Of a DNA stretch of 5,971 nt, positions 1 through 5,971 are shown one piece after another. Origin of the DNA: Desulfobacterales bacterium (GTDB lineage: Bacteria; Desulfobacterota; Desulfobacteria; Desulfobacterales; JAHEIW01). The position numbers and the translations under genes are program-made. The notes under the pieces were generated by a model. The model saw nothing but the letters and a program-made list of their open reading frames with translations, searched no databases and was not told the DNA's origin. Positions within the stretch are counted from its first letter, which is position 1. Every line of letters starts with the position of its first letter. The stretch spans positions 1 through 5,971 of the forward strand of contig JAQYWI010000270.1 in NCBI GenBank assembly GCA_030145015.1, in the 5' to 3' direction.

Positions 1-460
1 TCTTAAATCCAAACGGCTATGCGCTGATGGGTACGTTGAGGCGGAGCAGCGTCTCTCAACCAAGACTGCCCACGATTTCCACCAAATAGCTGAAATGATG
101 GTATATCGGAGTCGACCTAAATTGATTGAATTTGCTGCAATCACTATGCCAACAAAAATTTTCTGTTAAATATGAACGAATTACAATGGTTACTGTTTTT
201 GCGGTGAATGTATTTCTGATGAATTGTATATATATTAAACAAGAAATTGAAACCCCAGCAAGAAATTCATACTTGCGTTTAATTAATAAACACAACCGTA
301 ACAGACAGTCAACATTGAAGACTTAAATGCGCAAAAAGAAGGAAATTCTTTCAGGATAGCAATTTCGTTCGATGGGTAGTTGTATACAAATGAAACAAAC
401 CCGGTTGCTTTGCTTTGCACGATATTAAAAAGGTCTAATAGAAATAATAACTTGGCTGCT
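1..460. other. AT-rich leader region without a convincing gene
   Basis: No supportable gene is seen in this stretch. A plus-strand frame is open from the left edge (base 2) to a TAA at 167-169, 55 codons, and could be the tail of a gene that starts outside the window. It has no recognisable motif, and 55 open codons at an edge are not significant. Overlapping short frames on both strands (126-326 plus from a TTG, 56-295 minus) lack a ribosome binding site and look like chance. The DNA is clearly more AT-rich than the gene that follows. The only structured items are a 10-bp palindrome at 380-389 and, just beyond this stretch, the sigma-54 promoter, which makes the right-hand part a likely regulatory region. 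Confidence 0.5.
380..389. promoter_or_regulatory. Candidate operator, palindrome TTGTATACAA (GntR-type)
   Basis: TTGTATACAA is a perfect 10-bp inverted repeat. It fits the general GntR-family operator pattern (GT and AC half sites, roughly yGTM-KACr). It lies 73 bp before the sigma-54 promoter and about 100 bp before the expected start site, a usual position for an upstream regulatory site. A sigma-54 promoter needs an AAA+ activator whose site is normally a longer dyad, so this could be a separate repressor site or chance. No regulator gene is in the window. Confidence 0.3.
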
Positions 461-461
461 A

Positions 462-477
462 TGGCGTGATTGTTGCA
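462..477 (+). promoter_or_regulatory. Sigma-54 (RpoN) -24/-12 promoter for the acyl-CoA dehydrogenase gene
   Basis: The sequence TGGCGTGATTGTTGCA matches the RpoN consensus TGGCACGrNNNTTGCW at every specified base except the A and C at positions 5 and 6. The invariant GG (463-464) and GC (475-476) have the required ten bases between them. Transcription would begin near 488, giving a leader of about 40 nt with an AGGAGG ribosome binding site at 516-521. This implies control by an enhancer-binding AAA+ activator, for example one sensing the carbon source. The activator is not in the window. Confidence 0.6.
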
Positions 478-515
478 GAAAAATCTTATCAGTATCTTAA
501 ACTGAATACTTCAAG

Positions 516-521
516 AGGAGG
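516..521 (+). promoter_or_regulatory. Ribosome binding site of the acyl-CoA dehydrogenase gene
   Basis: A perfect AGGAGG lies nine bases before the ATG at 531. It fixes the start codon and gives a protein whose N-terminus matches the usual start of acyl-CoA dehydrogenases. Confidence 0.85.
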
Positions 522-530
522 AGAAACGGT

Positions 531-1679
531 ATGATCGACAGTTTATTAAGTCAAGAAAATAAAATGTTCCGGGATGCGGTCAGAAAATTTGCCGAAGAGA
601 AAATTGCGCCCAATGTTAAGTCCTGGGAAAAAGAAGCAAAATATCCGGATGAATATTATAAATATCTTGCGGAAATGGGCTTTCTGGGACTCTTGGTGCC
701 CGAAAAGTACGAAGGTGCCGGCGGTTCAATGATAGATTTGGCAATTCTGTGCGAGGAAATGGGACGGGCCGGTGTCTCCATTCCGCTGACCCATGTTTCC
801 GCCTGCTGCCGGGCAATCGTACACCAGGGCACCGAAGATCAGAAAAGAAGATATTTGCCCGATATGGCATCCGGGAAAAAGATCGGTGCTTACTGTCAAA
901 CCGAACCGAATGCCGGATCGGACGCCGGCAATATGTCTTCCTTTGCTGAAAAAAAGAACGGATATTACTTGCTTAATGGGCGGAAGGTTTTTATATCCAA
1001 CGGAAGAATTGCAGGGGTGTTTATCGTATTGGCCAAAACGCAGAAAAACCTGCCAAAACCGTCGAAAGGTATCGCCATGTTCATCGTCGATGCCGATACG
1101 CCCGGGGTTTCTGTCGGAAAGACAGAGGAGTTGATGGGGCGCCACTGCTCGACGCTCGATGAAATAATCTTCGAAGATGCCAAAGTTCCGGAGGAAAACC
1201 TGTTGATTCCGGCTGGCGGCAAAGGGTTTAAGGAGATAATGAACGAATTCAATTCGGAGCGCTGTGGCAATTCAGCCTTTTGTGTCGGTTTTGCACAGGG
1301 GGCCTATGAGCGCACGCTGCGGTATTGCAAAGAGCGGGTTCAGTTTGGAAAACCGATTTCTGAGCTTCAGGGAATTCGCTGGATCTTAGCTGAAATGGCC
1401 ATCAAAATCCAGGCCGCCCGCCTTCTCATTTACGACGCGCTGATTAAATCGGAAAAACGAGGCAAGATGATTGCCAAAGAGGCTTCCATGGCCAAGAAAT
1501 TTGCAAACGAGATGGCGGTTTGGGTCTGTGACCAGGCGATTCAATTACATGGCGCCTATGGTTATACAGCCGATTATGAAGTCGAGCGCTATTACAGAGA
1601 TGTTCGGGGCTGGTCGATGGGCGGGGGTACCACCCAGGTTTGCTTAAACAGAATTGCGTATCAGATCTTAAAAGAATAA
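531..1679 (+). CDS. Acyl-CoA dehydrogenase (FAD, ETF-linked)
   Basis: A cytoplasmic flavoenzyme that would introduce an alpha,beta double bond into an acyl-CoA and pass electrons to electron-transfer flavoprotein. Its 382 residues equal the normal family length, with all three domains: an N-terminal helical domain (about 1-115), a middle beta domain (about 118-225) with the signature YCQTEPNAGSD at 121-131, and a C-terminal helical domain (about 230-382) with RVQFGKPI at 269-276 and QLHGAYGY at 338-345. The usual catalytic Glu before the C-terminal GT is absent: MGGGTTQV (363-370) stands where short- and medium-chain enzymes have an EGT motif. Instead E243 in NSERCGNSAF aligns with the catalytic Glu that isovaleryl-CoA and long-chain dehydrogenases carry on helix G. 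The enzyme therefore looks active, in the isovaleryl/long-chain layout. The substrate cannot be read from sequence; branched, aromatic-derived or alicyclic acyl-CoA are all possible. The sigma-54 promoter and following terminator make it a single-gene unit. Confidence 0.93.
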   Translation: MIDSLLSQENKMFRDAVRKFAEEKIAPNVKSWEKEAKYPDEYYKYLAEMGFLGLLVPEKYEGAGGSMIDLAILCEEMGRAGVSIPLTHVSACCRAIVHQGTEDQKRRYLPDMASGKKIGAYCQTEPNAGSDAGNMSSFAEKKNGYYLLNGRKVFISNGRIAGVFIVLAKTQKNLPKPSKGIAMFIVDADTPGVSVGKTEELMGRHCSTLDEIIFEDAKVPEENLLIPAGGKGFKEIMNEFNSERCGNSAFCVGFAQGAYERTLRYCKERVQFGKPISELQGIRWILAEMAIKIQAARLLIYDALIKSEKRGKMIAKEASMAKKFANEMAVWVCDQAIQLHGAYGYTADYEVERYYRDVRGWSMGGGTTQVCLNRIAYQILKE

Positions 1680-1682
1680 GAT

Positions 1683-1710
1683 ACCGGCTGGAACACCAGA
1701 TCCGGTTTTT
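1683..1710 (+). terminator. Rho-independent terminator after the acyl-CoA dehydrogenase gene
   Basis: ACCGG (1683-1687) and CTGG (1688-1691) pair with CCAG (1696-1699) and CCGGT (1702-1706) around an AACA loop, with a two-base AT bulge at 1700-1701. Five T residues (1706-1710) and then ATATT follow. The hairpin begins 4 nt after the stop codon, so hutI is probably transcribed from its own promoter. Confidence 0.75.
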
Positions 1711-1770
1711 ATATTCCCCGGTAAAAAAGGAATTTTTTGCACTTCATTCAGCTTCATTAACCATCGGGTC

Positions 1771-1777
1771 AAGGAGG
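1771..1777 (+). promoter_or_regulatory. Ribosome binding site that selects the TTG start of hutI
   Basis: AAGGAGG lies ten bases before TTG at 1788. There is no in-frame ATG between the upstream stop (1758-1760) and residue 24. Starting at that later Met would remove the first beta strand ([12 protein letters not shown]) conserved in imidazolonepropionases. TTG at 1788 is therefore the start. Confidence 0.85.
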
Positions 1778-1787
1778 CCGACATAAA

Positions 1788-3065
1788 TTGAGTCCACCCA
1801 AAAATCAGCTTTCTGATAAAATCGACTCACTCTGGGTCAATATCCACCTGGCCACAATGACCCAAACCGGTCCATACGGCATGGTAGAAGACGGCGCTTT
1901 GGCCCTCTGCGAAGGGAAGATTGACTGGATCGGGAAAAGAAATGAACTGCCCGCCGATCAGGAATCCAGGGCCGCCAAAGTTTATGACGCTGGGGGTGGA
2001 TGGGTCACCCCCGGCCTTGTAGATTGCCATACCCATCTCGTCTATGGCGGCAGCCGTGCGCATGAATTTGAAATGCGTCTTCAGGGAGCGACCTATGAAG
2101 AAATAGCTCGCCAGGGTGGCGGCATCAGATCAACGGTCAGCGCCACCCGTGAGGCGGATGCGAAATCGTTGCTTAATCAAAGCGTTCCCCGGCTGGTCGC
2201 TCTTATGGCCGAAGGGGTCACCACTGTGGAAATAAAGTCCGGCTACGGGCTGGATCTGGAAACCGAAATCCGCATGTTGCGCGTCGCACGCACACTGGGC
2301 GAAAAATATCCGGTAACGGTTGTGCCCACCTTTCTGGGCGCCCATGCTCTGCCACCTGAATATGAAGGCAAAAGCGATCAATACATCGACTTCGTCTGCA
2401 ATGAAGTCCTGCCGCAGGTCGCCGCTCAAAACCTGGCCGTAGCGGTCGATGTCTTTTGCGAAGGCATCGGATTTACGCCCGCGCAGACCAAACGAATATT
2501 CGAAGCCGCAAAAAAAATGGGCCTGGCGGTCAAACTTCATGCCGAACAGCTTTCAGACCTGGGCGGCACAATACTGGCCGCGCAGTACGGGGCGCTTTCA
2601 GCGGATCATCTGGAATATATCTCAGAGGAGGGCGTGAAGGCCATGGCTGATAGCGGCACCGTGGCAGTTTTGCTCCCCGGCGCCTTTTACTTCCTGCGCG
2701 AAACAAAATTGCCGCCGATCGATCTTCTGCGCCGCTATGCGGTTCCCATCGCGCTGTCCACCGACTGCAATCCCGGCAGCAGCCCTGCAGTTTCGCTGCT
2801 ATTGATGCTCAACATGGCCTGTACGCTCTTCAGGCTGACGCCGGAAGAAGCCCTGGCAGGCATTACCCGCAACGGCGCCCGGGCCCTCGGACTGCAGGAT
2901 CGCATCGGCACCCTTGAACCGGGGAAGGACGCGGATTTTGTGATCTGGGATATTGCCGAACCCGCAGAGCTCACCTACCGCATCGGCGCAAATCCCTTGA
3001 AAAATGTGGTCAGACAGGGGAATCTAATCAGGACCAGAGAGCCCAACACATTATCGGAATATTGA
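1788..3065 (+). CDS. hutI: Imidazolonepropionase
   Basis: Hydrolyses 4-imidazolone-5-propanoate to N-formimino-L-glutamate, the third step of histidine degradation, in the cytoplasm. At 425 residues it is slightly longer than the usual 405-420. It is an amidohydrolase-fold protein: an N-terminal beta-sandwich strand, the metal motif HTH (H81, H83) in [20 protein letters not shown]251 in KLHAEQ and D326 in [10 protein letters not shown], plus a C-terminal sandwich part ([15 protein letters not shown], 375-389). The active-site residues known from the Bacillus subtilis enzyme are all present at matching places: R90, Y103, Y153, H186, E254 and H274. The enzyme should be functional. No hutH, hutU, hutF, hutG or ftcD lies in the window, so the rest of the pathway must be encoded elsewhere. 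The start is TTG. The stop is followed after one base by the start of the next gene, suggesting translational coupling. Confidence 0.97.
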
Positions 3066-3066
3066 T

Positions 3067-3348
3067 ATGGATTATCCTTGTTACATAGATTTTTATAAGA
3101 AGCAGGTAGATAGGTCGGAGGAAGAGCTTTTTGTCTGTCCATTTTGCTCTAACGATTTATCCCCTCTAAAAAGGAAAGAGGAAGGCCGGAGACAATTCGT
3201 AACCGAGATTTGCCCGCAATGTAAGAATTTTGTGACATTAGATCTTTATTGCGGAATCGCGCTGAAACCATTTAAGAGAAAGGATTTAATTGCTATATTC
3301 GTCATTTTATGCTGCGTATCTGCATATCTTATACTCATATTAATCTAA
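3067..3348 (+). CDS. Small zinc-ribbon-like protein with a C-terminal membrane anchor
   Basis: Family not recognised. The 93-residue protein has two CxxC pairs, CPFC at 24-27 and CPQC at 49-52, spaced as in a zinc ribbon. Two further cysteines (C5, C62) follow no clear pattern. A strongly hydrophobic stretch from about 74 to 93 (LIAIFVILCCVSAYLILILI) ends the protein and is preceded by the basic KPFKRK. This predicts a tail anchor with the metal-binding domain in the cytoplasm. The ATG comes one base after the hutI stop with only a weak GGAA (3056-3059) as ribosome binding site, so translation probably depends on ribosomes leaving hutI. Base composition is more AT-rich than hutI, which may indicate a separate origin. 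Nothing in the sequence ties its role to histidine breakdown. The zinc-ribbon and anchor reading is well supported, the function unknown. Confidence 0.72.
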   Translation: MDYPCYIDFYKKQVDRSEEELFVCPFCSNDLSPLKRKEEGRRQFVTEICPQCKNFVTLDLYCGIALKPFKRKDLIAIFVILCCVSAYLILILI

Positions 3349-3408
3349 TCTCATAATATTCCTCCCGCCAAATATGGTAAGCTTTGTCTGATTTATTTCA
3401 GCTTTGAG

Positions 3409-3426
3409 TCTTATCTTGAGATAAGA
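3409..3426. repeat. 18-nt palindrome / hairpin
   Basis: TCTTATCT and AGATAAGA are perfect inverted arms separated by TG (as RNA, a 7-bp stem with a TTGA tetraloop). It lies 60 nt after the small zinc-ribbon gene. No T-run follows, so it is not a standard intrinsic terminator. It could stabilise the 3' end of the hutI transcript or be a protein-binding site. Confidence 0.5.
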
Positions 3427-3675
3427 ATAGACCTATCCCTTTGAAATGGCTATTCACTCAAAATCATGGTCGGTAATTTTATCTTTATGATCTATATCGA
3501 AACCCACAATTTCTTTGGACTTTGTCTTTCGGCTATCTATACAATCGACATCGGCCAGGATCTGTTTAGAATTGGCAATCGCAATGCAAAAGTAAATTTT
3601 CCGATATAAAAGGATCAAAAACACAATAAAAAATCCTGACATTCGTTGTAAGCGTTTAGTCCATTGCCAGATTAA

Positions 3676-3729
3676 GCCGGAAAACGACCCGTCATGGCAT
3701 CAGGAGAACTATTCAGGCCGAAAAACGAC
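3676..3729 (+). repeat. Pair of 13-nt direct repeats
   Basis: GCCGGAAAACGAC (3676-3688) and GCCGAAAAACGAC (3717-3729) differ at one base, and their starts are 41 bp apart, about four helical turns. They lie about 130-180 bp upstream of the nifS-like gene. They could be two binding sites for one regulator on the same DNA face, or a small duplication. Confidence 0.45.
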
Positions 3730-3805
3730 ATATCCATTTAGCGGAAAGCCAATGATAAGTTTCTAAAGCCAAGCTGGTATTCAAACCTCTAATTTGTTAT
3801 ATTCA

Positions 3806-3845
3806 AATCCAGTACTCCAGTTCTCCATCACTCCATTACTCCAAG
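3806..3845 (+). repeat. Tandem octamer array (five units) abutting the nifS-like RBS
   Basis: Five units with an exact 8-bp period: AATCCAGT, ACTCCAGT, TCTCCATC, ACTCCATT, ACTCCAAG. The core TCCA is invariant and the flanks drift. The last unit merges with the AAGGAG ribosome binding site (3843-3848). Because each CTCC core complements GGAG, the units could pair with the ribosome binding site; TTCTCC at 3821-3826 is a perfect 6-bp complement of GGAGAA at 3845-3850. Confidence 0.7.
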
Positions 3846-3848
3846 GAG
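3843..3848 (+). promoter_or_regulatory. Ribosome binding site of the nifS-like gene
   Basis: AAGGAG lies ten bases before the ATG at 3859. This start gives the standard N-terminus of the family (PIYLDYNATTP). Confidence 0.8.
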
Positions 3849-3858
3849 AAATACCATC

Positions 3859-4998
3859 ATGCCCAAACCCATCTACCTTGATTATAACGCCACCACCCCG
3901 CATGACCCGGAAGTCATTGCGGCCATGCGGCCTTTCTTCGAAGAAGAATTCGGCAACCCGTCGAGTTCCCATTATTACGGCACCCAACCCAAACGGGCCG
4001 TCATCAAAGCTCGCACGCAAATTGCGGCCCTTCTAAACTGCCGGCCCGAAGAAATTATTTTCACCAGTGGGGGAACGGAATCAAACAATTTCGCCATTAA
4101 AGGCTGTGCCCAAGCCTTCCGTCATAAAGGCAATCATATCATTACCTCCCAAATTGAACATCCGGCTGTCATCGAGGTGTGCAATTTTTTGAAAACCACG
4201 GGTTATGAAGTCACCTATTTGCCGGTCGACGAATTCGGCTTGATACAGATAGAAGATCTGAAAGCGGCCATAAAAAAAGAAACCATTCTGATATCCATCA
4301 TGCACACCAACAATGAGGTCGGCAGCGCTCAGCCGATTGAAGAAATCTCAAAACTGGCCAAAAAACACGACATTGTTTTTCATACCGATGCGGCCCAGTC
4401 CGTGGGGAAAATGCCGGTTGATGTCAACCGCCCGGAGGTGGATCTGCTGTCGATCGCCGGCCATAAGGTTTACGCACCCAAGGGTGTCGGCGCCCTTTAC
4501 ATTCGACAGGATTTGGCACCGGCCAAATTGATGCACGGTGCCGGCCAGGAAATGGCCGTCCGGCCCGGGACCGAAAATGTGCTTGAAATTGTCGGGTTGG
4601 GTATGGCCTGTGAAATTGCCGCACGCGATCTGGAAAAAAACATGACCCATATGCGGACGATGCGCGACAGGCTTTTTGAGGGCATTAAAAATGAAGGTGA
4701 TCAGGTGAAACTCAACGGGCATCCGCAAAAACGACTGCCCAACACGTTGAGCATTTCATTTTTGGGTTTGGAGGCCAATCGCATTCTGGATGCAATTGGA
4801 ACCGAGGTGGCCGCTTCCGCCGGCGCTGCCTGTCATTCCGGCACGGTACAAATTTCCGACGTGCTCAAAGCCATGCATGTTCCCCTGGAGTGGGCCAAGG
4901 GCACCTTAAGGTTAACCACCGGGCGCATGACCACCGCAGCGGATATCGATAAAGCGGTTGAGGTTATCTGCGCGGCCGTAAAAAACCTTAAGAGCTAA
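3859..4998 (+). CDS. Cysteine desulfurase / selenocysteine lyase-like PLP enzyme (NifS family)
   Basis: A cytoplasmic class V aminotransferase-fold enzyme that takes sulfur from cysteine, or selenium from selenocysteine, as an enzyme-bound persulfide or selenide, leaving alanine. Visible features over 379 residues: DYNATTP (8-14), GNPSSSH (32-38), TSGGTESNN (69-77), the PLP-stacking H101 in IEHPAV, D177 and Q180 in HTDAAQS, the Schiff-base lysine K203 in AGHKVYAPKG, RPGTEN (235-240), and the catalytic cysteine C325 in SAGAACHSG. The cysteine loop has the group I (NifS/IscS) length, but its sequence is GAACHS rather than the usual GSACTS. GAACHS is what I recall from animal selenocysteine lyase, so selenium chemistry is possible. 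No iscU, nifU, iscR or selD is adjacent, so it is not part of a standard Fe-S operon. It may serve Fe-S assembly, tRNA thiolation or selenium supply. The C-terminus is shorter than IscS (404 residues). Confidence 0.93.
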   Translation: MPKPIYLDYNATTPHDPEVIAAMRPFFEEEFGNPSSSHYYGTQPKRAVIKARTQIAALLNCRPEEIIFTSGGTESNNFAIKGCAQAFRHKGNHIITSQIEHPAVIEVCNFLKTTGYEVTYLPVDEFGLIQIEDLKAAIKKETILISIMHTNNEVGSAQPIEEISKLAKKHDIVFHTDAAQSVGKMPVDVNRPEVDLLSIAGHKVYAPKGVGALYIRQDLAPAKLMHGAGQEMAVRPGTENVLEIVGLGMACEIAARDLEKNMTHMRTMRDRLFEGIKNEGDQVKLNGHPQKRLPNTLSISFLGLEANRILDAIGTEVAASAGAACHSGTVQISDVLKAMHVPLEWAKGTLRLTTGRMTTAADIDKAVEVICAAVKNLKS

Positions 4999-5002
4999 GT
5001 AA

Positions 5003-5025
5003 TGAGGGCTGAGGACTGAGAGGGC
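5003..5025 (+). repeat. Short heptamer tandem repeat after the nifS-like gene
   Basis: TGAGGGC, TGAGGAC and TGAGAGGGC follow one another directly, 4 nt after the stop codon. It is a small low-complexity array, so this gene has short tandem repeats close to both ends. No function can be read from it. Confidence 0.5.
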
Positions 5026-5071
5026 AGCTCATAGCATAAAGAAAAAGAATGATTTAAAATGGTCTTTAGAT

Positions 5072-5110
5072 TAGAACCCGTCACCAAAAGGGTGGCTTAG
5101 TGTTCAGGGC
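5072..5110 (+). repeat. Left terminal inverted repeat of the MITE-like element
   Basis: Starts TAGAACCC, then a CCAAAAGGG core and CTTAGTG. Compared with the reverse complement of 5233-5270 it has five mismatches and one extra base (A5083). Confidence 0.7.
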
Positions 5111-5119
5111 AAGGCGCAG

Positions 5120-5170
5120 ACCGATTCAAAAGCGGAGCGTACACGGAGTACGTGAGCATTTTGAATCGGT
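5120..5170. repeat. Compound palindrome inside the MITE-like element
   Basis: ACCGATTCAAAA (5120-5131) and TTTTGAATCGGT (5159-5170) are perfect 12-bp inverted arms. Between them CGTAC (5138-5142) pairs with GTACG (5148-5152) around ACGGA, and GC (5132-5133) can pair with GC (5156-5157). The result is a long two-tier hairpin in DNA or RNA. No T-run follows, so it is not a classical terminator, although it could slow or end transcription from both convergent genes. Confidence 0.75.
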
Positions 5171-5210
5171 TTGATTCATTCCTTAATATTTATATAATTA
5201 GATGTGAAAT

Positions 5211-5224
5211 CCCGATTTAGCGGG
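5211..5224 (-). terminator. Weak candidate hairpin downstream of the minus-strand gene
   Basis: Read on the minus strand, CCCG, loop CTAAAT, CGGG and then ATTTCA follow the gene by about 45 nt. The four-pair stem and poor T-run make it marginal. The larger palindrome further on may matter more. Confidence 0.2.
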
Positions 5225-5232
5225 GCAACACG

Positions 5233-5270
5233 GCCATGGACACTAAGACGCCCTTTTGGGATGGGTTCTA
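5233..5270 (-). repeat. Right terminal inverted repeat of the MITE-like element
   Basis: Inverted partner of 5072-5110. Its outermost three bases on the minus strand, TAG at 5270-5268, are also the stop codon of the convergent gene. Confidence 0.7.
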
Positions 5271-5971
5271 CTTTTTCTTTGGGGATAGCAGGAACAGATT
5301 TACAAACTTCGGATCAAGTTCTTCCGGGGCCACCCGTCCGTATTCGCTTTCAATTTCGTTAAATAGATCCGCAAAAGTTTGGCCCAGCCGATCGGTAATT
5401 TCATAATCTTTCAGACCCGTTTTTGCCGCCAGCCAATTTAAAAACGAGGCTTTCATTTCCACAGGAATTTTTCTAGCGGGTTCGCTGCCGGAATCCGCCC
5501 GGCCCGGCAGCAATTTTTTAAAAAAAGGATGAAACTGTTTAACCGTCAAGGGCTTTAATAGAGTACTTTTTAATCCGCGATATTGTCGGGCCCAGAGCGT
5601 AAGAAGGAGATTTTTGTAAGTCAGAAAGCCATATTGGGAGACAGAACCGATCTTGATGTTCATCAACGCGAGCAAATCATCAACGCCAACAATCTGATTA
5701 AAAATCTTTTCGATTTTACGGATATCTTCAAGGGTCGCAAATTCCCTGTATAAAACGCCGGTTTTATAATTATCATAAAAAAGCGGCTTTTTAACCAAAA
5801 GCCCGCCGACGATACCCAGCCATTGTTCGCCCCAGAAAGTCAAGCGCAGTCCCGCCCGGGCAAACCAGCATTTTGAAAGCCATTTTTCCGCTCGCCATTT
5901 CAGCTTGAGTGCGCGCCCAAAACCGACCCGGAATATATCTTGAAGTGCATAACGGGTAATCAGGACGGCCG
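5268..5971 (-). CDS. Hypothetical protein, C-terminal part (start outside the window)
   Basis: The minus-strand frame is open from the right edge to TAG at 5270-5268, giving 233 complete C-terminal residues. A TTG at 5843-5841 is in frame but has no need to be the start, since coding continues upstream (ALQDIFRVGFGRALKLKWRAEKW). The visible protein is basic and rich in aromatic and leucine residues, with predicted helices, no clear membrane span and no catalytic motif I recognise. The segment FRVGFGRALKLK and the overall look faintly recall large uncharacterised deltaproteobacterial proteins of the DUF6178 type; this is a recollection and weak. The C-terminus ends LLSPKKK, and its stop codon lies in the inverted repeat of the neighbouring MITE-like element, so the natural end may have been altered. 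It converges on the nifS-like gene and is transcribed independently. Confidence 0.8.
   Translation of the reverse strand, partial: AVLITRYALQDIFRVGFGRALKLKWRAEKWLSKCWFARAGLRLTFWGEQWLGIVGGLLVKKPLFYDNYKTGVLYREFATLEDIRKIEKIFNQIVGVDDLLALMNIKIGSVSQYGFLTYKNLLLTLWARQYRGLKSTLLKPLTVKQFHPFFKKLLPGRADSGSEPARKIPVEMKASFLNWLAAKTGLKDYEITDRLGQTFADLFNEIESEYGRVAPEELDPKFVNLFLLSPKKK

What the first reader, a model, noticed from the sequence alone, without database searches (positions are those of the whole stretch)
5072..5270. Undescribed MITE-like element between two convergent genes
Imperfect 38-39-bp terminal inverted repeats (33 of 39 positions identical), TA at both outer ends, about 199 bp in length and no coding capacity together fit a non-autonomous TA-targeting element. 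None of the surrounding genes explains this symmetry.
Basis: partly seen in the sequence, partly recalled or inferred. Interest (0 to 1): 0.7.

Follow-up and report, generated by a model that had tools for sequence, protein, structure and literature searches.

The report
Hairpin mobile repeat anchored at stop codons
A 199-base hairpin at the stop codon of a gene belongs to a family of small mobile repeats in Desulfobacterales that share their ends with an ordinary insertion sequence, and more than half of the copies examined in its nearest relatives sit exactly at a gene's stop codon in one orientation.

Summary
The inverted-repeat element at 5072-5270 is real and is one copy of a high-copy family: 41 and 42 matches (capped) in the two nearest relatives, 34 of 146 genomes of the order. 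The MITE reading is largely right, the IS630 partner is not: an IS5-family insertion sequence with matching ends (18 of 21 bases) lies in one related genome and a truncated one in an element-rich genome, while DDE_3 passes its cut-off in 1 of 8 genomes. Three features go beyond a plain MITE. (1) In 62 of 106 copies the right end coincides with the neighbouring gene's stop codon, against 1 of 106 at the left end; orthologues without a detected element stop at the same codon in 15 of 22 comparisons. (2) The interior is a conserved, strongly covarying hairpin. (3) Its mismatches are biased, in two genome sets, as if pairing were kept on the strand antisense to the anchored gene; the ends show no bias. 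Copies differ by an optional ~50-base module. BOX elements and GTAG REPs are published precedents for repeats supplying stop codons. What places the element at stop codons is unresolved.

The parts
5072..5270 (+). whole element (long form with one module); 'element + orientation' in this report
5072..5092 (+). left terminal inverted repeat (outer stem P1), TAGAACCC...; resembles the ends of an IS5-family insertion sequence in relatives
5251..5270 (-). right terminal inverted repeat (P1), read TAGAACCC... on the minus strand
5093..5110 (+). left arm of the second stem (P2)
5233..5250 (+). right arm of the second stem (P2)
5120..5170 (+). core hairpin (P3/P4) with conserved apical sequence GCGGAGCGTACACG..AGTACGTGAGCA
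5173..5224 (+). optional ~50-base module (limits approximate), absent from short copies and present or absent at the same site in orthologous copies
5268..5270 (-). stop codon (TAG) of the DUF6178 gene, identical with the right end of the element
5268..5969 (-). DUF6178 gene (3' part in window), the anchored gene
3859..4998 (+). aminotransferase class V (cysteine desulfurase-like) gene, convergent, stop 73 bases from the element

Best explanation
The element is a MITE-type non-autonomous element of Desulfobacterales: terminal repeats like those of an IS5-family (NCBIfam transpos_IS5_3) insertion sequence enclose a conserved hairpin core and an optional module. An IS5-type transposase most likely moved it, at TA (inferred from shared ends and one empty site). 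Shown: copies in the nearest relatives lie mostly at the stop codon of a gene, in one orientation, so that the element begins (gene sense) with the stop codon; most orthologues without a detected element stop at the same codon. Shown: the stems covary. Inferred: copies elsewhere or in the other orientation are rarely kept, or rarely made, because the core acts as a strand-specific folded structure; the strand bias of its mismatches points to the strand antisense to the anchored gene. How the stop codon is chosen (target choice or selection) is not shown.
For: Copies: 41, 42, 13 and 1 matches in 4 of 11 genomes; 34 of 146 genomes of the order. TIR pattern with up to 3 mismatches in 7 of 7 genomes; reversed-pattern control 0 in five of them and 1-2 in two. 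Shared ends: 842-bp IS in L306 with DUF4096 and DDE_Tnp_1 ORFs, both over the cut-off of NCBIfam transpos_IS5_3; both its ends, and one IS end each in G009 and G001, match the element consensus at 18 of 21. Empty site with one TA. Stop codon: 62 of 106 copies at the right end against 1 of 106 at the left; same stop position in 33 of 43 cross-genome comparisons: 18 of 21 where the other genome has an element, 15 of 22 where none was detected; in other genomes 20 of 45 at the 5' end against 2 of 45 at the 3' end. Covariation: 30 of 39 pairs with two-sided changes, score 0.404 against 0.144 shuffled, 0 of 500. Strand bias in the core: 7 G.U against 25 A.C (41 copies) and 10 against 37 (31 copies of other genomes); ends 11 against 15 and 10 against 12.
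Against: One clean empty site only; a single TA there fits a TA duplication or an element-borne TA equally. The base after the distal TA is a purine in 18 of 30 copies, little more than half, so there is no clear sign of a split TAA/TAG stop. The IS relative was found in 4 of 11 genomes and not in G011 or G039, which are element-rich. The 4 IS ends tested, at 3 loci, are not at stops of ORFs of 90 codons or more, so the transposase alone does not explain the anchoring. Many copies are not anchored: 44 of 106 by the criterion, 25 of 45 in other genomes. By alignment column the strand bias is weaker: 18 columns against 8 in each set, p 0.076. Arm-to-arm copying could produce part of the covariation (mirrored insert in L163).
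Confidence: 0.72

Rival explanations
1. A REP-like element moved as single-stranded DNA by a Y1 (RAYT-type) transposase; orientation and hairpin structure follow from strand-specific recognition.
For: Y1_Tnp over its cut-off in 8 of 8 genomes; strand bias of mismatches in the core; GTAG REPs are reported often to supply a TAG stop (one passage of PMC3733652).
Against: None of 12 fetched Y1 loci (of 56 Y1 places; flanks of 1500 bases, some partly masked) carries the element nearby (best E 1.5); the ends match a DDE-type IS; no constant 5' tetranucleotide is visible in the copies.
Confidence: 0.15
2. A vertically inherited 3'-end RNA structure (terminator, mRNA stabiliser or translation-linked hairpin), not now mobile.
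For: Covariation; copies kept at the same stop codon in several genome pairs; reported ERIC and REP effects on mRNA and ribosomes (passages).
Against: 22 of 43 cross-genome comparisons show no detected element in the other genome; IS-like ends; the mismatch bias points to the antisense strand, not the mRNA strand; no Rfam match at E up to 1.
Confidence: 0.1
3. IS630-type MITE.
For: TA ends and size.
Against: DDE_3 over its cut-off in 1 of 8 genomes; ends shared with an IS5-family element.
Confidence: 0.02
4. Chance or a private palindrome of this locus.
For: None found.
Against: z -9.25 and dozens of copies in relatives.
Confidence: 0.005

Closest known systems
BOX elements of Streptococcus pneumoniae
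   Same: Small, modular, folded repeats with tandem inner modules; 36 CDS whose 3' end and stop codon are supplied by BOX, without strong evidence of truncation (PMC3049150: sections 6 and 9 read; passages).
   Different: Different sequence and host phylum (sequences not compared here); no base-exact, one-orientation anchoring is described in the sections read.
Correia/NEMIS and ERIC elements
   Same: Small TA-flanked imperfect palindromes with size forms (recalled, not from a call); the ERIC effect on mRNA depends on orientation (passages of PMC2229807).
   Different: Host groups differ; sequences were not compared here.
GTAG REPs / REPINs with RAYT transposases
   Same: Palindromic repeats in high copy (abstract of PMC3733652 in the listing); termini often supply TAG stops (one passage of PMC3733652).
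   Different: Our ends look like TIRs of a DDE-type IS; REPs are 20-40 bp (abstract in the listing); no link to Y1 genes seen.
IS5-family insertion sequences (transpos_IS5_3)
   Same: Terminal repeats, 18 of 21 bases.
   Different: The element has no ORF of 60 aa and carries the hairpin core instead; the IS ends tested (4 at 3 loci) are not at stop codons.
RUP (IS630-Spn1-linked MITE)
   Same: Small element with TIRs and TA target (passages of PMC2229807).
   Different: Linked to IS630 in that review; no stop-codon anchoring in the passages seen.

Membership tests
MITE (non-autonomous TIR element) | short, no transposase ORF | tested here: met
   199 bp, no ORF of 60 aa or more inside
MITE (non-autonomous TIR element) | terminal inverted repeats | tested here: met
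   33 of 39 columns (read)
MITE (non-autonomous TIR element) | many dispersed copies | tested here: met
   in relatives; own genome not held
MITE (non-autonomous TIR element) | target duplication / empty sites | tested here: inconclusive
   one clean empty site with a single TA among 25 mapped pairs; the TA may be duplicated or element-borne
MITE (non-autonomous TIR element) | ends shared with an autonomous element | tested here: met
   IS5-family IS, 18 of 21 bases at 4 ends; whether that IS is active is unknown
MITE (non-autonomous TIR element) | moved in trans by that transposase | not testable with these tools
   needs a transposition assay
IS630-linked MITE | IS630-type transposase in the element-bearing genomes | tested here: not met
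   DDE_3 over its cut-off in 1 of 8 genomes; some genomes are incomplete MAGs
REP/REPIN of a RAYT | copies flank RAYT genes | tested here: inconclusive
   none near 12 fetched Y1 loci of 56 places listed
REP/REPIN of a RAYT | constant 5' tag (GTAG or CGTC) | tested here: not met
   no constant tag by inspection of 41 aligned copies
Known Rfam RNA family | match to a covariance model | tested here: not met
   none at gathering, none at E up to 1
BOX | boxA/boxB/boxC sequences | not tested
   no BOX sequence was compared; the likeness is architectural

The most novel reading that the evidence does not exclude
The hairpin core, not the transposase, places the element: insertion or fixation is coupled to reading-frame recognition at translation stop codons, and the folded antisense strand (RNA or single-stranded DNA) is the active form. 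This would be a mobile element that seeks stop codons in the reading frame.
Probability: 0.12. Interest if true: 0.88.

Novelty: new variant of a known kind. Interest (0 to 1): 0.62.

Why it matters
Small repeats that supply stop codons have been reported for BOX and GTAG REPs. Here the anchoring is precise to the base, one-sided and seen in several genomes of an order, with a candidate IS identified and orthologous genes with and without a detected element. That makes it a natural system to ask whether mobile elements can be targeted to, or selected at, translation stops, and what a hairpin that contains the stop codon does to gene expression.

Tried and rejected
IS630 partner: not supported. 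Y1/RAYT link: not seen near 12 Y1 loci. Longer elements by pairing end models over 1.80 Mb of fetched loci: 29 pairs above 330 bp were listed; they were not followed up one by one, and at least one (L217) is two neighbouring copies. The IS was then found from an inverted pair 842 bp apart in the list, which was itself cut. Rfam: nothing. Plasmids and phages: no match to one short copy at E up to 1e-5. Integron-like arrays: a 356-bp series in G228 is a tandem duplication with no cassette-like genes that I could see in the two stretches read. Automatic end-finding misplaced ends for many copies and was set aside; it gave 37 right against 0 left of 80 delimited copies (ORF of 90 codons or more). 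Purine after the distal TA: 18 of 30, no clear support for a split stop. Most flank alignments for empty sites failed because intergenic DNA is too diverged.

Dropped rows: 106 of 110 core matches (E up to 1e-5) went into. 41 of the 43 sequences went into alignment A1. For one search I used 64 of the 157 matches (109.9 bits or more) and 45 of the 74 (second-strand reports, repeats of one place and weak ones left out; one kept copy has a masked 5' end). For the strand count on other genomes I used 31 of the 74. The A1 copies were chosen for being at stop codons, so the count for G009/G011/G039 (47 of 64, 0 of 64 at the other end) is biased; (other genomes) were not chosen that way, though some of the latter loci came from a TIR pattern starting TAG.

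Literature searches in whose listings I saw no title or abstract start that names this family: (no paper held all terms). Geobacter 'multicopy nucleotide sequences' (PMC2700814, passages only) are catalogued in supplements that I could not read, so a relative may be listed there.

Full report
Observation. The element of 5072-5270 is as described: 33 of 39 columns of inverted repeat with one gap (read), TA at both ends, z -9.25 as single-stranded DNA, no ORF of 60 aa inside. It lies between an aminotransferase class V gene (3859-4998, +) and a DUF6178 gene (minus strand). The right three bases of the element are the DUF6178 stop codon.

Family. No genome is held for the window. The aminotransferase gene led to relatives; the nearest by that protein are L009 (78%), L017 (76%) and L001 (73%), two titled Desulfobacterales and one Deltaproteobacteria; they lie in G009, G011 and G001. 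The element matched 4 of 11 such genomes: 41, 42, 13 and 1 places, with only 40 candidates scored in G009 and in G011. In the order of G009, 34 of 146 genomes matched with at most 5 candidates scored each. A covariance model matched 27 of 247 genomes of the phylum at E up to 1e-4 with 12 candidates scored each and strict filters, and 0 of 15 genomes reached through loci titled as other groups at E up to 0.01. Distant matches keep short common pieces, so an older, wider family is likely; of the 30 fetched loci, several of the weaker ones are not at stop codons, and the weak matches were not checked one by one.

Anatomy. Many copies are short forms near 148 bp or long forms near 199 bp that add a ~50-bp module; one copy has several modules in tandem (L152) and some carry an inverted module on the left. 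Orthologous copies differ by the module at the same place (L238 against L155, L229 against L140). From outside in: terminal repeats P1, an internal loop that is not symmetrical, P2, and a hairpin P3/P4 with a conserved apical sequence.

Mobility. In one orthologous comparison (L218 in G039, L168 in G009) the flanks close up on a single TA; it was the only clean case of 25 mapped pairs. The TIR pattern occurs with up to 3 mismatches in 7 of 7 genomes tested, with 0 control matches in five and 1-2 in two. An inverted pair 842 bp apart in that list encloses an insertion sequence (L306 1348-2189, in G076) with two overlapping ORFs: DUF4096 and DDE_Tnp_1 by Pfam, both over the cut-off of NCBIfam transpos_IS5_3. 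A relative of its DDE part occurs in 4 of 11 genomes (G076, G001, G009, G133). In element-rich G009 the IS runs to the contig end and starts TAGAACCTATCTCAAAA. Four IS ends match the element consensus at 18 of 21 bases. DDE_3 (IS630) passes its cut-off in 1 of 8 genomes. I therefore read the element as a MITE of an IS5-family transposase. That the transposase moves it is inferred.

Stop codons. I took 106 copies: 53 from G039, 26 from G011, 26 from G009 and the window's, in stretches picked around known copies. Of these, 74 have a right neighbour whose 3' end faces the element (ORFs of 100 codons or more), and 62 of the 74 stop within -24 to +1 of the right end, the spread coming largely from how ends were drawn; at the left end 50 have a facing 3' end and 1 lies in that range. 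Read in gene sense, 75 of 106 have an ORF of 90 codons or more ending in or near the element's start (TAA 44, TAG 24, TGA 7); in most of the lines the stop is the first codon of the element, in a few it lies deeper or before it. Orthologues in other genomes: 43 comparisons, some gene pairs counted in both directions. With an element also found there, 18 of 21 have the stop at the same codon; with no core match there, 15 of 22 do and 3 more differ by one codon. 'No core match' is not always empty: three of the 15 are comparisons of the window's own site, where G009 has a diverged relative at exactly the stop (L009 6202-6352, 56 bits), G011 what looks like its right half and G001 nothing seen; a fourth (L141) has a short P1-like palindrome. 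With the covariance model, in other genomes of the order, 20 of 45 copies have the stop of an ORF of 90 codons at the 5' end (-4 to +6) and 2 of 45 at the 3' end (-4 to +10). The four IS ends tested at three loci are not at such stops.

Structure. On 41 short copies, 39 pairs: 92.9% of cells paired against 78.7% shuffled; 30 pairs with two-sided changes against 17.7; covariation 0.404 against 0.144; 0 of 500 shuffles reach any of the five measures, and slid structures give 0.06-0.11. The shuffles ignore kinship. In P1 the covariation may only reflect that both ends must suit one transposase, or arm-to-arm copying; L163 has the same GC-rich insert in both arms while its orthologue L239 has none. 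In the core, mismatches are strand-biased: in gene sense G.U 7 against A.C 25 in the 41 copies and 10 against 37 in 31 copies from other genomes, while P1 gives 11 against 15 and 10 against 12. By sequence, 17 against 3 and 18 against 3 have more A.C; by column over all stems it is 18 against 8 in each set, p 0.076. A.C in one strand is G.U in the other, so pairing seems kept on the strand antisense to the anchored gene. Shared descent and mutation bias are not excluded.

Comparison with print. BOX supplies the stop codon of 36 CDS in S. pneumoniae without strong evidence of truncation (PMC3049150, sections 6 and 9 read). GTAG REPs 'often provide' a TAG stop (PMC3733652, one passage). A Coxiella MITE lies at the 3' end of one gene next to its stop (PMC5896051, passages). 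ERIC acts on mRNA in an orientation-dependent way (PMC2229807, passages), and REPs within 15 nt of a stop are reported to stall ribosomes (PMC12306157, passages). So the kind is known; the family, the IS5 link, the base-exact one-sided anchoring and the strand bias were not seen in the searches named in Tried and rejected.

Verdict. A new family and a new variant of the MITE/REP/BOX kind. The identity is well supported; the cause of the stop-codon anchoring is open.

Noticed in passing
L009 6202-6352; L017 after 6134: At the same DUF6178 stop codon G009 carries a diverged relative of the hairpin (56 bits) and G011 what looks like its right half.
   Followed up: partly
L141 near 3612-3691: The orthologue of the L227 site has only a short P1-like palindrome at the stop codon (TAAAAGTGGTTTTAAAACCACTTTTTA).
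   Followed up: no
L163 near 2370-2660, against L239: A GC-rich small palindrome (CCCGCCTGCGGCGGACAGG) stands at mirrored places in both arms of L163 and in neither arm of its orthologue; a like insert sits on one side in several G009 copies.
   Followed up: no
L302 3669-4745 and 12629-14010 (G228): Distant relatives of the hairpin lie in 356-bp tandem repeats.
   Followed up: partly
L307 about 1256-1676 (G011) and L308 286-375 (G011): Similar ends enclose a variant of about 418 bp with other contents and a 90-bp mini form.
   Followed up: no
window 3067-3348: 93-aa ORF with two CxxC pairs and a hydrophobic C-terminus, no Pfam match.
   Followed up: no
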